From assembly GCA_902558095.1 (NCBI GenBank), contig CACECP010000007.1:1-56415 (forward strand): a DNA stretch of 56,415 nucleotides, read 5' to 3'. Source of the stretch: an uncultured SAR86 cluster bacterium (GTDB lineage: Bacteria; Pseudomonadota; Gammaproteobacteria; Magnimaribacterales; D2472). Positions 1 through 56,415 of the stretch are shown piece by piece. The notes beneath the pieces were generated by a model. That model was given only the letters and a program-made list of their open reading frames with translations. It was not told the DNA's origin and ran no database searches. Each line of letters begins with the position of its first letter. Positions within the stretch are counted from its first letter, which is position 1. A program made the translations under genes and the position numbers.

Positions 1-207
1 GGAGAAGTAATTGGCACAATATCATATTTAAATGCAATGCTATGCAACGAGCATGAGGTATACTTTCTTGGAAGAGTCTCTTTGAGTGATGTTATTAAAT
101 CTGGAATTGAGGATAGACTTGCGCTCGCAAAAGTAAATGGTAGGTTTGAAGATAATAGAGAATATGGTAATGTACTGGGAGCATTAAGCTATATTCAGGC
201 AAAATAA
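1..207 (+). CDS. C-terminal end of an unidentified protein (partial)
   Basis: An open frame runs from the first base of the window to a TAA at 205-207 and encodes the last 68 residues of a protein whose start lies upstream. The fragment is soluble in character, with mixed charged and hydrophobic residues, no membrane segment and no metal-binding or nucleotide-binding motif I can name. It is on the same strand as the sterol-desaturase-family gene that starts 27 bases later, so the two could be cotranscribed. I do not recognise the family, and with only the tail visible no function is proposed. That it is a real gene is likely because the frame is open, has ordinary codon use and ends just before the next gene. 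Confidence 0.6.
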   Translation, partial: GEVIGTISYLNAMLCNEHEVYFLGRVSLSDVIKSGIEDRLALAKVNGRFEDNREYGNVLGALSYIQAK

Positions 208-234
208 ATAAATTTTTTATATAATTTCAATAAT

Positions 235-1497
235 ATGGAAGTTGTTACCGACAAATCAATCATCATTACCCTTGCGATCCCAGTATTTTTTTTACTGATA
301 ATAGTTGAATACATTTATGGAAGATTAGTTGGTAAGAATACTTATCGTCTAAATGATACTGTAACCAGTATTACCATAGGTATGATAAGTAGGTTTCCAA
401 CTATGTTAAATCTTGGTGCACAAAGCGTAATATTTTTATTTATAAGCAATTATTTAACCAAAAATGGTTTAGCATTACTTTCTGTCAAAAATCCATTTAC
501 CTGGATAATTGCGTTTCTCTTATACGACTTATCTTATTATTGGATGCATAGAATGCATCACGAAATAAAAATATTATGGGCAACTCACAGCGTTCATCAT
601 CATGGAGAAGACTACAATCTTGCTACCGCGCTAAGACAAACTAGCACTGGTTGGCTGTGGAAATGGATTTTTTATATGCCAATGATTCTTCTGGGAGTTC
701 CCGTTGAAGTTTTTATAGCTGTTGCTGGTATAAATCTGGTATATCAATTCTGGGTTCATACCGAACACATAGGCAATCTAGGTTTTTTAGAAAAGATATT
801 TATTACACCAATGAATCATCGAATACATCATGCTAAAAACAAAGAATATATCGATGCTAATTATGGTGGTGTATTTATAATCTGGGATAGGATGTTTGGA
901 ACATACACACCGCAAAGAGATGACTTGCAACCAGTATATGGAACTGCTACACCTTTAAACAGCTGGAATCCAATGTGGGCAAATTTTCAAGTTCTTTCAA
1001 TCATGGTAAAAGATACGATTAAAACTAAATCATGGAAAGATAAAGCTAAGGTATGGTTTTCACAAACATATTGGAGACCTGAAGATTGTATTGAAGAAAA
1101 AAACCCCAATGACTTTTACAAAAAGTTCAATCCTGAAATTGGTTCAGATATAAAGATATTTGGTTTTGTTCAAATGTTATTTACAATTGCAGTATCTGGA
1201 TGTGTTCTTACTTTTGTTGCTCAGCATCAGTATTCTGAAATTGCAATATTTGGATTCATTATAATTATGATTTCAACGCTAACCGCTTATTTAATGCAAG
1301 CAAAAACTTTAGCTTATCGATTAATAATGTTCTTCTCTTTCTTTACTATTTTTGGCATATATTATTTTGACATTCTAAATATAGAGCTTATTTCAACGAA
1401 ATTGCTACTAGCTCAGTTGTATTTAAATATACTAGGAGTTATTACCAAATACTTTATAGAATCATTGCAAAATATGAAACTATTAGGAACTAAATAG
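235..1497 (+). CDS. Sterol desaturase / fatty acid hydroxylase family membrane protein
   Basis: This 420-residue integral membrane protein has the histidine clusters of the fatty-acid-hydroxylase superfamily of di-iron enzymes: HRMHH and HSVHHH around residues 105-122 and HRIHH near residue 195. In the family these histidines hold two irons that activate oxygen to hydroxylate or desaturate a lipid. Hydrophobic segments lie at residues 8-27, 50-70 and 85-100, and the catalytic clusters face the cytoplasm. The C-terminal 110 residues add about three or four more membrane segments beyond the usual core, as in longer bacterial members. The substrate cannot be read from the sequence; a sterol, hopanoid, carotenoid or ether lipid is possible. 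No clear Shine-Dalgarno precedes the ATG. It ends one base before the convergent katG stop, leaving no room for a terminator. Confidence 0.85.
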   Translation: MEVVTDKSIIITLAIPVFFLLIIVEYIYGRLVGKNTYRLNDTVTSITIGMISRFPTMLNLGAQSVIFLFISNYLTKNGLALLSVKNPFTWIIAFLLYDLSYYWMHRMHHEIKILWATHSVHHHGEDYNLATALRQTSTGWLWKWIFYMPMILLGVPVEVFIAVAGINLVYQFWVHTEHIGNLGFLEKIFITPMNHRIHHAKNKEYIDANYGGVFIIWDRMFGTYTPQRDDLQPVYGTATPLNSWNPMWANFQVLSIMVKDTIKTKSWKDKAKVWFSQTYWRPEDCIEEKNPNDFYKKFNPEIGSDIKIFGFVQMLFTIAVSGCVLTFVAQHQYSEIAIFGFIIIMISTLTAYLMQAKTLAYRLIMFFSFFTIFGIYYFDILNIELISTKLLLAQLYLNILGVITKYFIESLQNMKLLGTK

Positions 1498-1498
1498 A

Positions 1499-3652
<2,154 letters not shown>

Positions 3653-3735
3653 CTAAATAAATGTGCAATATCAGTTTGATATATTAAATATACTATTAAA
3701 AAATTTAAAAAAAAAGTACTAAAGTATATAAAAAA

Positions 3736-3811
3736 TGGTGGAGCTACGCGGGATCGAACCGCGGACCCCCTGCTTGCAAAGCAGGTGCTCTCCCAGCTGA
3801 GCTATAGCCCC
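3736..3811 (-). tRNA. tRNA-Ala (anticodon TGC)
   Basis: On the minus strand the sequence begins GGGGCTATAGCTCAGCTGGG and folds as a full cloverleaf with a seven-base acceptor stem, a D arm, an anticodon loop TTTGCAA with anticodon TGC, and a T arm carrying GGTTCGATCCC. The 3' CCA is encoded in the DNA (plus-strand TGG at 3736-3738). The identity is tRNA-Ala(UGC). It lies between katG and a small membrane-protein gene, not in an rRNA operon. Confidence 0.97.
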
Positions 3812-3858
3812 ACATAAGGTTGAGATATTGTATCTTTAAAGAATAAATTTTTGTATAT

Positions 3859-4407
3859 TTAATCTAAATCTTTTTTGTTATTTATAGGTGCTAATTTTGA
3901 TGTTCTTGTCATTGATGGAGAAGGATTTTTACTGCTTTTTCCAGAGTTAGATTCATGAACAACTTTTTTATATTTATTAAATACTTCAAATAGTAAGTAA
4001 AACCAAAACCCATTAACCATTGGCTCAACTAATGCATCTACTGCTGCAAGGTTTAAAGGTGCTCCTGTTAATAGTCTATTACAGGCCATGGCTATAAAAA
4101 TATGTCCTACTGTATAAATAACTGCTAAATAAATACCAACACGACTGCTATTAAAAAGCTTAAAATTATTAGCTTCAATTTTTTGTATGATGGTTTTCTT
4201 TAAAAAAACTAATAAAAAATAAAACCAGAAACCATTAATTATTGGCTCAATAAATGCATCAGCAGCAGCCACATCAAAAGAAGCTCCTGTGATAATTCTA
4301 TTGCAAGTCATTGCAATTAGGATATGTCCTACCGTATATACGAAAGCAAGAATTAGATTATCATATTTGAAAATCTGTGTGTCGTCGTATTTTAAATAGT
4401 CTTTCAT
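3859..4407 (-). CDS. Tandemly duplicated small membrane protein (DUF2061-like)
   Basis: This 182-residue protein consists of two homologous membrane modules in a row. Each begins with YTVGHI.IAM.CNR, continues TGA....AA.DA..EP..NGFWFY and ends in a hydrophobic stretch, at about residues 24-68 and 94-138. The pattern of a TG turn followed by an E-P and an aromatic helix resembles the DUF2061 family of predicted inner-membrane proteins, which usually have one module; the assignment is by eye. A polar, serine-rich tail of about 35 residues follows. It starts only 20 bases after the T-run of the hairpin behind the siderophore-receptor gene on the same strand, so it needs its own promoter or read-through. 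No function is known. Confidence 0.75.
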   Translation of the reverse strand: MKDYLKYDDTQIFKYDNLILAFVYTVGHILIAMTCNRIITGASFDVAAADAFIEPIINGFWFYFLLVFLKKTIIQKIEANNFKLFNSSRVGIYLAVIYTVGHIFIAMACNRLLTGAPLNLAAVDALVEPMVNGFWFYLLFEVFNKYKKVVHESNSGKSSKNPSPSMTRTSKLAPINNKKDLD

Positions 4408-4427
4408 AATATTATTTTACTTCAAAA

Positions 4428-4452
4428 AAAGGGGCAATTGAATTGCCCCTTT
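4428..4452 (-). terminator. Rho-independent terminator after the siderophore receptor gene
   Basis: A near-perfect palindrome has 12-base arms (AAAGGGGCAATT and its complement) around a single base. On the minus strand it is followed by a run of seven T residues. This is a strong intrinsic terminator positioned about 45 bases after the receptor stop codon. Confidence 0.88.
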
Positions 4453-4459
4453 AAATTTT

Positions 4460-4481
4460 AGGGGTACTGTATCACACCCCT
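4460..4481 (-). other. Second small hairpin between receptor stop and terminator
   Basis: AGGGGT at 4460-4465 pairs with ACCCCT at 4476-4481 around a ten-base loop. On the minus strand it lies between the receptor stop codon and the main terminator and has no T-run of its own. It may stabilise the 3' end of the mRNA; that role is inferred. Confidence 0.5.
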
Positions 4482-4497
4482 CTCCTATAAAACTCTT

Positions 4498-6600
4498 TTA
4501 GAAAGTTTTTCTAATTGAGATTCTCATATTGAATGGCTCACTTACAGATGCCTGATGTGTACTATGTGAATGAGGGAAATATAACTCATCAGTTAAATTT
4601 TCTATATTCATTTGAACACTTAAATCATCTGCGATTTGATAATAAGCTCCAAGGTCTACTCTTGTATATTCAGGAAGTACTAGACCTGGTTTATTATTGC
4701 TAATATTTGATTCACCTTGTTTTGTCATGCCCAAGGCCCAGCCAAATTTATCAGATACTTCATATGTAGCAAAAAGCGATAACATAGTATCTGGAATCTC
4801 TCTTGGCTCTCCTCCAGAACTGGTTTTACCATCCATTGAGGTATAGCCAAAAACAACACTCATCTTGTCGGTTACTTTACCTTTTACTTCAAGTTCGAGG
4901 CCATCAACCTGTAAGCCAACAATTTCGTTTGTTTCACCAGTGACGCTGTCTCTTGTTGCAACTGTTTGCTCACTGTCAAAATATGCTGCTGTTAAGCTTA
5001 AGCCATCATTAAGAGCAACTTTTACACCAACTTCAGTACTTTCGTATACATCTGGGTCAAGTGCCGCACTACTCGCTGATAGTGATTTAAATTGTTCTCC
5101 AGATCTTGGAAGGAAGCTTTCACTGTAACTGTAGTACCAAGAAACATTTTCTTTTGGTTTATAAATAATTCCAGTCCTTGGTGAAAATTCTTTATCTTCT
5201 CTTGATTGAGCAGTACCATTTTTGATATCTGTAACAGTAATATCAAAAGTGTCATGACGTCCGCCGATCATTACTTTAAGATTATCTGATACATCTATTT
5301 GATCTTGAATGTAAACAGAGGTTACCTCAATATCAGATTTAGTTTTACTCTTTAAATCTGCAGTAAAATCATTACTTGTCGCAACACCAGCTGAATTAAC
5401 TGTGAAATCCATTGGTCTTGAAATATTAAAAACCTCATTATCATCTGAAGTTGTAGACCAAAAAGTATTATATCTATGGTTATTATTAGTTGTATCAATC
5501 ATCTCTGCGCCTACTAAGATAGTATGAGTAGCAGAACCCATTTGAATTTCGTTTACTAAATTACCTGTGATTATAGTATTTTCACGTTTTGTTGGATCAA
5601 GATAACCATCCATTGTTACAACGGTAGCTCCAGCTGTATATCCAGATGCATAATAGTTCTTATACATTTTTTCAAATTCACTTGAAACTATTGATAAATT
5701 ACCTTTTCTTGTATCTGAAAATTCTGTACTAAGTGTAGCTCTAAGAATATCAGCTTCTAAAGTTGTTAGATTATCTCCATGAGGATCACCGAAAGTAATT
5801 TTTTCAAATCTTTTGACCGGCTCTCCATTTTCAGTAGGAATACCTCTATCGATATACCTCTCGTGGTCTGCATGCTCATATGATAGGTCAAGAGTTGTTT
5901 TATCACTTAATTGTAGTTTAAGCGTTGGATTAATGCCCAATCTATCTCCATCATAATGATCTCTGTGATTTTCTAAAGCATCGCTATGCATCATGAAACG
6001 AAATGCTGAGTTATCACCACTTTGCATGTTGTAATCTAAAGCAAGATCATTGGCACCAAATGTATCCATTCCGAAGTCTACTGAACCAAATTGCTCACCT
6101 AAAACAGCTTTCTTGGATACTCTATTGATAACGCCACCTGTTCCGCCTCTTCCAAATAGGAGCGCATTTGGGCCTCTCAATATTTCAACTTGTTCTACGT
6201 TATATAAAGAACGATAGTATTGAACATCGTCTCTGACTCCATCTTGAAAAAAGTCAGCAGTTGATCTTACTCCTCTAAACACTACAGCATCACGGTGACC
6301 TTCACCTTGAGATGTATTAACACCAGGCGTATACCTTACAATATCACCTATTTGTCTAAAGCCTTGTTTTCGAATGTCATCATCTGTAACGATTGATACA
6401 GTCTGTGGTACATCTAAAACTGGAACTGGAGTTTTAAGAGCGTTAACTTGATCTGAATATAAAACATTGCCTTTGACAATTATTTCTTCGACATCAGCAT
6501 CATTATCCTGAGCATTTATTACGAATGATGATAATAAAAGAACACCAATAAAAAATAGTGGCGCTATATCATCAAAAAATTTATTTGATATTTTATTCAT
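4498..6600 (-). CDS. TonB-dependent siderophore receptor
   Basis: This outer-membrane receptor of about 700 residues should import a ferric siderophore using TonB energy. After a signal peptide ending near NAQD comes a TonB-box-like VEEIIV, then the plug domain with PQTVSIVT, DIVRYTPGV, FRGV, DGVRDD, VEQVEILRGPNALLFGRG and GGVINRVSK, then a 22-strand-type beta barrel ending in a C-terminal Phe (RKTF). The plug motifs match the FhuA/Fiu/FpvA siderophore-receptor class rather than vitamin B12 receptors. The start at 6600 is chosen over the ATG at 6615 because GAGG lies six bases upstream of it; the longer frame would read through this Shine-Dalgarno. A strong Fur box lies about 120 bases upstream, so iron starvation should induce it. 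The ligand is unknown. Confidence 0.93.
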   Translation of the reverse strand: MNKISNKFFDDIAPLFFIGVLLLSSFVINAQDNDADVEEIIVKGNVLYSDQVNALKTPVPVLDVPQTVSIVTDDDIRKQGFRQIGDIVRYTPGVNTSQGEGHRDAVVFRGVRSTADFFQDGVRDDVQYYRSLYNVEQVEILRGPNALLFGRGGTGGVINRVSKKAVLGEQFGSVDFGMDTFGANDLALDYNMQSGDNSAFRFMMHSDALENHRDHYDGDRLGINPTLKLQLSDKTTLDLSYEHADHERYIDRGIPTENGEPVKRFEKITFGDPHGDNLTTLEADILRATLSTEFSDTRKGNLSIVSSEFEKMYKNYYASGYTAGATVVTMDGYLDPTKRENTIITGNLVNEIQMGSATHTILVGAEMIDTTNNNHRYNTFWSTTSDDNEVFNISRPMDFTVNSAGVATSNDFTADLKSKTKSDIEVTSVYIQDQIDVSDNLKVMIGGRHDTFDITVTDIKNGTAQSREDKEFSPRTGIIYKPKENVSWYYSYSESFLPRSGEQFKSLSASSAALDPDVYESTEVGVKVALNDGLSLTAAYFDSEQTVATRDSVTGETNEIVGLQVDGLELEVKGKVTDKMSVVFGYTSMDGKTSSGGEPREIPDTMLSLFATYEVSDKFGWALGMTKQGESNISNNKPGLVLPEYTRVDLGAYYQIADDLSVQMNIENLTDELYFPHSHSTHQASVSEPFNMRISIRKTF

Positions 6601-6622
6601 ATTTATCCTCATCAAATTAAGT

Positions 6623-6716
6623 TGAAAGCTACTTTTTTTCGCCTAAAGATTTTTTGATTATAAAAATCTAAAAAAACTGCACACTTTTAGGGGAATGACC
6701 AATAAAGTAGCTTTCA
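6623..6716 (-). promoter_or_regulatory. Nested inverted-repeat element in the receptor leader
   Basis: TGAAAGCTACTTT (6623-6635) is perfectly inverted as AAAGTAGCTTTCA (6704-6716). Inside it CCTAA/TTAGG-type arms (about 6642-6646 and 6687-6691) enclose a third pair, AGATTTTT (6647-6654) and AAAAATCT (6662-6669). The three pairs nest correctly and would fold into one long interrupted hairpin in the RNA between the Fur box and the receptor start codon. It could be a structured 5' leader or a small palindromic mobile element; I recognise no known riboswitch. Confidence 0.6.
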
Positions 6717-6718
6717 TG

Positions 6719-6743
6719 AATGAGAATGATAATGATTCTCATT
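6719..6743. promoter_or_regulatory. Fur box (iron-responsive operator)
   Basis: A 25-base palindrome has nine-base arms AATGAGAAT and ATTCTCATT around GATAATG. It contains two overlapping 7-1-7 Fur motifs: TGATAATGATTCTCA (one mismatch to TGATAATNATTATCA) and TGAGAATGATAATGA. Its place upstream of a TonB-dependent siderophore receptor fits Fur repression when iron is plentiful. Confidence 0.88.
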
Positions 6744-6765
6744 TAGATTTGCAAGTAGTTTTTCA

Positions 6766-6857
6766 AATAAATTTATTTATAGACTTAGAAAGATCTATTG
6801 TTGCTTTTTAGAATATATTTATTTGTTGACTTAGAAAGATCTATTATTGCCTTTTAG
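6766..6857. repeat. Two 46-bp direct tandem repeats overlapping the DoxX-like 3' end
   Basis: Copy A (6766-6811) and copy B (6812-6857) are adjacent, both 46 bases long and about 85 percent identical, sharing the block GACTTAGAAAGATCTATT. Copy B contains the stop codon and last residues (NNRSF) of the DoxX-like gene; copy A would encode the same tail downstream of the stop. This looks like a local duplication of the gene's 3' end. Confidence 0.85.
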
Positions 6858-7274
6858 GGTGAAGTAAAATCCAAGAATTAATAAAAATATTTGCTCACTC
6901 ATAAACAGTTTTTGTGTTATCAACCAGTCGGAATGAGCTATTAAAATAGCTCCAACCATTATTATAACCACTCCTAATGCAGATAATCTGGTGAGAATAT
7001 CTCCGACAATAAAAAATGCCCTGTTTTTAACTATTAAATTCAATAAGTATAAAAGACCGCCTACGATGATCCCTACCCCAGCAGCTACTTCACCAATTGC
7101 AACAAGACTTGTTACCAGTTCAGGATTTTTATATCCCATACCTGCAAACCAATCAACCATTCTTTCAGGTGGTAATGGGAATTTACCAATACCATGAAGT
7201 GTAAAAGATACTCCAAGACCAAGAGCTAGTAATGTATTACAAATACAATCAAATATTTTATTTATATTTTTCAT
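6831..7274 (-). CDS. DoxX-like small integral membrane protein
   Basis: This 147-residue protein has four predicted membrane segments (about residues 13-30, 55-80, 90-112 and 122-140). The first helix ends in the LHGIGKF motif, and a short WFAGMGY segment precedes the second helix, a pattern typical of the DoxX family. DoxX-type proteins are linked to redox and thiol stress in some bacteria, but the function here is not established. It starts 17 bases downstream of the hflX stop on the same strand and is probably cotranscribed. Its last residues and stop lie inside a 46-bp tandem repeat. It reads towards the Fur-controlled receptor gene with no clear terminator between them. Confidence 0.7.
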   Translation of the reverse strand: MKNINKIFDCICNTLLALGLGVSFTLHGIGKFPLPPERMVDWFAGMGYKNPELVTSLVAIGEVAAGVGIIVGGLLYLLNLIVKNRAFFIVGDILTRLSALGVVIIMVGAILIAHSDWLITQKLFMSEQIFLLILGFYFTLKGNNRSF

Positions 7275-7291
7275 ATCTTGTTATATAAGTT

Positions 7292-8605
7292 TTATATTTG
7301 GTTGATTAAAAGTATATCCTTATCAGTACAAAGTTCAAAACCTTTCATTCCAACAAACTGATCTAGTTCATCATTACCTATTTTTACATTTGCAAACATG
7401 GTTCCATTTTCTGAAACTTTTTCTTCTTCAACACATCCCATATCAAAAAGCATTGACCTTATATTTCCTAAATTGTTCTCGAGTGATATCCATCCTTCAT
7501 ATATTCCGTTAAAAAGCTTTTCATTTATACATGAGCGCAGTTTATCAAATTTGTTTTCATTTTCTGCTGATATAAATATCTCATCTTGCTTCCTTTTTTC
7601 GATGAGTTTTAACTTTGAACCAGAAACTAAATCACATTTATTATTTACTACAATTTGTGGAATATTTTTCAATCCTAATTCTTCAAGAATTTTATTAACT
7701 TCTCTAAATTTTATTTTATTATCGACATCAGAAATATCCGTAACGTGCAATAAAAGATCTGCAGACTTTAGTTCATCCAGAGTTGCCTTAAAGGATTCAA
7801 TAAGCTGTGTAGGAAGATCAGATATAAATCCAACTGTATCTGAAAATAATATAGGGCCATTTTCTGGAAGTTTATTTTTCCTTGTAACAGAATCTAATGT
7901 TGCAAATAGTTTATCTTCAGCTAATTGAAAGCTGTGGGTTAACTTATTAAATAGAGTTGTCTTTCCAGCATTCGTATAACCAACAAGTGCCACTATTTTA
8001 CTTCTGCTTTTTTTTCTAGAATATCTGTTAATTTCTCTTTGTTTATGTGCTTTATCAAGTCTAGAGTTAAGTCTTTTTATTCTTTTTCCTATTAAACGCC
8101 TATCAGTCTCAAGTTGTGTTTCACCTGGACCTCTCAAACCAATTCCACCCTTTTGTCTTTCTAGGTGAGTCCAGCCTCTTATCAACCTTGTTGATAAGTG
8201 ATTTAGTTGAGCCAGTTCAACTTGAAGTTTGCCAATATATGATGATGCTCTGCTAGCAAAAATATCAAGTATTAATTCAGTTTTATCTATTACTCTTTTT
8301 GAAAGAAATTTTTCTAAATTTCTGTTTTGTGATGCTGAAAGTTGATGGTTGATAATAATTAAATCTATATTTTGATCTAACAATTCATTTTTAATTTGAT
8401 CCAACTTTCCCTTGGATATAAAAGAACTTGTTATAGGAATCTTTTGATTAAACTTTAAGGTTTTTATTATTTCAGTGCCAGATGAATGAACAAGAGTATT
8501 AAATTCTTCTAGGCTATTTTCTAATTTTTCAGCCTTATTAAGAGAATCAATATTTATATAAATCAATAAAGCTTTTTGATTTAAGTTGTTATTGATATTT
8601 TTCAT
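7292..8605 (-). CDS. hflX: Ribosome-associated GTPase HflX
   Basis: HflX is a GTPase that binds the 50S subunit and rescues or splits stalled ribosomes under stress. The 437-residue length fits. The N-terminal HflX domain (about 1-190) ends in the signature GGIGLRGPGETQLETDRR. The GTPase domain follows, with P-loop GYTNAGKTT near residue 209, the switch region DTVGFISDLP, and NKCD for guanine specificity. The start is an ATG with a short leader. In many gammaproteobacteria hflX follows hfq; no hfq is seen here, and upstream lies only a 286-base gap with a doubtful small ORF. A DoxX-like gene follows closely downstream. Confidence 0.95.
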   Translation of the reverse strand: MKNINNNLNQKALLIYINIDSLNKAEKLENSLEEFNTLVHSSGTEIIKTLKFNQKIPITSSFISKGKLDQIKNELLDQNIDLIIINHQLSASQNRNLEKFLSKRVIDKTELILDIFASRASSYIGKLQVELAQLNHLSTRLIRGWTHLERQKGGIGLRGPGETQLETDRRLIGKRIKRLNSRLDKAHKQREINRYSRKKSRSKIVALVGYTNAGKTTLFNKLTHSFQLAEDKLFATLDSVTRKNKLPENGPILFSDTVGFISDLPTQLIESFKATLDELKSADLLLHVTDISDVDNKIKFREVNKILEELGLKNIPQIVVNNKCDLVSGSKLKLIEKRKQDEIFISAENENKFDKLRSCINEKLFNGIYEGWISLENNLGNIRSMLFDMGCVEEEKVSENGTMFANVKIGNDELDQFVGMKGFELCTDKDILLINQI

Positions 8606-8677
8606 TATTCATATTGTAGAGTTTTTATTGCCATTTGTTATTATTAATTAATGGTATTAAATGTTCCTTTAACATAA

Positions 8678-8788
8678 ATGCAAATAAATAAAGGAGAAAG
8701 AGCGAGAAAGTCAAAACTCGCTAGTTTAAGAAGAAAGATGGTAAAAGCTATAAAGAAAAAAAACTTGAAAAAATTTATAGAGAATTAA
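8678..8788 (+). CDS. Possible small basic peptide with an in-phase slippery heptamer
   Basis: In the gap between hflX and the GcvT-family gene, ATG at 8678 opens a 36-codon frame for a very Lys/Arg-rich peptide (begins MQINKGERARKSK). Within it an eight-A run followed by C gives A AAA AAC (8758-8764) in exactly the zero-frame phase of a -1 slippery site. A -1 shift would extend the product to 44 residues, ending at TAA 8809-8811, with a more balanced amphipathic tail (LEKIYRELRKSKKNK). No strong Shine-Dalgarno precedes the ATG. It may be a real small protein, a frame-shifted pseudogene, a homopolymer error or chance. Confidence 0.3.
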   Translation: MQINKGERARKSKLASLRRKMVKAIKKKNLKKFIEN

Positions 8789-8850
8789 GAAAATCTAAGA
8801 AAAATAAATAAGCTTCTGTCCTCTGAAATTTAATGCAATAAAATTTAACC

Positions 8851-8884
8851 TAAAGTGGAAATCAACAAAATAATTCCCACTTTA
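8851..8884 (-). terminator. Weak hairpin after the GcvT-family gene
   Basis: TAAAGTGG (8851-8858) pairs perfectly with CCACTTTA (8877-8884) around an 18-base loop, just past the stop codon of the minus-strand GcvT-family gene. On the minus strand it is followed by GTTAAATTTTATTG, which is AT-rich but lacks a proper T-run, so termination is likely but not certain. Confidence 0.4.
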
Positions 8885-8891
8885 TAAAATT

Positions 8892-10196
8892 TTATTCAGC
8901 GAAATCTTTACCCTTTGCAGCTTCGACTTCACGCTTATTAGGGTTAACAGATTCTCTGAAGGGCACCTCTACAACCTCAGCTTCTACAGGTTCACCTGAA
9001 TTTACAGAATACTCATCAGGTAATCTTACTAATAACTTTGTCCCTATTTCCGATGAAGACCATGGCACCCATGCAAGTGCAATATTTGTTTCTAGCTCAG
9101 GAGACCACCATGGAGAAGTAACATAACCTATGTCATTTCCCTCTCCATCTGCAACTAACCAAAAGTCAGGTGCATAATCTGTTATTTCTTTCCCTCCAAG
9201 AGTAATTCCAACCATTTTCATTTTAAATGGAGCATTTCCACCATCAATAACATCTCTTTGTCTTTCGAGCTCTTCTTTACCAATATAATCTGACTTTTTA
9301 TTTCTCGGTACCTGATAACTTAAATTAACCTGGAACGGAGAAGTCTCATGATCTAAATCTTGACCCCAAGATAATATACCGGCTGCAATTCTTCTATGAT
9401 GAGCAGGCGCAATAACCATTAGTCCAAATTCTTCACCATCACTAAGAACTTGATTCCAAACTTTTTCAGCATTTTCATGTGCATCACGAACATAAATTTC
9501 ATAACCTTTTTCACCTGTAAATCCTGTCTGGCTAATAACACAATCTGCGCCGTTAATTTGAGTTTCCATTAAGCCATAATATGGAACATCTCTTAATTCT
9601 TCACCTGCCATTTTTGCCATAAGATCTTCGGATAATGGTCCTTGTATTTGTAACGGACAAACATCGATCTCATCAATTTCTACATCATATTTCTTTGTGA
9701 CATTTACGCCTTGTAACCAAAATAAAAGATCACTATCAGAGATAGAAAACCAAAACTCATCTTCAGATAGTCTTAATAATACTGGGTCATTTAATATACC
9801 GCCTTTGTCGTTACATAAAATGGCATATTTACCATGCATGGGTTCAATTTTTGTAGCATCACGAGTAATAACAAAATCCGTAAATGCTTCTGCATCAGGG
9901 CCTTTTACTCTTATTTGTCTTTCAACAGCAACATTCCACATAGTAACCCTATTTACCAGAGCTTCGTACTCAACCATTGCTCCACCATCTTCAGGCTTCA
10001 CATACCCTCTTGGATGATAAATTCTGTTATAAACAGTTGCCCTCCAGCAACCAGCTTCATGTGATAAGTGCCAAAAAGGTGATTTTCTTACACGAGTTGA
10101 TATCAATAACTCAGTAGGTGTTCGACCACTCTGCCTTAAATTTATTGGAACAACTCGATCACTTTGATCAACGCTTGGATGGTTTGGATTAGTCAT
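8892..10196 (-). CDS. GcvT-family aminomethyltransferase, DmdA-like
   Basis: This 434-residue protein belongs to the folate-binding GcvT family, whose members transfer one-carbon units to tetrahydrofolate. Segments WNVAVERQIRVKGPDA, FWFSISDSDLLFWLQG and CPLQIQGP resemble DMSP demethylase DmdA (WDVACERQ, FWLSLADSDLL, SPLAIQGP) more than the glycine-cleavage T protein, judged from memory of those families. It is longer than DmdA (about 370) because of a 50-residue N-terminal extension. No gcvH or gcvP lies nearby, which also argues against a glycine-cleavage role. The ATG follows AGGGGG at good spacing. Whether it demethylates DMSP or another methylated amine or sulfonium is open; DmdA-like paralogues without that activity are common. 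Confidence 0.8.
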   Translation of the reverse strand: MTNPNHPSVDQSDRVVPINLRQSGRTPTELLISTRVRKSPFWHLSHEAGCWRATVYNRIYHPRGYVKPEDGGAMVEYEALVNRVTMWNVAVERQIRVKGPDAEAFTDFVITRDATKIEPMHGKYAILCNDKGGILNDPVLLRLSEDEFWFSISDSDLLFWLQGVNVTKKYDVEIDEIDVCPLQIQGPLSEDLMAKMAGEELRDVPYYGLMETQINGADCVISQTGFTGEKGYEIYVRDAHENAEKVWNQVLSDGEEFGLMVIAPAHHRRIAAGILSWGQDLDHETSPFQVNLSYQVPRNKKSDYIGKEELERQRDVIDGGNAPFKMKMVGITLGGKEITDYAPDFWLVADGEGNDIGYVTSPWWSPELETNIALAWVPWSSSEIGTKLLVRLPDEYSVNSGEPVEAEVVEVPFRESVNPNKREVEAAKGKDFAE

Positions 10197-10331
10197 ATAA
10201 ACCCCCTATTAGTTAATGACAAATTCTTAAATTTATCCAATGATTAAACGACATTTTTTTAACTTTGTAAATCAAAATTTACATAAGGTTTAGCTGAAAA
10301 AAAATATTATCTTTTTGATAGATATTTTTGA

Positions 10332-11357
10332 TCAAATATTTAAAATTTTAGATAGTTCTTCAGCAATTATATTATTAGCTTTTTGAGCAGCTTTGCTAAC
10401 TCTTCCAAATATTAAAAAGCTGTGAGGGAGATGATTAAAACAATAATTAACAACATTATTGCCAGCTTTTTTTAATAAGTCAGCATATTCATTACCCTGA
10501 TCTCTTATAGGATCAAATCCTGCTGTAGCGATTATGGTTGGTGGAAAATTACTTAAATCTTGTTGATATAACGGATTAGCCCAGCGATGATCAATATTAT
10601 GACCATTTGGGAAAACAGTATTTCTAAAAAATTCCATTATTTCAAAGGTCATTGGAAATATATCTGCACAACTTTCTATAGATTTTTGATTTTCAATACT
10701 TGTTGTGACCCATGGATAAATTAAACCTAATGCAGCCGGCTGAACTCCTCCTCTATCACGCAAGTCATGCGCTAGAGTTGCTGAAATCATACCTCCAGCA
10801 CTATCTCCAACTAAAGCTATTAATTCTGGATTAATGTTTAATATGTCTGAATTGATTTGGACATAATCCCACAGAGCAAATGCATCTTCAAACGCAGCAG
10901 GAAATTTATTTTCTGGACATCTTCGATATTCTAAAGAGATAACTTTTGCATTACATTTTTTCGCTAATAATGAACAAAAATAATCATCTGTTTTAGTATC
11001 CATAATTACTAAACCGCCTTGATGAAAAAATAAAATTGCTGGAGCATTTTCTTGATCTACATTTTTTTGATATGTTCTAATTTTCATTTTGCCTGTTGAT
11101 GCGTCTATCTCTTCATTTTTGATTGTTATGCTCGGAATGTTTCTAATGGCTATTTGGTCTAATTTTTTTGTAGCTCTTCTTAACTCCTCGGGTGAAACTA
11201 ATATTTTTTGTTGTTCTTCAGAAATGAGCTTTGTAATAATCTGCATATTTGGATCAAGAGTATTTCCATCAATGATAATTGGGGGTCCTGCTATATATTG
11301 AATTATCTTTTTAGGTAAAACTCTTAATATATCTAAAATTAAGTTTTGAAATTTCAT
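10332..11357 (-). CDS. Alpha/beta hydrolase, hormone-sensitive-lipase type esterase
   Basis: This 341-residue cytoplasmic esterase belongs to bacterial family IV. The nucleophile elbow is GDSAGG near residue 190, followed by DPIRDQG (Asp) and LPHSF (His), completing the triad. The oxyanion-hole motif, normally HGGG, reads HQGG near residue 112, with the YRRCPE.KFPAAFEDA block typical of the family after it. It should hydrolyse short acyl esters; the natural substrate is unknown. It lies between the DmdA-like gene and a small lipoprotein gene, all on the minus strand, separated by gaps of 135 and 31 bases, so cotranscription with the lipoprotein is possible. Confidence 0.87.
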   Translation of the reverse strand: MKFQNLILDILRVLPKKIIQYIAGPPIIIDGNTLDPNMQIITKLISEEQQKILVSPEELRRATKKLDQIAIRNIPSITIKNEEIDASTGKMKIRTYQKNVDQENAPAILFFHQGGLVIMDTKTDDYFCSLLAKKCNAKVISLEYRRCPENKFPAAFEDAFALWDYVQINSDILNINPELIALVGDSAGGMISATLAHDLRDRGGVQPAALGLIYPWVTTSIENQKSIESCADIFPMTFEIMEFFRNTVFPNGHNIDHRWANPLYQQDLSNFPPTIIATAGFDPIRDQGNEYADLLKKAGNNVVNYCFNHLPHSFLIFGRVSKAAQKANNIIAEELSKILNI

Positions 11358-11388
11358 TTAATAAACTAAAAGGAAGGCTTCAAAATAC

Positions 11389-11862
11389 TTAGTCAATCAA
11401 TGATTTAGTCTTAACACAAGTATAGGTATTTACAGTGCCTTGAGGATTTCCTGGATCTCTTATAACTTTAGCTTTTCCAGAAAATTTATCAAATGTAAAC
11501 TTCCATGACATCGAATTCATTGCAGTTATTTCATCATAAGTGTTGTTAAAATCTTCATTAAAATTAAGATCATCGAAAGTAGAAAATGTTATATCTGGTT
11601 CCTTGTTGATTAGTTGAACTGTGCCAATATCTGTCTGAATAGTTAAATGGTAGTCAACATCTGCATAGTTTGTAACAACATCACCATTTACATTTATCTT
11701 CATTGGTATTTTATGCATAACTGGGTCTTTGTCCTTACAAATAAATCTATATATTGAAGCTTTTTCTTGTGCTTTTTCCAGTGATTTTTCTTGTTCTTCT
11801 TCTTGTTTTCCAGAACATCCTACAATTCCAATAACAAGCATTAATGCTATAAATTTTTTCAT
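11389..11862 (-). CDS. Small lipoprotein of unknown function
   Basis: The 157-residue product starts with a lipoprotein signal, MKKFIALMLVIGIVGC, with the lipobox cysteine at residue 16, so it should be lipid-anchored after cleavage. A short Glu/Lys-rich linker (about 19-36) precedes a beta-rich domain with regularly alternating residues and two further cysteines near residues 42 and 150, which could form a disulfide. No family is recognised. The gene precedes the HSL-type esterase on the same strand. Confidence 0.7.
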   Translation of the reverse strand: MKKFIALMLVIGIVGCSGKQEEEQEKSLEKAQEKASIYRFICKDKDPVMHKIPMKINVNGDVVTNYADVDYHLTIQTDIGTVQLINKEPDITFSTFDDLNFNEDFNNTYDEITAMNSMSWKFTFDKFSGKAKVIRDPGNPQGTVNTYTCVKTKSLID

Positions 11863-12031
11863 ACTTCAATAATGCCATATTCGCATTTGTTTATAAACAT
11901 ACAATTTCTTTCAACTGTTCAAAAACTGTTATCGCTTTGATATAGTAATTTTATGGAAAACTAGATTGTATTATGTGTAATTAAGGGTTAGAGGATATCG
12001 TAGAAGTTAATAACTAAAGGTATATAAAAAT

Positions 12032-13918
12032 ATGATGAGATATCTATATTCACTTCTATTACTAGTCTCAATTGTATCTTTTTTATTGCCATTCACATAT
12101 GACCTCGGATTAATTAACTTTTTTAGCGAAGAATTTTTAAATAAATACAAGAATTATCTTCCTAATTTAGTTTTTTTTATTTTTATAATAAGTTTCTCAG
12201 CTTTTCTATATTTATTTAGCAAAGATCGGGTGATCTTAATCAAATTTTCGAATACTATCCAGAATAAGCTTTTGAAATTTGGCTCAAATAAGATTAATGA
12301 CATTAATGAATTAACCTACTTACTTCTTATATCCATTATTTTTTCATTAATCTATATGATATTTTTTGAAAAAACTATTTTTGAGTGGTCTACAATAAGT
12401 GAAATTCCAATTCTTATTAGACTTCAAGATCCTAATTACCTTACAAATGACTTTTTTACTAACTCAATTACTGAGTCTCCAAAAATAATATTTGGTCATC
12501 TTATTAATTACTTAAACTTTTTTGGCATCTCCTGGTTAACAGCTTTATATTTCTTAAAAGTTGCTTCCGTAATTTTAATACCACTATTACTCTTTAAGAC
12601 TTATAAGAATATTTCTAATTTATGGTTCTCAGATGAATTAAAAATTAAATATAGGGGGCTAATAAATCAGTCAATATTTATACTTTCTTTTGGTCTTATA
12701 GGACTTTTCCAGCTTTTCCCACAAATGTTTCCTTTTGGCTGGGGAGCAATGGAACTAACTTACTCAATTGATCCTATGAAAGCTGCATTCACTTTTGGAT
12801 TACTTTTTATGTGTACTTATTCCTCAAGAAATAATTATCCCTTTTTAATACCATTGATTCTTCTTTTTATTACTAGCATTCTTCATCCCGTAATTGGAAT
12901 GTCTATATTTATGATCAGTCTCCTTTTTATTTTCTTTGTGCAAATAAGTACTATAAAAATAAGAGAGTCTGTCATTCTTGCATTATTTGGCATTATTTTT
13001 CCTGGTCTTTTGATGTTGGTTTTGTTTGATAATACTTCCTTTTTATCATCATATGAGTTTCTAGATATCTATATTAAATTAAGGCATCCACACCATTATT
13101 TATCATCAGAAATATTAAATATTTATACTTTAATGTGGATTTTTTTATTGTTTATACCAATATATTTATCTAATTTGATTAGAGATCGAAAGCTTGTGAT
13201 CCTATCAATTTTAGTATTTATATCAATAATTAGTTCAGTATTGATGCAATTTGTTTTTACTGAAATATTCCCCAGTAAATTAATAATGAAAATTGGGCCT
13301 ACAAGGTTTACATCATTTTGCTCAATTATGCTTTCAATTAATCTGATTATTTTGGTACCTAGTTTATTTGAATATATAAATAATAAGAAATATAAAAAAA
13401 GCTTTTTTTATCAAATTACTAAACTATTTTCGGTGTATATTTCCTACTATAGTTTCAAATTACAAGAATTCCTTAGACCTAAATTAATTCAATTGGCATG
13501 TATACCTTTGCTTATCTTTTTTGTTTTTGGGTTAACATTTGATAATAAAATTAATAATTATATTGATAGCTCAGATTTAGAAATAACGAATTGGATTAAG
13601 AATAATACAACCAAAGATGACGTGATTTTTTCACCTGAATTTGATCCTTTTCTTGTAAGAATAATATCTGAAAGATCGATTTATGCAGATTTTTCATTTC
13701 CTTTCTCAGAGAGATATATGAAAGAATTCTCTGATAGGTATAAATTTTATCTAGAATCAAAAAATATAAAGATCAGTGATTACGAGTGTTTTAAAAATTC
13801 AAAAAAACAAATCAATTATATTATTTTAAGCAATAGGCTAAGAGATAAAATTAAACCAATATTTTCTAATGAGTTATGGTCAATATATGATGCTCGGGTT
13901 ATTTACTGTGCTAATTAA
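12032..13918 (+). CDS. Large polytopic membrane protein, GT-C-like, unknown function
   Basis: This 628-residue protein has about 12-14 predicted membrane segments filling residues 5-500 and a soluble C-terminal domain of about 110 residues. That tail contains ITNWIKNNTTKDDVIFSPE, a pattern common after the membrane part of GT-C-fold glycosyltransferases and related uncharacterised proteins, where the tail faces the periplasm. No catalytic motif is certain: an early ...SIDPMKAAFTF loop and a ...ILHPVIGMS segment are the only polar patches inside the membrane region. ATG codons at 12032 and 12035 are both possible. Its 3' end overlaps the convergent kinase gene of the glycan operon by eight bases, which suggests but does not prove a role in the same surface process. 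Confidence 0.7.
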   Translation: MMRYLYSLLLLVSIVSFLLPFTYDLGLINFFSEEFLNKYKNYLPNLVFFIFIISFSAFLYLFSKDRVILIKFSNTIQNKLLKFGSNKINDINELTYLLLISIIFSLIYMIFFEKTIFEWSTISEIPILIRLQDPNYLTNDFFTNSITESPKIIFGHLINYLNFFGISWLTALYFLKVASVILIPLLLFKTYKNISNLWFSDELKIKYRGLINQSIFILSFGLIGLFQLFPQMFPFGWGAMELTYSIDPMKAAFTFGLLFMCTYSSRNNYPFLIPLILLFITSILHPVIGMSIFMISLLFIFFVQISTIKIRESVILALFGIIFPGLLMLVLFDNTSFLSSYEFLDIYIKLRHPHHYLSSEILNIYTLMWIFLLFIPIYLSNLIRDRKLVILSILVFISIISSVLMQFVFTEIFPSKLIMKIGPTRFTSFCSIMLSINLIILVPSLFEYINNKKYKKSFFYQITKLFSVYISYYSFKLQEFLRPKLIQLACIPLLIFFVFGLTFDNKINNYIDSSDLEITNWIKNNTTKDDVIFSPEFDPFLVRIISERSIYADFSFPFSERYMKEFSDRYKFYLESKNIKISDYECFKNSKKQINYIILSNRLRDKIKPIFSNELWSIYDARVIYCAN

Positions 13919-15248
13919 TATTATTGAGAATGCGGCATCCATTTAAAGCTAACATAGCCACTTTGCTTTTATTTTCCGAGTGAAGTGGTAGCATGCTTAA
14001 AAATAAAGAAGCTTCTACTATTTTTATTAATTCGTAATCAAGTCCAAAATTTTCTGATAAAGATTTCAGTCCTTTTGAAAAAGAAATATTTTCATCACCT
14101 TTGAAATTAACCTTTATATTTAAACTTTCTTCAAATCTCATATCTGCAAATCCATTAATTATTTTGTCATAATTCCCATTAATTGAATGAGAAAGCTTTG
14201 CGAAGTCATAATATATGCTTCTAACTGACTCATTAAATGATCCACCTCTTGGGTCTATTAAAACAATTCTATCAAAATTCTCTGAAGCCAAGATATTTGA
14301 TAAGCAAAGATCTCCATGAGAAAAAATAGAGCCATCATCGATAATGCTTTTTTTTCTATTTTTTAATATCTTTAAAAGCTTATCAAAGTTATCTTCCAGG
14401 CTACCAAGATTTTGAAATTTAAATATCTCCTCTAATTCAATAAAGGTTTTACTTTTTTTAAAATCATTTATTCTTTCTAAAGTCTTTGAATAAATAAAAT
14501 TAAATTCATCGCCAGTTCTTTTAAAGCTAATATTTTTAGATATATCAAAATATCTTTTTAATTCATCAAAAAACCTTTGGGTTTCAGCCTCTGATATTTT
14601 TCCATTTAAGAATCTTCTTGAAACGTCAAGGTAGCCAATCTTAGGCATAGCATATTGAGCTCCATCTTTGTTCAAAGCAAAGTTATTTGCTGAAATAAAA
14701 TATTTTTTCATTTGATCAGGTACTGAATTTAGAAATTCATATTCTTTTTTAAGTTTATCAACTTTTTCAGACTTCTTGATATATTCATCTTCAACTTTAA
14801 AAATTTGGTTAAAATATCTGGTGTCAAAATCTTCATCTATAATTGATTGAAAAGATTTAAGATCAGAAATTCTTTCCAATGAATCATTCAGAGCATTTTC
14901 AGTGTTTTTAAACTTTTCTATGTCTGAGAACTTTCCTTTAAAAATATATGAATCCTTATTACCCCAGAGAAAGGGAGAGATGGAATACAAAATTTTTTCA
15001 AGGAAAAGTTTTTGGTTGTCATAACTCTTAAATAATATGTCTGAACACCAAAAAATTCCCTTTTCATTTTTTAAACTTTGAACATCTTCAATATTACAAT
15101 ATTGGAATCTAAAGTTGCTATCTAGGGAATCTCTTAGTCTATCATTTAGAGTTTGACTCTTATAGATTATTTCTGAATGAAAATTGCATTTTAAAGAGCT
15201 TCTAAGCTCACTATTTCTAATAGGGGTATCTATATAAAAAAATTTCAT
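13911..15248 (-). CDS. APH-fold kinase of a surface-glycan operon
   Basis: This 445-residue protein ends in an aminoglycoside-phosphotransferase/choline-kinase-like domain: the catalytic loop HGDLCLSNIL near residue 310 and the metal-binding IDPRG near residue 330. The first 250 residues are rich in Lys and Glu with predicted helices and do not match a family I recognise; they may include the kinase N-lobe. Such kinases phosphorylate a hydroxyl on a small molecule (choline, ethanolamine, sugar). It is the last gene of the four-gene minus-strand operon, starting at the base where the HAD-glycosyltransferase gene ends. Next to a LicC-like nucleotidyltransferase it may provide the phosphorylated substrate, as LicA does for phosphocholine; this is inference. 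Confidence 0.72.
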   Translation of the reverse strand: MKFFYIDTPIRNSELRSSLKCNFHSEIIYKSQTLNDRLRDSLDSNFRFQYCNIEDVQSLKNEKGIFWCSDILFKSYDNQKLFLEKILYSISPFLWGNKDSYIFKGKFSDIEKFKNTENALNDSLERISDLKSFQSIIDEDFDTRYFNQIFKVEDEYIKKSEKVDKLKKEYEFLNSVPDQMKKYFISANNFALNKDGAQYAMPKIGYLDVSRRFLNGKISEAETQRFFDELKRYFDISKNISFKRTGDEFNFIYSKTLERINDFKKSKTFIELEEIFKFQNLGSLEDNFDKLLKILKNRKKSIIDDGSIFSHGDLCLSNILASENFDRIVLIDPRGGSFNESVRSIYYDFAKLSHSINGNYDKIINGFADMRFEESLNIKVNFKGDENISFSKGLKSLSENFGLDYELIKIVEASLFLSMLPLHSENKSKVAMLALNGCRILNNIN

Positions 15249-16300
15249 TACTTATGAGATCCTTTTGAGAAAACCATTGCATAAGACAAATATCTTAAAA
15301 ATATTTTTACCCATTTAAGAAAATTCTTATTCCAGGATGATGAACCATATTGTCGTTTCTTTTCAATTATTGGAATTGCCTTAAAATTATCTTCAAACAT
15401 TCTATATAGTGCAAAATCTATACAAAAATCTGATGGTAAATCACGTATATTTTTAATCATCGATTTTCTTAAAATTTTTGGTTGGCCGTTGAAATCACCT
15501 ATTTTTTTAAAACTAATAATGCTTAATAATAGTCTTAGGATAGACGAACAAATATTGTTGATTAAAGAACGATTGAGCCTAATTGGAATAATGGCATTTG
15601 TGTCTTCATTTAGCATATCCAAATTAGACATAATAAAATTATATGTATTGAATTGACCGTCAGCATGATTGATTATTACGAAATCAGAGGTTGAAGCCAA
15701 GAGACCTTCTTTTACTCCATTTCCGTAACCAATATTATTTTTTATATTAATAATTTTTACTTTTTTATCGTTTTGTGAAATTTTTTTGAAAGTTTTATTG
15801 CTTCCGTCATTAGAACCATTATTAATAAATATATAATTTTTTATATCGATAATTCTTTCAAGTAATTTTGTGTCTCTGTAGGTCTTTAAAATATTTTCTT
15901 CTTCATTGAAAAATGGAATGACTATATCAAAAGATTTTCTAAAGAATGGGCCAGAAAATCTAAAAATAAATTCTTCTAAAGATAGATTTCTATCATCAAC
16001 ATACCATCCGTTTTTACCTGCCCATGGCTTGCCAAAAATAATCTCATCATAATGTACGTTTTTCTCATTTAGCCATTCAATAGCGAGCGGCTTTGTAATT
16101 GAATTTATTTTTTCTATATTTTTATCAAATGAGTTCATATTTCTGGCAGAAAAAATAGTAATATTAATTGATTCTTCCTTTGCAAGATTTATAGCTTTTA
16201 AGATTTCTTTATTAACATCTTTTCTTGAATAGTCATCGCTAGATTCATCTACCGTAATAGTATTATCTAAGTCAATTATAATTTTATCTTTTTGATTCAT
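15248..16300 (-). CDS. HAD phosphatase fused to a family 2 glycosyltransferase
   Basis: This 350-residue two-domain protein has residues 1-110 as a small HAD phosphatase: DLDNT (nucleophile Asp10 and Asp12), FSARN (Ser51), KPW (Lys91) and VDD (102-103). Residues 123-350 form a GT2 domain beginning FDIVIPFFNEEEN, with the donor-binding NNGSNDGS, an HADGQF metal-site loop and FNGQPKILR, as in dolichol-phosphate-mannose-synthase-like enzymes. No C-terminal membrane helices are obvious apart from a hydrophobic patch near residue 250. The fusion suggests a phosphatase step and glycosyl transfer on the same intermediate. It sits between flippase-like and kinase genes with gaps of six bases and a one-base overlap. 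Confidence 0.82.
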   Translation of the reverse strand: MNQKDKIIIDLDNTITVDESSDDYSRKDVNKEILKAINLAKEESINITIFSARNMNSFDKNIEKINSITKPLAIEWLNEKNVHYDEIIFGKPWAGKNGWYVDDRNLSLEEFIFRFSGPFFRKSFDIVIPFFNEEENILKTYRDTKLLERIIDIKNYIFINNGSNDGSNKTFKKISQNDKKVKIINIKNNIGYGNGVKEGLLASTSDFVIINHADGQFNTYNFIMSNLDMLNEDTNAIIPIRLNRSLINNICSSILRLLLSIISFKKIGDFNGQPKILRKSMIKNIRDLPSDFCIDFALYRMFEDNFKAIPIIEKKRQYGSSSWNKNFLKWVKIFLRYLSYAMVFSKGSHK

Positions 16301-16306
16301 CTTGAA

Positions 16307-17263
16307 CTAATTCTTCTTTGAGTTTAGTAATGTTATAAAAAAAAGAATACCTGAAACTGTTATTGCAGTACCAAAAATATATATGTTGTAAGCAAAAGAA
16401 TAATTTATAAGGCTATCGAAACCTATAGATATTCCTATTAAATAAAATGCTAACTGTACGCCGCCGTATCCGGCTGGCCCATTTGGTAAAAGTGAAGATA
16501 ATGCAATACAGATTGCTAGAAAAACCATAATCAAAATATCTAACTCTAAAAAGCGAAATAGTATGTAAAAGACTAGAATTTCCAGGGTCCATATTACTAT
16601 TGTTATTAAAATGCACGAGGATAGTTTTGATGTAAAAATTTCTTTAGTTTTTTTAAGTATTTTTATAAAACGAGAGGTATTTATAATAATAGCTAGTGTT
16701 GTTCTTGTTGTTTGCTTTGATAAAAATATTTTATGTATTACAGCCAAGAATTCTTCAAGCGAAAAGTACATTAATAATATTATAAGTAGCAATATGGATG
16801 TCGTTGTTATGACTGGATTTAAGATTTCTAATTGAATGTCAGAAAAAATTGTTGCTATAAAGAGAATTGAAGCTATGAATATAATGTCCAAAAGTCTTTC
16901 ACAAACAAGAATTACAAAAGAATTAGTATAAGAACTAAAGAATTTCTTAAATACGATTACTCTGTAGCTTTCACCCATTCTAAATGGGACCATTAAATTG
17001 ACACCGTTTGCTTTTATCTGCTCTATACATAGCTCTCTTATACTAATTGTTGGATTAGGACTAAGTAACAGCAATCTCATAACTCTAAATAAATGAGAAA
17101 GAAAATATAAGAAGATAGCTAACAATATCGAAAATACTGATAATTCTGATGTTACTTTTTTAATTTCATCTATATCAGAATGAATAAGACTTGTGACATA
17201 TAGCATTGTTGCAATGCCTAATATGAAAAGGAAAATTTTATTAAAATATTTAGGAATCTTCAT
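16307..17263 (-). CDS. Flippase-like integral membrane protein (LPG-synthase TM family)
   Basis: This 318-residue protein has about eight predicted membrane helices. It shows the family marks of the UPF0104/lysylphosphatidylglycerol-synthase transmembrane domain: an early Arg-containing segment (HLFRVMRLLLL), an N-terminal-half RMGESYRVIVFKKFF loop, and near the C-terminus LPNGPAGYGGVQLAFY. Members are proposed to move or use lipid-linked substrates and are often found in glycan clusters as AglD-like proteins. It overlaps the upstream nucleotidyltransferase gene by four bases (ATGA). Together with the GT2 partner it probably handles a polyprenyl-linked sugar; that role is inferred from context. 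Confidence 0.8.
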   Translation of the reverse strand: MKIPKYFNKIFLFILGIATMLYVTSLIHSDIDEIKKVTSELSVFSILLAIFLYFLSHLFRVMRLLLLSPNPTISIRELCIEQIKANGVNLMVPFRMGESYRVIVFKKFFSSYTNSFVILVCERLLDIIFIASILFIATIFSDIQLEILNPVITTTSILLLIILLMYFSLEEFLAVIHKIFLSKQTTRTTLAIIINTSRFIKILKKTKEIFTSKLSSCILITIVIWTLEILVFYILFRFLELDILIMVFLAICIALSSLLPNGPAGYGGVQLAFYLIGISIGFDSLINYSFAYNIYIFGTAITVSGILFFITLLNSKKN

Positions 17264-18018
17264 ATATTTAAATGATTTTTATATTCATCTGGTGTGCCTA
17301 AGATAATTGTTTTAGTCATATCATCCTCGATGTTAGCCTTTATTTTTATATTATTGTTAATCATGTTTTTATAGATATCACTTATATATATTTCATTATT
17401 CTGATTCTGAATCATTTGCTTATATTGCTCTGAATAAATTTTAGAGCTAGAAAAAACATACAGTCCTGATGTTGCATTATTAGATATTACAATCTTTTCT
17501 TTAATATCTGTAATAAAGTTATCTTTATCTACGGTCACATAACTATAGTTTTTTTTACTCGAGTTAAAGCAATCAATGACTCCATGAGCACCTTCATCAA
17601 TAATATTAATTAGTTCTTCTAAATTCCTAGACTTAAGTATCGTATCTCCATTAAAAAAAATAATTGGTTTTGTTGAATAAAATTCTGAATTGTTCTTTTT
17701 AATATAATCTGTAGCAATATATGCAGTCTCTGCTTGTCCGCGAGTATCATTTATGTATTGCAAATCAAAATCAAGACTTAATTTAGATATAGAACTTTGA
17801 AGAGCATTTTTATATTTCTCATCTCTTTTATTACATAAAAACTTTACTTTTGTAGCTTTATTAAATTTAAAAGAGGAAATAATTTCTTCAATTATTGTTG
17901 ATTCATTAAGTTTATAATCCAGCAGGTATTTAGGTATTTTATAGTCTGCTTCTTTAAAGCGACTTCCCAATCCGGCAAGACAAAAAACAAAATAATAATC
18001 TTTATTTTTTATATTCAT
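17260..18018 (-). CDS. Sugar- or choline-phosphate nucleotidyltransferase (LicC-like)
   Basis: This 252-residue cytoplasmic enzyme has the nucleotidyltransferase fold. The signature AGLGSRF...KIPKYLL near residues 15-32 binds the NTP phosphates, and NGDT near residue 125 supplies the metal-binding Asp. It joins a phosphorylated sugar or alcohol to a nucleotide to make an activated donor. Its length and the IPKYLL form resemble the capsule and LicC-type cytidylyltransferases. It is the first gene of the operon, starting about 50 bases downstream of the tRNA-like remnant. The exact substrate cannot be read from the sequence. Confidence 0.78.
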   Translation of the reverse strand: MNIKNKDYYFVFCLAGLGSRFKEADYKIPKYLLDYKLNESTIIEEIISSFKFNKATKVKFLCNKRDEKYKNALQSSISKLSLDFDLQYINDTRGQAETAYIATDYIKKNNSEFYSTKPIIFFNGDTILKSRNLEELINIIDEGAHGVIDCFNSSKKNYSYVTVDKDNFITDIKEKIVISNNATSGLYVFSSSKIYSEQYKQMIQNQNNEIYISDIYKNMINNNIKIKANIEDDMTKTIILGTPDEYKNHLNI

Positions 18019-18070
18019 AAAAGATTAACATTATAATAGAGTTAATCTTTTAAGGAAGTCTTTAAAATAA

Positions 18071-18125
18071 TAGGTCCAGAGGTACTCGAACCTCCAAGAA
18101 TAAATTATAAGTGCTCTATTTGACT
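18071..18125 (-). pseudogene. Degenerate tRNA-like remnant
   Basis: The plus strand carries CTCGAACCTCC (18085-18095), identical to the T-arm block of the CAT-anticodon tRNA at 19758-19768, followed by ATTATA and TGCTCTA, which match its anticodon and D-arm positions with a deletion of about six bases. The acceptor end is only partly conserved and the 5' acceptor strand is missing, so no cloverleaf forms. It is in the same orientation as the intact tRNA 1.6 kb away. It is read as a decayed tRNA copy, possibly a former attachment site. Confidence 0.6.
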
Positions 18126-18152
18126 AAAAAAATCACTCGAGCAGTATATTTC

Positions 18153-19715
18153 TTAAGAATTAGTCTCAACTAATAAGTTTGGTTTGCCTTTACGTTTTTG
18201 AAGAATAAATTCATCGTATAGTTTTCCTGTTGCGGTATAGGCACGAAACCTTAGATTGTCATTGTTAATATCTATAATTTGATAGAGTTGAGTATTCATT
18301 CCAAATTTTTTGGCATATTTGCCTTTTGTAATCTTATACATTTTTGGTCCACTGACAGAGACTACATGCACTGTCCCAATTTCTGGATCATAGGCTTGCT
18401 GGTATCCTGTTGGAATATTTTCAATTTTTTTTGCATCAATTAGTCCAGTTCGAGAATAAGCATGATCATGTCCACTTAAGACTAGATCAACTTTAAACTC
18501 ATCAAGTAACGGTTTCCATAATTGACGCATTTCAAAATTATCACGATCTGATGCAGGAGAATATAATGGATGATGAAATGTAATTATCGTCCAACGATTT
18601 TCATTTTCCTCTAGAACTTTTCTAAGCCAATCTGCTTGAATTTCCATCTCAATATTTGAATCAAGTGAAATAAACCTAACGCCTTGATAATCAAGATAAT
18701 ATAGAGTTTCCTTAAGTCTTTCGTCTGGGACATCTTGGATTGGAAAAGAGAATTGTGGCCTCCAATGACTGCTAACTTTTTCAATACTATCTGGATTTCG
18801 AAGACGATCGTATAAAGGAGCTTTGCCTCCCAAGATATTTTGATTTAAGAGTTCTTCTTTTTTGAAACCAGTAATTAATTCTATGCCTTTGTCGGCATCT
18901 ATTATTTCTCCTGAATCTTTTACTTTTATTGTTCCTTTTTTACCTTCAAAATCTTCAACATCTACAATAAAAATTTCTGGGTTGTCATTATTTAAAGATT
19001 CAATATCAATATTGATGGGTTGGCCTTCTTTATTTGTCCATATTCTTTTAGTTTCAGAATCTTTTTGATATTCATGATTACCTGGAGTTGCAATAACTGG
19101 AATGGTTCCGTTAACCCAGTCAGGTCCTTGATGCCATTCTCCCCATTGAGAATCCATATTATGCTCATCTATCAAGTCACCAGCATGTAATGTAAATGCA
19201 GCTCTTGGTGCATCACGAAATGCCTCCCTAAAAACTCTTGACCAGTGAGTTTTCACTTCATTTTGTGCATCACCAAAATAAATAAAACTGAATGGTTCTT
19301 CTTCATGACTTGCAGTTTTAAAATGGTAATACTCCGTCCAATTTACTCCATCTCCGACTCGATAGGCATACAAAGTATTAGGTTGAAGGTTTTTAAAAGT
19401 AACACTGTGGTAATGAGCCTCATTAATATCACTTTTGAAATAACTTGTTTCTGCTTTGAATTCCTCTGGCCTTAGTGCTCTTCCATTTGCATTTGCTATG
19501 GCAAGTTGTGCAAGCCCAACTTTCACAGACATATCTGTTCGCCAATTAACCGCTTGTGTAGTTGCAGGATCATCATTCCAAGTTAAAACAACCCTATCAG
19601 GTAAAGGTGTTGGAATGTGTGCCATTTCATTGGGATACTTCTTAATAGATGAATCAGGATGAGATAATATGCTCACTGAAAAAGAAAAGATAAATAAACA
19701 AAGAAACTTATTCAT
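18153..19715 (-). CDS. Secreted metallophosphoesterase, purple-acid-phosphatase-like
   Basis: This 520-residue protein begins with a signal peptide (MNKFLCLFIFSFSVSILS). Residues 34-135 form a fibronectin-like N-terminal domain as in purple acid phosphatases. The metallophosphoesterase core follows: YFGDAQN (about 146), HAGDLIDE (177), TPGNHEY (210), ITFHHPLY (378) and LSGHDHAY (413), giving the di-metal ligands. The family's iron-binding Tyr in GDLxY is not present (GDLIDE), so it is not a canonical purple enzyme. Between the third and fourth motifs there is an insert of about 100 residues (218-315) that includes a PAS-like stretch. It should release phosphate from organic esters in the periplasm. 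It starts 25 bases after the CAT-anticodon tRNA on the same strand. Confidence 0.88.
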   Translation of the reverse strand: MNKFLCLFIFSFSVSILSHPDSSIKKYPNEMAHIPTPLPDRVVLTWNDDPATTQAVNWRTDMSVKVGLAQLAIANANGRALRPEEFKAETSYFKSDINEAHYHSVTFKNLQPNTLYAYRVGDGVNWTEYYHFKTASHEEEPFSFIYFGDAQNEVKTHWSRVFREAFRDAPRAAFTLHAGDLIDEHNMDSQWGEWHQGPDWVNGTIPVIATPGNHEYQKDSETKRIWTNKEGQPINIDIESLNNDNPEIFIVDVEDFEGKKGTIKVKDSGEIIDADKGIELITGFKKEELLNQNILGGKAPLYDRLRNPDSIEKVSSHWRPQFSFPIQDVPDERLKETLYYLDYQGVRFISLDSNIEMEIQADWLRKVLEENENRWTIITFHHPLYSPASDRDNFEMRQLWKPLLDEFKVDLVLSGHDHAYSRTGLIDAKKIENIPTGYQQAYDPEIGTVHVVSVSGPKMYKITKGKYAKKFGMNTQLYQIIDINNDNLRFRAYTATGKLYDEFILQKRKGKPNLLVETNS

Positions 19716-19740
19716 ATTAGATAAAATTTTACTTGAAAAA

Positions 19741-19817
19741 TGGTGGGCCCGGGAGGACTCGAACCTCCGACCAATGGATTATGAGTCCACTGCTCTAACC
19801 AACTGAGCTACAGGCCC
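19741..19817 (-). tRNA. tRNA with CAT anticodon, probably tRNA-Ile2
   Basis: On the minus strand GGGCCTGTAGCTCAGTTGGT opens a complete cloverleaf with anticodon loop CTCATAA (anticodon CAT), variable loop TTGGTC and T arm GGTTCGAGTCC; CCA is encoded. CAT tRNAs may be elongator Met or the lysidine-modified Ile2. The GACTCATAATC...TTGGTC arrangement resembles Ile2 of other gammaproteobacteria, and it lacks initiator features. The Ile2 choice is by resemblance only. Confidence 0.93.
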
Positions 19818-19879
19818 TTATTTTAAAGTATTCGTTTAATATTAATTAAAGGGTGGTAATTATAATCGAAACCAAAAAA

Positions 19880-19908
19880 AAAAGCAGTGATATGAAATCA
19901 CTGCTTTT
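19880..19908 (-). terminator. Rho-independent terminator of the small membrane protein gene
   Basis: A perfect inverted repeat AAAAGCAGTGAT / ATCACTGCTTTT has a five-base loop (ATGAA). On the minus strand the stem is followed by a long T-run (complement of the A tract at 19874-19883). It lies about 20 bases past the stop of the gene at 19930-20328. Confidence 0.9.
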
Positions 19909-19929
19909 AATTAAAAATTGTTAAGTTTT

Positions 19930-20328
19930 TTAAGCCTTCTTATTCATCAAATGTAAGCCAACACCTACAGCTGCAAGAGCTAAATTAATGCCCATCCAGG
20001 TCCAAAAGACACCTCCACCACAATCAGCAGCACTTACTGATTCGTATGATTCTCCAGTATATTCTGAGAGTGCAGATCCAAATGCATTAATGCTATCTGA
20101 TACATCTGATGCAGCATCACAAAAACCGTCAACTAACTTAAGAGACGGACTTAAGAACGCAACATTTACAACGTTTATACCTAACGCTACAAATGCAAGA
20201 ACATGCTCTTCCCTTACTGCTATAACAGCCATAATACCAGCAATTAATGGTAACCAACTTGCCCCAAAAACCGGAATTACGACAGCGATTGAAGCCACAA
20301 CAATTGCAACTATTCCTAATGCTTTCAT
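19930..20328 (-). CDS. Small membrane protein of unknown function
   Basis: This 132-residue protein has two N-terminal membrane helices (about residues 3-20 and 26-60, the second long), a polar Ser/Asp-rich loop of about 40 residues containing two cysteines (near 69 and 102), and a last helix at about 107-127 followed by NKKA. The ATG at 20328 is chosen because GGAG lies nine bases upstream; a longer in-frame reading would begin with a TTG overlapping that Shine-Dalgarno. It has its own terminator and is divergent from the secreted-protein gene at 20466, so it is a single-gene unit. No family is recognised. Confidence 0.72.
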   Translation of the reverse strand: MKALGIVAIVVASIAVVIPVFGASWLPLIAGIMAVIAVREEHVLAFVALGINVVNVAFLSPSLKLVDGFCDAASDVSDSINAFGSALSEYTGESYESVSAADCGGGVFWTWMGINLALAAVGVGLHLMNKKA

Positions 20329-20465
20329 AATAATATTCTCCAAAAATATAAAAAGTAAAGTTTACCACACATATTAATTCAGTCTACTTAAAACACCTAT
20401 TTGCATTTTTATACCTTTTAAGATTAAATGATATTTAATAAAAATTTGTACAGAAACCTATACTT

Positions 20466-20849
20466 ATGAAAAATAAAATATTAATTCTTATATCTTTAGT
20501 ATCTTTTCCAAGCTTTATAAATGCTTTAAGTTATGAAGTAAGAGGAATCGAAAGAGAATCCCAAATGTTTGGTGATGCTATATGTGTTTCTCTATACATC
20601 ATAAATAATTCAAGAAATACATATTCATTTAATATTTTTGCAATTGATGCAAAAGGTGATGGACTCACAGCAACTCCATCTTTATTTGTAAGCAAAAAGC
20701 CAGATTTTAATCCAAATCAAGATTTGACAGCTAATTCAAAAGCGAGGGGTTGGCTATGTTTTGATGAACCTGAATATGGTTGGGTGCCTGAAACAATTGA
20801 ATTTTCTGAGATTTTGGGATCCAAATTCCTAACTGTATACGTTAATTAA
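20466..20849 (+). CDS. Small secreted protein of unknown function
   Basis: The 127-residue product has a clear signal peptide, MKNKILILISLVSFPSFINA, with cleavage expected after INA. The mature part of about 107 residues is beta-rich with two cysteines (near residues 38 and 99) that could form a disulfide in the periplasm. No family is recognised. It stands alone, divergent from the small membrane protein gene and 77 bases before the YrbL-like gene on the same strand. Confidence 0.65.
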   Translation: MKNKILILISLVSFPSFINALSYEVRGIERESQMFGDAICVSLYIINNSRNTYSFNIFAIDAKGDGLTATPSLFVSKKPDFNPNQDLTANSKARGWLCFDEPEYGWVPETIEFSEILGSKFLTVYVN

Positions 20850-20926
20850 ATAAATAATATTTTTATAAATCAAAATTATTTTTTTCAACAAGTCTGAAGG
20901 TAAATCTGATAGTCTACTAATATATT

Positions 20927-21562
20927 ATGATTAAGTTAGATGGCGTACTCCCTTTTGCTGAAGGCGGTAATAGAATGTGCTTTGTTCATCCTCATAATCC
21001 CAATCGGTGCTTAAAAGTAATTCATCCTGGTATTTTGACTAAAATAAGAAGAAGTAAACCCTGGTATAAGCAACTTAGGTCTACTAAAAGTTTTGATGAT
21101 AATTTGCGTGAACAAAATGCTTATAATCAAAAAGCACTGGGATCCGATAATCCAGAGATATGGAATCATCTCGCAAAATGGTATGGAATGGTAGAAACAA
21201 GTATTGGTATCGCATCAGAAACTGAACTAATAAGAAATAATGGAGAAATTGCTGAAACACTTGAAGAGTATCTATTCAAAAATGGCCTTACTGATGTAAT
21301 TAAAGATGCTATTGAAGAATTTCAGCAATGGTTAAGACAGTATTTAGTTTTAACAAAAAATTTAATACCTCATAATCTTGTTTTAACTTCAAAAGAAGGA
21401 AAGCTTGTAATAAAAATTATTGACGGCTTAGGGTCTCAGGCATTCTTTCCACTTCCAAGTTACTCAAATATTTTTGCTAAAAGATATGTTAATAGAAGAA
21501 TTGAGCTTATGTGGAGCAGAATTAATTGGGATCTTTCTGGTAGAAAAGGAAACTGGAAATAA
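20927..21562 (+). CDS. YrbL-family kinase-like protein
   Basis: This 211-residue protein matches the YrbL family (PhoP regulatory network protein), which has a shortened protein-kinase-like fold. Visible marks are an N-terminal GGNRMCFVHP..PNRCLKVI resembling the kinase glycine loop and Lys, the HLAKWYGMVET motif, a central P-HNLVL where the catalytic loop would be, and IIDGLG as the metal-binding equivalent. The canonical HxD of kinases is degenerate (IPHNL), so activity is uncertain. In enterobacteria yrbL belongs to the PhoP/BasR regulons; nothing here shows the same control. Confidence 0.75.
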   Translation: MIKLDGVLPFAEGGNRMCFVHPHNPNRCLKVIHPGILTKIRRSKPWYKQLRSTKSFDDNLREQNAYNQKALGSDNPEIWNHLAKWYGMVETSIGIASETELIRNNGEIAETLEEYLFKNGLTDVIKDAIEEFQQWLRQYLVLTKNLIPHNLVLTSKEGKLVIKIIDGLGSQAFFPLPSYSNIFAKRYVNRRIELMWSRINWDLSGRKGNWK

Positions 21563-21587
21563 GTTATATATTATTTAATAGAGGCAA

Positions 21588-21610
21588 AAAAAGCCATTAA
21601 ATAGCTTTTT
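21588..21610. terminator. Possible bidirectional terminator between yrbL-like gene and rpoD
   Basis: AAAAAGC (21588-21594) and GCTTTTT (21604-21610) form a seven-base stem with a nine-base loop between two convergent genes. On the minus strand the stem ends in T7, giving a plausible terminator for rpoD; on the plus strand the T-run is part of the stem. Confidence 0.45.
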
Positions 21611-21632
21611 GGTAAGAATTTTTATTTCTTAT

Positions 21633-23444
21633 TTATTCGTCTAAGAAGCTCTTGAGATGGCTTGATCTGCTAGGATGTCTTAGCTTTCTTAAAGCTTTAG
21701 CTTCAATCTGTCTAATTCTTTCCCGCGTAACATCAAACTGCTTCCCTACTTCTTCAAGAGTATGGTCAGTATTCATGCCGATACCAAATCTCATCCTTAA
21801 AACCTTTGCCTCTCTTGCTGTAAGTGATGCTAGAACATCGTCAGTGGCAAAATGAAGACTCTCCTCGGTAGCATTTTCTAATGGAGATTCAATAACTGTA
21901 TCTTCAATAAAATCACCTAAGCTTGAATCTTCATCATCTCCAATTGGTGTTTCAGTTGAGATTGGTTCTTTAGCAATTTTAAGAACTTTTCGTACCTTAT
22001 CCTCTGGCATATCAAGTTCTTTACTCAGCTCTTCAGGAGTTGGTTCTCTGCCCATATCTTGCATCATTTGACGCGAGACTCTGTTGAGTTTATTGATAGT
22101 TTCAATCATATGAACTGGGATCCTGATAGTCCTTGCCTGATCTGCAATAGACCTTGTTATGGCCTGTCTTATCCACCAAGTAGCATAGGTAGAAAACTTA
22201 TACCCTCTTCTATATTCGAACTTATCAACAGCCTTCATTAGACCGATATTACCTTCTTGGATAAGATCTAAAAATTGAAGTCCTCTATTTGTATATTTTT
22301 TTGCAATTGAAATTACCAATCTTAAATTAGCCTCAACCATGTCTTTTTTAGCTCGACGCATTTTTGTTTCGCCCATCGACATATTTCTATTAATTTCTTT
22401 TATTTCTTTAACAGAGAGGCCAACTTTATTTTCAAGCTCAATAATATCTTTTTGCGCAATAACGACATCTTGTTTTACACCTTGAAGAAGGTCTTTCTTA
22501 TATTTTTTTTCTTTCATCAAATTATCAACCCATCGAACTTTAGTTAAATTTTCAGGGTATAAAGCTAAAAAATCTTTTCTTGGAATTCTTGCATTTTTAA
22601 CTAATTGGGTTTGAATCGATTTTTCTTTTTCTCTAAGAATATTAAGTCCATGTCTTGCAATGGCTGCTATATCATCAAACATTCTTGGACTAAATTTTAA
22701 GAACTGAAATATATCACCAAGTTTTTTAAATTCTGTATTAGCCTCTTTTGAATGTCTTCCTTTTTTTTCAATAACCTTTGTTGTTTTATTAAACTGTCGT
22801 TTTAAATTGGTCATTCTTCTTTGAACTTCTTTCATATCAGGACCGGATGAACTTTCGTCATCAGAGTCAGCAGCATCTGCCTCTTCTTTGGCCCTTTGAG
22901 TTCCTGGTCCAGCAGATGGAACCTCTTCCATCTCTTCCAGAAAACCGGTTAGGAAGTCATTTATTTTCTTTTCGCCATCTTTTACTAGCTGCCAATAAAT
23001 CAAAACATACTCTACAGTCTTTGGATAATAAACACTTGCATCAAGAAGGTCTCTCATTCCCTCTTCTATCCTTTTAGCAATTTCAATCTCGCCTTCCCGA
23101 GTTAAAAGATCAACTGTTCCCATTTCTCTCATATACATTCTTACTGGATCAGTTGTTCTTCCAGTTTCATTCTCAACCGCAGCAAGAGCCTCTGCAGCTT
23201 GCTCAAGAGCAATATCATCTGAATTTTCTGATTCTGCTAGCATCAAGGTATCAGCATCGGGTGCTGTCTCATGAACTTGAAGGCCTAAGTCATTGATCAT
23301 TCCAATGATTTCATCTACTTGATCAGGATCCGATATATCATCAGGCAAATGATCATTAACATCGGAATATGTTAAGTAACCTTGTTCTCTTCCTTTTTCG
23401 ATGAGCTCAGCAATTCTTGAGCCTTTTTGATTTAATTTATCCAC
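21633..23444 (-). CDS. rpoD: Primary sigma factor RpoD (sigma-70)
   Basis: RpoD is the housekeeping sigma subunit that directs RNA polymerase to most promoters. The 603-residue protein shows region 1.1 (1-80), region 1.2 ([11 protein letters not shown] near 100), the long non-conserved insert typical of gammaproteobacteria, region 2 with [20 protein letters not shown] and the -10 recognition helix [13 protein letters not shown], region 3, and region 4 with [16 protein letters not shown] and a terminal FLDE. The gene uses a GTG start (23442-23444) with GAGGTG upstream. It lies 59 bases downstream of dnaG, the usual order in the macromolecular-synthesis operon, with a hairpin between them. Confidence 0.98.
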
Positions 23445-23482
23445 AAATTAGTCGCACCTCGAGTATATCCCCTATATGTATG

Positions 23483-23504
23483 GATTGATTTAAAAAAATC
23501 AATC
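23483..23504 (-). other. Hairpin between dnaG and rpoD
   Basis: GATTGATTT and AAATCAATC form a perfect nine-base stem with a four-A loop, touching the dnaG stop codon. There is no T-run after it on the minus strand, so it is not a standard terminator. It may be an mRNA processing or stability element that lets dnaG and rpoD be expressed at different levels; inferred. Confidence 0.5.
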
Positions 23505-25279
23505 TAACCAGAACTTAAATTTTTAATTAAAGCCTCTTCGTCCTGCGACATTTTATCTTTTTTTAAGATAATTTGTTGTAATTCTCTCTTTTCTGATGAA
23601 TTTAACTCATTCATATTATATTTTTCTTTAAGAATATCCTCTCTCTCAGAGTATGTTTGTGAAATTAACCCAATACAATCTTTTATCATAGATAGTGCGT
23701 CTTGTTCGGATATTTTGATCTCTGAAACTAATGCTTCTCCAAAAACTTTTTTTATTTTTTCTTGATCAATTTTTTCTAAAATTAGTGAAGCAGCTGAATT
23801 TGGATGTTGAATGTAAATATCTCTAATATCCAACATAAAAGAATACTTAGAGTCAGGGTTTATCAAATTAAACAATCTGCTCTTGGCTAGTTTTGGATGT
23901 TGAATCAATGCAGTAAATATTCCTAAAACTGATTTTTTTATTACTGATTTTGAATCGACTATAGGTTTCTCTTTCTTAACTATATCAACTTGTTTTTTGT
24001 TTTCGTTTCCTTGAATAAGCTTTTGAAAGTCTATATCACATACATTTGATGCTTCGTTAATGTATGCCTGCTTAATAGTTTCATTAGAAATAGATTTAAT
24101 TAAAGGTAAGGCAAATTTTGCAGCTATTGTTCTTCCCTCTATAGAGGATAGATCATCTTGTTTTTTTAACGTTTCAAAAAAATATCTTGAAAGAGATTTT
24201 GAATTTTTAGCAAGATTGTAAAAGGCATCTTTGCCATTTTCTTTTATAAAACTATCTGGATCATCTCCTTCTTTCAAAAAAATAAAACTTATTCTTGTGT
24301 CCTCTCTAAGCAAAGGCATTGCTATTTCTACAGTTCTCCATGAGGCTTTTAAACCAGCATCATCACCATCAAATACTATGTAAATAGTGTTTGTATAATT
24401 TAGTATTTTTCTAAGTTGTTCTTGTGTAAAAGCTGTTCCTGATGAAGCAACAGAATTTTTAACGCCATGTTGAAATAGACCAATAACATCCATGTAACCT
24501 TCCACAACAAAAATTGAATTAGGTCTTTTATCAATTTGTCTAACTTCATATAAACCATAAAGCTCATATTTTTTCTTATAAGTTTTTGTTTCAGGAGAAT
24601 TTAAATATTTTGCTTGGTTTTCTTTATCTTTTAATAATCTTCCTCCAAAAGCAATGCTATCGCCTTTAATATTTCTTATTGGAAACATTAAACGATTACG
24701 AAATCTATCATAAAACTCTCCATTATCATTTTTACCGAATAGTCCTGATTCATTAAGCTCTTCTTGATTAAAATCCTTCGATAGTTGTTCATAAAGGCCA
24801 GGAGGTCTTGCATTAGCGTAACCTAAATTGAAAAATCTAGCTGTTTCTCCTGAGATACCTCTAGCCTTTAGATATGAAATTGTTTCTTTTCCACTCTCTT
24901 CTTTTAATTGTTTATAAAAAATTTCTGCAGCTCTATTATTAATATTTGTTGAATTCGTAACTGATAAATCTCGTTCTTGTTTAGGGATTTCCATTCCTAC
25001 GTATGATGCCAATAATTCGACTGCTTCAATAAAATCTAAATTGTCATGTTTCCTAAGAAAAGAGATTGCATTACCAGTCTCCTTACAAGTAAAGCAGTGA
25101 TAAGTGCCAGTTTCTTCATAAATTTTCATAGATGCATTATTTTCTTCTCCACCTTTATGGAATGGGCATTTAGCCATATAAGCCCCACCTCTTCTTTCAA
25201 CTTGTCTTCGTTTTTGAATAACTTCAACAATATTTACTGAGTTAAGTAAACGTTCAATAAAGCTTTCAGGTATATACAT
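23504..25279 (-). CDS. dnaG: DNA primase DnaG
   Basis: DnaG makes RNA primers for lagging-strand replication. The 591-residue protein has the N-terminal CHC2 zinc finger (CPFH...YHCFTCKETG at about 38-66), the RNA-polymerase core and the TOPRIM domain with VVEGYMDV (about 260) and IVFDGDDAG (about 305), and a C-terminal DnaB-interaction region of low conservation. Length is close to E. coli DnaG (581). It begins two bases after the ruvX stop, so ruvX-dnaG-rpoD are likely cotranscribed. rpsU and yqeY, the usual upstream partners, are at 55 kb instead. Confidence 0.97.
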   Translation of the reverse strand: MYIPESFIERLLNSVNIVEVIQKRRQVERRGGAYMAKCPFHKGGEENNASMKIYEETGTYHCFTCKETGNAISFLRKHDNLDFIEAVELLASYVGMEIPKQERDLSVTNSTNINNRAAEIFYKQLKEESGKETISYLKARGISGETARFFNLGYANARPPGLYEQLSKDFNQEELNESGLFGKNDNGEFYDRFRNRLMFPIRNIKGDSIAFGGRLLKDKENQAKYLNSPETKTYKKKYELYGLYEVRQIDKRPNSIFVVEGYMDVIGLFQHGVKNSVASSGTAFTQEQLRKILNYTNTIYIVFDGDDAGLKASWRTVEIAMPLLREDTRISFIFLKEGDDPDSFIKENGKDAFYNLAKNSKSLSRYFFETLKKQDDLSSIEGRTIAAKFALPLIKSISNETIKQAYINEASNVCDIDFQKLIQGNENKKQVDIVKKEKPIVDSKSVIKKSVLGIFTALIQHPKLAKSRLFNLINPDSKYSFMLDIRDIYIQHPNSAASLILEKIDQEKIKKVFGEALVSEIKISEQDALSMIKDCIGLISQTYSEREDILKEKYNMNELNSSEKRELQQIILKKDKMSQDEEALIKNLSSG

Positions 25280-25281
25280 AA

Positions 25282-25674
25282 TTATTCTTTATTTTGTTCA
25301 AACCAATTATCTATTAGAATTTTTGCTGCGCTTGCATCAACTAAAGAGTTTCTATCTTCTAAAATCTGTCTTGCTTCGAATGTAGTAAGCCTTTCATCAA
25401 TATATTCATATTTTGCATCATAGATGTTTTTAAGTTTTAGGAAAAACCTATCTACCTCTTTCATTATTTCGCTATCTGTTCCATCCATGTTTAAAGGCTT
25501 GCCAACAATAATTAATTCAGGCTTCCATTCATCTAAAAGAATAATAATTTCGTTCCAGTTTACTTTATTGTCTTTACTAGAGATTACCTGAAGTGGCGAA
25601 GAAGTAAAAGTTGATGTTTGTCCGACAGCGACCCCTATCTTTTTTGTTCCAAAATCAAAGGCTAGTATTTGCAT
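25282..25674 (-). CDS. ruvX: Pre-16S rRNA nuclease / Holliday-junction-resolvase-like RuvX (YqgF)
   Basis: This 130-residue RNase-H-fold protein has the family's opening LAFDFGTKKIGVAVG with the first catalytic Asp, the VGKPLNMDGT motif near residue 58, and YIDERLTTFEA near residue 96, followed by DASAAKILID with the last acidic residue. YqgF completes 16S rRNA 5' processing in E. coli; the family name reflects its RuvC-like fold. It abuts the TonB-like gene with no gap and precedes dnaG. The usual neighbour yqgE is absent. Confidence 0.95.
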   Translation of the reverse strand: MQILAFDFGTKKIGVAVGQTSTFTSSPLQVISSKDNKVNWNEIIILLDEWKPELIIVGKPLNMDGTDSEIMKEVDRFFLKLKNIYDAKYEYIDERLTTFEARQILEDRNSLVDASAAKILIDNWFEQNKE

Positions 25675-26301
25675 TTAATCAGAAGAAAAATTCCAATCTC
25701 TAACAATTTCTAGAACACTATATTGATTTGACATGTCAGTATCAAAAGGTGCAAATGGAGCAGACTGCTCCAATATATGAATAGCCATCTCATCTATTAA
25801 TTTGTTTCCTGAAGAAATTAAAATTTTTGAATTGAGTAGGTTTCCGTTCATATCAATTATTGCCATAATTTGAACTTTACCATCTAAATAATTTTCTTTA
25901 TTTGAAATTATTTTATCGCCAGTTGTTTCTATTTTTCTTTGCCACAAATTTAAATAAATAGCTTCTTCAGAATTTAAAACTGAGTTCGCCTGAAGTTTTT
26001 TTATTTTGAAAGATTTAGATAAATTTTTTGATGTCTGAATTTCACCCAATGCTTGTGATGTTATATTTTTTTTAAATTGCTGGAAACTATTAGAGGAGGT
26101 GTTGGTCATATAATCTTGATTAGAGTTTGCAAGCTTAACATTAATAATTGGAGATTCATTAAAGATAGGTAATTTATAGTAAGTTGTTATTGAAATACCG
26201 AAAATTAAAAATATATGAATGAATAATGATATTAAAAATGATTTATTAAAAGTTAATGTACGTTTGCTTGTATTCTTTGTTGCAGATGATAGTAAGCTCA
26301 T
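25675..26301 (-). CDS. TonB-family protein (energy transducer-like)
   Basis: The 208-residue protein has a short cytoplasmic N-terminus, one membrane anchor (about residues 24-43) with the SxxxH-like face SLFIHIFLI, a periplasmic linker, and a TonB C-terminal domain at about 125-208 with GKVQIMAIIDMNGNL, SSGNKLIDEMA and a final VRDWNF. The Pro-rich spacer of classical TonB is missing. In Pseudomonas a similar TonB paralogue sits between gshB and yqgE-ruvX, so the context is conserved. It may power outer-membrane transport or another envelope process; ExbB/ExbD are not in this window. It overlaps gshB by four bases. Confidence 0.82.
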   Translation of the reverse strand: MSLLSSATKNTSKRTLTFNKSFLISLFIHIFLIFGISITTYYKLPIFNESPIINVKLANSNQDYMTNTSSNSFQQFKKNITSQALGEIQTSKNLSKSFKIKKLQANSVLNSEEAIYLNLWQRKIETTGDKIISNKENYLDGKVQIMAIIDMNGNLLNSKILISSGNKLIDEMAIHILEQSAPFAPFDTDMSNQYSVLEIVRDWNFSSD

Positions 26302-27224
26302 AGTTCTTTAAAAAGTTCTGCTATTGGATTTTCACCTGTTTGATCAAAAATCTCTCTGGCACATGTGGGGCTTGTAATGTTTATTTCAGTAAGATATTCA
26401 CCAATTATATCTATTCCGGCAAAGTTAATTCCTTTTTTATTTAAATAAACTCCAATCTCCTCTCCAATCTTTTGTTGAAAATCATTTATATCTTTAGCAA
26501 CACCAATACCTCCTGCAGCCAAATTACCCTTAAAACTTTCTCCTTGAGGAATTCTTGCTAAAGTTTTTTTGAAAGGCTTTCCATTGATAATTAATACTCT
26601 GTAATCCCCTTCGTAAATATCCTCTATAAATTCCTGACAAATGATCTGGGTTTTTTCCATGTTTGTCATTTCATTTAATAGATTGATATTTTTTTCACTT
26701 ATATGATCGATTTTGTGTATTGAAGTTCCCCCCATTCCATCAAGCGGCTTAACAATTATTGTTTTATTATGGTCGATGAATTCTTTAACTCTATCGATCT
26801 TTGAGGTGATAAGAGTCTTTGGTATATATTTTTTAAAATATAAAGCAAAAATCTTCTCATTAAATTCTTTAATTGAATTTGGTTTGTTAAAAATAACTGC
26901 TCCTTGCTTTTCTGCAAGTCCCAACAAATGAAGAGCATTGATATAATTCTCATCTACTGGAGGGTCTTTTCGCATAAAGGAATATTTAAAGTCAGACACT
27001 TTAATGTTCTCTTTTAAGATACCCTCAACTTGAGTTGATCCTGCAGAAAGAATGTTCCTAGCACTTGCCCATACATAATTATTCTCAATAAATAAATCAT
27101 TAATCTCACATTGAAAAACATCGAGTTTATTTTTAATTGCCTCTTCAATCATTAATATTGAGGTATCTTTTTTAATATTTAAATCTTTATAAGTGTCTGT
27201 GATGAAAAGTACTTTATTATCCAT
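26298..27224 (-). CDS. gshB: Glutathione synthetase
   Basis: GshB joins gamma-glutamylcysteine and glycine using ATP to form glutathione. The 308-residue length is normal (about 316). It has an N-terminal domain with SARNILS and RKDPPVDENY (about 85-95), the ATP-grasp region with IIVKPLDGMGGTSI near 155, the QEFIEDIYEGDYRVLIING stretch near 205, and the C-terminal GIDIIGEYLTEINITSPT near 275 with the metal-binding Glu and Asn. It lies in the order rsmE-gshB-tonB-like, spaced two bases after rsmE, as in other gammaproteobacteria. Confidence 0.97.
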   Translation of the reverse strand: MDNKVLFITDTYKDLNIKKDTSILMIEEAIKNKLDVFQCEINDLFIENNYVWASARNILSAGSTQVEGILKENIKVSDFKYSFMRKDPPVDENYINALHLLGLAEKQGAVIFNKPNSIKEFNEKIFALYFKKYIPKTLITSKIDRVKEFIDHNKTIIVKPLDGMGGTSIHKIDHISEKNINLLNEMTNMEKTQIICQEFIEDIYEGDYRVLIINGKPFKKTLARIPQGESFKGNLAAGGIGVAKDINDFQQKIGEEIGVYLNKKGINFAGIDIIGEYLTEINITSPTCAREIFDQTGENPIAELFKEL

Positions 27225-27226
27225 AA

Positions 27227-27964
27227 TTAAGAAATTTTACCAAAATGATTTTTAATTAATGAAGATATATATATAGCTGCTGTTTCAGCTCTTAAAATAT
27301 TTTGTCCTAAATATCTTTCTTTAATATCATACATATTAATTATCCCAAGCTCTTTTTCTGAAAAACCAGACTCAGGACCAGTAATGGTTGTTATAGAAGA
27401 ATCTTTTCCAAGTTCATTCTGATTAAAATACTCCGAAGCCTCTGTGTCAAATGAATATATCTCAGTAGTATCTTTAACCATATTGATGGCCTCTTCTAAA
27501 CTATCAGACTTAAGAATTGATGGAATAAAATTATTGCCACATTGCTTGCAAACATTAATCAAGATCTCATTTGATTTATTTAATATTTTAGTGATATCTT
27601 TTTTTGCTACACTTTGATCTATAAGATCTGGTTTATAAATAATAAATTTATTAGTCCCTATCTCTGCTAACTTTTGAATCATGAAATTAAAGTTATTTTT
27701 TTTTATGACTGGGATTATAGTTACAAGCAATCTTTCATTAGGGGTTTGATGTTTTAACTCTTCAATTCTTTCAACTTCAATAAATTTTTTTAATATTTTG
27801 AGTATTTTACAACTTGCAAATTTGCCACTTCCATCAAAAACCTCAACTAAAACACCTTCCTTTAAACGAAGCGCCTTTATTAGGTGTTGAGATTGAGACT
27901 CATCTATTTGAAATTTCTCATTAGGCCCAGATACAGATTTACAATATACTCTATGTATTCTCAC
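27227..27964 (-). CDS. rsmE: 16S rRNA m3U1498 methyltransferase RsmE
   Basis: RsmE methylates N3 of U1498 in 16S rRNA using SAM. The chosen GTG start (27962-27964) gives 245 residues beginning V-RIHRVYC, matching the family's MRIPRIY opening and its usual length of about 243. A longer in-frame ORF to 28060 would add 32 unrelated residues and overlap the divergent phosphatase gene, so it is rejected. SPOUT-fold motifs are present: ITGPESGFSEKE near the middle of the C-terminal domain and LGQNILRAETAA forming the trefoil knot. It heads the minus-strand run to rpoD. Confidence 0.93.
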   Translation of the reverse strand: MRIHRVYCKSVSGPNEKFQIDESQSQHLIKALRLKEGVLVEVFDGSGKFASCKILKILKKFIEVERIEELKHQTPNERLLVTIIPVIKKNNFNFMIQKLAEIGTNKFIIYKPDLIDQSVAKKDITKILNKSNEILINVCKQCGNNFIPSILKSDSLEEAINMVKDTTEIYSFDTEASEYFNQNELGKDSSITTITGPESGFSEKELGIINMYDIKERYLGQNILRAETAAIYISSLIKNHFGKIS

Positions 27965-27994
27965 AATATCATTATAGCTATAGCTGGAAAATAA

Positions 27995-28558
27995 ATGTCG
28001 GAGATTAGACTTATATTTATAAGACATGGTGAAGCAGCAAATGCCTGGGGAGATCATCACGACCCTAATTTAAGTGAAAATGGTTTATATCAAGCAAAAA
28101 AATTAGTAAATCACAAAAGACTACTTAATCTTCAGGACTATTTCTTTATATCAAGCCCGAAATTAAGAGCTATAGAAACAGCTAAACCATTAGCAAAAAA
28201 ATTCAATAAAGATGTAATTATTAATAAGGCCTTTACTGAAATTCCTTCAAAGGATATTGATTTGAGCGAAAAACAAAAATGGTTAAAGAAAATTTTAAAT
28301 ACTAAAAAAGAGGAATTACCAAAGTATATTAAATCTTGGAAGGATAATATTTTTGATCAGCTGATGAATATCAAAAATCATAGCGTGATTTTTACACATT
28401 TCATGGTTATGAATTCAATTGCATCTAACTTAAAAAACTCTGAAACGCTTTTATGTTTTTATCCTGATTACACTTCAATATTAGAAATTGTTATTGATCA
28501 CAAAAAAATACAATCTTTCTCTATTGAAAATAATAAAAAAACATACATAAATCTTTAA
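27995..28558 (+). CDS. Histidine phosphatase family protein
   Basis: This 187-residue protein starts with IRLIFIRHGEAANAW, the RHG motif whose His forms the phospho-enzyme. SSPKLRAIETA near residue 50 supplies the second Arg, and VIFTHFMVM near residue 140 the second catalytic His. It belongs to the phosphoglycerate-mutase-like superfamily, branch 1, but which phosphate ester it uses cannot be told. It begins only 30 bases from the divergent rsmE start and lies 62 bases upstream of fis; it occupies the place of dusB in the usual dusB-fis order. Confidence 0.85.
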   Translation: MSEIRLIFIRHGEAANAWGDHHDPNLSENGLYQAKKLVNHKRLLNLQDYFFISSPKLRAIETAKPLAKKFNKDVIINKAFTEIPSKDIDLSEKQKWLKKILNTKKEELPKYIKSWKDNIFDQLMNIKNHSVIFTHFMVMNSIASNLKNSETLLCFYPDYTSILEIVIDHKKIQSFSIENNKKTYINL

Positions 28559-28620
28559 TTTATCTATTGAGCAATTTTTAAACAGCTGTAAACTTAAGCT
28601 CTTTATTAAAAAAATCTATT

Positions 28621-28887
28621 TTGAAAGAAAAGAAAAAGTCATTTGATAGTTATTCAAAAAAACCTCTTAAAGATGAGGTTAGAAAAGCTATGAATAGGTA
28701 TTTTAATCAACTTGATCAGAAAAATACCCCTATCAATGTCTATAATCTAGTTCTTAAAGAAGTTGAGCCGCCTCTTCTAAATAGCGTCATGAAGTTTTGT
28801 AATAATAATCAATCCAAGGCTGCAAGAATATTAGGCATAAACAGAACAACCTTAAGAACAAAATTAAAGAAATATAAAATCAGCTAA
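28621..28887 (+). CDS. fis: DNA-binding protein Fis
   Basis: Fis is a small nucleoid-associated protein that bends DNA and regulates rRNA and many other promoters. The 88-residue product aligns over most of its length with E. coli Fis: KPLKDEVRKAMNRYFNQL, LVLKEVEPPLLNSVM, and the C-terminal helix-turn-helix NNNQSKAARILGINRTTLRTKLKKY. A TTG start is used because the next ATG would remove the conserved first helix; no Shine-Dalgarno is seen. The N-terminal beta-hairpin arm is about ten residues shorter than in E. coli. It overlaps purH by one base (TAATG), the conserved fis-purH-purD order of gammaproteobacteria. Confidence 0.93.
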   Translation: MKEKKKSFDSYSKKPLKDEVRKAMNRYFNQLDQKNTPINVYNLVLKEVEPPLLNSVMKFCNNNQSKAARILGINRTTLRTKLKKYKIS

Positions 28888-30428
28888 TGAGTATCGTCAA
28901 ACCAAAAACAGCACTGATTAGTCTTTCCGATAAAACAAATATTAAAACTATTGTTGAATTTCTTGAAGAAAAAAAAATAAAAATTCTTTCAACAGGTGGA
29001 ACTTACAAAGCAATAAAAGAAATTACTAAAAATGTGATTGAGGTATCGGAATTTACTGGATTTGAGGAAATGATGGATGGTCGAGTAAAAACCCTTCATC
29101 CAAAAATACATGCTGGTATTCTTGCAAGAAGAGATTCGGATATGAGTGTATTAAAAGAAAAGGGATATGAACCGATTGATTTGGTAATCGTCAATCTTTA
29201 CCCCTTTGAAGAAACAATTAAAAAAGACTGTTCTTTTGAGGAAGCTATTGAGCAAATAGATATTGGTGGTCCAACAATGATCAGGGCAGCTGCAAAAAAC
29301 TTTAAAGATGTTGTTGTTGTAACAGATCCAAATGATTACAAGAATATTATTAATGAATGGAATGAAAAAGATGGTATTTCTTATGAATCCCGCAAGAGTC
29401 TATCAAAAAAGGTTTTTTCCACTATGGCAAACTACAATAAATCTATTTATTCATATCTTAGTGAAGATATTTCTGATTCTATTCATAATTATGAATTTAA
29501 AGAAAGTACTAGTTTAAGGTATGGTGAAAACCCCCATCAAAATGCATCTTTGTATACTTTTAAAAACCTCAAATATAGAAATATTGCAAATTCAAACGTC
29601 ATACAAGGCAAAGAACTTTCATACAATAATATTGTTGATGCTGATGCTGCGTGGGAGTGTGTTAGAGAATTTAACAATCCATCATGCGTAATTGTAAAAC
29701 ATGCTAATCCATGCGGTGTTGCTGAAAGTGATACCGTTTTCAATGCGTACGATTTAGCTTACAAGACGGACCCAACCTCTGCATTTGGTGGGATTATAGC
29801 TTTTAACGGTCCGGTGGATTTAGCTACTGCTAAAGAAATCAATGAGCGACAATTTGTTGAGGTTGTGATTGCTCCTGGTTATGAAAAAGATGCAATTAAA
29901 GAATTTTCTGGTAAAAAAAATATTCGAATTTTAGAAGCAGATTTAAAACAAGATAACTTATATCCAGGAACTATTAAGAAAGTATCTGGAGGCATTCTTA
30001 TTCAAGATGATGATCATAATCAAGTAACTATAGATGAGTTGAAGTGTGTAACAAAAAGGCAACCAACAGAAGAAGAGTTAAAAGATCTCATGTTTGCATG
30101 GAGAGTTGCTAAATTTGTAAAAAGCAATGCTATTGTTTATGCAAAGAATAAACAAACAATTGGAATTGGTGCTGGTCAAATGAGCAGAGTTATTAGTGCT
30201 GAAATTGCAAATTTAAAAGCAAAAGAAGAAGGTTTATCTGTAGAGGATGCAGTAATGGCATCAGATGCTTTTTTCCCATTTAGAGATGGTATTGATAAAG
30301 CAGCATCAAGTGGAATTGCCGCAATCATTCAACCAGGTGGCTCAATAAATGATAAAGAAGTCATTTCAGCTGCTGATGAACATAATATTGCTATGGTTTA
30401 CACAGGAACGAGGCATTTTAGACATTAA
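28887..30428 (+). CDS. purH: Bifunctional AICAR formyltransferase / IMP cyclohydrolase PurH
   Basis: PurH carries out the last two steps of purine synthesis, formylating AICAR and closing the ring to IMP. The 513-residue protein has the N-terminal MGS-like cyclohydrolase domain (ALISLSDKTN, LSTGGTYKAI, MMDGRVKTLHPKIHAG) and the C-terminal transformylase with LRYGENPHQNA, VVDADAAWE-like and VKHANPCGVA (catalytic Lys-His), DPTSAFGGIIAFN and SDAFFPFRDG. It is 1-base overlapped at both ends with fis and purD, so all three are translated from one transcript. Confidence 0.98.
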   Translation: MSIVKPKTALISLSDKTNIKTIVEFLEEKKIKILSTGGTYKAIKEITKNVIEVSEFTGFEEMMDGRVKTLHPKIHAGILARRDSDMSVLKEKGYEPIDLVIVNLYPFEETIKKDCSFEEAIEQIDIGGPTMIRAAAKNFKDVVVVTDPNDYKNIINEWNEKDGISYESRKSLSKKVFSTMANYNKSIYSYLSEDISDSIHNYEFKESTSLRYGENPHQNASLYTFKNLKYRNIANSNVIQGKELSYNNIVDADAAWECVREFNNPSCVIVKHANPCGVAESDTVFNAYDLAYKTDPTSAFGGIIAFNGPVDLATAKEINERQFVEVVIAPGYEKDAIKEFSGKKNIRILEADLKQDNLYPGTIKKVSGGILIQDDDHNQVTIDELKCVTKRQPTEEELKDLMFAWRVAKFVKSNAIVYAKNKQTIGIGAGQMSRVISAEIANLKAKEEGLSVEDAVMASDAFFPFRDGIDKAASSGIAAIIQPGGSINDKEVISAADEHNIAMVYTGTRHFRH

Positions 30429-31696
30429 TGAACGTATTAATCATTGGATCTGGCGGAAGAGAACATGCTTTGGCATGGAAATGCGCTCAAGATGATTTTG
30501 TTGAACATGTTTTTGTTTCTCCAGGTAATGCTGGCACTCATTTAGAAACCAAGGTTAGTAATATTGAGCTTAATTTAAATGAATTTAACTCAATAGAAAA
30601 ATTTTGTTTAATTGAAAAGGTTGGGCTTGTTATTATTGGTCCAGAACAACCGCTTGTTGATGGTTTAACTGATTATTTACAAAGTAAAAATATCAAAACA
30701 TTTGGTCCATCTAAACATGCAGCGCAATTAGAGGGCTCAAAAACCTTCTCTAAAGATTTCTTTGTTAAATACAATATTCCAACAGCAAGATATAAATCAT
30801 TTGATAACTTTGAAAGTTCTGTTGAGTATCTAAATGAGACAAGTTTTCCAACAGTTGTTAAAGCTGATGGCTTAGCTGCTGGTAAGGGTGTGATAATTTG
30901 TCAAAATATTGAAGAAGCAAAACAGGCATTGGATAGTATTTTCAATGATAAGACTTTTGGAACTGCTGGCAATAGAGTTGTAATTGAAGAGTTCTTAGAG
31001 GGTGAAGAAGCATCATTCATCGCTGTTGTTAGTAAAGACAAAATAATTCCTCTAGCAACAAGCCAAGATCACAAAGCTGTTGGAGATGGAGATATAGGTT
31101 TAAATACAGGAGGAATGGGGGCATATTCACCAGCCCCAATTGTGACCGATGAGATTCATGAAAAAATTTTGAATCAAGTTATGTATCCAACTATGAATGG
31201 TTTAATTGAAGAAGGATCACCTTATTTGGGATTTCTTTATGCTGGGCTAATGATCAAAGATTGTGAGATTAAAGTTCTAGAATTTAATTGCAGATTTGGT
31301 GATCCAGAAACACAACCAATTTTATTTAGACTTAATTCAAGTTTAGTTGAGCTTTGCAACTTAGCAATTGATGACAAACTAGACAACTATTCTATTGAAT
31401 GGACTGAAAAACACTCATGCGGAGTTGTAATTGCATCAGCTGGCTATCCAGAAAAATATGAGTCTAATAAAGAAGTTTCAATAAAAGAAAACAATAATGA
31501 AGATTTGAAACTTTTCCATGCTGGAACAAAATATGAGAACGGAATGATACTTACAAATGGAGGTAGAGTTTTTTGTGCAACAGCATTAGGTTGTGATTTG
31601 AAAGATGCTCAAAAAAACGCATATAATCTCGTAAATAATGTCAAATTTGAAGGTGCATTTTTTAGAAGTGACATTGGATTCAAAGGAATTAAATGA
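30428..31696 (+). CDS. purD: Phosphoribosylamine-glycine ligase PurD
   Basis: PurD makes glycinamide ribonucleotide, the second step of purine synthesis, with ATP. The 422-residue ATP-grasp enzyme begins MNVLIIGSGGREHALAWK, then shows VVKADGLAAGKGV near residue 140 and VEEFLEGEEAS-like (IEEFLEGEEASF) near 190, the DHKAVGDGDIGLNTGGMGAYSP-type loop, and EFNCRFGDPETQ near 290 that binds metal. The stop overlaps the coq7 start by four bases. Confidence 0.98.
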   Translation: MNVLIIGSGGREHALAWKCAQDDFVEHVFVSPGNAGTHLETKVSNIELNLNEFNSIEKFCLIEKVGLVIIGPEQPLVDGLTDYLQSKNIKTFGPSKHAAQLEGSKTFSKDFFVKYNIPTARYKSFDNFESSVEYLNETSFPTVVKADGLAAGKGVIICQNIEEAKQALDSIFNDKTFGTAGNRVVIEEFLEGEEASFIAVVSKDKIIPLATSQDHKAVGDGDIGLNTGGMGAYSPAPIVTDEIHEKILNQVMYPTMNGLIEEGSPYLGFLYAGLMIKDCEIKVLEFNCRFGDPETQPILFRLNSSLVELCNLAIDDKLDNYSIEWTEKHSCGVVIASAGYPEKYESNKEVSIKENNNEDLKLFHAGTKYENGMILTNGGRVFCATALGCDLKDAQKNAYNLVNNVKFEGAFFRSDIGFKGIK

Positions 31697-32328
31697 GTAT
31701 TTTAAATGGTATTGTAAATGAGCTTGATATAGCTCTAAGGACTCTTTCAGATAAAAAAACTGGAACTAATAGAGAGTATCCGCCTGCACCAAAGGAAAAA
31801 AATTCTGAGGAGCTTTCAAAAAATGAAAAAGACTTATCTATTCAAATGATGAGAATTAACCATGCTGGTGAGGTTGCTGCACAGGCACTTTATCGCGGTC
31901 AAGCTTTCGTATGTAAGGATCAAAAAATAAAAGAACATTTAATTCATGCTGGTGAGGAAGAAACTGATCATTTGGTTTGGTGCAAAAAAAGACTGGATGA
32001 ACTTGGTGGGAATAGCTCAATATTAAACCCTTTATGGTATGCCGGCTCTTTTGCTATTGGTGCTATTTTTGGTTCAATGGGTGAAAAAACAAGCCTTGGT
32101 TTTGTTGAAGAAACAGAGAAACAAGTTGTTATTCATCTTCAAAAGCATTTGGATAAGATTTCAGAAAAAGATAAAGAAACAATTGAGATTTTAAAAACTA
32201 TGCAAGCTGATGAAGATCTGCATGCTGGACAAGCGAATGAGTCAGGCGCAGAAGAATTAGAGTCTCCTACAAAAAAAGTGATGGAAGTAACTGCTAAGGT
32301 AATGACTTCAACTAGCGCATACCTTTAA
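31693..32328 (+). CDS. coq7: Coq7-type demethoxyubiquinone hydroxylase
   Basis: This 211-residue di-iron monooxygenase hydroxylates demethoxyubiquinol in ubiquinone synthesis, the Coq7 alternative to flavin-dependent UbiF. The ligand set is in place: MRINHAGEVAAQALYRGQ, EEETDHLVW, ETEKQVVIHL and ADEDLHAGQA, giving the Glu/His residues of two irons. The N-terminal 40 residues are polar and variable, as usual. It overlaps purD by four bases, so a respiratory-quinone enzyme is made from the purine operon; this pairing is unusual but the family call is firm. Confidence 0.95.
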   Translation: MSILNGIVNELDIALRTLSDKKTGTNREYPPAPKEKNSEELSKNEKDLSIQMMRINHAGEVAAQALYRGQAFVCKDQKIKEHLIHAGEEETDHLVWCKKRLDELGGNSSILNPLWYAGSFAIGAIFGSMGEKTSLGFVEETEKQVVIHLQKHLDKISEKDKETIEILKTMQADEDLHAGQANESGAEELESPTKKVMEVTAKVMTSTSAYL

Positions 32329-32338
32329 AAACATAGTC

Positions 32339-33652
32339 ATGAATCAATCTATATCACTAAATCAAGATATAAACATGAGAAAGGTTGCTTTAACCTCGCT
32401 AGCCGGTACTAGTATAGAGTGGTATGACTTCTTTTTATATGGGGCTGCAGCAGCACTAATTTTCCCAACAGCATTTTTTGGTGAAATGCCGGGATCAACT
32501 GCATTAATTTTATCCTTTTTAACTTTTGCTGCTGGTTTTATTGCTAGACCAATAGGCGGAGTAATTTTTGGCCATTTTGGAGATAAGATTGGTAGAAAAA
32601 AAACGCTGATTATTGCACTTATTTTAATGGGGGTTGCTTCAACCCTGATTGGATTATTGCCTACTTACGCTATGATTGGTGTTGCCGCACCAATTCTTTT
32701 AACTCTTTTAAGATTTGCTCAAGGTCTTGCAATAGGAGGTCAATGGGGAGGTGCAATGTTATTAGTAACTGAAAGTGCGCCATCAAATCAAAGAGGTTTT
32801 TATGGAGCATATGCTCAAGCCGGAGTTCCAATTGGAGTAATTCTTGCAAATCTTGCCTATATTATTATTGGTTCCTTGGTTTCAGATGAAGCATTTTATT
32901 CATGGGGTTGGCGTATACCATTTTTAGCAAGCGCAGTTCTTATAGGTTTAAGTATGTACATTCAATTAACTATGGAAGATACGAAAGCTTTCAAAGAATT
33001 GCAGCATACAATTGGAGATCAGCAGGCTTCTCAAAATATTCCTATTAAAAAATCTCCAGTTCTTGAAGCAATTAAAAAATATCCTCAACGAATTAGTCTT
33101 GCTGCTGGAGCATTTCTTTCTGTCCAAGTTACTTTTTATATTTTAATTGCTTTCATACTCACCTATGGAGAAAAAAGTACAAATCTTGTGAGAGATGACA
33201 TGCTTTCTGCGGTTTTAATTGGATCAGCAATCATGGTTCCTTTCTTATTTCTATTTTCATCCTATTCTGACAGAAATGGTCGAAGAGGCATCTTTATGTT
33301 AGGTTCTATACTAACAGCCATTTGGGCATTTGCTATATTTCCTCTTGTAGATACAGGAAACTTTTGGATGGCAGTTTTAGCAATAACAGTTGGATTAGTA
33401 TTTTTAGCAATGATGTATGGTCCTCAAGCTGCTTTCTTCGCAGAATTATTTAGTACTGAAGTAAGATACTCTGGAGCTAATCTAGGTTATCAGCTTGGTG
33501 CAATTTTAGGTGGCGCATTTGCACCAACAATTGCTATTGCGCTATCTACTAATTTTGGTATTTTTTGGGTATCGGTCTATATAGCTATCGCATCTATACT
33601 TACATTTATCTCTGTTGTATTTCTTACAGAAACATACAAATCAGATCTTTAA
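32339..33652 (+). CDS. MFS transporter, metabolite:H+ symporter (MHS/ProP-like) family
   Basis: This 437-residue transporter has twelve predicted helices. It carries the family signature between helices 2 and 3 (GHFGDKIGRKKTL), the opening SIEWYDFFLYGAAAALIFP typical of MHS symporters such as ShiA, ProP and KgtP, and a matching mid-protein loop SDRNGRRG. It probably imports a small organic acid or compatible solute with protons; the substrate is not readable. It starts ten bases after coq7 and may be the last gene of that transcript. It converges with the redoxin gene, sharing four bases. Confidence 0.88.
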   Translation: MNQSISLNQDINMRKVALTSLAGTSIEWYDFFLYGAAAALIFPTAFFGEMPGSTALILSFLTFAAGFIARPIGGVIFGHFGDKIGRKKTLIIALILMGVASTLIGLLPTYAMIGVAAPILLTLLRFAQGLAIGGQWGGAMLLVTESAPSNQRGFYGAYAQAGVPIGVILANLAYIIIGSLVSDEAFYSWGWRIPFLASAVLIGLSMYIQLTMEDTKAFKELQHTIGDQQASQNIPIKKSPVLEAIKKYPQRISLAAGAFLSVQVTFYILIAFILTYGEKSTNLVRDDMLSAVLIGSAIMVPFLFLFSSYSDRNGRRGIFMLGSILTAIWAFAIFPLVDTGNFWMAVLAITVGLVFLAMMYGPQAAFFAELFSTEVRYSGANLGYQLGAILGGAFAPTIAIALSTNFGIFWVSVYIAIASILTFISVVFLTETYKSDL

Positions 33653-34203
33653 GGTTTCCACTTAATATTGCATCCCATTGAAGGATGTTGATCATTGGAT
33701 ACAGGTCTATTGTTTTCTAAATTATCGATCGCAGTTCTCAAATCTTTTCCAGAAGGCTTTTTATCCGAACCTGGTGATGTTTCGTCCATTCTGCCCCTAT
33801 ATATAAGTTTTTTATTTGAATCAAAAAGATAAAATTCAGGTGTGCACTCAGCCTTATATTTTTTTGCAACTTCTTGGGTTTCATCAAATAAATATGGGAA
33901 TGACAGTCCTAAGTTTTCCCATAATTCTTTCATCTTAAGTGGGCTGTCTTGAGGATAATTAATTATGTCATTTGAGCTAATGGCAACCAAATTAATTTTT
34001 TTAGAATAATCTTTCTCAAGTCGAATAATCTCATCATGATAATGAATAACATATGGACAATGATTACAAATAAACATTATCAATGAAGATTTATCGACAT
34101 CGAGTGAGTCTGAAGAAAAGTTTTTATTTGATAATGAATTAAGTAAATCAAATCCAATTAAATCTGTTTGAAGTTCTAGCATGCTTGAATAAGTTAATGC
34201 CAT
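33649..34203 (-). CDS. Thioredoxin-fold redoxin (AhpC/TSA-like)
   Basis: This 184-residue protein has a thioredoxin fold with an active-site CNHC (Cys46-Cys49) in IMFICNHCPYVIHYHDE, a motif of the redoxin family close to AhpC/TSA. Further family marks are ISSNDIINYPQDSP, FPYLFDETQEVAKKY and CTPEFYLFD near residue 115. There is no signal peptide, so it is probably a cytoplasmic thiol peroxidase or reductase. It is the last gene of the minus-strand run, seven bases after the helicase gene. Confidence 0.85.
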   Translation of the reverse strand: MALTYSSMLELQTDLIGFDLLNSLSNKNFSSDSLDVDKSSLIMFICNHCPYVIHYHDEIIRLEKDYSKKINLVAISSNDIINYPQDSPLKMKELWENLGLSFPYLFDETQEVAKKYKAECTPEFYLFDSNKKLIYRGRMDETSPGSDKKPSGKDLRTAIDNLENNRPVSNDQHPSMGCNIKWKP

Positions 34204-34210
34204 ATTAATA

Positions 34211-35380
34211 TTATAGACTCATTTGTTGCCACTTAATGGGGACACCTTCTAATTTATATCTATTTGATTCTTCTCGCAATTTTTCATATTCGGTTTTTGA
34301 TGAATAGACGGTAACTATTAAAGCATTTTCTTTGTTAGCAGTTATTCTAAGAACTCTCCCCATTCTTTGAATTCTTTGTCTTTTTGAAGATGAGGAGCTT
34401 AGAATCATTGCCCCATCTGCTTCAGGCATATCAAAACCCTCATCTAGGGCAGTACAACTCACCAAAACATTTAATTTACCACCCTTGAAAGCTTCAAGAT
34501 TTTCTTGTCTCTCATCATCGTTAAGATCTGTATTATAAATACCCGACTTAAATCCTTTTTTATTTATAATTCTGTTGAACTCTTTAGCTTGTTTTTTATT
34601 TTCAGTAAAAACAATCCAGCTATCTCTTTTATATTTTTGAATGAGCTCCACACCATAAGGTATTCTATTCTTAGAATTTTTAACTAATCTAGCTCTATTA
34701 AAAATTAGCATTTTCAAAGGATAATCATTCATATCCTGACCACCTATAGTAGCAGCCCTTCTTTGGATGCTCTTAGTAAACTTTTTATATCTTTCTTCTT
34801 CTTCTGGAAGTAAGGCTGCATAACCATAAAGAAGTTTAAAATTTACAATTACCTCATCTTCTCTTGCATCTATGTAATCGTAATCAAAGATGATATCTCC
34901 GAGTATCTTTTTAATAATGATATAAAAATTGTCGTCATAGTCTCTCTCAGGAGTTGCTGACAATCCAAGTGTGGCATCCCAATTATTTGAGAGCATTTCT
35001 CCTCTTTTTTCTGTTCCAATTTTGTGGCATTCATCAACTATTAATAATGTGTTTTGATAATTTACTTCTTCAATAATATTTTTTAATGAGTCGATAGTTG
35101 TTATGCATATCTTTTTAAGTTCATTGGTTTGCTCTCCTCCTCCATTAAGAGAAATTTCTTTTGACTTAAATTCTTGTGAGAGACTTTCATACCACTGATC
35201 TAAAAGAGCTATGGAGGGGACTACAATTAGAATATCCTTTTTAGGATCGTCTTCTAAATATTGTTTTAAACAATGAATAGCAAAGAACGTTTTTCCTCCA
35301 CCGGTTACAACTTTAATGATACCTCTTTTTTTTGCCCACCAAAGCGGGAAAGCCTTCTCTTGCCATTCCCTAAGTTTCAA
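34211..35380 (-). CDS. Compact superfamily 2 DEAD/DEAH-type helicase
   Basis: This 389-residue stand-alone helicase has motif I TGGGKT (26-31), motif II DECH (116-119), motif III SATP (141-144), FTENKKQAKEF opening the second RecA domain, and motif VI QRIQRMGRVLR near 345. It begins with LREWQEKA, the Q-tip-like element of the XPB/Res-subunit branch (COG1061-like). It lacks the accessory nuclease, methylase or wing domains of restriction or repair helicases, and is shorter than XPB or RecG. It overlaps trpC by 11 bases at the end of the trp run, which implies translational coupling. Its role, perhaps in DNA repair or RNA turnover, is unknown. Confidence 0.85.
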   Translation of the reverse strand: MKLREWQEKAFPLWWAKKRGIIKVVTGGGKTFFAIHCLKQYLEDDPKKDILIVVPSIALLDQWYESLSQEFKSKEISLNGGGEQTNELKKICITTIDSLKNIIEEVNYQNTLLIVDECHKIGTEKRGEMLSNNWDATLGLSATPERDYDDNFYIIIKKILGDIIFDYDYIDAREDEVIVNFKLLYGYAALLPEEEERYKKFTKSIQRRAATIGGQDMNDYPLKMLIFNRARLVKNSKNRIPYGVELIQKYKRDSWIVFTENKKQAKEFNRIINKKGFKSGIYNTDLNDDERQENLEAFKGGKLNVLVSCTALDEGFDMPEADGAMILSSSSSKRQRIQRMGRVLRITANKENALIVTVYSSKTEYEKLREESNRYKLEGVPIKWQQMSL

Positions 35381-36125
35381 AAAAATCTCCTTTCATCAAG
35401 CTTTCGCCAATTAGAAAAACATTAATATTATGTTGTTGAAGGTACTCTATATCTTTTTTACTTTTTATACCCGATTCTGCAATAAAAATGTTTTCTCCTT
35501 CAAAAAAATTTTTTAGTTCAACTGAATTATTAATGTCGACATCAAAAGTTTTTAAATTCCTATTATTGACTCCAATAATTGCATTAGAGAAATGTTTTAC
35601 TCTTTGTAATTCCTCCACATCATGAACTTCAATAATATAATCAAGCTTGAGTCTTTCTGCTGTTTCTGAAAAGTTTTTTAATTCTTCGTCATTCAGTATT
35701 GAAGCAATGAGTAAAATACAATCTGCTCCAATCAACTTTGACTCATATATTTGATACTCATCAACTATGAAGTCTTTTCTGAGAATTGGAAGACTTGTAG
35801 TTGCTTTGACATCTATAAGATACTGAATATTTCCTAAAAAATAATCTTCTTCTGTGAGAATAGAAAGTGCTGAGGCTCCAAAAGATTCATATTCTTTTGA
35901 TTTTAAAACTGGATCAAAATTATCACTGATAATGCCTGCGCTTGGAGATGCTTTCTTTATCTCAGCAATAATAGCTTCAGTTTTATTCTGAAGACTTTTC
36001 TTAAAATTTGTTTCTTTAAGGTTTTCGAAATCTATTTTAGAACTCAATTCTTCAAGCGATACTCCTTGTTTTTTTTCTTCAAGTTTAGATTTTGTTTTTG
36101 CTACTATTTCATCAAGAATATTCAT
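35370..36125 (-). CDS. trpC: Indole-3-glycerol phosphate synthase TrpC
   Basis: TrpC closes the indole ring, converting CdRP to indole-3-glycerol phosphate. The 251-residue TIM barrel shows IAEIKKASPSAG (catalytic Lys and Ser), ALSILTEEDYFLG, PILRKDFIVDEYQI, IGVNNRNLKTF and FIAESGI..KKD near the C-terminus. It is monofunctional, not fused to TrpF as in enterobacteria. It overlaps trpD by one base and the downstream helicase gene by 11. Confidence 0.97.
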   Translation of the reverse strand: MNILDEIVAKTKSKLEEKKQGVSLEELSSKIDFENLKETNFKKSLQNKTEAIIAEIKKASPSAGIISDNFDPVLKSKEYESFGASALSILTEEDYFLGNIQYLIDVKATTSLPILRKDFIVDEYQIYESKLIGADCILLIASILNDEELKNFSETAERLKLDYIIEVHDVEELQRVKHFSNAIIGVNNRNLKTFDVDINNSVELKNFFEGENIFIAESGIKSKKDIEYLQQHNINVFLIGESLMKGDFFET

Positions 36126-37132
36126 TATTCGTTCGAAACCCTTGCATAGTCAGCTAATTTTTGTGCAGCTTGACCATTATTCATACAATCAAATGCCATT
36201 TCTATGCCATCACTTATAGAGTCAACTACATTTGCTATATATAAAGCAGCTCCGCTATTTAATGCAATCATGTCTTGCACAGCAGAACTCTCTCCATTAA
36301 ATGCCCTATTTACAAGTAAAAAGCTTTCATACGAAGAATTCGCTGCAATTTGATCAAATGAAGATACGTTGAGTCCATAATCTTTTGGAGAAATTTTATA
36401 TTCGCTAATTTTATTGTCTTTTAATTCTGAAACAATGGTTTCTGAACAAATTGAAATCTCATCAAGACCATCATCGCCGTGAACAATCATGACATGTTTC
36501 ATATCAAGATTCTTTGCAACATTAGCAAACATTTTGACAAGCTTCTCATCATAAACTCCTAAGACCTGCCTTTTTGCACTACATGGATTAGTATGTGGCC
36601 CTAACAAGTTAAAAATAGTTTTTTCAGCAATTTTTTGTCTAACTGGCATCACGAACTTCATTGCTTCATGATGAAGTGGAGCAAATAAGAATACGAATCC
36701 AACTTTATCAAAAATTGATATTAATTTTTCTCTTTCATGATTTATGTTTGCGCCTGACTGTGCAAGAAAGTCTGCACTACCAGATTTGCTAGAAATTGCT
36801 TTATTACCGTGCTTGGTGATTTTTGCTCCTCCAGCTGCAGCAACAAAAGACGAAGCTGTTGAGCAATTAAAAGTATTTAGGCCTGTTCCGCCTGTTCCAC
36901 AAGTATCAATATGTGAACCATCGCCTATGTCAAATTTTAAAGATTTTTCTTTCATCACAGTTGCAGCAGCAGTAACTTCAGTCTCTGATACACCCTTTTC
37001 ATTCAATCCAATTAAAAAAGATTCAATATCGTCATCATCAGACATACCAGACATTATTAAATTAATGGCTTCTTGCATCTCGTTAAGATTAAGATCCTCT
37101 TTATTATTTATTTTGTTAATAAAGTCTTTCAT
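36125..37132 (-). CDS. trpD: Anthranilate phosphoribosyltransferase TrpD
   Basis: TrpD adds phosphoribose to anthranilate. The 335-residue protein has the class-III phosphoribosyltransferase marks: DTCGTGGTGLNTFNCST near residue 80, KHGNKAISSKSGSADFL, GPHTNPC near residue 160, and HGDDGLDEIS near residue 215. It is separate from TrpG, unlike the E. coli fusion. It overlaps trpG by four bases. Confidence 0.97.
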   Translation of the reverse strand: MKDFINKINNKEDLNLNEMQEAINLIMSGMSDDDDIESFLIGLNEKGVSETEVTAAATVMKEKSLKFDIGDGSHIDTCGTGGTGLNTFNCSTASSFVAAAGGAKITKHGNKAISSKSGSADFLAQSGANINHEREKLISIFDKVGFVFLFAPLHHEAMKFVMPVRQKIAEKTIFNLLGPHTNPCSAKRQVLGVYDEKLVKMFANVAKNLDMKHVMIVHGDDGLDEISICSETIVSELKDNKISEYKISPKDYGLNVSSFDQIAANSSYESFLLVNRAFNGESSAVQDMIALNSGAALYIANVVDSISDGIEMAFDCMNNGQAAQKLADYARVSNE

Positions 37133-37695
37133 ATTTTCTTAATAAAATTTTCTATAAGCTTTATGCCGTTATTTGTATCAATTGATTCAGGATGAAACTG
37201 AACACCATAAATTGGTTTATTGATATGCTCAACCGCCATGATTATCTCCTTATCATCACTTAAAGTCGCAGTCACATTAAGTTCGCTTGGTAAAGTTTTA
37301 ATATCAATTATTAAACTATGGTATCTGACAACATCATAAGATTTTTCAATTTCACTAAAAAGCAGGCTTCCATCATGATCGATGCTTGAAGTTTTTCCAT
37401 GAAAAATTTCTGGTGCCTTAATAATGTTTCCACCAAAAGCTGCACCAATTGCTTGGTGTCCTAAACAAACTCCAAGAATTGGAACTTCTGCAGTCTTAAT
37501 GAGTTCAACTGATATACCTGCTTCTTTTGGGGTGCATGGACCAGGCGATATAACAATCTTGCTTGGATTATTATCCATAATTTCAGATACGGACATTTCA
37601 TCATTCCTTATAACTTTGATGTCTTGTTCAAGCTCACCTATGTAATGGACTAGGTTGTATGTAAAACTATCATAATTGTCTATAACAATGATCAT
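37129..37695 (-). CDS. trpG: Anthranilate synthase glutaminase subunit TrpG
   Basis: TrpG supplies ammonia from glutamine to TrpE. The 188-residue class-I amidotransferase begins MIIVIDNYDSFTYNLVHYIG, then has VISPGPCTP, the nucleophile elbow GVCLGHQAIG near residue 78 and VQFHPES near residue 168. The ATG at 37695 gives the family's standard N-terminus and overlaps the trpE stop as ATGA; an in-frame extension to 37752 would add unrelated residues inside trpE and is rejected. It may also serve folate synthesis (PabA role), as no other copy is in the window. Confidence 0.96.
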   Translation of the reverse strand: MIIVIDNYDSFTYNLVHYIGELEQDIKVIRNDEMSVSEIMDNNPSKIVISPGPCTPKEAGISVELIKTAEVPILGVCLGHQAIGAAFGGNIIKAPEIFHGKTSSIDHDGSLLFSEIEKSYDVVRYHSLIIDIKTLPSELNVTATLSDDKEIIMAVEHINKPIYGVQFHPESIDTNNGIKLIENFIKKI

Positions 37696-39158
37696 GAAAT
37701 CATCTCCATCGCATCTAAAAATACTTTTGATTTTTGGACACATTCCTCCCATTCCTTTTCTGGATCTGAATCAGCAACTATGCCTGCCCCAGCTCCAACA
37801 TGAATTTTGTTATCCCTAATTACAGCAGTTCTTATAGCAATGGCTGTATCAATATTACCATTCCAAGATATATAACCTATTGCACCTCCATATATACCTC
37901 TTGAACTTGGCTCAAGCTCATTAATTATTTCCATAGCTCTTATTTTTGGTGCGCCTGAAAGAGTCCCAGCTGGCAGGGTAGCTTTAAGAGCATCTGTAAA
38001 ACTTAATCCTTTGGATAATTTGCCTACTACGTTTGATACTATATGCATCACATGAGAGTATCTTTCGATCACCATTTTTTCAGTTAGTTTCACACTCCCT
38101 ATTTCAGAAACCCTTCCAACATCATTTCTCCCAAGATCTATAAGCATAAGATGTTCGGCTAATTCTTTTGGATCATGTAATAAATCTTCTTCGTTATTTA
38201 TATCCTCTTCTTCGTTTACGCCTCTTTTTCTTGTGCCTGCAATTGGTCTGAGAGTAATATTTCTATCTTCTAATCTAACCAATATTTCAGGTGAAGATCC
38301 TACTACCTCGCACTCATCAAGTTTGAGATAATACATATATGGAGATGGATTTATCTGCCTTAGGGCAGAATATAATTCAAAAGAATCTCCGTTGAAGGAG
38401 TTATAAAAATCTTGAGCCAGTACGACCTGCATTACATCACCTTCTTTTATGTATTCTTTAATTTTGTTCACAGATATCATGTACTCATCTTTTGTAAAAT
38501 TTGATTTAAATTCTAATTGACCAGTAGTATTTGAAAATGAAGTTTCTTTGAGTTCTCCTGAATAATCAATGCTGTTTTGAATCTCATCAATGATTTGCAA
38601 AGCATCTTCATATGAAGTCTGCTGAGGGTTTGCATTATAAATTGCTTGAATACTGTTATTAAAATTATCGTAAACAATTATCTTTTCAGACTTAACTAAA
38701 TAAATATCAGGCATATGAACATCAAATTTTGAGTCTTTTCTTTGAAGAGCATTAATTTTGTTTTCAGCATACTTAGCACTTTCATAAGCAAAAAAACCAA
38801 CATATCCTCCATAAAATCTTGGCATACCATCTAAAACTGGAGTCTTGTATTCACCAATTAATTTGTTTAGTTCATTGAGGGGCTCTTTGCATTCAATTAG
38901 ATTAGTTCCTAGAGCTGTTTTAATTTCAATTTTATTATCTGATACTTTTATTGAGTCTTTGCAATCCAATCCAATTATTGAATACTGGGCCCATTTTTCT
39001 CCACCTTCTATTGATTCAAGTAAGAAAGTATTTTTTTTATCCTTAATTCTTGAATACAAATTAATTGGAGAGTCTAAATCTGAATTAATTTCTTTAATTA
39101 AAGGAACGATGTTGAATCCTTCTTGCTTTAGTTCACTATATTTTTGTTTAGTTATCAC
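37692..39158 (-). CDS. trpE: Anthranilate synthase component I TrpE
   Basis: TrpE converts chorismate and ammonia to anthranilate. The 488-residue protein has an N-terminal domain with LLESIEGGEKWAQYSIIG (containing the Ser-type tryptophan feedback site region) and the chorismate-binding domain with SPEILVRLED, RPIAGTRKRG, HLMLIDLGRNDVGRV, LPAGTLSGAPKIRAMEII and GGAIGYI..NGNIDTAIAIRT. It is the first trp gene, but its start overlaps the DUF192 gene by 11 bases, so there is no leader peptide or attenuator before it. Confidence 0.97.
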   Translation of the reverse strand: MITKQKYSELKQEGFNIVPLIKEINSDLDSPINLYSRIKDKKNTFLLESIEGGEKWAQYSIIGLDCKDSIKVSDNKIEIKTALGTNLIECKEPLNELNKLIGEYKTPVLDGMPRFYGGYVGFFAYESAKYAENKINALQRKDSKFDVHMPDIYLVKSEKIIVYDNFNNSIQAIYNANPQQTSYEDALQIIDEIQNSIDYSGELKETSFSNTTGQLEFKSNFTKDEYMISVNKIKEYIKEGDVMQVVLAQDFYNSFNGDSFELYSALRQINPSPYMYYLKLDECEVVGSSPEILVRLEDRNITLRPIAGTRKRGVNEEEDINNEEDLLHDPKELAEHLMLIDLGRNDVGRVSEIGSVKLTEKMVIERYSHVMHIVSNVVGKLSKGLSFTDALKATLPAGTLSGAPKIRAMEIINELEPSSRGIYGGAIGYISWNGNIDTAIAIRTAVIRDNKIHVGAGAGIVADSDPEKEWEECVQKSKVFLDAMEMIS

Positions 39159-39597
39159 TCTTAATAATCCTATTAATATTTATAACATCACCTATTTTTA
39201 ATCCTTTTTTCTGAAACCAATCTTTATTTACTTCTAGAGCATACTTAACAGGTTTTTCTGAACAAACTGATTTTTTTGAAAAAGGAACCATATCATATAT
39301 TTCAATTATTTCTCCATTATCTGCAATATATGCAACGCTTAATGGCATAAAAGTATCTTTCATCCACATGCATTGTTTTTTCTTATATTCCCATATAAAA
39401 AACATGCCAAACTCATCTGAAATAGATGGAATAAACATTAGGCCTTTTTTTCTATCCTCAAAATTAGATGCAACTTCTAATTTTGGTAACAAGTTTTTTA
39501 TATCTACCTTTTCAAAGGATTCAAGTTCAAATACTAAAAATAATAGAAAAAAATATTTAAACGATTTTTGAACGAAGCTCAGATATAGTTTGCTCAT
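39148..39597 (-). CDS. DUF192 family protein with signal peptide
   Basis: The 149-residue product starts (ATG at 39597) with a hydrophobic signal or anchor of about 25 residues and continues into a DUF192 domain: [38 protein letters not shown] and [13 protein letters not shown]...GLKIGDVI. The family is a small beta-barrel exported protein of unknown function. An in-frame extension to 39699 would sit entirely inside rpe and begin before the signal, so the shorter start is used even though it still overlaps rpe by 41 bases. It overlaps trpE by 11 bases. Confidence 0.85.
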
Positions 39598-40225
39598 AAT
39601 TTTCTGTATTAAAAATTGCTGAGCCAGCAACAAATGTATCGGCACCAGCTTCAGAGGCAAGACCAATGGTTTCTTTATTGATTCCCCCATCAACCTCAAG
39701 ACGAATATCCTTTCCGGATCTATCTATCATCTTTCTTACTTGAGCTATTTTGTCTAAAGAACTGTGAATGAAAGATTGTCCACCAAAGCCTGGATTTACA
39801 CTCATTATTAAAACAAGGTCTATATCATCTAAAACATTTTCAAGAGCGCTTAGTGATGTAGCTGGATTAAAGACGAGCCCTGCCTTACAACCTTTATCTT
39901 TAATAGCATGAATTGATCTATGAATATGTTTCGATGCTTCAGGATGAAAACTGATAAGATCTGCACCTGCCTCGATAAAACTTTGTGCTAGCTCATCAAC
40001 TGGATCAATCATTAAGTGAACGTCTATAAATTCTTTTATACCAAAATCTCTAAGAGCCTTACATACCATTGGGCCAATGGTTAAATTTGGAACATAGTGA
40101 TTATCCATTACATCGAAATGAACCCAGTCTGCACCTGCATCTAGGACATTTCTTACCTCATCACCCAACCTAGCAAAATCAGATGCCAGAATTGAAGGTG
40201 CAATTATATATTTGTGATCCGTCAT
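39557..40225 (-). CDS. rpe: Ribulose-phosphate 3-epimerase
   Basis: Rpe interconverts ribulose 5-phosphate and xylulose 5-phosphate in the pentose phosphate pathway. The 222-residue TIM barrel has [30 protein letters not shown] with the metal-binding Asp and His, [21 protein letters not shown] and EVDGGI. It overlaps murU by four bases at its start and the DUF192 gene by 41 at its end. In E. coli rpe also lies near a tryptophan gene (trpS); here it leads into trpE. Confidence 0.97.
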
Positions 40226-40899
40226 AAGTTAATTTGTTCATTATAAACAGTATTAGCAAGTTTTAAACGTTCTGGTGTGCCAACATCCAACCACAAATCA
40301 GAAGAAATCTGCCCTGTTACAAGTCCACTATTAATATAACTTGGAAGTACAGTGTTCCACAAATCAAAATAATTATCTTCAAAATTGTTTTCCTTAAAAA
40401 TTGAAGGATTCATAACTGAAATACCGCTCCACGTTAAATCATTTGAACCTTGGTTTATTTGAACAATATCTTTAGCAAGGTTAAAGTCACCGTCTAGATT
40501 ATGTTCCGGATTTGGAACACCTATTAAATGTGCAGCTTCAACCTCTTGCGGTAAATAATTAAGATCGATCTTGTGATAAATATCTGCATTCATTAACAAA
40601 AAGCTTTTATCGCCCAATAAGTGAAGTGCATTTAGAATACCTCCACCAGTTCCAAGTGGTTTTTCTTCAAATGAAAATACGATGTTTTGATTTGGGAATA
40701 ATTCATCGATATGCTTTTTGATCATTTTTCCTAAATATGAAACATTAATTATTATTTCTGAGAAGCCACTTTCAATTAGGAGCCGAATATTATTCTGAAT
40801 TAGAGTTGATTCTCCAACTTTTAATAAGGGTTTTGGTATTTTTTTTGTAATAGGCAAAAGTCTTTTACCAAAACCAGCTGCTAAAATCATTGCTCTCAT
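40222..40899 (-). CDS. murU: N-acetylmuramate-1-phosphate uridylyltransferase MurU
   Basis: This 225-residue nucleotidyltransferase begins [18 protein letters not shown], the NTP-binding signature, followed by [27 protein letters not shown] and NADIYH. In Pseudomonas MurU makes UDP-MurNAc from MurNAc-1-phosphate in a cell-wall recycling route that bypasses de novo synthesis. The pair with the AmgK-like kinase gene (four-base overlap) and the place near lptD match the Pseudomonas context and support MurU over a generic sugar-phosphate transferase. Confidence 0.9.
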
Positions 40900-41849
40900 A
40901 TTTCTAAAATCTTTTTTGAAAGAATATTTTGAACTTTATCTTGAATATGGGCTTTTATTTCTAAATCCTCAGGTATCATTGAAACAAAATTTAAAAAAAT
41001 CATAGGTAAATCTTTTAATCTATATGATCTGTTATGAATTAAATATAAGTTTGCTAAGGTACCAAGAATTCTCATATTTCTCTGCAAGCATCCATATCTT
41101 AAGAATTCAAACAAATCTTCTTCGCTGTATTTTAAATTAGTTTTATTCGAAAAATAATTTAAGAAGCTTCTAACGCTATCTTTGTCCAATGGATAATAAT
41201 GATCAATTAATATTCCAGCCATATCTATACCAATTGGCCCTAATCTCATATCCTGATAATCAATTGCTGTTATTGTTTTATCTTTATTTAGTATGAGATT
41301 TCTTCTTTCGAAATCAAAATGACAATTTTTCCATGGGTGGTTTTTTAATTTATCAATGGTTAATAAAATCAGGTCATCAATCAAACTGTTCATCTCGATA
41401 TTCAAAAAATTTTTTAAGAACACATCTTTAAAAAGATTCATCTGTTTTATTAAATCATTTTCTTCAAAAGGATTAATTTCACCAATATCCGCATTTTGTA
41501 TTTGAATTAAAAGATCTATAGATTTTTCAATTAATTCATTTTTATTATCTTTATTTAAAATTGCTAATAAATCATTATCGCCAAGATCCTCTTGAAGTGT
41601 TACACCCTCCTGATCATTATGATGAATAATATTTACTGCATTAATGCCATTTTCTTTAAGCGAATTTGTGATACGAATAAAATCTAAATGATTGCCATTC
41701 TTAGGATTTAAATAACACAACACAAAAGAATGTTCTTTATCAGAAACCCTCCAGTATTCTCGCCCACTAGCCTCTTGTTTCAGTGGGGTCACATAATCGG
41801 CTTTGAAATTACAAATATTGCTAAGTTTTATTACTTCTGCTTCTTTCAA
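40896..41849 (-). CDS. amgK: N-acetylmuramate/N-acetylglucosamine kinase AmgK
   Basis: AmgK phosphorylates the anomeric hydroxyl of recovered MurNAc (or GlcNAc), feeding MurU. The 317-residue APH-fold kinase has an N-terminal ASGREYWRV, the catalytic CHFDFERRNLIL loop (HxDxxxxN) near residue 170, and AIDYQDMRLGPIGIDMAG as the metal-binding segment. The final RNMRILGTLANLY block is typical of the family. The stop overlaps murU by four bases; upstream the gene is one base from an SDR gene. Confidence 0.9.
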   Translation of the reverse strand: MKEAEVIKLSNICNFKADYVTPLKQEASGREYWRVSDKEHSFVLCYLNPKNGNHLDFIRITNSLKENGINAVNIIHHNDQEGVTLQEDLGDNDLLAILNKDNKNELIEKSIDLLIQIQNADIGEINPFEENDLIKQMNLFKDVFLKNFLNIEMNSLIDDLILLTIDKLKNHPWKNCHFDFERRNLILNKDKTITAIDYQDMRLGPIGIDMAGILIDHYYPLDKDSVRSFLNYFSNKTNLKYSEEDLFEFLRYGCLQRNMRILGTLANLYLIHNRSYRLKDLPMIFLNFVSMIPEDLEIKAHIQDKVQNILSKKILEI

Positions 41850-41850
41850 A

Positions 41851-42708
41851 TTAGCTGTTTTTTACCTCATCAGGTATTGGCGTATCCTCAGGTACAAAAA
41901 AGTCTGGCATCAATTCGTTAAAAGGTACAGAAGCATATTTGGTAAAGTCTTTAACTCCAGCCTCATAGAGCACTAAATCATCAATACAAAAATTACCAGT
42001 GAATTCCTTTGAGTCTTTAGTTAATATTTCATATGCAGAATCTGCCATTATGTCTACATTTCTTGATAGCTTCATAATTTCGTCGCCCCCAAGATGATTT
42101 TGAACAGCGGCAGTTGCAATAGCTGTCCTTGGCCATAAAGCATTCACTGCTATACCAAACTCTTTAAACTCTTCTGCCATTCCTAGAACACACATGCTCA
42201 TAGTGTATTTAGCCATGGTATATGCAACTGTTCCTGCAAACCATTTAGGACTCATATCTAATGGTGGCGCTAGATTTAAAATGTGTGGATTAGATGATTT
42301 TTTTAGATGAGGTAAACAAAATTTGCTTACCATGTAAGTACCTCTTCCATTAATCTGATGCATTAAGTCATATCTCTTCATCTCTGTATCTGTAACATTT
42401 GTTAGCTGAATCGCAGAAGCATTGTTAATACATATGTCTATACCACCAAAATGATCAACTGAATTATTTATTGCATCTCTAACGTTATCTTCATTTCTGA
42501 TATCACAAATAATAGGCAATGCCTCACCGCCTGCCTCTACAATCTCATCAGCAGCAGTATATATTGTTCCTGGTAGTTTTGGGTGAGGGTCAGCCGTCTT
42601 AGCTGCGACAACAATCTTTGCACCATCAGCAGCAGCCTTTTTTGCCATTGCCAAACCAATACCTCTACTACCACCAGATATAAAAATTACTTTATCTTTT
42701 AAGTTCAT
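41851..42708 (-). CDS. SDR family oxidoreductase (HSDL2-like)
   Basis: This 285-residue short-chain dehydrogenase resembles HSDL2. It has the cofactor motif SGGSRGIG, the insert AAKTADPHPKLPGTIYTAAD, NNASAI, and the catalytic YTMAK (Tyr163, Lys167), then MAEEFKEFGIAVNALWPRTAI. The position of the catalytic Ser reads LNLAPPL (Ala147), whereas HSDL2-type proteins typically have SPPL, so activity may be altered. The 3' tail after residue 240 lacks the SCP2 domain of animal HSDL2. It is spaced 16 bases after the second SDR gene on the same strand, and both precede amgK. Confidence 0.85.
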   Translation of the reverse strand: MNLKDKVIFISGGSRGIGLAMAKKAAADGAKIVVAAKTADPHPKLPGTIYTAADEIVEAGGEALPIICDIRNEDNVRDAINNSVDHFGGIDICINNASAIQLTNVTDTEMKRYDLMHQINGRGTYMVSKFCLPHLKKSSNPHILNLAPPLDMSPKWFAGTVAYTMAKYTMSMCVLGMAEEFKEFGIAVNALWPRTAIATAAVQNHLGGDEIMKLSRNVDIMADSAYEILTKDSKEFTGNFCIDDLVLYEAGVKDFTKYASVPFNELMPDFFVPEDTPIPDEVKNS

Positions 42709-42724
42709 CTAATTACCTCTTTTA

Positions 42725-43465
42725 TTAAAATTTTTCCATATATGGGCGTAAATCTATCTCATGAGTCCACGCACTTCGATGTTGAGTATGCACAAACCAA
42801 TATGCATCTGCAATCGCCTCTGGCTTAAGAATGCCATCTTTTTCTTTTAAAGCATATATATCAGGAAACATTTCTTTAATAAATGCTGTGTCAATTGCGC
42901 CATCAATCACAAAATGTGCAACATGAATTCCTTCTGGACCTAGCTCTCTTGCCATACTTTGACTAACTGCTCTGAGTGCAAATTTGGCGCTTGAGAAAGC
43001 TGAAAAACCTGAGCTTCCTCTCAAAGATGCTGTTGCTCCAGTAAAAAAAATTGACCCTTCATTTCTCTTTTTCATATATTTAGCAGCTTCTCTTCCTGAA
43101 AGAAATCCTGCATAAGCTGCCATTTCCCAAACTTTCTTAAAAACCCTTGAAGTAGTATCTTCAATAGGAAAATAAACGTTTGCACCAGGATTAAAGATGA
43201 CAACATCTATGGGAGCAATATTTTCTTCAACTTCTTTGAAAAAACTTTTTATTGCCTCTTCATCTCTTGCATCAACACCAAACCCTTTTGCCCATCCATT
43301 AGAATTATTAATTTCATTAGCTAACTCATTAACCTTATCTATACTTCGTGGCCTTCTAGCCGGGCATACCTTATAGCCATGCTGAGCAAATTTTTTTGTT
43401 AGAGCACTGCCAGTAGCATCCCCTGCCCCAATAATAATTGCTGAATATTTTGAAAAATCTTTCAT
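42725..43465 (-). CDS. SDR family protein with Phe at the catalytic Tyr position
   Basis: This 246-residue short-chain dehydrogenase has a Rossmann N-terminus IIGAGDATGSALTKKFA (variant glycine motif) and FNPGAN in place of NNAG. The active-site segment reads GFSAFSSAKFALRA, so the YxxxK tyrosine is Phe157 with Lys161 kept. The following SMARELGPEGIHVAHFVIDGAID is typical of a known subgroup that shares the Tyr-to-Phe change. Reduction by the usual mechanism is doubtful; it may bind nucleotide in another role. It is the first gene of the minus-strand run and is divergent from the HCCA-isomerase-like gene, 42 bases away. Confidence 0.83.
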   Translation of the reverse strand: MKDFSKYSAIIIGAGDATGSALTKKFAQHGYKVCPARRPRSIDKVNELANEINNSNGWAKGFGVDARDEEAIKSFFKEVEENIAPIDVVIFNPGANVYFPIEDTTSRVFKKVWEMAAYAGFLSGREAAKYMKKRNEGSIFFTGATASLRGSSGFSAFSSAKFALRAVSQSMARELGPEGIHVAHFVIDGAIDTAFIKEMFPDIYALKEKDGILKPEAIADAYWFVHTQHRSAWTHEIDLRPYMEKF

Positions 43466-43507
43466 ATCAGTGTTTAATTACTTTACTTTACAAAATACTT
43501 AACAGAA

Positions 43508-44110
43508 ATGATAGTAGACTTTATTTTTGATGTCGCAAGTCCTAATACATACTTTGCGCATAAATTAATTCCTGATTTTGAAAAAAGAACTGGAGCTAGT
43601 TTCAGATATATTCCATGTTTATTAGGAGGGATACATAAGTTAACAAATAATCAACCACCTTTTATTGCTTATGCAAATTGCAAAAATAAAAGTGATTATC
43701 AAATGATTGAGATAGAGCGTTTTGTCAAACAACACAAATTAACAAAATATAAATTTAATTCACATTTTCCTCCAGTAACTATTCAAGTTCAAAGAGGTGC
43801 AATTGCAGCACAAAAACTTAATGTTTTTGATGAATATTTTGAATGTGTAATATCTGCAATGTGGGAGAATGATAAAAATATATCCGACATAAATGTGCTC
43901 AAAGAAGTACTTGAACAAAATAACTTTGATGTTGCTTCAATAATAGATATTGCTGTATCTCAAGATTGCAAAGATGAATTAATTAAAAATACAGATAATG
44001 CCGTTTCCAGAGGTGCTTTTGGTGCGCCTACTTTCTTTTATGAGAATCAAATATTCTTTGGGAAAGATCATATGTATCAATTAGAAGAATATATAAATTC
44101 AAATAAATAA
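43508..44110 (+). CDS. 2-hydroxychromene-2-carboxylate isomerase-like protein (DsbA family)
   Basis: This 200-residue protein has the thioredoxin-like kappa-GST fold of the HCCA isomerase group. It begins IVDFIFDVASPNTYFAHK, where the Ser of the SPNTY motif binds glutathione in the family, then PCLLGGIHK, and the C-terminal SRGAFGAPTFFYENQIFFGKDH. Members isomerise or conjugate aromatic compounds with glutathione; the true substrate is unknown. Its neighbours are the two SDRs (divergent) and lptD, so it may act with the SDRs on an imported organic compound. Confidence 0.85.
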   Translation: MIVDFIFDVASPNTYFAHKLIPDFEKRTGASFRYIPCLLGGIHKLTNNQPPFIAYANCKNKSDYQMIEIERFVKQHKLTKYKFNSHFPPVTIQVQRGAIAAQKLNVFDEYFECVISAMWENDKNISDINVLKEVLEQNNFDVASIIDIAVSQDCKDELIKNTDNAVSRGAFGAPTFFYENQIFFGKDHMYQLEEYINSNK

Positions 44111-44162
44111 TAGAACTTTTAAGAAAATATTCTTTCAAAGGTTTGAGGTATAAAATATAAGT

Positions 44163-46547
44163 ATGTTTGTTTTTAAAAGAATATTATTCTTCATCATATG
44201 TTTAATGTTTTTTAACAACCTGCCTGGAGATCTTCTAACGGATAAAATTCTCAACGAAAACAATACAAATACTAAAACTTGTTTAGTCTATCAGCCTTTC
44301 CTGGGTGATGTTGAAGATATGGAAGGTCTTGATATCAAATCTGAAAAATTTGAGATAACTGATAATGAAGCTCTAATTCTTAATGGAAATGTTGTCATAG
44401 ATTTCCCCGACGGTATTCTTGAAGCTGGAAAAGCAAGAGTTGACAGGAAAAATGGAACAGTTGAATTTAAAAAAGAGGGAGATCTGTTCTTGAAGGACTA
44501 CTTTTTCAGAGCAAAAGAGGGTTTTTTTAACGAAAAAGATCGATCATTAGAGCTTTACAGTGGTGAAGCATATTTAAATGATAGGAATTTAATACTTGCA
44601 TTTGATGAATTGAAAGGAAATCTTGAAGATAAAATTATTCTTAAGCAAGTATCAATGACTTCATGCGCTGATCCAAAAAGGGGATGGCAATTTATAGCTG
44701 AAAGTATTGAGTTAGATGATCAATCCAAAAGAGGCAATGCAAAAAAAGTAAAAGTTAAAGCTCTGGACAGAACAATATTAAGGCTTCCATATATACCCTT
44801 TGCAACCTCTAACGAGAGAATGACTGGCTTTCTTGAGCCATCACTATCTTATTCGTCTGATGGTTTGGAATTTATGATACCTTATTTTAAAGTCATATCT
44901 GGTAAGTCTGATATTACTCTGGCTGCCAGAAATATATCGGATAGAGGGTTGGGTTTTGAAGGGAATTTCAGAAAGTTGCATGGAAAAGAAAATAATCTAA
45001 GCAATTTTGATTTTATATATTTTAAAGAAGATAAGGAATTTAATACCTTGTACCCAGAGCAGTCAAAAAAAAGATGGGCATTTAGTATTAAAGATTCATA
45101 TGGTCAAAAAGAAAAATTTTGGGTAGATGTAAATTGGTCTAAAACTTCAGACAGTCTTGTGCTAAGAGATATCCCAGGAGATATAACCTCGATAGGAGAT
45201 CAAAGAGCACAAAACCTTATGCAGAATATCTCTATAAATGCAGCCATTAATAATCTAAGTATCAAGTTGGAACATCAAGGGTTTCAAGTATTAAATCCTA
45301 TACTTACAAACGGATATAAAAAATTACCATCAATAGAATTTAAGTATCTTAAGAATTTTGAAAATTTTACTTTATATGAAAAATTAAATATTTCTTATTT
45401 TAAAGCAGATTCTATTCATGGGTTTTATGGCTATCAGGATAAAAATAATCAATTTCTTTATAGAACTGAAAATCCTATTGAAGGCTCTAGGATATTTTCG
45501 AACTTTAAAATTTTAAATCAAACATATTTTAATGGTTTAAATATAAATTCATCCCTTGGAGTTAAAAGCATTCATTATAATTTGGATGACGGTGCTCAAT
45601 CTAATTCTGTAAACGTTCCTAACTTTAAATTGGATATAAGTACCTTGTTCTATAGAAAAGATAAAATGAATCTTCATGTTCTAAAGCCTAGGTTTATTTA
45701 TGGTTATGTTGCTCATAAAGATCAAGATATAAATCCAATTTTTGATACAAATAAAATTTCTATGATGAATCAATTATTTAATAATCAAAGATTTACTGGG
45801 ATGGATAGAATTGGCGATCAAAATTTTTATACATTAAGTTTGGAATATAAAAAAAGAAACATGGGTATGGACAAGTTTGCTGTCAATATTTCTAAGAAAT
45901 TTTATTTAGATGATAGAGAAATTTGGTTAGATGATATGCATTTAGATATGGACTCAATGAATAATGAGATGATGAATATGTCACACATGAATATGATGCA
46001 AATGCCTATGGATGAGGGACCAATAATGTTGATGGCCAAATGGATGCCTAATATGAATACTATGTTTATGGCTTATTCAAGCTATCTTCATGATCAAGAC
46101 AAAGTGCCTATGGCAGGAATTACTTTTAATCAGAATTTTGAAAAAGGTACCCTTGGATATGCTAAAAGGTATACACGCATGACAGGAGATTTTATGACAG
46201 TTTTAGATTATTCAGAATTTTATGCAGATTTTAAAATCAAAGATAACATAAGCTTTATTGCAAAATTTAAAAGAGATGATGAATCAAGCTCTAAGATTGA
46301 GTCTGTATTTGGATTGGGTTATGAAAATTGTTGCTTTGTTTTTAGAATAACCTCATCAGACAAAAACTTATCTAAATATCTTCCAATACTGGAATCAAAC
46401 TCCCAGATGTATCTTAATAACACGTGGGATAATATAATAAGGATTGAAAATAAAAGTAGGATAAATTTTCAATTTGAATTTAAAGGCCTAAATTCCTCTT
46501 TTGAAAAAATTAATAGATTGATGAATAATTCTATTTTTAATTACTAA
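44163..46547 (+). CDS. lptD: LPS-assembly protein LptD
   Basis: LptD is the outer-membrane barrel that places LPS on the cell surface. The 794-residue protein has a signal peptide, an OstA/LptA-like jellyroll (about 55-190: LNGNVVIDFPDG, ARVDRKNG, EAYLNDRNL), and a long barrel domain. Cysteines at 40, 168, 723 and 724 match the four conserved cysteines that form two non-consecutive disulfides in E. coli LptD. An unusual Met-rich stretch lies at residues 592-636 (17 Met in 45). lptE is not in the window. The gene is followed after five bases by surA, the usual order. Confidence 0.95.
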   Translation: MFVFKRILFFIICLMFFNNLPGDLLTDKILNENNTNTKTCLVYQPFLGDVEDMEGLDIKSEKFEITDNEALILNGNVVIDFPDGILEAGKARVDRKNGTVEFKKEGDLFLKDYFFRAKEGFFNEKDRSLELYSGEAYLNDRNLILAFDELKGNLEDKIILKQVSMTSCADPKRGWQFIAESIELDDQSKRGNAKKVKVKALDRTILRLPYIPFATSNERMTGFLEPSLSYSSDGLEFMIPYFKVISGKSDITLAARNISDRGLGFEGNFRKLHGKENNLSNFDFIYFKEDKEFNTLYPEQSKKRWAFSIKDSYGQKEKFWVDVNWSKTSDSLVLRDIPGDITSIGDQRAQNLMQNISINAAINNLSIKLEHQGFQVLNPILTNGYKKLPSIEFKYLKNFENFTLYEKLNISYFKADSIHGFYGYQDKNNQFLYRTENPIEGSRIFSNFKILNQTYFNGLNINSSLGVKSIHYNLDDGAQSNSVNVPNFKLDISTLFYRKDKMNLHVLKPRFIYGYVAHKDQDINPIFDTNKISMMNQLFNNQRFTGMDRIGDQNFYTLSLEYKKRNMGMDKFAVNISKKFYLDDREIWLDDMHLDMDSMNNEMMNMSHMNMMQMPMDEGPIMLMAKWMPNMNTMFMAYSSYLHDQDKVPMAGITFNQNFEKGTLGYAKRYTRMTGDFMTVLDYSEFYADFKIKDNISFIAKFKRDDESSSKIESVFGLGYENCCFVFRITSSDKNLSKYLPILESNSQMYLNNTWDNIIRIENKSRINFQFEFKGLNSSFEKINRLMNNSIFNY

Positions 46548-46552
46548 ATAAT

Positions 46553-47794
46553 ATGAATAAAATTTTTATAACATTGATACTAGCTTTTTGTTCTTTTTCA
46601 TATGCAAAGGTTGAGGTATTAGATCGAATTGCAATCATTGTAGATGATGGGGTTGTAATGGAATCTCAAGTTAATAATACAGTTAGAGATATTACAAGAA
46701 GATATGAAGAACAAAATCTTCAAAAACCACCCATAGACGTTATTAAAGAACAAGTTCAAGAAAAACTGATCATTGAAGAACTTCAGCTACAAATGGCAGA
46801 TCGAGCTGGAATTAGAATTAGTGATTCAGAGCTAAATATTACAATGAGTAGGCTTGCATCAAATAATCAAATGACGCTAGAAGATTTTATTGTCTTTATA
46901 GAGGAAAATGGTGATTCCTATGAAGAGCTCAGAGAACAAATGAGAAGAGAAATGAGAATCCAAAGAATCCAAAGAGGAAGAGTAAACTCAAGAATAGATA
47001 TTACTGAAAATGAATTTGAAGCTTTCTTGGCGACTGATGAAAGCCTTGGAGCCCTTGAACCAGAGCTTTTAGTAAGACAGATATTAGTCAAAAATATTAA
47101 AACTGCAGAAGATGTAATTGAATTAATTAATAATGGTGGTGAATTTTCAGAAATAGCAAGAGAGTTTTCAATTAGTTCAAATGCAGAATCTGGAGGTCTT
47201 ATCAATTGGAGAAAATTAATAGATATGCCTCAATTATTTGAAAAAGCCTTAAAGAAACAATCGATTGGATATATTACAAATCCTTTAGAAAGTGGTTCGG
47301 GTTTTCATATACTTAAGATTGAAGATAAAAGAGGTGAATTTGTTCAATATGAGGATCAATGGCAGTCAAGACATATTCTGCTAATTCCATCAACAATAAG
47401 AACCAAAGAAGATACAGAAATAGAGCTTAATGATATAAGGCAAAGAGTTCTAGATGGGGAAGATTTTGGTGAACTTGCCGATGAATTTTCTGAAGATCCG
47501 GGATCAGCCAAGCTTGGTGGTGACTTGGGTTGGCTTGGCTTAGGTGTGCTTGCAAGTGAATTTGAAAAAACAATGCTTGAAACTGATATTGGAGTAATCT
47601 CCGAAGTATTTGAAACTGAGTTTGGTTTTCATTTTCTTGAGGTTCTTGGTAAAAGAAGCTATGAATTAACAGATGATCTAATTAAAGATAGAGCATACTC
47701 TTTGTTATACGCAAGAAAATTTGAAGAGGAGTTAGAAAATACACTCAGAGCTATGAGAGCAGAAGCCTTCGTTGAATTTAAAGATCTAGATTGA
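46553..47794 (+). CDS. surA: Periplasmic chaperone / peptidyl-prolyl isomerase SurA
   Basis: SurA escorts outer-membrane proteins, including LptD, through the periplasm. The 413-residue protein begins with a signal peptide ending at SYA, then a SurA_N domain starting VLDRIAIIVDDGVVMESQ, and two parvulin domains: about 170-275 (RQILVKNI, EFSEIAREFS, GGLINW) and about 285-385 (RHILLIPS, GEDFGELADEFSEDPGS, GGDLGWLG). It overlaps pdxA by four bases. Confidence 0.96.
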   Translation: MNKIFITLILAFCSFSYAKVEVLDRIAIIVDDGVVMESQVNNTVRDITRRYEEQNLQKPPIDVIKEQVQEKLIIEELQLQMADRAGIRISDSELNITMSRLASNNQMTLEDFIVFIEENGDSYEELREQMRREMRIQRIQRGRVNSRIDITENEFEAFLATDESLGALEPELLVRQILVKNIKTAEDVIELINNGGEFSEIAREFSISSNAESGGLINWRKLIDMPQLFEKALKKQSIGYITNPLESGSGFHILKIEDKRGEFVQYEDQWQSRHILLIPSTIRTKEDTEIELNDIRQRVLDGEDFGELADEFSEDPGSAKLGGDLGWLGLGVLASEFEKTMLETDIGVISEVFETEFGFHFLEVLGKRSYELTDDLIKDRAYSLLYARKFEEELENTLRAMRAEAFVEFKDLD

Positions 47795-48774
47795 AAAAAA
47801 TAATATATTCACCAGGAGAGCCAGCTGGTATTGGCCCTGATTTAATTATTCAATTAGCCGCATCAAAAGCTTGGGAAAATTTTAAAATACCTATCATAAC
47901 AATTGGAGATCCAGTTTTATTTATAGAAAGGGCTAAAAAATTGAAAAAAAAGGTTAAAGTTCTTGAATTAGATTCACTTAATAATATCCAAAAAAATAAT
48001 CGTTCTTTAATTCAAGTTTTAAAGGTTTCAAAATGTATAAATACATCTGCAGGGAAGCTTTCAAAAATCAATGCTAAATATGTCTTAGATGTTTTGGACT
48101 ATTCTATTAAGGAAACAATTAAAGATAAAAAGTCTGCTCTCGTAACAGGACCATTAAATAAAGAAACAATTATTTCAATTAATAAAAAATTCACTGGTCA
48201 CACGGAGTATATTCATAAAATAACCAAAAGTGATGACGTGTTAATGATGCTTGCGTCGAACAAATTAAGAGTTGCCCTAGCAACAACTCATATACCTCTT
48301 AAAAATGTTCCAAGAAAAATTACAAAAAGTTTAATTGTGAAAAAAGTTAAAATCCTTGATAAGGATTTGAGGAATAAATTTAAAATTAAGAATCCTAAAA
48401 TAAAGATTTTAGGATTAAATCCACATGCGGGTGAGAATGGTAAGATTGGAAAAGAAGAACTAGAACATATAAAACCTGCTGTTAAGGAATTAAAAAAACA
48501 AAACATTAATGTTTCAATGCCCATTTCGGCTGATACAGCCTTTTCACAAAAAGTTTTAAATGAGACTGATGCCTATCTTGGCATGTATCATGATCAAGTC
48601 TTGCCAGTTTTAAAGGCACTAAGCTTTGGAAATTCAATTAACATAACTCTTGGTGTCCCAATTATAAGAACCTCCGTTGATCATGGTGTTGCTCTAGATA
48701 TTGCTGGTACAAATAAATCAAATACATCTTCACTTTCGCTTGCAATAAAAACTGCAAAAAAATTGATTAAATGA
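47791..48774 (+). CDS. pdxA: 4-hydroxythreonine-4-phosphate dehydrogenase PdxA
   Basis: PdxA acts in pyridoxal-phosphate synthesis from erythrose 4-phosphate. The 327-residue protein begins with IIYSPGEPAGIGPDL, has VTGPLNKETI near 115, FTGHTEYI, and the metal-ligand segments LGLNPHAGENG and DAYLGMYHDQVLPVLK, and ends VDHGVALDIAGT. A TTG start overlaps the surA stop (TTGA), and no ATG alternative keeps the conserved N-terminus. It overlaps rsmA as ATGA. Confidence 0.96.
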   Translation: MKKIIYSPGEPAGIGPDLIIQLAASKAWENFKIPIITIGDPVLFIERAKKLKKKVKVLELDSLNNIQKNNRSLIQVLKVSKCINTSAGKLSKINAKYVLDVLDYSIKETIKDKKSALVTGPLNKETIISINKKFTGHTEYIHKITKSDDVLMMLASNKLRVALATTHIPLKNVPRKITKSLIVKKVKILDKDLRNKFKIKNPKIKILGLNPHAGENGKIGKEELEHIKPAVKELKKQNINVSMPISADTAFSQKVLNETDAYLGMYHDQVLPVLKALSFGNSINITLGVPIIRTSVDHGVALDIAGTNKSNTSSLSLAIKTAKKLIK

Positions 48775-49538
48775 GTTCTAGAGATATAAGAAGAAAATTC
48801 GGTCAAAATTATTTAAAAGATCAAGCGATATTATTTGAGATGGGAGAAGCAATTTCTGCAAATTCTTTAGATAATTTTATTGAAATTGGTCCTGGCCTTG
48901 GTGCACTTACTAACCAGATAAATAAAAAAGGTGTAAATATCATTGGTATTGAAATAGATTCAAAGAATATTGAAACTTTAAAAAATAAATACAAAGGTCC
49001 AGCTAATTTTAGATTTATTAACAAAGATATCCTTAAATATGACTTTAGGAATCTTATAACTAGTCATAGAATAGTAGGAAACCTACCCTATAATATTTCT
49101 ACACAAATAATTTTGAATCTTGTTAAGAACGTAAACAAAGTAATAGATATGCATTTCTTAGTTCAAAAAGAAGTGGCCGAAAAAATCTCTGGTACAGTTG
49201 GTACAAAAGATTGGGGAAAATTAGCAATAAAAATTGCTGCATTTTTTGAGAGTCAAATATTATTTGATGTACCGCCTGATGCTTTTGATATTAAACCAAA
49301 AGTAAATTCTAGCTTTATTAGATTACTTCCGAAACAAAATATTACTTCTAATTTAGCTATTAAAAATAATCTATTTAAGCTTATTGATTTAGCTTTTATT
49401 TCAAGACGAAAAAATATTAAAAATAATCTCAAAAACCTTGATGTAGATTGGTGCAAAATGAATATTGACCCATCTAAAAGACCAGAAGAGCTTTCTCTAA
49501 GCCAATTCATTGGTCTTGCAAAGGAATATTCTGTTTAA
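48771..49538 (+). CDS. rsmA: 16S rRNA dimethyladenosine transferase RsmA (KsgA)
   Basis: RsmA dimethylates two adjacent adenosines at the 3' end of 16S rRNA as a late ribosome-assembly checkpoint. The 255-residue protein has RRKFGQNYLKDQAIL, the SAM motif IEIGPGLGALT, the catalytic NLPYNIST and RLLPK, and a C-terminal helical domain with the FISRRKNIKNNLK pattern. It is flanked by pdxA (four-base overlap) and apaH (one-base overlap); apaG, usually between rsmA and apaH, is absent. Confidence 0.97.
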   Translation: MSSRDIRRKFGQNYLKDQAILFEMGEAISANSLDNFIEIGPGLGALTNQINKKGVNIIGIEIDSKNIETLKNKYKGPANFRFINKDILKYDFRNLITSHRIVGNLPYNISTQIILNLVKNVNKVIDMHFLVQKEVAEKISGTVGTKDWGKLAIKIAAFFESQILFDVPPDAFDIKPKVNSSFIRLLPKQNITSNLAIKNNLFKLIDLAFISRRKNIKNNLKNLDVDWCKMNIDPSKRPEELSLSQFIGLAKEYSV

Positions 49539-50338
49539 TGAGTCATTATGTAATTGGTGATGTTCAAGGATGTTACGATGAACTTGCAGCTCTGTGTAGC
49601 AAAGTTAAATTTGACCCTCACAAAGATAAATTAATTTTTGCTGGGGATCTCGTTAACAGAGGTCCAAAATCTCTAGAAGTGCTAAATTTTTGTATTAAAG
49701 ATAGAAAGTCTGTCAAAGCTGTTTTGGGGAATCATGATTTTTATCTTTTATATTTAATTGAGCATCAAAAAAGGAATAAGTCACTGAAACAAATTCTTGA
49801 GGCTGATAATCTAGACGAAATTAATAAATGGCTTAAGGGATTGCCATTGTTATTAAAGGTTAAAATTAAAACTAATATTTACTGGATAGCTCATGCGGGC
49901 ATACCTTTTTTATGGGATTTTAAAATTGCACAACAGCTATCAAAAGAAATTCAATCTGCTATCAAAAATGATGCTTATAATCTTTTTAAATATATGTGGG
50001 GAGATACTCCAAGCTTATGGAATCCAGAACTAGAAAAATATAAAAGGCAAAGACTTATTATCAACTACTTTACTAGAATGCGATTCGTCAATAAAAAGGG
50101 TGCATTAAAATTAAAGAAGAAGGATTTAACGCCTGAAAAAAATCATATGCCTTGGTTTGAACAAACAAAAAATAATCTTAAAGATAATGAAAAAATTATT
50201 TTTGGCCATTGGGCTGCACTCAATGGTAAAACTAACTTAGATAACATAATTGGTTTAGATACAGGTTGTGTTTGGGGAAATAAGCTAACAGCTATAAGAT
50301 TAGAAGATGAAAAACTATTTCATGTTAGTAAAAAATGA
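49538..50338 (+). CDS. apaH: Diadenosine tetraphosphatase ApaH
   Basis: ApaH splits Ap4A symmetrically to ADP and removes alarmone-type mRNA caps. The 266-residue metallophosphatase has GDVQGCYDEL (GDxxG), GDLVNRGPKSLEVL (GDxVdRG), GNHDFYLL (GNHD) and AHAGIP, with FGHWAALNG near the C-terminus. Its place at the end of the lptD-surA-pdxA-rsmA cluster is the conserved one. Confidence 0.96.
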   Translation: MSHYVIGDVQGCYDELAALCSKVKFDPHKDKLIFAGDLVNRGPKSLEVLNFCIKDRKSVKAVLGNHDFYLLYLIEHQKRNKSLKQILEADNLDEINKWLKGLPLLLKVKIKTNIYWIAHAGIPFLWDFKIAQQLSKEIQSAIKNDAYNLFKYMWGDTPSLWNPELEKYKRQRLIINYFTRMRFVNKKGALKLKKKDLTPEKNHMPWFEQTKNNLKDNEKIIFGHWAALNGKTNLDNIIGLDTGCVWGNKLTAIRLEDEKLFHVSKK

Positions 50339-51351
50339 AAATTTATAAAGTTGGTGGCGCCGTAAGAGATTCTTTATTAGGCGTAAAAGCAACGGATACC
50401 GACTGGGTTGTAGTAGGCTCCTCTCCAGAGGAAATGATCTCAAAAGGATTTAAACCAATTGGTAAAAACTTTCCAGTATTTTTACATCCTAAAACAAATG
50501 AAGAATATGCATTAGCAAGGACTGAGAAAAAGTCAGGTACCGGCTACAAAGGTTTCACATTTTATTATGGTGATGATGTAACAATTGAAGATGATTTATC
50601 CAGAAGAGACTTCACTATTAATGCAATGGCGCAGGATGAGTCTGGAAATATTATTGATCCTTTTGGAGGTCAAAATGATCTAAAAAATAAATTATTTAAG
50701 CACGTCACAGAAGCTTTTTATGAAGACCCACTCAGAGCAATAAGATTAGCCAGATTTTATACCTACGATCATCTAAAAGATTTCAATCTCGATGAATCTT
50801 CTCGTAATTGTATTGTTCAAATTGTAAATTCTGGTGAAATTGCAGACCTATCTCCTGACAGAGTTTGGGCAGAGACAATGAGGGCTATAAATAGTTCAAA
50901 TCCTAATAATTATTTTGAAAAAATTATTTCTTTTAATTTAAAAGAACCATATTTCTCTAATCTTGAGATATATCAATGCGATACTCACAAAAATTGTCTT
51001 GTTAGGTGGTCAGAACTTCAGATAAATAATAACTTTAGTTTAGGAAAAAATTTACCTATTCCTAATGAATATAAGAAAGTATCATCCTTGCTAGAAAATA
51101 TATCAAAGATATCTAAAACTAATGATGAAAATATAATTAAGATTGCTAAAAAAATTAACTATACAAGAGATTCTAATCTCATAACTATGCTCTGCACTCT
51201 TCCTAATATCGCAACAAAGAAAAATTTTATAATTAAGCTTGTTAACGAATTGCAAAATACTAACTTCTCAAAACTTTCTCAACACTCTAATGATAAAATT
51301 GAAGAAGAAAAGACTAAAATATACAGAACAATTATTAATAAATGTAAATGA
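50335..51351 (+). CDS. cca: tRNA nucleotidyltransferase (CCA-adding enzyme)
   Basis: Cca adds or repairs the 3' CCA of tRNAs. The 338-residue class-II nucleotidyltransferase starts MKIYKVGGAVRDSLLGV, has TDTDWVVVG with the metal-binding DxD, DLSRRDFTINAMA, and DPLRAIRLARF. It is shorter than E. coli Cca (412) because the C-terminal HD phosphohydrolase domain is missing. Both tRNAs in the window encode their own CCA, so repair is the expected role. It overlaps both neighbours by four bases. Confidence 0.95.
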   Translation: MKIYKVGGAVRDSLLGVKATDTDWVVVGSSPEEMISKGFKPIGKNFPVFLHPKTNEEYALARTEKKSGTGYKGFTFYYGDDVTIEDDLSRRDFTINAMAQDESGNIIDPFGGQNDLKNKLFKHVTEAFYEDPLRAIRLARFYTYDHLKDFNLDESSRNCIVQIVNSGEIADLSPDRVWAETMRAINSSNPNNYFEKIISFNLKEPYFSNLEIYQCDTHKNCLVRWSELQINNNFSLGKNLPIPNEYKKVSSLLENISKISKTNDENIIKIAKKINYTRDSNLITMLCTLPNIATKKNFIIKLVNELQNTNFSKLSQHSNDKIEEEKTKIYRTIINKCK

Positions 51352-52073
51352 ATAAAACTATATTTATAACAGGCGCAGCAAAAAGAATTGGGAAAGATAT
51401 TGCGCTTACTTTTAGCGATTTAGGCTGGAATATAATTATTCACTATAATTCTTCTAAACAGGAAGCTGATGAACTAGCAGCAAAAATTAATTCAAAAAAT
51501 CCAAATACGGCAAAAATTGTGCAAGGAAATTTAGATATTGCTGATGATGTAAAAAGAGTGTTGACTGAAGTTGAAGAGATGTTCCCCTCAATAGATATAC
51601 TTGTGAATAATGCTTCTACTTTTTACCCCACTCCTATTGAAGATGTTTCAGAAAATCATTGGAATAAATTAATTGGTAGTAACTTGAAAGGGCCTTTATT
51701 CCTAATACAAGGTCTTAAAGACAAATTAAAGCTTTCTAAGGGTTCGATTATCAATATTACTGATACCAATTTAACAAAAGGCGTACCCAATTACTCTATA
51801 TACTCAGCTGCAAAAGCAGGCCTAGAGGCGATCACCAAAGGTCTTGCAAGAGAATTAGCTCCTGATATTAAGGTAAATGCTGTTGCTCCAGGAGCTATGT
51901 TAGAACCACCTGATGTAACTTGGACTGATGAACAAAAAAGTAAGGTCATAGAAAATATTCCTCTAAATCGAATGGGTTCTGAAAAAGATATTGCAGAAAC
52001 AGTTAAATTTCTTGCTCACTCTGAGTATATTACCGGCCAAATAATCAAAGTGGATGGAGGAAGATCTTTATGA
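51348..52073 (+). CDS. Pteridine-reductase-like SDR (FolM/PTR1 type)
   Basis: This 241-residue SDR begins IFITGAAKRIG, the variant glycine motif of pteridine reductases (TGAAKR), and its active site reads INITDTN...YSAAK, with Asp where ordinary SDRs have Ser, as in PTR1 and FolM. It ends GQIIKVDGGRSL. FolM reduces dihydromonapterin or dihydrofolate. The nearby folK and folB genes (pterin steps) support a pterin role, though those are on the opposite strand. It overlaps cca and the downstream kinase gene by four bases each. Confidence 0.83.
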   Translation: MNKTIFITGAAKRIGKDIALTFSDLGWNIIIHYNSSKQEADELAAKINSKNPNTAKIVQGNLDIADDVKRVLTEVEEMFPSIDILVNNASTFYPTPIEDVSENHWNKLIGSNLKGPLFLIQGLKDKLKLSKGSIINITDTNLTKGVPNYSIYSAAKAGLEAITKGLARELAPDIKVNAVAPGAMLEPPDVTWTDEQKSKVIENIPLNRMGSEKDIAETVKFLAHSEYITGQIIKVDGGRSL

Positions 52074-53131
52074 CTGATGCGAACAAAGTTCTTGACGATG
52101 CTAAGTACTCTGGAACTAAAGAAGTTGATGAAAATCTTCAAATTGATGCTGCAAAATTACAACCATGGATTGATGCCTATGTTCCAAGCGCAGGTAAAAT
52201 AAATGCAATTGAACAGTTCAAAGGTGGCCAATCGAATCCAACATATAAAATTATTACAGATGAAAAAAATCTTGTCCTCAGAAGAAAACCACCTGGGAAA
52301 CTTCTTCCATCTGCTCATGCTGTAGATAGAGAATACAAAGTCATTACCGCTTTGTATGAAACAGATGTTGCCGTACCAAAAACTTATGGATTATGTGAAG
52401 ATCAAGATGTAGCAGGAACAACTTTTTTTGTTATGGACTTTTTGGACGGAGATCTTTTTTGGGACCCAATGATTCCATCAGTCTCAAAAGAAGATAGGAT
52501 CCAAATCTACAAAAATAAAAATGATACGTTAGTCAAACTGCATAGTGTTGATTATAAAAAAATTGGGTTAGAAGATTACGGAAAACCTGGAAACTATGTT
52601 GCAAGACAGGTTGCTAGATGGTCAAAACAGTACCGAGCATCAGAAACTGACAATATTGAAGCCATGAATAACCTTATTGAATGGCTGCCCCAAAATATTC
52701 CAGATGATGATGAAACTACTATCGTACATGGAGATTATCGTTTAGATAATATGATTCTAAAAGATAATAAAGTGATGGGAGTGCTAGATTGGGAACTTTC
52801 AACCTTAGGCCATCCAATTGCTGATTTTAGTTATCATTGTCTGACATGGAGAACGCAAGAAGCTTACTATGATCATGCAAAATTAAAAGAACTTGGAGTT
52901 CCAAATGAGCAAGAATATAGAGATATGTATTCTGAGAGCACCGGCAAAGACCTCTCAGCTAATTGGGAATTCTATATGGCATTTAATATGTTTAAAATTG
53001 CAGCTATTTGTCAAGGCATTCTTGGAAGAGTAAGGGATGGAACAGCAGCTAGCAAACATGCTGAAGAAAGAGGAATGACTGTTTATCCTCTCTCTGAAGC
53101 AGCATGGGATACTATTAAGAGTAATTTTTAA
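52070..53131 (+). CDS. APH-family kinase, ACAD10-like phosphotransferase
   Basis: This 353-residue protein is a small-molecule-kinase-fold enzyme of the group linked to acyl-CoA dehydrogenases (ACAD10/11-like). Marks: FKGGQSNPTYKI glycine loop near residue 50, VLRRKPPGKLLPSAHAVDREYKV with the Lys and Glu, the catalytic HGDYRLDN near 222, GVLDWELSTLGHP with the metal Asp, and ISYHC-type ADFSYHCLTWR. Homologues may phosphorylate 4-hydroxyacyl-CoA in lipid breakdown; no acyl-CoA gene is adjacent here, so the substrate is open. It follows the FolM-like gene with a four-base overlap and converges with folK. Confidence 0.82.
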   Translation: MTDANKVLDDAKYSGTKEVDENLQIDAAKLQPWIDAYVPSAGKINAIEQFKGGQSNPTYKIITDEKNLVLRRKPPGKLLPSAHAVDREYKVITALYETDVAVPKTYGLCEDQDVAGTTFFVMDFLDGDLFWDPMIPSVSKEDRIQIYKNKNDTLVKLHSVDYKKIGLEDYGKPGNYVARQVARWSKQYRASETDNIEAMNNLIEWLPQNIPDDDETTIVHGDYRLDNMILKDNKVMGVLDWELSTLGHPIADFSYHCLTWRTQEAYYDHAKLKELGVPNEQEYRDMYSESTGKDLSANWEFYMAFNMFKIAAICQGILGRVRDGTAASKHAEERGMTVYPLSEAAWDTIKSNF

Positions 53132-53136
53132 TTTTT

Positions 53137-53511
53137 CTACAGGAGTTCTTTTAATGGTTTTGATACAAAATCATATTTAGAAATCTCATCGCTTTCAAAA
53201 ATTATTTCATCTTCATCAATTTGTAAGACAATGTCTATGTCCAAGGTTCTCGCGCTGAATTTTGGTGCGCTTCTATTTCTTCCAGATGAATCCTCGATTT
53301 TTTTAAGGTTAATATTCAACTCTTCAAAACCAAGAGAGCTATCACCTGCTATTACAAGATTTATAAAATCATCGCCCTCAAAGCCTACTGCCCTATTTTT
53401 ATAATAAGACGATATTTCAATATTAGATAAAATTAATTCCAGTTCATATATGGCAAAATCAATATTTTTTGTTGCTTCAATGTTGCTACCAATTGATAAG
53501 AAGTATTTCAT
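53137..53511 (-). CDS. folK: Hydroxymethyldihydropterin pyrophosphokinase FolK (short)
   Basis: FolK transfers pyrophosphate to hydroxymethyl-dihydropterin in folate synthesis. The protein begins MKYFLSIGSNI, as in the family, then has AVGFEGDDFINLV (normally YNAV.) and RSAPKFSARTLDIDIV, the family's RtlDlDll metal site. At 124 residues it is shorter than the usual 150-160; the region after the DIDIV motif, including the HPR segment of most members, is reduced to FVSKPLKELL. It may be a compact but active version. It overlaps folB by one base. Confidence 0.88.
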   Translation of the reverse strand: MKYFLSIGSNIEATKNIDFAIYELELILSNIEISSYYKNRAVGFEGDDFINLVIAGDSSLGFEELNINLKKIEDSSGRNRSAPKFSARTLDIDIVLQIDEDEIIFESDEISKYDFVSKPLKELL

Positions 53512-53858
53512 TACCTTTCAATCTTTATTCCAACATCTTTAGCGCCTCTTAATGCGCCTGGTTTAGAAATTCTCAATTTAATCGATTCAACCTCAAAATT
53601 TGTTTTTATTAAATCTGCAATTCCTTCTATTAGAGACTCTTGAAGTTGAAAAGAAGATTCTTCTACATAATTAATTACAGCCTTACATATCTTTTTATAA
53701 TCCAAGGTATCTTCTATCAAATCATTTTTAGCAGCTTTCTTGCAATCAAATGGGAATTCAATATCTATACTAACCTCTTGCTTAGTTTTTCTTTCCCAGT
53801 CAAATATACCAATAATTGTTTTTACTCTTAAATCTTTAATGTAAATAATATCTTTCAT
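53511..53858 (-). CDS. folB: Dihydroneopterin aldolase FolB
   Basis: FolB converts dihydroneopterin to hydroxymethyl-dihydropterin, the FolK substrate. The 115-residue protein has IIGIFDWERKTKQEVSIDIEF near the N-terminus, DTLDYKKICKAV, LQESLIEGIADLI with the catalytic Glu region, and ISKPGALRGAKDVGIKI at the end with the conserved Lys. It overlaps tsaD and folK by four and one bases, so tsaD-folB-folK form one unit. Confidence 0.95.
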   Translation of the reverse strand: MKDIIYIKDLRVKTIIGIFDWERKTKQEVSIDIEFPFDCKKAAKNDLIEDTLDYKKICKAVINYVEESSFQLQESLIEGIADLIKTNFEVESIKLRISKPGALRGAKDVGIKIER

Positions 53859-54859
53859 TTCTCTAATTCATTTAATGGCCATCTAGCTCTTACTTTAGAT
53901 ATTTTATTATCATACTGACCTGGTTTCATCATTGAACCCACAAAAGCAATCATGGCAGCGTTATCACCACAATATTTAAGATCTGGATAATAAACTTTTA
54001 TTTGCATCTTATCTTCTAGCTGCTTAAATTTAGATCTAATGTATTTATTTGCAGCAACACCGCCTGCAATAATTACATCAGTTCTTTTGGTCAATTCTAT
54101 AGTTTTTTTAGTTTTAGCTATGAGGACATCGGTAACTGCCTTCTGAAATGAGGCTGCAACGTCTGCTTTTGCAACATCATTAAGATCTTCTATTTTTTGA
54201 ACTGTATACAAAACTGCTGTCTTTAGGCCGCTAAGACTCATATCAAGATTATCACTATAAATCATTGGTCTTGGGAAATCATATGCTTCTGGATTTCCTT
54301 GCAAAGCTATTTTTTCAATATGTGGTCCTCCTGGATAAGGTAACCCTAATAATTTACCAACTTTATCAAACGCTTCTCCAACTGCATCATCTAACGATTG
54401 ACCGAGTATCTCGTATTCTCCCTTTGATTTAACATCAACTATCATGCTGTGTCCTCCAGAAACTAATAAACATATAAAAGGCATTGAAATTTCTGGAAAT
54501 TCCATCATGGGAGACATTAAGTGACCCTCTAAATGATTTATTGGTATTAATGGAACCTCTAATGCACAAGATAATCCTTGTGCGAAGCTTTCACCAATTA
54601 ATAATGCCCCTAGCAAACCCGGACCAGAAGTATATGCTATTTGATCAATGCTACTTAATGAATGTTTACCCATAGCTTCTTTTAAAACATCTATAATTTT
54701 TAAGCAATGGTCTCTTGATGCTAACTCAGGGACTACTCCTCCATATTCAGCATGCATTTTCATCTGACTATAAACTGACTCTCCAACAATCCCTTTATCA
54801 GAATCGTAAATAGCTATAGCTGTTTCATCACAAGAAGTTTCAATTCCTAAAGTTTTCAT
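53855..54859 (-). CDS. tsaD: tRNA N6-threonylcarbamoyladenosine transferase TsaD
   Basis: TsaD installs the t6A37 modification on ANN-reading tRNAs with TsaB/E/C. The 334-residue ASKHA-fold protein begins MKTLGIETSCDETA, has the metal-binding HLEGH pair near residue 110, LLVSGGHSMI, KTAVLYT-type loop and GGVAANKYIRS. The ATG at 54859 is used; the longer reading starts at a TTG five codons earlier and lacks support. It is divergent from rpsU, 50 bases away, the common arrangement in gammaproteobacteria. Confidence 0.97.
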   Translation of the reverse strand: MKTLGIETSCDETAIAIYDSDKGIVGESVYSQMKMHAEYGGVVPELASRDHCLKIIDVLKEAMGKHSLSSIDQIAYTSGPGLLGALLIGESFAQGLSCALEVPLIPINHLEGHLMSPMMEFPEISMPFICLLVSGGHSMIVDVKSKGEYEILGQSLDDAVGEAFDKVGKLLGLPYPGGPHIEKIALQGNPEAYDFPRPMIYSDNLDMSLSGLKTAVLYTVQKIEDLNDVAKADVAASFQKAVTDVLIAKTKKTIELTKRTDVIIAGGVAANKYIRSKFKQLEDKMQIKVYYPDLKYCGDNAAMIAFVGSMMKPGQYDNKISKVRARWPLNELEK

Positions 54860-54868
54860 AAAAAAGTT

Positions 54869-54897
54869 TTGCAAAAATGTTAATAAAAGCCTAAACT
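54869..54897 (+). promoter_or_regulatory. Candidate sigma-70 promoter for rpsU
   Basis: TTGCAA (54869-54874) and TAAACT (54892-54897) are separated by exactly 17 bases in the short tsaD-rpsU gap. A start about seven bases after the -10 box would leave only about six bases before the rpsU ATG, so the mRNA may be nearly leaderless. AT-rich DNA yields many chance matches, so confidence is moderate. Confidence 0.5.
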
Positions 54898-54909
54898 ACG
54901 CGACACATT

Positions 54910-55125
54910 ATGCCTTCAATTATAATAAAAGATACAGAACATTTTGACATTGGTTTGAGGAAATTTAAGCGAGCTTGTGAAAAAGCGGCAATAGTTCCTG
55001 AAATTAGGGCTAGAGAGTTTTACGAAAAACCAACTGAGAAAAGAAAACGTTTAATGGCTGCAGCTGTTAAAAGAGCTCGAAAAACTAATAGAAAATTCTC
55101 TTTTTCTAGACAAAGAAATCGATAG
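54910..55125 (+). CDS. rpsU: Ribosomal protein bS21
   Basis: bS21 is a small basic protein of the 30S subunit that helps initiation. The 71-residue product ([20 protein letters not shown], then [12 protein letters not shown] and a basic tail) matches the family in length and sequence. No Shine-Dalgarno is seen before the ATG. It is followed two bases later by yqeY, the first part of the usual rpsU-yqeY-dnaG-rpoD order; dnaG-rpoD lie 30 kb away instead. Confidence 0.97.
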
Positions 55126-55127
55126 TT

Positions 55128-55571
55128 TTGGCCCTATTATCTGATATCAAACAAGATTTAAAACAAGCAATGCTTGATAAAAATGATCTTGAAAGGGATA
55201 CCATTCGTATGTTTCTCGCTGAAGTTCAGCGTTTTGAAATTGATTCCAAAGAAGAGGCTGATGATGCGAAAGCCATACAAATAATCAATAAAATGATAAA
55301 ACAAAGAAATGATTCTATTTCTCAATTTAAAAGTGGTGGTAGAGACGATTTAGCAGCAAAAGAAGAAAAAGAGGTTCAAATTCTTTCAAAATATAAGCCC
55401 GAACAACTTAATGAAGAAGAAGTGATTAATAAAGTAAAAGAGGCTATTGAAAGTTCTGGCGCTTCTTCAATGCAGGATATGGGTAAGGTAATGGGAATCT
55501 TAAATTCCTCTTTAGCTGGTTCAGCTGACATGGGAATGGTTAGCAAAATTGTCAAAGAGGAACTAGCTTAG
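55128..55571 (+). CDS. yqeY: GatB/YqeY domain protein
   Basis: This 147-residue protein is the YqeY family, related to the tail domain of amidotransferase subunit GatB. Marks: [28 protein letters not shown] at the start, [23 protein letters not shown] in the middle, and [11 protein letters not shown] near the end. Its exact role is unknown; a tRNA-binding function is assumed from GatB. A TTG start is used, two bases after rpsU. In most gammaproteobacteria dnaG comes next; here rph follows after 14 bases. Confidence 0.93.
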
Positions 55572-55585
55572 TTTACATTCAGAAA

Positions 55586-56290
55586 ATGGAAAGAAACCAA
55601 GGTCGAAATCATAATCAACTTAGGGAAGTAATAATTGAACCAAATGTGAATATTCACGCTGAGGGGTCAGTATTAATATCCTTTGGAAATACCAAAGTAA
55701 TCTGCAATGCAACTATAGAAAATAATGTCCCAAGGTGGATGAAAAATTCTGATGAAGGATGGGTTACAGGTGAATACGGCATGCTACCAAGATCTACAAA
55801 TGAAAGAATGAGTAGAGAGGCTGCAAGGGGAAAACAAAGTGGCAGAACTCTTGAAATACAAAGATTGATTGGCAGGTCGCTTCGTCAAGCTGTAAATCTT
55901 AAGTATCTTAAAGGCAAAACTATAAATGTAGATTGCGATGTTATTCAAGCTGACGGAGGAACAAGAACTGCCTCTATTACAGGTGGTTGCGTTGCTCTAT
56001 TTTTAGCTATAAAGAATCATCATGATGATCAGAGAGCAATTAATTCATTAGTTGCTGCAGTTTCTCTTGGAATTAAGGATAATAAAATATTATTAGATCT
56101 GGATTACGATGAAGACAGTACTGCGGATACTGACTTAAATATTGTCATGAATGAAAAGGATGAACTAATTGAAATACAGGGAACTGCAGAGGATTCACCT
56201 TTTTCAAAATCTGAACTTAGTGATATGCTTCATATAGGTAGTTCAGCAATTGCTGAAATTGTAAAAAAACAAAAAGCTTGTATTGAATAA
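55586..56290 (+). CDS. rph: Ribonuclease PH
   Basis: RNase PH is a phosphate-dependent 3'-5' exonuclease that trims tRNA 3' ends. The 234-residue protein has the family's [17 protein letters not shown], the [17 protein letters not shown] segment, [18 protein letters not shown] with phosphate-binding Arg, [18 protein letters not shown] and [15 protein letters not shown] with catalytic Asp residues. The stop is directly followed by the pyrE start, the conserved rph-pyrE order. Confidence 0.97.

Positions 56291-56415
<125 letters not shown>

What the first reader, a model, noticed from the sequence alone, without database searches (positions are those of the whole stretch)
13911..18018. Four-gene operon combining nucleotide activation, kinase, HAD-GT fusion and flippase
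A LicC-like nucleotidyltransferase, an LPG-synthase-type flippase-like protein, a HAD phosphatase-GT2 fusion and an APH-fold kinase are packed with gaps of at most six bases. Together they could phosphorylate a small molecule, activate it with a nucleotide, build a lipid-linked glycan and move it across the membrane. Kinase plus nucleotidyltransferase recalls LicA/LicC phosphocholine decoration, but there is no LicD-type transferase, so the chemistry may be different and undescribed.
Basis: partly seen in the sequence, partly recalled or inferred. Interest (0 to 1): 0.62.

Follow-up and report, generated by a model that had tools for sequence, protein, structure and literature searches.

The report
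Sugar-activation and membrane-export gene cassette
Four packed genes in a small-genome bacterium belong to a widely shared cassette that probably activates a sugar, hangs it on a membrane lipid and flips it outward; a distant relative of its kinase gene is needed to put fructose on an E. coli capsule, so the sugar may be fructose.

Summary
Four minus-strand ORFs at 13911-18018 are packed with gaps of at most 6 bases: nucleotidyltransferase (NTase), LPG_synthase_TM flippase-like protein, HAD-GT2 fusion, APH-fold kinase. The set is no chance assembly: a Flavobacteriaceae contig has the same order and the same fusion (48% identity). In 80 genome loci chosen by kinase homology, HAD lies nearby in 66 and NTase in 60, a flippase in 79 and a GT2 in 72 (models built from the same loci).

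The HAD-kinase-NTase core also sits in E. coli capsule and O-antigen loci. There the kinase homolog is KfoE: published kfoE-deletion primers map exactly to the ends of that ORF, and it matches the kinase profile (346 bits). kfoE deletion gives unfructosylated K4 capsule. KfoE is printed as a "fructosyltransferase", yet it keeps the kinase motifs. I infer a MupP/AmgK/MurU-like route: sugar phosphate, sugar, anomeric sugar phosphate, NDP-sugar; here the sugar would then go onto polyprenyl phosphate and be flipped. Fructose is the lead for the E. coli branch, less certain here. The LicA/LicC analogy is weak. No reaction was tested.

The parts
17260..18018 (-). Nucleotidyltransferase (252 aa), first gene; predicted to join the sugar phosphate to a nucleotide (base not known)
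   Evidence: PF00483 41.7 bits; nearest solved structure 4evw, E 2.7e-15 single sequence, 3.9e-93 with the family profile; motifs GLGSRF, PK, GQAET, NGDT present
16307..17263 (-). Flippase-like membrane protein (318 aa, LPG_synthase_TM)
   Evidence: PF03706 74.5 bits; TIGR00374 42.7 bits, just under its 43.2 cut-off; 7 hydrophobic segments by a simple Kyte-Doolittle count
15248..16300 (-). HAD phosphatase (about residues 1-112) fused to a GT2 (about 122-350)
   Evidence: TIGR01689 106.4 bits, below its cut-off; PF00535 59.6 bits; PDB 1xpj E 1.4e-20 for the HAD half and ArnC 9bhc E 1.6e-9 for the GT2 half; fusion shared with L019 at 48% identity
13911..15248 (-). Kinase (445 aa): probable shrunken nucleotidyltransferase-like domain (about 1-140) plus APH-fold kinase (about 135-445); KfoE superfamily
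   Evidence: AlphaFold model and PDB matches; N-terminal part alone; motifs HGDLCLSN and IDPRG; homologs and tree
12032..13918 (+). Convergent multi-pass membrane protein (628 aa) overlapping the kinase 3' end by 8 bases; candidate periplasmic glycosyltransferase partner (inference)
   Evidence: 11 hydrophobic segments by a simple count; DUF6798 27.9 bits, cut-off 26.9; like the kinase, no match in the 59 other relatives searched
10282..18070 (.). Stretch not shared with the close relative G030, which has other genes at the same site; holds the operon and the 628-aa gene, and also the esterase and lipoprotein genes at 10332-11862
   Evidence: flanks align to L193 (82% and 89%), with 1.9 kb of other genes between them; GC 0.25-0.28 at 12-18 kb against 0.29-0.37 beside it

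Best explanation
The operon makes and exports a lipid-linked sugar. (1) The HAD domain removes the phosphate from a sugar phosphate. (2) The kinase puts a phosphate on the anomeric hydroxyl of the free sugar. (3) The NTase turns this into an NDP-sugar. (4) The GT2 domain loads the sugar onto polyprenyl phosphate. (5) The LPG_synthase_TM protein flips it to the periplasmic face. (6) A membrane transferase, perhaps the convergent 628-aa protein, adds it to a surface glycan.

Shown: the gene set, fusion, order, predicted folds, kept catalytic residues and wide conservation; and, from print, that deletion of the E. coli homolog of the kinase gene (kfoE) gives unfructosylated capsule. Inferred: every reaction, the order of steps 1 and 2, and the sugar. 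Fructose is the lead (fructose-6-P to fructose to fructose-2-P to NDP-fructose), firmer for the E. coli branch than for this one.
For: Gene order. L019 (Flavobacteriaceae CP2B) has NTase, flippase, HAD-GT2 fusion, kinase in the same order; the fusion is 48% identical. In 80 genome-contig loci chosen by kinase homology: HAD within 6 kb in 66, NTase in 60, both in 55; flippase in 79 and GT2 in 72 within 3.5 kb (models built from the same loci; a window-only flippase model finds 45 of 80). HAD and NTase both go with the kinase in 9 of 9 plasmid and phage loci read (in 2 of the 9 the NTase is part of the kinase ORF) and in 6 of 6 E. coli loci read.

Tree. The window kinase is sister to L019 (100/94), inside a 48-row clade (100/99) that holds all genome contigs rows of the tree.

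Fructose link. L016 is the E. coli K4 capsule locus: its 686-aa GT2 matches chondroitin synthase 2z86 at 1455 bits. The two homology arms of published kfoE-deletion primers (PMC7429809, passages) match L016 without mismatch at 12220-12269 and 14615-14664, bounding the kinase ORF between HAD and NTase (intact in L179 at 10270-11838). That protein matches the kinase profile, built without it, with 346 bits and keeps HGDLCFSN and DPRG. PMC7429809 and PMC3673904 (passages) say kfoE is responsible for the fructose.

Precedent. MupP (HAD), AmgK (anomeric kinase) and MurU (NTase) use the same three-enzyme logic (PMC5371407, passages).

Fold. PDB matches of the window kinase domain include two kinases that I recall as anomeric, methylthioribose kinase (Z 17.4) and maltokinase (Z 16.6), and also LicA (Z 17.5) and aminoglycoside kinases (Z up to 19.4).

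GT2. Its best solved relatives are ArnC (9bhc) and Sll0501 (5eke).
Against: No reaction was tested. KfoE is in print as a fructosyltransferase; I saw only the title of that paper in a reference list. KfoE has no Pfam match at E 0.001, and its own structure was not modelled. The printed deletion also removes the last bases of the HAD gene and the NTase start codon, so loss of fructose could come from more than the kinase.

The window kinase is only 19-24% identical to the capsule kinases over full length and lies in another clade, so its sugar may differ. Sequence profiles do not link the two kinds of N-terminal domain (1.8% probability); only the predicted fold does, at Z 7-9, where chance arrangements also score 7-8 by the tool's own note, and Foldseek's best E was 0.032.

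The APH fold does not fix the substrate. The HAD scores under the TIGR01689 cut-off and the GT2 under every NCBIfam cut-off listed. In this branch the GT2 mostly has HxD (71 of 83 GT2 hits, 11 DxD) where I recall DxD as usual. 25 of 80 genome loci and 29 of 80 viral loci lack HAD or NTase within 6 kb (contig ends not corrected for). The NTase is fused to DHBP synthase in a marine phage and in viral contigs, which suggests other substrates in other branches. O78 and O20/O137 O-antigen loci hold the cassette although I recall no fructose in O78. L003, a distant kinase relative, showed no HAD or NTase, but its locus is short.
Confidence: 0.6

Rival explanations
1. One reading: a LicA/LicC-like route. 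The kinase phosphorylates a small alcohol such as choline, ethanolamine or glycerol, the NTase makes the CDP form, and this decorates a glycan built by the GT2.
For: Weak Choline_kinase match, 22.6 bits; LicA among the kinase fold matches, Z 17.5; LicC among the fold matches of the kinase's own N-terminal domain, Z 8.6.
Against: Score under the Choline_kinase cut-off; LicA is close in Z to aminoglycoside, methylthioribose and maltose kinases. LicC is not among the 36 solved sequences matched by the NTase profile at E 1e-6, whose best is 4evw. No LicD-type match in the operon. The HAD, GT2 and flippase have no role in that route as I know it, and the homolog KfoE is tied to fructose.
Confidence: 0.12
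2. Heptose-type order: the kinase acts first on a sugar phosphate to give a bisphosphate (for fructose-6-P this would be fructose-2,6-bisphosphate), the HAD then removes the other phosphate, and the NTase follows. The sugar need not be fructose.
For: The NTase profile also matches 6jq8 and 5xhw, which are HddC. Kinase, HAD phosphatase and NTase are also the parts of the GDP-heptose route (recalled).
Against: AmgK acts after the phosphatase MupP (PMC5371407 passages). No isomerase gene in the operon. Gene content cannot tell the two orders apart.
Confidence: 0.2
3. The KfoE-type protein is itself a glycosyltransferase, as printed for K4, and the operon builds a glycan directly.
For: Deletion of kfoE gives unfructosylated chondroitin (PMC7925653, PMC7429809 passages); the paper title 'KfoE encodes a fructosyltransferase' (seen in a reference list). 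KfoE has no Pfam match at E 0.001.
Against: The window relative is modelled with the APH kinase fold; HGD...N and DPRG are invariant in 14 aligned members and kept in KfoE, which matches that family's profile with 346 bits. A separate uncharacterised family with an 'ISGQ.RG'-like motif, or WavE, stands beside the cassette in several capsule loci and is a better transferase candidate.
Confidence: 0.1
4. Four unrelated genes that happen to be neighbours.
For: None of the 59 other relatives searched has a kinase match.
Against: Same set in other phyla and same order plus fusion in L019.
Confidence: 0.02

Closest known systems
E. coli K4 capsule genes: EcbF-type HAD, kfoE, NTase (L179 9899-12566)
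   Same: Adjacent HAD, NTase-like/kinase fusion and NTase; homologs of the window proteins
   Different: No window-type GT2-flippase pair is annotated beside it; ABC transporter genes stand in the locus; KfoE lies outside the window's kinase clade
Lachnospiraceae-type five-gene cassette (GT2, LPG_synthase_TM, kinase, HAD, NTase)
   Same: Same five functions, same kinase clade, same HxD GT2 motif
   Different: HAD and GT2 are separate genes and the order differs; no function found in what I searched
MupP / AmgK / MurU peptidoglycan recycling (Pseudomonas)
   Same: Logic: HAD phosphatase, anomeric kinase, nucleotidyltransferase (PMC5371407 passages)
   Different: Different HAD subfamily (HAD_2 in that paper; TIGR01689-like here); the product there is UDP-MurNAc for peptidoglycan recycling; no lipid carrier or flippase named in that set
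ArnC / Sll0501-type GT2 with a flippase
   Same: GT2 half matches ArnC 9bhc (E 1.6e-9) and Sll0501 5eke (E 1.1e-6); a flippase-like gene stands next to it
   Different: HxD instead of DxD (usual motif recalled); far under the ArnC equivalog cut-off (39.1 of 529); flippase family PF03706, not ArnEF or GtrA
LicA / LicC phosphocholine activation
   Same: Kinase plus nucleotidyltransferase, same broad folds
   Different: Sub-threshold family match, extra HAD, GT2 and flippase, no LicD-type match in the operon

Membership tests
HAD-kinase-NTase cassette of the KfoE kind | Homologous kinase with HGD...N and DPRG motifs | tested here: met
   Invariant in alignment A4 of 14 rows, window first; window HGDLCLSN and IDPRG; KfoE HGDLCFSN and DPRG
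HAD-kinase-NTase cassette of the KfoE kind | HAD of TIGR01689 kind and NTase of 4evw kind in the same operon | tested here: met
   homologous and adjacent, although the HAD scores 106 bits against a cut-off of 162
HAD-kinase-NTase cassette of the KfoE kind | Nucleotidyltransferase-like domain before the kinase | tested here: inconclusive
   For: the 50 listed fold matches of residues 1-140 are nucleotidyltransferases as far as titles tell (eIF2B and Rv0371c by recall), Z 7.1-8.9, best 125 aligned at rmsd 2.9. Against: no profile link to the KfoE N-terminus, Foldseek best E 0.032
HAD-kinase-NTase cassette of the KfoE kind | Makes an activated fructose | not testable with these tools
   Only the published knockout of kfoE in E. 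coli K4 bears on it
TIGR01689 EcbF-BcbF capsule phosphatase | Score over the curated cut-off of 162 bits | tested here: not met
   106.4 bits over residues 6-112
TIGR01689 EcbF-BcbF capsule phosphatase | HAD catalytic residues DxDxT, K, DD | tested here: met
   D10, D12, T14, K91, D102, D103 invariant in 11 rows
LPG_synthase_TM (PF03706) | Score over the gathering cut-off | tested here: met
   74.5 bits against 33.4
TIGR00374 flippase-like | Score over the curated cut-off | tested here: not met
   42.7 bits against 43.2
LicA/LicC system | Kinase over the Choline_kinase cut-off | tested here: not met
   22.6 bits against 29
LicA/LicC system | LicD-type transferase in the operon | tested here: not met
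   Four genes and the convergent neighbour scanned with Pfam and NCBIfam, no such match; the rest of the genome was not searched for it
AmgK/MurU/MupP pathway | Anomeric kinase activity on MurNAc or GlcNAc | not testable with these tools
   The fold is compatible with many substrates
ArnC-type polyprenyl-phosphate GT2 | Over the PRK10714 equivalog cut-off | tested here: not met
   39.1 bits against 529

The most novel reading that the evidence does not exclude
KfoE-family proteins are ketose-2-kinases: bacteria make a nucleotide-activated fructose (fructose-2-phosphate, then NDP-fructose) for surface glycans, the printed 'fructosyltransferase' KfoE is the kinase of that route, and the operon in this window carries the same activated ketose onto polyprenyl phosphate and out of the cell.
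Probability: 0.3. Interest if true: 0.8.

Novelty: new variant of a known kind. Interest (0 to 1): 0.55.

Why it matters
How fructose is activated for bacterial surface polysaccharides, such as the fructosylated chondroitin of E. coli K4, had no answer in the papers my searches brought up. This finding points to a concrete enzyme set that can be purified and assayed. It questions the printed role of KfoE. It also ties capsule loci, many gut Lachnospiraceae, the organism of this window and phages to one sugar-activation cassette.

Tried and rejected
LicA/LicC-type phosphocholine activation: rejected as the main reading.

AmgK/MurU inside the window: I guessed that 51348-53131, downstream of lptD, surA, pdxA and ksgA, held MurU and AmgK. 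It holds a pteridine-reductase-like SDR and an ACAD11-type APH protein instead.

Sequence-profile link between the two kinds of kinase N-terminal domain: failed, so that claim rests on the predicted fold. A profile search of the KfoE-type N-terminus against PDB gave only designed repeat proteins. The kinase profile A5 found no PDB sequence at E 0.01. AmgK is not among the 50 fold matches listed for the kinase, which shows nothing either way.

Literature. Searches for EcbF/BcbF/1XPJ/4EVW/9IQW/TIGR01689, for GDP- or CDP-fructose, nucleotide-activated fructose, fructose-2-phosphate and KfoE, for the capsule cassette or fructofuranose and for Pasteurella capsule with fructose listed no paper that I recognised as being on the reaction of this cassette. 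Lists were capped (20 of 71, 40 of 70, 15 of 58 and 15 of 461 papers) and the library lacks most subscription journals, so this does not show that it is unpublished. Fructose in E. coli K11 and K52, H. influenzae type e-prime and the V. cholerae core is recalled, not read; PMC3916310 had no mention of fructose. That L015 is K52 is inference (37 of 5426 genomes; kpsM and kpsT apart, where PMC13171606 section 8 reports rearrangement for K52). That L005 is K11 is a guess from its plasmid site (PMC13171598 passages). E. coli O78 (L013) and O20/O137 (L014) clusters also hold the cassette although I recall no fructose in O78: this counts against a fructose-only reading, unless acid-labile fructose was lost in analysis.

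Rows dropped. The tree kept 15 chosen viral loci of 80, and of L042-L098 (57 loci) every fourth plus seven chosen ones, and left out domains of 230 residues or fewer; 78 rows remained. L003 (distant, short locus) is in the tree but not in the adjacency counts. Plasmid hit H3 and several phage hits were not read. The adjacency counts take an NTase domain inside the kinase ORF as an NTase; that is the only NTase in 2 of 9 plasmid and phage loci and 32 of 80 viral loci, and in none of the genome or E. coli loci.

Full report
What is there. Four minus-strand ORFs occupy 13911-18018 with junctions of -4, +6 and -1 bases. In order of transcription they are a nucleotidyltransferase (NTase), an LPG_synthase_TM flippase-like protein, a HAD-GT2 fusion and an APH-fold kinase. 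The kinase gene ends 8 bases inside the 3' end of a convergent 628-aa multi-pass membrane protein.

An accessory block. Neither the kinase nor the 628-aa protein has a match at E 0.001 in the 59 other relatives searched, 33 of them of the same genus. In the relative G030 the flanking stretches align at 82% and 89%, but the site between them holds other genes in 1.9 kb. By eye these look like a DUF411 protein and a CobW-type GTPase; I did not test that. The block is poorer in GC (0.25-0.28) than its sides (0.29-0.37). The relatives are incomplete genomes (60-97%), so a single absence means little; the pattern over all 59 means more.

The same operon elsewhere. tblastn in plasmid and phage records gave 7 and 9 records with a relative of the kinase. 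In the 9 regions read, HAD and NTase homologs go with it in all 9, the NTase being part of the kinase ORF in two of them. L019, a Flavobacteriaceae contig, has NTase, flippase, HAD-GT2 fusion and kinase in the window's order, with the fusion 48% identical. In the 80 loci, over half titled Lachnospiraceae, HAD is within 6 kb in 66, NTase in 60 and both in 55; flippase in 79 and GT2 in 72 within 3.5 kb (these two models were built from the same loci, and a window-only flippase model finds 45 of 80). Gene-order clustering, where 78 kinases fall in one cluster, puts the flippase at -1 in 71, the GT2 at -2 in 61, and HAD/NTase members at +1 in 56 and at +2 in 29. The GT2 of this branch mostly carries HxD, in 71 of 83 GT2 hits, 11 having DxD and 1 PxD. 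In 80 viral loci HAD is found in 54, NTase in 70 and both in 51, the NTase only inside the kinase ORF in 32. In the window's phylum 25 of 299 genomes, its own included, have a kinase-family match at E 0.001, the weakest being marginal. The HAD family TIGR01689 matches only 2 of 369 genomes of the window's class, its own included.

Two branches. In a 78-row tree the window kinase is sister to L019 (100/94), then L053 (98/93), inside a clade of 48 rows (100/99) with the other genome contigs rows and three viral rows. KfoE and the other capsule kinases lie outside it.

The E. coli link. A blastn search with an E. coli plasmid cassette found relatives in 120 of 5426 E. coli genomes, 4 of them with at least 80% of the query; of the 60 records listed, 55 match in the HAD gene only at that sensitivity. 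Six regions were read; all six hold HAD, kinase and NTase, in kps capsule loci (L015-L017) or beside galF in O-antigen-type loci (L013, L014, L018). In L016 the kinase ORF is split by IS1. L016 is the K4 locus: its 686-aa GT2 matches solved chondroitin synthase 2z86 with 1455 bits. PMC7429809 (passages read) prints the primers used to delete kfoE. Both 50-base arms match L016 without mismatch, at 12220-12269 in the end of the HAD gene and at 14615-14664 in the start of the NTase gene. The deleted stretch is the kinase ORF, intact in L179 at 10270-11838 (522 aa). That protein matches the kinase profile, built without it, with 346 bits over residues 207-519 (profile comparison E 8.7e-76) and keeps HGDLCFSN and DPRG, though Pfam at E 0.001 finds nothing in it. 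KfoE is therefore the capsule relative of the window kinase. PMC3673904 and PMC7429809 (passages) state that kfoE is responsible for adding fructose to the K4 polymer. PMC7925653 (passages) says its deletion gives non-fructosylated chondroitin and cites a paper titled 'KfoE encodes a fructosyltransferase'; of that paper I saw only the title. The deletion also takes the NTase start codon and the end of the HAD gene, so the phenotype may reflect more than one gene.

What the kinase is. The model of the window protein (mean pLDDT 88.5) has an APH-type kinase at about 135-445. Its nearest solved folds are aminoglycoside kinases (Z up to 19.4), LicA (17.5), methylthioribose kinase (17.4) and, at rank 50, maltokinase (16.6). 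These are too close to one another to name the substrate. HGD...N and DPRG are invariant in 14 aligned members and present in the window. Residues 1-140, modelled alone, match nucleotidyltransferases: PntC 8.9, TarI 8.8, LicC 8.6 and MurU 8.2 are near the top of the list. This is support rather than proof: Foldseek alone gave no E under 0.001, and the tool notes that models without a clear match often reach Z 7 to 8. The KfoE-type N-terminus is linked to the cassette NTases by profile (96.6%), but the window type is not linked to the KfoE type. By eye the usual GxGxR loop is missing from the window's N-terminal part, so I read it as a non-catalytic remnant (inference).

Mechanism. HAD phosphatase, APH-fold kinase and NTase in one operon repeat the logic of MupP, AmgK and MurU, where MurNAc-6-P becomes MurNAc, MurNAc-1-P and UDP-MurNAc (PMC5371407 passages). 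For K4, glucuronate and GalNAc can be accounted for by the nucleotide sugar dehydrogenase and GalE genes of the locus. Fructose is the sugar left, and HAD, KfoE and NTase are among the genes left. I infer fructose-6-P to fructose to fructose-2-P to NDP-fructose. A family with an 'ISGQ.RG'-like motif (members in 8 of 16 loci clustered), or WavE (5 of 16), beside capsule cassettes (by eye also) is my candidate for the true fructosyltransferase. In the window branch, the GT2 (nearest ArnC and Sll0501) and the flippase point to transfer onto polyprenyl phosphate and flipping. GtrA, phosphoglucomutase and GT87-type genes near copies in the 80 loci (clusters present in 39, 31 and 20 loci; one member of each named) fit such a route.

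What speaks against fructose here: the sequence distance (19-24% to capsule kinases), the separate clade, a DHBP-synthase fusion in a marine phage and viral contigs, and O78-type O-antigen loci for which I recall no fructose. I hold the general route at 0.6 and fructose in this operon at about 0.3.

Known or new. Each protein family is known. KfoE and EcbF-BcbF have names, and relatives of the NTase and HAD have solved structures, 4evw (from Vibrio cholerae, title) and 1xpj. My searches (open-access library, capped lists) listed no paper that I recognised as describing the cassette's reactions or this four-gene operon. I file it as a new variant of a known kind.

Noticed in passing
L011:4307-5734; L112:6559-7998; L164:6161-7561: In Synechococcus phage S-SKS1 and two viral contigs the cassette NTase is fused to DHBP synthase (PF00926); in L011 and L112 the kinase is the next gene. 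Suggests a four-carbon ketose phosphate as a substrate in that branch.
   Followed up: partly
L010:4946-6921: Enterococcus phage 9183 carries HAD plus NTase-kinase fusion beside thymidylate synthase and dUTPase genes, which hints at DNA base modification rather than capsule.
   Followed up: no
L016:12270-14614: In E. coli WP4-W18-ESBL-09 an IS1 element lies inside the kfoE homolog of the K4 locus; its capsule may be naturally without fructose.
   Followed up: no
L179:8415-9848; L005:5180-6868; L223:4983-6356: Uncharacterised family with an 'ISGQ.RG'-like motif beside capsule cassettes; candidate fructosyltransferase. The first two have no Pfam match over its cut-off; L223 was seen by eye only.
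   Followed up: partly
L013:8986-11728; L014:8776-11566: The cassette lies in the O78 and O20/O137 O-antigen clusters; the known O-antigen structures may lack a labile sugar.
   Followed up: no
window 8892-10196: GcvT/DMSP-demethylase-like protein, 263.8 bits against a cut-off of 410.
   Followed up: no
window 34211-35380: Helicase resembling the Dnd phosphorothioation restriction enzyme, 189 bits against a cut-off of 600, close to trpD and anthranilate synthase genes.
   Followed up: no
window 52070-53131: APH-fold protein close to 3dxp and to ACAD11 (8v3v), downstream of lptD, surA, pdxA and ksgA-like genes.
   Followed up: partly
window 20927-21562: YrbL-like protein (PF10707) close to the operon, on the other strand.
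   Followed up: no
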